NCBI GenBank assembly: GCA_031279925.1
Contig: JAITHQ010000094.1
Location: 1-13,712 of the forward strand
Direction: 5' to 3'
Origin: Treponema sp.
Lineage (GTDB): Bacteria > Spirochaetota > Spirochaetia > Treponematales > Breznakiellaceae
DNA length: 13,712 nucleotides
Shown: positions 1 to 13,712 of the stretch, piece by piece
Position numbering within the stretch: the first letter of the stretch is position 1
Layout: every line of letters begins with the position of its first letter
Notes under the pieces: model-generated
The model's input: only the letters and a program-made list of their open reading frames with translations
What the model was told of the DNA's origin: nothing
Database searches by the model: none
Position numbers and translations under genes: made by a program

Positions 1-29
1 ATTCTGCGCTTTGTGACAAGTTTATATTT

Positions 30-116
30 GGAGAGATGACCGAGCGGCCGAAGGTGCACGATTGGAAGTCGTGTGTACCCGAAAGGGTACCGAGGGTTCA
101 AATCCCTCTCTCTCCG
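30..116 (+). tRNA. tRNA-Ser (anticodon GGA)
   Basis: A complete serine tRNA cloverleaf can be folded by eye. The acceptor stem is GGAGAGA (30-36) with TCTCTCC (109-115) and the discriminator G is at 116. The anticodon stem CACGA/TCGTG (57-61, 69-73) encloses the loop TTGGAAG with anticodon GGA at 64-66, reading UCC and UCU. A long class II variable arm, GTACCC-GAAA-GGGTAC, follows, as expected for serine. The T arm is GAGGG/CCCTC around TTCAAAT (92-108). CCA is not encoded after the discriminator base. The gene's own promoter must lie near or before the left edge of the window. Confidence 0.97.
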
Positions 117-123
117 TAAGTGC

Positions 124-159
124 AGCGTTGATATATGCTAAAATGGTAAAAACAACGCT
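124..159 (+). promoter_or_regulatory. candidate extended -10 promoter inside a 7-bp inverted repeat
   Basis: AGCGTTG (124-130) and CAACGCT (153-159) form a perfect 7-bp inverted repeat separated by 22 nt. Between them is TGC-TAAAAT (136-144), which resembles an extended -10 element without a good -35 box. It could drive the transketolase operon with the repeat as an operator, or the repeat could be a weak fold after the tRNA. Both readings are inference, and no other convincing promoter was found before 313. Confidence 0.3.
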
Positions 160-175
160 ATATGTGGTGTATGGC

Positions 176-200
176 AAATGGATGCTGCATGTATCCATTT
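176..200. repeat. 8-bp dyad AAATGGAT / ATCCATTT
   Basis: AAATGGAT (176-183) and ATCCATTT (193-200) are perfect inverted repeats with a 9-nt spacer. There is no T tract after it, so it does not look like a terminator. It lies between the candidate -10 and the leader hairpins, so it could be a repressor operator or a leader stem. Confidence 0.3.
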
Positions 201-201
201 T

Positions 202-299
202 GGGGTTTAATGTCTTTTTAACCGCTCTAAAGTCCGGCTAAAGGCCCGATGGGTATTAAAACCCCTTCGGCACAAATAATTTTTAATTTTTGTTTTTTT
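202..299 (+). promoter_or_regulatory. leader with competing hairpins upstream of the transketolase operon
   Basis: Two mutually exclusive pairings share the CCCC run at 262-265. One pairs GGGGTTTAAT (202-211) with ATTAAAACCCC (255-265), with a one-base bulge. The other is a local hairpin, CCGATGGG (246-253) with CCCTTCGG (263-270), seven pairs plus one T·T mismatch and a 9-nt loop. The local hairpin is followed by an A/T-rich, T-run region (277-299) just before the ribosome binding site. This is the geometry of an attenuator. The T runs begin about seven bases after the hairpin, which weakens the case. It is not a TPP riboswitch that I can recognise, since the CUGAGA core is missing. Confidence 0.4.
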
Positions 300-312
300 A
301 TGGAGAAAGATT

Positions 313-1155
313 ATGGATCAAGAAAGAGCAAAAGAGCTGAAAAAGACAGCTCAGGACCTGCGCATAACAGGTCTTAAAATGGTGCAGGGCGCGCACTCCG
401 GGCATATTGGCGGCGCGTTTTCCCTGTCCGAGATTATGGCGGTACTGTACTTTGAAAAAATGAACATCCGCCCCAATGAACCCAAATGGGAGGACCGGGA
501 CCGGCTGGTAATGTCCAAGGGACACGCCACAGTGGCCCTCTATCCCACGCTTGCCACACGGGGATTTTTTCCCCTGAGCCTGCTGGAAACTTTCAGAAAA
601 ATTGACGGGCATCTGTCGGGCCACGTGGAAATGAACTATGTACCGGGGGTGGATATGTCCACCGGTTCCCTGGGGCAGGGGCTGTCCGCTGCCGTAGGCA
701 TAGCGCTGGCCGGTAAACAGCTTAAAAAGGATTTTACCGTTTATGCCATTCTGGGCGATGGCGAGATTCAGGAAGGCCAGATTTGGGAAGCCCTGATGTA
801 TGCGGGCAGCCACGGTCTGGACAACCTGATCGTAATCCTGGACAACAACAAGGTGCAGTTGGACGGCACAGTTCCCGAAATTTTGGATACCGGCGACCTT
901 TCCGCGAAATTTACGAGTTTTGGCCTCCATGCCGTATCCGTGGACGGGCATAATGTGGATCAGCTCTGTGACGCGATAGACAAGGCAAAGGCGGCAAAGG
1001 GAAAAGCGAGTGTTATAATAGCGAACACAATTAAAGGCAAAGGTGTTTCATTCATGGAAGGGCAATCCTCATGGCACGGTAAAACACCGAATGACGAACA
1101 GTTTGCCAAAGCATTCGAGGAATTGAATGCGGCGACGAAGGCTTTGGAGGCGTAA
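313..1155 (+). CDS. transketolase, N-terminal (TPP pyrophosphate-binding) subunit
   Basis: This 280-residue cytoplasmic protein is the N-terminal half of a split transketolase, which moves two-carbon ketol units between sugar phosphates. The family motifs are visible: HSGHIGG (28-34), SKGHA (68-72), the GDGE of the TPP/Mg motif (148-151) and NN at 178-179, followed by VQLDG. HSG and the DGHLSGHVE stretch (98-106) supply conserved active-site histidines. Its length matches other stand-alone N-terminal subunits rather than full transketolases of about 660 residues. The ATG at 313 sits seven bases after GGAGA (302-306). The stop is two bases before the next gene, whose ribosome site GGAGG lies inside the end of this one, so the two are probably translationally coupled. 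Its partner is the following gene. The acceptor sugar cannot be read from sequence: it could be the housekeeping pentose phosphate enzyme or a specialised one such as a D-apulose-4-phosphate transketolase. Confidence 0.93.
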   Translation: MDQERAKELKKTAQDLRITGLKMVQGAHSGHIGGAFSLSEIMAVLYFEKMNIRPNEPKWEDRDRLVMSKGHATVALYPTLATRGFFPLSLLETFRKIDGHLSGHVEMNYVPGVDMSTGSLGQGLSAAVGIALAGKQLKKDFTVYAILGDGEIQEGQIWEALMYAGSHGLDNLIVILDNNKVQLDGTVPEILDTGDLSAKFTSFGLHAVSVDGHNVDQLCDAIDKAKAAKGKASVIIANTIKGKGVSFMEGQSSWHGKTPNDEQFAKAFEELNAATKALEA

Positions 1156-1157
1156 TT

Positions 1158-2105
1158 ATGGCGGATAAAATAGCGACAAGACATGCATATGGCGAGGCCC
1201 TTGCGGAACTGGGAGATAAAAACAGCCGGATTGTAGTGCTGGACGCCGATGTGTCTACCTGCACGATGTCATGTATTTTTGGAGAGAAACACCCTGACCG
1301 GTTTTACAACGTGGGAATCGCCGAGGCGAATATGGTGGGCATTGCGGCGGGCATGAGTACCGCCGGTCTTATTCCCTTTGTACACACTTTTGCAATGTTT
1401 ATGGCCGGACGCTCCTATGATCAGATTCGCAACTCAGTGGCCTATCCGAAGCTGAATGTTAAAGTAGTGGGAACCCACGCGGGCCTGTCGGTAGGAGAGG
1501 ACGGCGCTACCCATCAATGTATCGAGGACCTGAGCCTGATGCGGACCATTCCCGGTATGACGGTGCTGTGCCCCTGCGATGGCAACGAAACCGTAAAAGC
1601 GGTATTCGCCATGGCTGAATATAAGGGCCCTGTATATCTGCGCCTGGGGCGGCTGGCCCTGGAAAACGTAACCGATACCATTCCGGGCTATAACTTCCAG
1701 ATCGGGAAAGGGGCGCTGCTGCGGGAAGGGAAAGACGTTAGCATAATTGCTACCGGCCTTATGGTGCAGGAGTCTCTGAAAGCGGCGGCATTGCTGGAAA
1801 AAGAAGGGGTCAGCGTCCGTGTTATCGACATGCACACGATAAAGCCGCTGGACCGTGAAATCATCATCAAGGCGGCAAAGGAGACCGGCGCTATTGTCAC
1901 CGCCGAGGAGCACAACGTAATAGGCGGGCTGGGAGCGGCGGTGTGCGAAGCGGTCTCCGAGGAGCAGCCGGTCCCGGTTATCCGGCTAGGGGTTAATGAC
2001 GAGTTTGGCCGCTCCGGAGATGCAGGGGCATTGCTGCGGCATTACGGGCTTTCCCCTGAAAATATCGTTGAAAAAGCCAAATTGGCTATCAGCAAAAAAC
2101 GGTAA
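1158..2105 (+). CDS. transketolase, C-terminal (pyrimidine-binding) subunit
   Basis: This 315-residue protein is the C-terminal half of the split transketolase. It carries the pyrimidine-binding domain and the transketolase C domain. Seen in order: DADVS (29-33), RFYNVGIAEANM (48-59) with the catalytic glutamate E56 that activates the TPP aminopyrimidine, and HAGLSVGEDGATHQ (107-120), the family signature. From about residue 185 comes the C domain (GKDVSIIATG, then RVIDMHTIKPLD). It should assemble with the preceding gene product into an alpha2beta2 enzyme, each active site being shared between chains. The ATG at 1158 follows GGAGG (1146-1150) at seven bases and leaves only two bases after the upstream stop. 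A 10-bp hairpin follows the stop. Confidence 0.93.
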   Translation: MADKIATRHAYGEALAELGDKNSRIVVLDADVSTCTMSCIFGEKHPDRFYNVGIAEANMVGIAAGMSTAGLIPFVHTFAMFMAGRSYDQIRNSVAYPKLNVKVVGTHAGLSVGEDGATHQCIEDLSLMRTIPGMTVLCPCDGNETVKAVFAMAEYKGPVYLRLGRLALENVTDTIPGYNFQIGKGALLREGKDVSIIATGLMVQESLKAAALLEKEGVSVRVIDMHTIKPLDREIIIKAAKETGAIVTAEEHNVIGGLGAAVCEAVSEEQPVPVIRLGVNDEFGRSGDAGALLRHYGLSPENIVEKAKLAISKKR

Positions 2106-2117
2106 AACATAATTTAC

Positions 2118-2154
2118 GGGCCTTTTTCAGAACCTCGGATTTTGAAAAAGGCTC
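2118..2154 (+). terminator. intercistronic hairpin between transketolase and aldolase
   Basis: GCCTTTTTCA (2120-2129) and TGAAAAAGGC (2143-2152) form a perfect 10-bp stem with a 13-nt loop, extendable by a G·T and a G-C pair. It is followed by the T-rich ATTTCTTTCT rather than a pure T run. It could be a partial terminator or an mRNA-stabilising element that sets the ratio of transketolase to downstream aldolase and kinase. Confidence 0.45.
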
Positions 2155-2182
2155 ATTTCTTTCTATGATTATGGAGGATTGA

Positions 2183-3025
2183 ATGGCACTGGCTGCTTAC
2201 ACCGAACTTTTAACGTATGCGCGGGAACATAATTTTACTGTTGGCGCTTTTAACTCTTTGAATATGGAAACACTGCAGGCGGTTGTTTCCGCAGCGGAAG
2301 CAAAAAATGTGCCGCTGATCGTGCAGACCTATCATGCCCATCTGGATTTTGCCGGCGCGGATTATATGCAGGCGCTGTGTAGCGTAGCGGCTAACAATGC
2401 AAAGGTCAGAATCGCCATGGGTCTTGATCATGGGCAAAATTTTGAACAGGCAAAGGAATGTATCGAGAAAGGTTTTTCCGGTGTGATGATAGACCTTGCT
2501 TCAGCGGATTATGATTACAATGTGTCTGAAACCAAAAAAGTAGTGAACCTGGCTCACGCCAAAGGCGTTTCAGTTGAGGCGGAGCTGGGAAAAATAATGA
2601 CCGGTGACAGTACCATTGAGGAAATTGCCTCAGGATATACTGACCCCGGCATTGCGGTTAAATTTGTCAAAGAAACACATATTGACTGTCTGGCGGTGTC
2701 AATCGGCACTGCGCATGGCCTGTATAAATACACGCCGAAAATAAATTTTGATCTGCTCAAAACCCTTATTAACGAAGTTCCCTGTCCGATTGTCGTTCAT
2801 GGCGGCTCAAATACGCCTGATGAGGATATACTTAAAATGGTCAAACTTGGCGTTGCCAAGCTCAACATAGGGACTGATTTTTTTAATGCGTATAACAAGA
2901 CTCTGGTTGATTGTTTAACAAAGGCCGGTACACATGAAATAGCCCAGGTGTTGGTCAGTGCAAGGGAAGCCGTAAAACAGGCCGCCATGCAGAAAATTGA
3001 TCTGCTTACCGCATACCGCGTATAA
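2183..3025 (+). CDS. class II (zinc) ketose-bisphosphate aldolase, FbaA/GatY-like
   Basis: This is a 280-residue member of the zinc-dependent class II aldolase family, which cleaves ketose 1,6- or 1,7-bisphosphates to dihydroxyacetone phosphate and an aldose phosphate. The length matches the short GatY/KbaY-type proteins. Zinc ligands and catalytic residues are visible: LDHG (81-84) with catalytic D82 and zinc ligand H83, E134 in VEAELG, H178 in GTAHG and H206 in VVHGG. The phosphate-binding stretch is LNIGTDF (227-233). The family's usual HLDHG is GLDHG here. The ATG at 2183 follows GGAGGA (2173-2178). The substrate could be fructose-1,6-, tagatose-1,6- or sedoheptulose-1,7-bisphosphate. Proximity to transketolase makes a sedoheptulose or pentose phosphate role plausible, but that is inference. 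Confidence 0.9.
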   Translation: MALAAYTELLTYAREHNFTVGAFNSLNMETLQAVVSAAEAKNVPLIVQTYHAHLDFAGADYMQALCSVAANNAKVRIAMGLDHGQNFEQAKECIEKGFSGVMIDLASADYDYNVSETKKVVNLAHAKGVSVEAELGKIMTGDSTIEEIASGYTDPGIAVKFVKETHIDCLAVSIGTAHGLYKYTPKINFDLLKTLINEVPCPIVVHGGSNTPDEDILKMVKLGVAKLNIGTDFFNAYNKTLVDCLTKAGTHEIAQVLVSAREAVKQAAMQKIDLLTAYRV

Positions 3026-3061
3026 AAAGTTAAAGACTGTTTGCCTTGAGGATTCTGCCGG

Positions 3062-4552
3062 ATGAGATATATTGGTTTGGATGTAGGAACTTCCGGATGC
3101 AAAGCGGCAATTGTTGACGGACAGGGCGCTATATACGCGACCGCAAAACGGGAGTACTCATTTGAAATGCCCGCAAGCGGATATGCGGAACTGGATCCTG
3201 CGCTTGTTTGGAACGCGGTGCTTGAAACGCTCTCTGAAATAGGCCCCCGCTCCGGCGGGGTTGCCGCGCTGGCGGTTTCATCCATTGGGGAATCGCTGGT
3301 TATGCTGGACCGGGATGATAAACCCCTGGCGAAAAGTATCATCTATCTTGACGCCAGAGGCAAAGATATACTTCCGTACATTGCCGGAAAAATAGACGCA
3401 AGGGAATTGTTTGCCATAACCGGAATGCATAACCACCGCATGTATTCGTTATGCCGCTTTTTGTGGTATCGAAAAAACACGCCGTCTGTTATCGAAAACG
3501 CGGACAAAATATGTATGTTCTGCGATTTCCTGAATTATCAATTGACCGGCAAGCGCGCGCTTGATCCAGGCAGCGCGTCCCGCAGCTCGATGTTTAATGC
3601 AAAAAAACGGGAATGGTCGGCATCCATAATGGACTTGTTTGCAATACCCCAAGAAAAATTCAGCCCTGTCGCGGCCACAGGCGCCATTATCGGCAATCTG
3701 CTTCCCCAGATTGCCCGCACAACCGGCCTGCCCAAAGATTTACAGGTTGTTCTGGGCTGTCACGATCAGTGCTCCGCTACTCTGGGGGCGGGTGTTCTGG
3801 ATCAGGGACAGATCATGCTGGGAGAAGGATCGACCGAGGGCATAAACGCCATAATTAAAACTGAACATATTGACGAAGACGCGCTCTTCAAAAAACAAAT
3901 CAGTCTGGAGCCGTATATCAGCCCGGATACCTATATCGCTGCCCTGGGTACTTTGCAGCATGGTACGGCGATTCAGTGGTTTGTGCAAAACAACGCCGCT
4001 TTTTATGATACCAAGCCCTCTTTGGAAAATGAAACGTTATTCGCAAAGGCGGATCGGTATTGCGCCGAAAATTCCGGCGAGCTTTATTTTATTCCCTATC
4101 TTTCCCGTTCCAATATAATGGATACCGCAAATCAGGCATTGGGCTGTTTTATCGGGCTGGAATTTGACAGTACGGTTAATACCATGTATTGCGCCGTTCT
4201 TGAAGGTCTTGCGTTCGAGACTAAATACAACATGCTGAATCTTGAACAGAGCGGATATACGCCTGAGTTTTTTGCGGCAACCGGGGGCGGGGCAAAATCG
4301 GCGCTGCTGATGCAGATAAAAGCGGATGTGCTTGATTGCGCCATTAATATTCCCCAAAGCGCCGATTCCGGAATAGTGGGACTTGCGATGATCTGCGCGG
4401 TAGCAATGGGCGAATACCACAACTACCGTGAAGCTGCTGAACGGTTTATCAAAATCAAAAAGACCTTTAACCCTCAAACCGATTGCCGCATGCGGTGTAA
4501 CCGTTACATACAAATCAACCGGACCATAAAAAAATTGTATGATGTAATATAA
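3062..4552 (+). CDS. divergent FGGY-family carbohydrate kinase
   Basis: This 496-residue sugar kinase has the FGGY family fold of two RNase-H-like domains and phosphorylates a ketose or polyol with ATP. Visible motifs: the N-terminal phosphate loop GLDVGTSGCK (5-14), the catalytic aspartate D235 in GCHDQ, GEGSTEG (254-260), FIPYLSRS (343-350) and the adenosine-binding ATGGGAKS (406-413). The length is normal for the family. Two spots differ from canonical xylulokinases: the substrate and hinge segment reads PYLSRSN instead of PYLxGER-P, and GCHDQ replaces GGGD. This suggests a substrate other than D-xylulose, or a distinct clade; D-apulose, L-xylulose and tetrulose are possible but unproven. 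The ATG at 3062 follows GAGGA (3048-3052). It lies 36 bp after the aldolase and is probably co-transcribed with it. Confidence 0.88.
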   Translation: MRYIGLDVGTSGCKAAIVDGQGAIYATAKREYSFEMPASGYAELDPALVWNAVLETLSEIGPRSGGVAALAVSSIGESLVMLDRDDKPLAKSIIYLDARGKDILPYIAGKIDARELFAITGMHNHRMYSLCRFLWYRKNTPSVIENADKICMFCDFLNYQLTGKRALDPGSASRSSMFNAKKREWSASIMDLFAIPQEKFSPVAATGAIIGNLLPQIARTTGLPKDLQVVLGCHDQCSATLGAGVLDQGQIMLGEGSTEGINAIIKTEHIDEDALFKKQISLEPYISPDTYIAALGTLQHGTAIQWFVQNNAAFYDTKPSLENETLFAKADRYCAENSGELYFIPYLSRSNIMDTANQALGCFIGLEFDSTVNTMYCAVLEGLAFETKYNMLNLEQSGYTPEFFAATGGGAKSALLMQIKADVLDCAINIPQSADSGIVGLAMICAVAMGEYHNYREAAERFIKIKKTFNPQTDCRMRCNRYIQINRTIKKLYDVI

Positions 4553-4558
4553 ATTGGG

Positions 4559-4589
4559 GACATGCGTATCAGTCTGTGGTCTTTTTTTT
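4559..4589 (+). terminator. weak terminator candidate after the kinase
   Basis: A run of eight T (4582-4589) follows a poor hairpin (GACATG 4559-4564 with TGT-g-GTC 4575-4581, including wobbles and a bulge). It falls between the first gene group and a consensus promoter, so termination here is expected. The hairpin itself is weak. The T run together with the A/T-rich stretch to 4608 could equally act as an upstream element for the next promoter. Confidence 0.3.
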
Positions 4590-4608
4590 GTTTATTATGA
4601 TTTTTTTA

Positions 4609-4638
4609 TTGACAGATGTGTTAAGGGGGGAGTATAAT
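4609..4638 (+). promoter_or_regulatory. consensus sigma70 promoter for the first ABC transporter operon
   Basis: TTGACA (4609-4614) and TATAAT (4633-4638) both match the sigma70 consensus exactly, with an 18-bp spacer. The 27 bases upstream (4582-4608) are almost entirely A/T and could serve as an UP element. Transcription should start near 4645, giving a leader of about 220 nt before the binding-protein gene. Confidence 0.85.
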
Positions 4639-4776
4639 TGTGGACATTATACGGCAGATTTGTCCGGGAACTTCAGTTTTGGAACAAATACCTTTTAAAT
4701 ACGCATGTTTTGCCGGACTGTAGTCTGTTCCGGCAAAGCGAAGGTTGGTTGGAAAGAAACTGTAGGGATATTTGGT

Positions 4777-4833
4777 ATGGCTGAATCGTATCGGCTTCCG
4801 GGCGGCGTTGATTGTGGGTACAATATCCCTTGA
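4777..4833 (+). CDS. possible 18-residue leader peptide
   Basis: ATG at 4777 opens an 18-codon frame, MAESYRLPGGVDCGYNIP, ending with TGA at 4831-4833, exactly in the loop of the candidate terminator hairpin. A weak ribosome site, AGGG (4764-4767), lies nine bases upstream and is part of the alternative antiterminator arm. There is no run of a single amino acid, so it is not a classical amino acid attenuator. It may be chance. Confidence 0.25.
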   Translation: MAESYRLPGGVDCGYNIP

Positions 4834-4857
4834 GGGATATATATTTTTAGTTTTTTT
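4823..4857 (+). terminator. intrinsic terminator-like hairpin in the leader
   Basis: ATATCCC (4823-4829), loop TTGA and GGGATAT (4834-4840) form a perfect 7-bp hairpin. It is followed by ATATTTTTAG and then seven T (4851-4857). It lies immediately before the GGAGG ribosome site (4858-4862) of the binding-protein gene, so it would attenuate the operon rather than end an upstream gene. Confidence 0.5.
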
Positions 4858-4867
4858 GGAGGAAAGT

Positions 4868-5824
4868 ATGAAAATTGGAAAAATGGTGGTGTGCGCTTTG
4901 ATTCTGGTGCTGCTTTGCGGAACCGCCTTTGCCAAAGGCTCAAGCGCGAAAGAGGGTGGCAAAAAGCAGATTGTGGTAGGCTATGCGCCGCCGACACTGA
5001 ATAACCCGTTCTTTGCCGCATTGGAAGATGCCGCCAAGAAAGTGCTTGAAGCGCAGGGCATCAAGGTTGTGGATTTCCATGCTGATAATGACCAGTCCAT
5101 TCAGAATGACAAGGTTCGGGACCTGTTGACCCAGGGCATTGATGCGCTTATCCTGATACCCCGGGATTCCATTGGCGTCCGCGAATCGCTGCAGGCATGT
5201 AAAGACAAGGGCGTTCCGGTTATTATCGCCGACACCCCGCTAATCACCCCCCAGGATCAGGCAATGGTTGTTTCCACAATCGCGTCTGATAATTTTAATG
5301 CCGGCGTGGTAGTCGCCAAGGATATGATGACCAGGCTGCCCCGGGGTTCCGAAATTGTTATTATGCACTCTCCCGCCGCCGGTTCCTGCATACCACGGTT
5401 TGACGGCTTCCAGGATACCCATGCCGGTTATTTCAATGTCCGCCAGGTGTATGACGGCGAAGGCTCTATCGACAAGACCTTCCCCAAGGCCGAGGATGCC
5501 CTTACTTCTTTCAAAGACCTCAAAGCTATTTACTGCATTAACGATCCTTCCGCCGCAGGCGTTGTCCGGGCGATTGAAGGCGCAAAGCGCCAGGGTATTT
5601 TGGTATACGGCATAGACGGCGCTCCCGATGCCAAGAAGATGATTAAAGAAGGAAAAATGATGGGTACGGGCGCACAGTCTCCCATCAACATCGGCAAAAA
5701 GTCGGCGGAAATAGTGTTGCAATATCTCCAGGGTGACCGTAACATCCCGAAGGATATTCCCATCGAGACCTTTATTATCAATAAAGAAAACGTAGACCAG
5801 TATGGTATAGCAGACTGGCAATAA
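4868..5824 (+). CDS. CUT2 sugar ABC transporter, periplasmic substrate-binding protein (RbsB-like)
   Basis: This 318-residue type I periplasmic binding protein captures sugar and delivers it to the permease encoded downstream. An N-terminal signal peptide is clear: MKIGK, a hydrophobic stretch (about 6-20), and FA (21-22) before the linker KGSSAKEGG. C17 lies in LLCG, which is a poor lipobox, so a lipoprotein is unlikely but not excluded. The mature protein has VGYAPPTLNNPFF (37-49) at the first strand, the inter-domain region near TIASDNFNAG (137-146), INDPSAAG (224-231) and YGIDGAPDA (247-255), all matching the Peripla_BP_4 family. The ATG at 4868 is chosen because GGAGG (4858-4862) lies five bases upstream and the signal peptide starts there. 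The frame is open back to a TTG at 4772, but that extension has no sign of being coded. Bound sugar unknown; pentose-like by family. Confidence 0.9.
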   Translation: MKIGKMVVCALILVLLCGTAFAKGSSAKEGGKKQIVVGYAPPTLNNPFFAALEDAAKKVLEAQGIKVVDFHADNDQSIQNDKVRDLLTQGIDALILIPRDSIGVRESLQACKDKGVPVIIADTPLITPQDQAMVVSTIASDNFNAGVVVAKDMMTRLPRGSEIVIMHSPAAGSCIPRFDGFQDTHAGYFNVRQVYDGEGSIDKTFPKAEDALTSFKDLKAIYCINDPSAAGVVRAIEGAKRQGILVYGIDGAPDAKKMIKEGKMMGTGAQSPINIGKKSAEIVLQYLQGDRNIPKDIPIETFIINKENVDQYGIADWQ

Positions 5825-5850
5825 CTCTTTTGGATAATAGCTGACAAGTT

Positions 5851-5885
5851 AGAGGAGCCACCATGTTTCGTGGCTCCTCTGTTTT
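5851..5885 (+). terminator. strong intercistronic hairpin between binding protein and ATPase
   Basis: AGAGGAGCCAC (5851-5861) and GTGGCTCCTCT (5870-5880) form a perfect 11-bp stem with an 8-nt loop, followed by only four T (5882-5885). It lies right before the ATPase ribosome site. A leaky terminator or 3'-end protecting hairpin here would keep the binding protein more abundant than the membrane complex, as is common in such operons. Confidence 0.6.
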
Positions 5886-5896
5886 AAGGAGGCGAT

Positions 5897-7393
5897 GTGC
5901 AAAAAACATTGCTTAAAATGGAACACATATCAAAATCATTTCCCGGCGTAAAAGCGCTGGAAGACGCGCATCTGGAACTTCAGGAAGGTTCAATACTCGG
6001 CCTGTTAGGTGAAAACGGAGCCGGAAAATCAACGCTTATGAATATTTTGGGCGGTATTTACCGGCCCGATAATGGAACCATTGCCGTTGCCGGAGAACCT
6101 GTTGCCATACATTCGGTATCCGATGCGCAAAAAATGGGGATTTCTTTTATTCACCAGGAACTGGCGCTGGTTCCGTTTCTTTCGGTGGCGGAAAACATTT
6201 ATTTGGGAAGAGAGATCAGGGACCGGTTCGGCATGGTCAGCAAAACCGCCATGAACAAGGAAGCCCAGAAGTACATGGATGTGGTGAGTCTTGACATGGA
6301 CCCGGCTACCAGGATTTCACGGCTCAGTACCGGTCAGCAGCAGATGGTAGAGATAGCCAAAGCCTTCTCCCTTAACGCCCGGATCGTGGTTATGGATGAG
6401 CCTACTTCGTCGTTATCTGAAAAAGAAATTGAAATACTGTTCAAGACCACCCGTGATTTAAAAAAAATGGGCATAGGTATTATTTATATTTCGCATAAAA
6501 TGTCGGAGATTTTTGAGCTGACCGACAAGGTCATGGTAATGCGTGACGGTCATTATGTGGGAGAGAAGGCCACTGCGGAAACCAACACCGATGAGCTTAT
6601 TCAGATGATGGTTGGCCGGGAGCTCAAAAATTACTACGTCCGTACTTACAATAAAAGGGAAGAGGCGGCGATGGAAGTGAAGCGTATCAGTTCCGCAGTC
6701 ACCCAGGTACACGACTGCAGTTTTACGCTCTATAAGGGAGAGGTCCTGGGCTTTTACGGCCTTATCGGCGCGGGACGCTCGGAGCTGATGAACTGCATCA
6801 TGGGTATTGATGAAATTTCCGGCGGTGAATACACCGTTTTTGGAAAAACGATCTCCAAACCTAATCCGCTCATTGCGCGGCGGAATGGTCTTGCGCTGGT
6901 TCCCGAAAGCCGCAAAACCCAGGGGTTGATACTCGAAAATACGGTTTCCTTTAATTCCACCCTCGCGGTGCTTGACAAGTTTATAAGCTGGCTGCGGGTC
7001 AACCGGCAAAAAGAATCCGATATTGTCAACAATGGCGTGGAAAGCATGTCCATCAAGACCCCCTCGGTTAGCCAGCGAGTTGTTAATCTTTCGGGGGGGA
7101 ATCAGCAGAAAGTAGTATTGGCCAAATGGCTCGCCACCTCTCCGGGGATACTTATTCTGGATGAACCAACCAGGGGTATCGACGTCGGGGCCAAGGCGGA
7201 AATTTACCGGATAATTAATGAGCTGGCGGGAAAAGGTATCGCCATTATCATGGTGTCCTCTGAATTGAACGAAGTTATCAACATGAGCGACCGGCTCGTG
7301 GTTATGCGGGAGGATACTATTGCCGGCATATTGGAAAGGGAACATTTCTCGCAGGATATAATTTTAAAGTACGCGCTTGGAGGAAACGAATGA
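5897..7393 (+). CDS. CUT2 sugar ABC transporter, tandem-domain ATPase (RbsA/MglA-like)
   Basis: This 498-residue protein carries two fused ATP-binding domains and powers sugar import at the inner membrane face. Domain 1 has Walker A GENGAGKST (38-46), Q-loop HQE (86-88), signature LSTGQQQ (143-149), Walker B MDEPTSS (166-172) and switch H200. Domain 2 has a variant P-loop GLIGAGRSE (288-296), signature LSGGNQQK (398-405) and LDEPTRGIDVG (421-431), with the switch region reading VSSELNE instead of a histidine. Such an incomplete second site is normal for this family. The start is GTG at 5897, four bases after a full AAGGAGG (5886-5892); the overlapping ATG at 5895 is out of frame. The last codons overlap the permease start by ATGA. 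It works with the binding protein before it and the permease after it. Confidence 0.93.
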   Translation: MQKTLLKMEHISKSFPGVKALEDAHLELQEGSILGLLGENGAGKSTLMNILGGIYRPDNGTIAVAGEPVAIHSVSDAQKMGISFIHQELALVPFLSVAENIYLGREIRDRFGMVSKTAMNKEAQKYMDVVSLDMDPATRISRLSTGQQQMVEIAKAFSLNARIVVMDEPTSSLSEKEIEILFKTTRDLKKMGIGIIYISHKMSEIFELTDKVMVMRDGHYVGEKATAETNTDELIQMMVGRELKNYYVRTYNKREEAAMEVKRISSAVTQVHDCSFTLYKGEVLGFYGLIGAGRSELMNCIMGIDEISGGEYTVFGKTISKPNPLIARRNGLALVPESRKTQGLILENTVSFNSTLAVLDKFISWLRVNRQKESDIVNNGVESMSIKTPSVSQRVVNLSGGNQQKVVLAKWLATSPGILILDEPTRGIDVGAKAEIYRIINELAGKGIAIIMVSSELNEVINMSDRLVVMREDTIAGILEREHFSQDIILKYALGGNE

Positions 7394-8394
7394 ACAAGGA
7401 TAGGTTGTTGCGGTATGAAAAAAATGTGATTGCAGGCCCTGCAATCCGGTATTTACGGGCGAATTTTGGGATACTGTTAGGTTTCTTTTTCCTGTTTATC
7501 CTGTTGTCCATTTTCGCTGATTATTTCTTTTCAGCTGAAAATCTGCTCACGGTTCTGCGGACGGTATCCACCAATGCGTTTCTTGCCATCGGGGTTATGA
7601 TGGCGATTATGCTCGGCGGCATCGATCTTACCGGAGGGGCGCTCATTGCCTTTGCCGGTTGTGTCTGTGTTGTTGCCATGGAACGTATAGGCATGCCCAT
7701 GCCGGCTGCGATTGCCTTTGGGCTTTTTATCGGCGCTGCGGCGGGATTTGCCAATGGCGTAATTATCGCTTATTCCGGCATACATCCCTTTGTGGTAACG
7801 CTGGCCATGATGAGCATCTGCCGGGGCGGGGCCTACCTTGTCGCGGATGGAAGACCGGTTCCCCTCAATAAAAATGTCGAGGCTTTTACCTTCCTGGGAA
7901 ACGGTTATATTGGACCTATTCCCCTGCCGGTAATCTATATGCTGGTGTACCTTTTTCTGGCCTATCTCCTTTTAAACCGTACCCGGATAGGAAGGCATAT
8001 CTATGCCGTGGGCGGAAACCCCATAGCCGCAAAATACTCTGGCGTCAATATCATCCGGGTCAAAATTATGGTCTGGACCATAAGCGGTTTTCTGGGGGCC
8101 TTTGCCGGTGTTGTTCTGGCGGCCCGTATGTCTTCCGGACAGCCATCCGCAGGCGTCAGTTTTGAAACCGATGCGATTGCCGCTGCGGTGCTGGGGGGAA
8201 CCAGTATGTACGGCGGGGTAGGCAATATAGGCGGCGTGTTCATTGGTATCCTGGTTATTGGAATCATCAGTAATGGGTTGAATCTGCTCCATGTTAATTC
8301 TTTCTGGCAGTATGTGGCCAAGGGGGTAATTATACTGCTGGCTGTTTATATTGACATGTACCGGAAAAAGCGGGAAAATGCGCGGAAAGACTAA
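7390..8394 (+). CDS. CUT2 sugar ABC transporter permease (RbsC-like)
   Basis: This 334-residue integral membrane protein of the BPD_transp_2 (RbsC) family probably forms a homodimer with the preceding ATPase. Hydrophobic spans are visible at roughly 27-46, 60-78, 82-100, 104-127, 132-150, 176-196, 226-245, 262-275, 280-300 and 308-322. The family signature GGIDLTGG (76-83) follows the second span. The cytoplasmic coupling loop GRHIYAVGGNPIAAKYSGVN (201-220) contacts the ATPase. The ATG at 7390 overlaps the ATPase stop by four bases, with GGAGG (7379-7383) upstream, so translation is coupled. It is the last gene of this operon; a strong terminator lies about 70 bp after its stop. Confidence 0.92.
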   Translation: MNKDRLLRYEKNVIAGPAIRYLRANFGILLGFFFLFILLSIFADYFFSAENLLTVLRTVSTNAFLAIGVMMAIMLGGIDLTGGALIAFAGCVCVVAMERIGMPMPAAIAFGLFIGAAAGFANGVIIAYSGIHPFVVTLAMMSICRGGAYLVADGRPVPLNKNVEAFTFLGNGYIGPIPLPVIYMLVYLFLAYLLLNRTRIGRHIYAVGGNPIAAKYSGVNIIRVKIMVWTISGFLGAFAGVVLAARMSSGQPSAGVSFETDAIAAAVLGGTSMYGGVGNIGGVFIGILVIGIISNGLNLLHVNSFWQYVAKGVIILLAVYIDMYRKKRENARKD

Positions 8395-8466
8395 ACAATG
8401 GCGGAAAAGCCTGAATTTAAGGTGTTTTATGGCCGGAAATAGCAAGGCAAGATAAAATATTGCGGC

Positions 8467-8496
8467 AGTTGCAAAACTTCAGTTTTGCAACTTTTT
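8467..8496 (+). terminator. rho-independent terminator of the first transporter operon
   Basis: AGTTGCAAAAC (8467-8477), loop TTCA and GTTTTGCAACT (8482-8492) form an 11-bp perfect stem, followed by T residues to 8496. Between the permease stop and this hairpin (8395-8466) I see nothing else. This ends the first transporter unit before the next promoter. Confidence 0.85.
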
Positions 8497-8536
8497 CTGT
8501 CTCTGTGTAAACCCATCCCTGGTTTTGCATCCGGCA

Positions 8537-8558
8537 TTTTGTAATAGTTTTGTAATAG
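8537..8558 (+). repeat. tandem 11-bp direct repeat TTTTGTAATAG upstream of a promoter
   Basis: TTTTGTAATAG occurs twice without a gap (8537-8547 and 8548-8558). It ends four bases before the -35 box of the second transporter promoter. The 11-bp period is close to one helical turn, so both copies face the same side of the DNA. This fits an activator binding site or an A/T-rich UP element. Confidence 0.7.
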
Positions 8559-8562
8559 TTCA

Positions 8563-8592
8563 TTGACATAAAAAAATATTGAGGTTTATAAT
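8563..8592 (+). promoter_or_regulatory. consensus sigma70 promoter for the second ABC transporter operon
   Basis: TTGACA (8563-8568) and TATAAT (8587-8592) are exact consensus hexamers with an 18-bp spacer, the same as the promoter at 4609. The start of transcription should be near 8599. The tandem 11-bp repeat lies directly upstream. Confidence 0.85.
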
Positions 8593-8598
8593 GTATAA

Positions 8599-8768
8599 CA
8601 ATAGTTGTTGCGAGTCTGGGTGGTGGACTCTTGTCCGGTAAATATCCCTTAAATCACCATGTGCCATGTGTACATCAGTTATTCAAGGCTCTCTATTGGG
8701 GAACCAATAGAGGACTTACCCAATTCTGCGGCGGCAGGGTGGTTAAAGGTTTATGGGTGCGGGGATAT
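8599..8768 (+). promoter_or_regulatory. structured 5' leader able to cover the ATPase translation start
   Basis: Together with the terminator and promoter before it, this accounts for the 374 bases between permease and ATPase. Stems seen: GAGTC (8612-8616) with GACTC (8626-8630), and CTCTATTGG (8691-8699) with CCAATAGAG (8704-8712), closed by GGAA, a GNRA tetraloop. The element ATATCCCT (8642-8649) is complementary to GGGGATAT (8761-8768; seven Watson-Crick pairs and one T·G), which is the only ribosome-site-like sequence and directly abuts the ATG. Such pairing would block initiation. AATATCCCTT (8641-8650) is shared with the other transporter leader. Fold and role are inferred by eye. Confidence 0.45.
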
Positions 8769-10274
8769 ATGGAAGAAAACTATATTTTTGAATGTGAAGG
8801 CGTCTCAAAATCTTTTGGTGGTATTCATGCGCTGAATAATGTCCAGTTAAAAGTTAAAAATGGAGAAGTCCATGCCCTGCTGGGGGAAAACGGGGCCGGT
8901 AAGTCAACCTTGATGAAGATCATTATCGGTCTGTACCGGGCCGATTCCGGAGAAATGATCTTTGAGGGAAAGCCCTACACCGTAAGGGGTCCGGCTGAAG
9001 CAATCAAATATGGCATTTCCATGATACATCAGGAACTGAATCCTGAACCCCATCTGACCGTTGCGGAGAGCATTTTCCTTAACAGGGAAGATACCTACGG
9101 GAAAACTCCCTTCCTGAACAAAGCGGAAACGAACCGGAAGGCTGCCAAAATTCTGGAAAGTTTTGACTTCTGTATAAATTGTAAAATGCTGATGGAAGAG
9201 CTCACCCTGGCCCAGATTCAGATGATAGAAATAATCAAGGCGGTTTCGTGTAACGCACGGCTTATCATTATGGATGAGCCGACTTCTTCCTTGGACAGTG
9301 AGGAAACGGACCGCCTGTTCCGTACAATTCGGGGCTTGAAGGCTAAAGGTGTTTCCGTTATCTATATTTCCCACCGCATGGAAGAAATTTTTGAAATCTG
9401 CGACAAAGTATCCCTGTTCAGGGACGGCAGGTACATTGACACCCGTTTTCTCAGTGATGTTACCAAGGATGAGTTGATCTCGAAAATGGTTGGGCGGGAA
9501 GTGAAAAATGTATTTCCCAAAACAGACTGCCAAATGGGCAATGTGGCTTTTGCTGTGGAAGGTCTTTCGGGAAATGGCTTTAACAATATAAGTTTCAATG
9601 CTCACCAGGGTGAAATTCTGGGCATTTCAGGACTGGTTGGATCGGGACGAAGTGAAACCATGCGGGCCATCTTTGGCCTTGATCCCCTGGCTGCGGGAAA
9701 AATATTTCTGGAAGGGAAAGAGATTGTCATCAAAAATCCCGAGGACGCCATTGCGAAAGGTATATGCATGGTCAACGAAGATCGCAAGGGATTCGGCCTG
9801 TGCCTGACCCGCTCCCTGCGGGAAAATATATCCCTTCCCAATCTGCAAAAAAAACATAAGGGTTTATTGATAAATCAAAAGAGGGAAATCAGCGAAACGG
9901 CGGAGACTTCAAAAGTCCTGACCGTCAAGGCGGCAAGCATCGAGTCCGAGGCGTACTCCCTTAGCGGGGGAAACCAGCAAAAAGTTGTACTTGCCAAATG
10001 GATTATGGCGAAACCCAAAGTGCTGATCCTGGATGAACCGACCCGCGGCGTTGACGTGGGCGCCAAGTCAGAGATTCATACCCTGATGTGCCGGTTTGCC
10101 GCGGAAGGTATGGCGATTATCATGATTTCCTCGGAGCTGCCAGAAATTATGGGAATGAGCGACCGGGTGATTATTTTTCATGAAGGCAAAACAAACGGAG
10201 AGGTTTTCCGGAAAGATATTTTGAGCGGAGCGGTTACTCAGGAAATGATTTTGGCAAAAGAATTTGGACAATAG
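8769..10274 (+). CDS. second CUT2 sugar ABC transporter, tandem-domain ATPase (MglA/RbsA-like)
   Basis: This 501-residue dual ATP-binding protein is the energising subunit of the second sugar importer. Domain 1 shows Walker A GENGAGKST (39-47), HQE (87-89), a divergent signature LTLAQIQ (145-151) in place of LSGGQ, Walker B MDEPTSS (168-174) and switch H202. MglA-type proteins also diverge at this signature. Domain 2 shows GLVGSGRSE (288-296), LSGGNQQK (398-405), LDEPTRGVDVG (421-431) and SSELPE (454-459). The ATG at 8769 gives the usual family length of about 500. The frame is open for 46 codons upstream to a TTG at 8631, but that extension resembles no ATPase N-terminus and overlaps the structured leader. 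The ribosome site is a weak GGGG only four bases from the ATG. The permease follows after 15 bp. Confidence 0.92.
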   Translation: MEENYIFECEGVSKSFGGIHALNNVQLKVKNGEVHALLGENGAGKSTLMKIIIGLYRADSGEMIFEGKPYTVRGPAEAIKYGISMIHQELNPEPHLTVAESIFLNREDTYGKTPFLNKAETNRKAAKILESFDFCINCKMLMEELTLAQIQMIEIIKAVSCNARLIIMDEPTSSLDSEETDRLFRTIRGLKAKGVSVIYISHRMEEIFEICDKVSLFRDGRYIDTRFLSDVTKDELISKMVGREVKNVFPKTDCQMGNVAFAVEGLSGNGFNNISFNAHQGEILGISGLVGSGRSETMRAIFGLDPLAAGKIFLEGKEIVIKNPEDAIAKGICMVNEDRKGFGLCLTRSLRENISLPNLQKKHKGLLINQKREISETAETSKVLTVKAASIESEAYSLSGGNQQKVVLAKWIMAKPKVLILDEPTRGVDVGAKSEIHTLMCRFAAEGMAIIMISSELPEIMGMSDRVIIFHEGKTNGEVFRKDILSGAVTQEMILAKEFGQ

Positions 10275-10289
10275 CAAGGAGGACTTTAC

Positions 10290-11267
10290 ATGGCGGGTTT
10301 GACCGGAAAAAAGTTATTGGGCATGGATCAGACAGAACTGAATCTCTTTACCAGAAGATACGGGATCAGTTTTGTTATGTTAATAATGATCATTGGTTTG
10401 GCGATAGCGTCGCCCACATTCAGAACCAGCGGCAATGTATTGAGTATTTTGCTGCAGGTTTCAATAAACGGTATTCTTGCCATGGGCATGGTTTTTGTAA
10501 TCACCGCCGGTGGAATCGATCTGTCAATTGGTTCAATGCTTGCGCTGACCAGTACCATTATGGGCGTTATCCTTAACGAAACCGGTAATATTGTCCTGGC
10601 CTGCGCCGTATCAATTGCCGCGACAACTTTTTTTGGATTTATAAATGGCATACTGGTTGCCAAATTCAAGCTCTTTCCCTTTGTGGTTACCCTGGCAACC
10701 CAGCTGGTGATTCGGGGCATCGCCTATCTCGTTTCCGGCGGCTACTCCCTTTCCCTGTCCTCAACAGCGTTCATGCAGATAGGCGCGGGCAGGCTTTTTG
10801 GGATCATTCCCTATCCGGTGATCATTCTGCTGTGCGTCATTGCCGTTTCCTACGTTATTTTGCATAACACAAAACTAGGCAGGTACGTGTATGCCGTGGG
10901 CGGTAACATTAACGCCGCTACCGCATCGGGAGTAAACGTGTTCTGGACCCAGACCAAAACTTTTATCATTTCCGGCATTTGCTGCGGTATTGCCGGCATC
11001 ATTATGACCAGCCGCATCAACGCGGCCCAGCCCAATATCGGCGTGGGCTATGAAACCGATGCGATTGCCGCCTGCGTGATAGGCGGAACTTCGTTTGCGG
11101 GCGGCGTCTCAACCATACCGGGAACAGTAGTGGGCATCATCATCATCGGCCTCATCTACAACGGCATGAACCTGATCGGGATCAGCTCCTACTGGCAGAC
11201 CATCACCAAGGGGCTCCTTATCATCGGCGCGGTAATGGTTGATATGTTTATGAATAAACGGCGTTAA
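10290..11267 (+). CDS. second CUT2 sugar ABC transporter permease (RbsC-like)
   Basis: This 325-residue BPD_transp_2 membrane protein is partner of the preceding ATPase. Hydrophobic spans lie at about 26-43, 52-73, 82-96, 100-122, 130-149, 172-191, 224-240, 256-266, 276-293 and 305-320. GGIDLSIGSMLALT (74-87) is the RbsC signature after the second span. GRYVYAVGGNINAATASGVN (197-216) is the coupling loop. The ATG at 10290 follows AAGGAGGA (10276-10283) at six bases. It differs throughout from the first permease outside the family motifs, so the two transporters are not a recent duplication. The binding-protein gene follows after 55 bp containing a small hairpin. Confidence 0.92.
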   Translation: MAGLTGKKLLGMDQTELNLFTRRYGISFVMLIMIIGLAIASPTFRTSGNVLSILLQVSINGILAMGMVFVITAGGIDLSIGSMLALTSTIMGVILNETGNIVLACAVSIAATTFFGFINGILVAKFKLFPFVVTLATQLVIRGIAYLVSGGYSLSLSSTAFMQIGAGRLFGIIPYPVIILLCVIAVSYVILHNTKLGRYVYAVGGNINAATASGVNVFWTQTKTFIISGICCGIAGIIMTSRINAAQPNIGVGYETDAIAACVIGGTSFAGGVSTIPGTVVGIIIIGLIYNGMNLIGISSYWQTITKGLLIIGAVMVDMFMNKRR

Positions 11268-11273
11268 ACGGTG

Positions 11274-11309
11274 CTTATACTACTGTAATAGGTAGATAAG
11301 AATATTTTT
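11274..11309 (+). terminator. A/T-rich intercistronic hairpin before the second binding-protein gene
   Basis: CTTAT-a-CTAC (11274-11283) pairs with GTAG-ATAAG (11292-11300), nine pairs with one bulged A and an 8-nt loop. A short T run (11305-11309) follows, immediately before the AGGAGG (11310-11315) ribosome site. It may be a partial terminator or a processing site that separates binding-protein mRNA from the upstream genes. Confidence 0.4.
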
Positions 11310-11322
11310 AGGAGGTTCAAAA

Positions 11323-12291
11323 ATGAACAAAAGAATTTTGGTTGTAGCGGCGGTACTGCTGCTGGCAGCGATCCTGGCGCCTACGGTTTTTGCGGGTGGA
11401 CAATCATCCAGCAGCACGGGCGGGAAAAAAATTGTTATTGGCTATATTGCCAAGAACACGACCGATCCGTTCCACGGCCCGCTTAACACAGCGGCCCGGA
11501 AAGAAATGGATGCCCTCAAGGCTAACGGTAAAATTACAAACTATTTTTTCTATGACGGTTTGACAAACCCCGTTACCCAGGTCGAACTTATGGACACCGC
11601 CATTAACGCGGGATGTACTCACATCATCCTTTTACCGGCGGAAGCTGCGGGAAGTTCCCCGGTGCTGACCAAGGCCAAAGAGAAAAACATCCCGGTAGTA
11701 GTAGTAAACTCTATGACCAACAATACCCCGGACCTGGCTGCGGGTTATGTCGGTTCCAATGACGTGCAGGCCGGTGAAATGATGGCCAAGTTTGTACAGT
11801 CAAAGGCTCCCAACGGCGGCGGATATGGCCACATAATGGGCGTTATCGGTAATTCAGCGCAGATACAGCGCGGTCAGGGCATCCATAATATCATGGACAA
11901 AGATTCCAAGTGGAAGATGCTTGACGAGCAGGGCGCCGACTGGCAGGCGGAACGGGCAGTTAATTTCTCCATGGACTGGCTTTCCAAATATGGAGACCAG
12001 CTTAACGCAATCATTTGCGACAACGATGATATGTCCTCGGCGGCGCAGAACTATGTAAATTCCCGCAACCGCCGGGACATTATCTGTATTGGCGTTGACG
12101 GCAATGCCGGTCCCCTGAACATGGTAAAGAACGGTGATTTACAGGCCACCGTTTATCAGGACGGTGTCGGACAGGTGCTCAAGGGTATTGAATTGCTCGT
12201 GAAAGTCGCCAATGGCGAGAGCATACCCAAAACCACGATGATCGACTTTGTTATGATAACCAAGGATAATGTGAATCAATATCTGAAGTAG
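11323..12291 (+). CDS. second CUT2 sugar ABC transporter, periplasmic substrate-binding protein
   Basis: This 322-residue type I periplasmic binding protein closes the second transporter operon. The signal peptide is MNKR, a hydrophobic core (5-19) and VFA (22-24) before GGQSSSSTGG; no lipobox cysteine is present. The mature part has VIGYIAKNTTDPF (38-50), GYVGSNDVQAG (141-151) at the hinge, CDNDDMSSA (232-240) and GVDGNAGPL (257-265), all standard positions for sugar-contacting residues in the RbsB/MglB group. The ATG at 11323 follows AGGAGG (11310-11315) at seven bases. It shares only the family fold with the first binding protein, so the two importers probably recognise different sugars or anomers. 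A strong terminator follows its stop. Confidence 0.92.
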   Translation: MNKRILVVAAVLLLAAILAPTVFAGGQSSSSTGGKKIVIGYIAKNTTDPFHGPLNTAARKEMDALKANGKITNYFFYDGLTNPVTQVELMDTAINAGCTHIILLPAEAAGSSPVLTKAKEKNIPVVVVNSMTNNTPDLAAGYVGSNDVQAGEMMAKFVQSKAPNGGGYGHIMGVIGNSAQIQRGQGIHNIMDKDSKWKMLDEQGADWQAERAVNFSMDWLSKYGDQLNAIICDNDDMSSAAQNYVNSRNRRDIICIGVDGNAGPLNMVKNGDLQATVYQDGVGQVLKGIELLVKVANGESIPKTTMIDFVMITKDNVNQYLK

Positions 12292-12312
12292 TTTATCTGT
12301 TTTCGGGTTTTG

Positions 12313-12367
12313 GCCCCTCCTGTATCGCCTTTCAAGGAAAGGCAGTTGATTCAGGAGGGGCGTTTTT
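12313..12367 (+). terminator. strong bipartite rho-independent terminator of the second transporter operon
   Basis: GCCCCTCCTG (12313-12322) pairs perfectly with CAGGAGGGGC (12352-12361). A second stem stacks inside, GCCTTTC (12327-12333) with GAAAGGC (12337-12343). Five T follow at 12363-12367. Confidence 0.88.
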
Positions 12368-12460
12368 ATGGAAAAATCATACAACATTGAATCAGTTTTA
12401 AAACCCCGCTTGAATTTTTCAACGGCTCCATTTTCTTGTAAAAAAGCCGAATGCCATTCT

Positions 12461-12487
12461 TTGACAATATAACAGAATGGGTATAGT
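12461..12487 (+). promoter_or_regulatory. promoter candidate for the xylulokinase gene
   Basis: TTGACA (12461-12466) is a perfect -35 box. The best -10 is TATAGT (12482-12487) with a short 15-bp spacer; TAGTAT (12484-12489) gives 17 bp but a poorer match. An imperfect dyad, CGGCT (12423-12427) with AGCCG (12445-12449), sits just upstream and could bind a regulator. The transcript leader would be only about 20-25 nt. Confidence 0.55.
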
Positions 12488-12516
12488 ATGAGGCAGTTCG
12501 GGTAAAGGGGTATGTG

Positions 12517-13712
12517 ATGTCATATATGATGGGAATTGATCTGGGGACTTCAAGTTTAAAGGTGATCATCATTGACACTGCCGGAAATATAAAAGCCGAA
12601 AGTTCACAGGCGTACCAATTTGATTCTCCGTTAAACGGGTATGCGGAACAAAGGACGGAGGTATGGTGGGCCGCGTGCCGTGACTGCATTCGGGAGGCGC
12701 TGTCAAAAGCGGCGGTCCCCGCCGCCAGGGTACAGGGGCTGGGTTTTTCCGGGCAGATGCACGGGATTGTGCCGCTTGACGCGGACCGGCAGGTGATACG
12801 TCCGGCTATTCTGCACTGTGACGCCCGTTCCGGCAAGCAGGTGCAAGAGATAAACGCCCTGTTTGCGAGTAACGCAATCCCCGGTTCCCGGTTCAATCCG
12901 GTGTATACGGGCTTCCTGCTCACTTCCCTGCTCTGGATTAAACAAAACGAGCCCGCCGCTTTTGACAAAATCCGCCATGTGTTTCTGCCCAAGGATTATC
13001 TCAAGCTGCGGCTCTGCGGCGAAATTAGCTCCGACTATTCCGATGCCTCGGCAACGCTGGCCTTTGACATTGAGCGTTTTCGCTGGTCAGCGGAAACACT
13101 GGCGGCGCTGGACATTCCCCTTGCTTTTTTCCCCGGCTGTTTTGCCACGGACTATGCGGTGGGAACAGTCACGAAACAGGCCGCCGCAGAAACGGGTCTT
13201 GCCGAAGGGACCGTGGTGGTTTCGGGCGGCGGGGATCAGATTATGCAGGCAATCGGCAATGGGGCCATACATCCGGGCAACGCCACGGTCAATATCGGGA
13301 GCAGTGGGCAGGTCTGTTTTCAGAGCGATAAGCCGGTGCGAAATCCACAGTTGTCAACCAATACATTTTGCGCGTATGCAGAGGGCAGGTGGATAGTCAT
13401 GGGCGCCATCATGAGCGCGGGTCTGGCCCTCAAATGGCTGAACGGCATATTCCCCGCCGCCAGCTACCGGCAACTGGACGAGGAGGCGGGAAAACTGCCA
13501 CCCGGCAGCGGCGGTCTTGTGTTCCTGCCCTATTTGAACGGGGAGCGGACCCCGCACGTAAACCCGAATTTGAGCGGTATGTTTATGGGCCTCAATTTGA
13601 ATACCGGCAGAATCCATTTGGCCCGCGCTGTTATGGAGGGCGTTACTTACGCGCTGATGCAGTGTATCGAAGTATGCGGCGGCCTGGGGCTCAGCACAAA
13701 CGAATTGATCGC
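12517..13712 (+). CDS. xylB: xylulokinase-like FGGY kinase (partial, runs off the window)
   Basis: This is the first 398 codons of an FGGY kinase that closely follows the XylB pattern; about 90-100 C-terminal residues, including the GGGARS adenosine motif, lie beyond the window. Seen in order: MGIDLGTSSLK (5-15), SGQMHG (78-83), CDAR (101-104), LPKDYLKLRL (157-166), SDYSDAS (172-178), catalytic D240 in GGGDQ and FLPYLNGERTPH (336-347). The SGQMHG, PKDYL and GERTPH motifs are those of D-xylulose kinases, which make D-xylulose 5-phosphate, a direct transketolase donor. The ATG at 12517 is preferred because AAAGGGG (12504-12510) lies six bases upstream; ATGs at 12526 and 12529 are in frame. The frame is free of stops to the end. 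It has its own promoter candidate and sits after a strong terminator. Confidence 0.9.
   Translation, partial: MSYMMGIDLGTSSLKVIIIDTAGNIKAESSQAYQFDSPLNGYAEQRTEVWWAACRDCIREALSKAAVPAARVQGLGFSGQMHGIVPLDADRQVIRPAILHCDARSGKQVQEINALFASNAIPGSRFNPVYTGFLLTSLLWIKQNEPAAFDKIRHVFLPKDYLKLRLCGEISSDYSDASATLAFDIERFRWSAETLAALDIPLAFFPGCFATDYAVGTVTKQAAAETGLAEGTVVVSGGGDQIMQAIGNGAIHPGNATVNIGSSGQVCFQSDKPVRNPQLSTNTFCAYAEGRWIVMGAIMSAGLALKWLNGIFPAASYRQLDEEAGKLPPGSGGLVFLPYLNGERTPHVNPNLSGMFMGLNLNTGRIHLARAVMEGVTYALMQCIEVCGGLGLSTNELI

What the first reader, a model, noticed from the sequence alone, without database searches (positions are those of the whole stretch)
4645..4867. Possible undescribed riboswitch or attenuator in front of the first sugar transporter
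The 220-nt leader has two 5' stem-loops, then a switch built from AGGGATATT (4764-4772), AATATCCCT (4822-4830) and AGGGATAT (4833-4840). The middle segment can pair with either flank: with the downstream one it makes a hairpin followed by T runs, with the upstream one a nine-pair antiterminator helix. This duplicated-arm arrangement is the hallmark of transcription attenuation. I cannot match it to a known riboswitch class.
Basis: partly seen in the sequence, partly recalled or inferred. Interest (0 to 1): 0.75.

Follow-up and report, generated by a model that had tools for sequence, protein, structure and literature searches.

The report
Repeat plus hairpin before sugar transporter
The RNA leader in front of a sugar-transport gene of a Treponema-like bacterium is half a worn copy of a short repeat scattered through related genomes and half a small hairpin near the ribosome-binding site; it could act as a switch, but nothing found here shows that it does.

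Summary
The three complementary segments are real, correctly placed and beyond chance (0 of 5000 shuffles). Rfam has no significant match. The leader is a mosaic. (2) About 4813-4867 aligns with L002, the only similar leader found: the hairpin is kept with two compensatory pairs, but the upstream arm is absent and the T run broken. (3) 4745-4856 gave only three 21-34-nt chance-level matches in 195 family genomes. Folded without the repeat's first hairpin the domain switches from antiterminator to hairpin and is near balance in its shortest form; the full leader disfavours the antiterminator. Best reading: an RBS-proximal mRNA hairpin, more likely stabilising or tuning than a sugar-sensing riboswitch, behind a decayed repeat. 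Attenuation remains possible but rests on one sequence.

The parts
4609..4638 (+). sigma-70 promoter-like site, TTGACA-18-TATAAT (12 of 12); transcription start inferred near 4645
   Evidence: start is inference
4655..4765 (+). diverged copy of a dispersed three-hairpin intergenic repeat; hairpin 1 at 4658-4689, hairpin 2 at 4707-4739, third hairpin degenerate
   Evidence: cmsearch model R1 55.9 bits, E 5.6e-13; folds; blastn; copies
   Evidence: L002
4822..4830 (+). middle arm AATATCCCT, able to pair with either flank
4833..4840 (+). downstream arm AGGGATAT
4823..4840 (+). RBS-proximal hairpin ATATCCC-TTGA-GGGATAT, kept in L002 with two double-sided changes
4813..4867 (+). leader 3' module that aligns with L002 (GGGTAC, hairpin, T-rich stretch, Shine-Dalgarno)
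   Evidence: score 30 reached by 0 of 5000 and 1 of 5000 shuffles
4858..4862 (+). Shine-Dalgarno GGAGG of the binding-protein gene
   Evidence: anti-SD duplex -9.3 kcal/mol
4868..5824 (+). sugar-binding protein gene (Peripla_BP_4; RbsB-like, below the NCBIfam cut-off)
5851..5880 (+). strong hairpin between the binding-protein and ABC genes; a hairpin of other sequence lies at the same place in L001

Best explanation
The leader is a mosaic. A promoter at 4609-4638 drives a transcript whose first ~110 nt are a decayed copy of a dispersed intergenic repeat. The functional part is the 3' module (about 4813-4867): a 7-bp hairpin 17 nt upstream of an exposed Shine-Dalgarno. It most likely acts at the mRNA level, protecting or marking the 5' end of the presumably highly expressed binding-protein segment (with the strong hairpin at 5851-5880 at the other end) and keeping the ribosome-binding site open. 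The upstream arm that would make it an attenuator is, on present data, private to this sequence. Shown: repeat membership, hairpin kept by compensation in one relative, no upstream arm found there. Inferred: promoter use, expression level and the stabilising or tuning role.
For: Repeat: window copy E 5.6e-13 with a model that did not contain it; 149 of 195 family genomes have matches at E<=1e-9. Hairpin: all 7 pairs kept in L002, 2 by changes on both sides and 1 by a change on one side, in a leader stretch whose similarity score (30) is reached by 0 of 5000 and 1 of 5000 shuffles and exceeds those of 24 other binding-protein upstream regions (6-19; 24 of the 27). L002 lacks the upstream arm (best 6 of 8, G-U allowed), and its hairpin lies in a 62-nt gap behind an rpiR-type gene. 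Hairpins below 5% of shuffles also precede the start in L003, L004, L005 and L007 (L004 and L007 are close kin). Hairpins of different sequence separate binding-protein and ABC genes in the window and L001.
Against: Two sequences only, and the two-row shuffle control has no power (136 of 500 as high). L006 and L008 show no such hairpin, and the window's own hairpin is not unusually stable for its composition (78 of 300 shuffles as good). Hairpins at or below 5% of shuffles also precede 5 of 10 other genes of the window, so a hairpin near a start codon is no signature. The duplicated upstream arm is beyond chance, which this reading leaves unexplained. No expression data.
Confidence: 0.45

Rival explanations
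1. A transcription attenuator in 4750-4867: the antiterminator 4764-4772/4822-4830 forms first and the 3' hairpin plus T runs ends transcription unless a protein, a ribosome or a ligand holds the antiterminator.
For: Triple absent from 5000 shuffles. The isolated domain is nearly balanced from 4760 to 4867 (antiterminator 0.55, hairpin 0.44); from 4750 the antiterminator holds to 4846 (0.88) and gives way by 4856 (0.02). With pairing spans limited to 80 or 120 nt the antiterminator reaches 0.99-1.0 at 4831.
Against: With the full leader the antiterminator is at most 0.09; with spans of 40 or 60 nt it is 0. Low terminator score. Upstream arm not found and T run broken in L002. Only three chance-level matches to 4745-4856 in 195 family genomes.
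Confidence: 0.25
2. The palindrome is a DNA operator (for example of an RpiR-type regulator) placed downstream of the promoter.
For: Perfect 7+7 palindrome. In L002 the counterpart lies between an rpiR/SIS regulator gene and the binding-protein gene.
Against: In L002 one position is G-T, which breaks a DNA palindrome but not an RNA stem, and both half-sites changed at two positions. No exact ATATCCCTNNAGGGATAT in 195 family genomes. No regulator among the 11 window genes given to the family libraries.
Confidence: 0.18
3. A true riboswitch whose aptamer is 4764-4830, closed by the antiterminator helix, sensing a sugar or sugar phosphate.
For: Closing helix shared with the 3' hairpin and inner helices in the predicted fold of 4764-4830 (-19.6 kcal/mol), in front of a sugar transporter.
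Against: No Rfam match, no homologue found, upstream arm missing in L002, so no conserved core can be shown.
Confidence: 0.07
4. Leader-peptide control: a small ORF 4777-4833 (18 codons), with AGGG 4764-4767 as weak Shine-Dalgarno and its stop in the hairpin loop, couples translation to the hairpin.
For: The ORF is open and its TGA lies at 4831-4833.
Against: Codon usage like non-coding DNA (0.032 per codon; 27% of 318 open non-coding stretches are as good; another frame of the same stretch scores 0.151) and weak SD (-3.8 against -9.3 to -11.1 kcal/mol for SBP1, ABC1 and SBP2). No run of control codons (translation).
Confidence: 0.05

Closest known systems
Dispersed intergenic palindromic repeats (REP/REPIN/BIME, MITE-like elements; definitions recalled, with search listings)
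   Same: Short (about 125 nt), high copy, mostly intergenic, both orientations, hairpins kept by compensatory change, similar inverted ends
   Different: Three unlike hairpins; 1 of 13 Y1-transposase loci tested has a (weak) copy nearby; no parent transposase found; no Rfam match at gathering score in six loci
Intercistronic/5' mRNA hairpins around binding-protein genes (malE-type segmental stability; recalled)
   Same: Hairpin in front of the binding-protein RBS and another behind the gene
   Different: No RNA half-life data; the front hairpin is only 7 bp
Transcription attenuators and ON riboswitches with a shared terminator arm (recalled)
   Same: Three segments, two exclusive helices, T run
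   Different: No conserved aptamer found, weak terminator, upstream arm not found in the one relative

Membership tests
Known riboswitch or attenuator class in Rfam 15 | match to a family covariance model | tested here: not met
   nothing over the leader at E<=5; only E 7.7 and 9.9, on the minus strand, far below the gathering scores
Transcription attenuator | mutually exclusive helices sharing one arm | tested here: met
Transcription attenuator | intrinsic terminator of usual strength | tested here: inconclusive
   d'Aubenton-Carafa-type score -27 to -41 and 7 bp, -7.4 kcal/mol; but the formula is recalled, uses another energy set, and gave -0.5, -30.0 and -57.0 for three other hairpins, so it discriminates poorly
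Transcription attenuator | conservation of all three arms in homologues | tested here: inconclusive
   one similar leader only (L002): hairpin kept, upstream arm not found
Transcription attenuator | condition-dependent read-through | not testable with these tools
   no transcript data
Dispersed repeat of the Treponema-like family (this work) | match to model R1 built from 12 copies in relatives | tested here: met
   4655-4765, 55.9 bits, E 5.6e-13; third hairpin degenerate
REPIN/RAYT system | Y1 transposase flanked by the repeat | tested here: not met
   1 of 13 PF01797 loci tested has a match (weak, E 1.2e-4); flanks are 1.5 kb or less and often cut by contig ends; 2 of the 15 fetched loci (L125, L134) were not tested; G152 and G179 have 36 and 38 copies but no PF01797 match
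IS-derived MITE | target-site duplication and a parent transposase | not tested
   copies begin near TAGAG and end near GTC; no empty-site comparison made

The most novel reading that the evidence does not exclude
The 4750-4867 domain is a bistable orphan switch, and the repeat copy upstream has been co-opted to set it: helix 4661-4669/4796-4804 between repeat and switch domain opens the antiterminator, so the state of a dispersed repeat decides whether the sugar transporter is transcribed.
Probability: 0.1. Interest if true: 0.7.

Novelty: new member of a known kind. Interest (0 to 1): 0.35.

Why it matters
It shows how a leader that looks like one designed riboswitch can be a mosaic of a dispersed repeat and a short conserved hairpin. 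The repeat has matches in 149 of 195 genomes of this Treponema-like family and was not seen in the listings of the paper searches made here, so it deserves a name and should be masked before riboswitch searches in these genomes. If the switch were real, it would be an orphan control element for sugar uptake in spirochetes.

Tried and rejected
Rejected: (a) 5' stem-loops as aptamer: they are a dispersed repeat. (b) A recurring operator: no exact palindrome in 195 genomes. (c) A motif shared by the two transporter leaders: AATATCCCT also lies at 8641-8649, but some shared 9-mer arises in 305 of 2000 shuffle pairs. (d) Leader peptide: no codon support. (e) REPIN/RAYT: copies not linked to PF01797 genes. 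(f) Integron attC sites: considered because Treponema integrons are in print (search listing only, PMC3607928); set aside because copies are scattered in both orientations; no attC model was run.

Led nowhere: viral contigs (21 stretches, none confirmed; 0); plasmids (1104 records, all under 60% identity, not used; one short match, E 0.3); family of L002's genome (1 of 7, itself); a leader pattern with one mismatch in 390 genomes of the order (0, control 0; I saw no row for L002's genome, the known positive, so sensitivity is unproven). L001, the closest relative (76-78% identical binding protein), is cut by its contig end before the leader; its kinase orthologue on another contig is followed by other genes, so its leader could not be read.

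Limits: model R1 was trained on 12 copies from 11 of the family genomes, so some matches are by construction; at most 17 candidates per genome were scored there and 150; the 15 genomes were chosen, not drawn at random. (190 of 195 genomes with E<=1, three candidates scored per genome) includes chance and low-complexity hits and is not used as a count of copies. One search scored at most four candidates per genome. Genes come from a crude longest-ORF script; 21 of the 30 loci fetched were examined. One search left out L009, L057 and L062 of the 27 upstream regions. Searches used 8770 for the ABC2 start, which is 8769; those control rows are off by one base.

Full report
Setting. The window carries split transketolase genes, a class II aldolase, an FGGY kinase, then a binding protein-ABC-permease operon (4868-8394), a second ABC-permease-binding protein operon and a xylulokinase. 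The closest protein with an organism name is from Treponema primitia (75%), and the closest genome contig is a Treponema MAG (L001, 76%). No whole genome is held for the window. The sugar is not settled: the transporter proteins score below the cut-off of every NCBIfam model shown.

The three segments are exactly placed. An arrangement of this kind does not arise in 5000 dinucleotide shuffles at 8 nt, and the window has no other 8-nt case. The promoter-like site at 4609-4638 is a 12-of-12 match, as is one at 8563-8592 before the second operon.

The 5' half is a repeat. A blastn search of the leader in the 195 held genomes of L001's family gave its best hits at 4656-4727, with up to 320 first-look candidates in one genome, of which three per genome were scored. 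The copies share hairpin 1 (GTTGTTCGGAAACTTCAGTTTCnGAACAAC), a conserved linker (CTTCCnnnTAAAA), a variable hairpin 2 and a third hairpin ending near GAACAAGTC. The consensus fold has 25 pairs, 8 with a change on both sides in at least one copy. Model R1, built from 12 copies not including the window, finds 4655-4765 with 55.9 bits and E 5.6e-13; the second match, 8461-8510 behind the first permease gene, is only E 0.004. In 15 chosen genomes 13 have matches at E<=1e-6, from 7 up to the scoring limit of 150; family-wide, 149 of 195 have matches at E<=1e-9. Of 21 copies examined, 17 overlap no ORF and 4 do by a crude ORF caller, and the flanking genes show every combination of directions. That fits a dispersed intergenic element, not a regulator of one gene class. 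In the window copy the third hairpin is degenerate, and the end of the match at 4765 touches the upstream arm.

The 3' part is a small conserved module. L002 (binding protein 54% identical) aligns from GGGTAC through the hairpin and T-rich stretch to the start codon. Without the Shine-Dalgarno and start codon the similarity score is 30, reached by 0 of 5000 shuffles of L002 and 1 of 5000 of the window; 24 other binding-protein upstream regions score 6-19. The seven hairpin pairs are all kept, four unchanged, one by A-U to G-U and two by double changes; sliding the partner destroys this, while the shuffle control with two rows has no power (136 of 500). In L002 the T run is interrupted, and no stretch of the 396 nt upstream pairs with more than 6 of 8 bases of the hairpin's left arm; nearly all of that stretch lies in an rpiR-type regulator gene. 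So the hairpin is the conserved thing and the upstream arm is not, as far as one relative can tell.

Folding. In the full leader the best fold joins the repeat to the switch region (4661-4669 with 4796-4804) and leaves the antiterminator at 0.09 or less. Starting the fold at 4700-4760 raises it to 0.87-1.0 at 4831, and limiting pairing to 80 or 120 nt raises it to 0.99-1.0; limits of 40 or 60 nt give 0. The 3' hairpin wins once 4856 is reached, except when the fold starts at 4760, where the two stay near balance (0.58/0.42) (all). Either folding during transcription makes it a workable switch or the long-range helix disables it; these energies cannot decide. The hairpin scores low as a terminator, though that score was negative for all four hairpins tried.

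Mechanism. I favour an mRNA-level role for the hairpin: an exposed Shine-Dalgarno 17 nt behind it, conservation by compensation, and a second strong hairpin behind the binding-protein gene at 5851-5880 whose counterpart in L001 has a different sequence. In L002 the binding-protein gene is followed by a copy of the repeat at 3613-3713 (E 1.3e-10), again hairpins. Against it: hairpins are common before genes here (5 of 10 controls at or below 5% of shuffles), two of seven relatives lack one, and the window's own hairpin is not unusually stable (78 of 300). Attenuation stays at about one in four because the duplicated arm is beyond chance.

Print. Six paper searches (0 papers; 39: 1; 40: 12 of 23 listed; 51: 2; 52: 10 of 22 listed; 65: 10 of 16 listed) showed nothing that, by title or start of abstract, describes this repeat; the nearest in kind is a paper on IS605 stem-loops in Borrelia plasmids (PMC2775950, listing only). 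Term-finding passages were seen in PMC13067680, PMC1590033 and PMC8040213 and did not mention it. One search on sugar-transporter riboswitches or attenuators listed no matching system among the 10 of 22 shown. The library is open-access papers only, so absence is weak evidence.

Noticed in passing
window 4655-4765; L092-L121: Dispersed three-hairpin intergenic repeat of about 125 nt with matches in 149 of 195 genomes of the Treponema-like family of L001 (E<=1e-9); no Rfam match at gathering score in six loci tested.
   Followed up: partly
window 8461-8510: Hairpin-1 core of the same repeat type (weak, E 0.004) forms the best terminator-like hairpin of the four scored, behind the first permease gene.
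   Followed up: partly
window 5851-5880; L001 926-989: Strong hairpins of different sequence at the same place between binding-protein and ABC genes.
   Followed up: partly
window 4609-4638 and 8563-8592: Two 12-of-12 sigma-70 promoter matches with the same 18-nt spacing, one before each transporter operon.
   Followed up: no
window 8641-8649 and 8762-8770: The second transporter's leader also holds AATATCCCT and, at its start codon, GGGATATAT; some shared 9-mer arises in 305 of 2000 shuffle pairs.
   Followed up: partly
window 4777-4833: 18-codon ORF whose stop codon lies in the hairpin loop; no codon-usage support.
   Followed up: yes
genome G013: 97 PF01797 (Y1 transposase) matches in one 2.2-Mb genome that has no copy of the repeat at E<=1e-6.
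   Followed up: no
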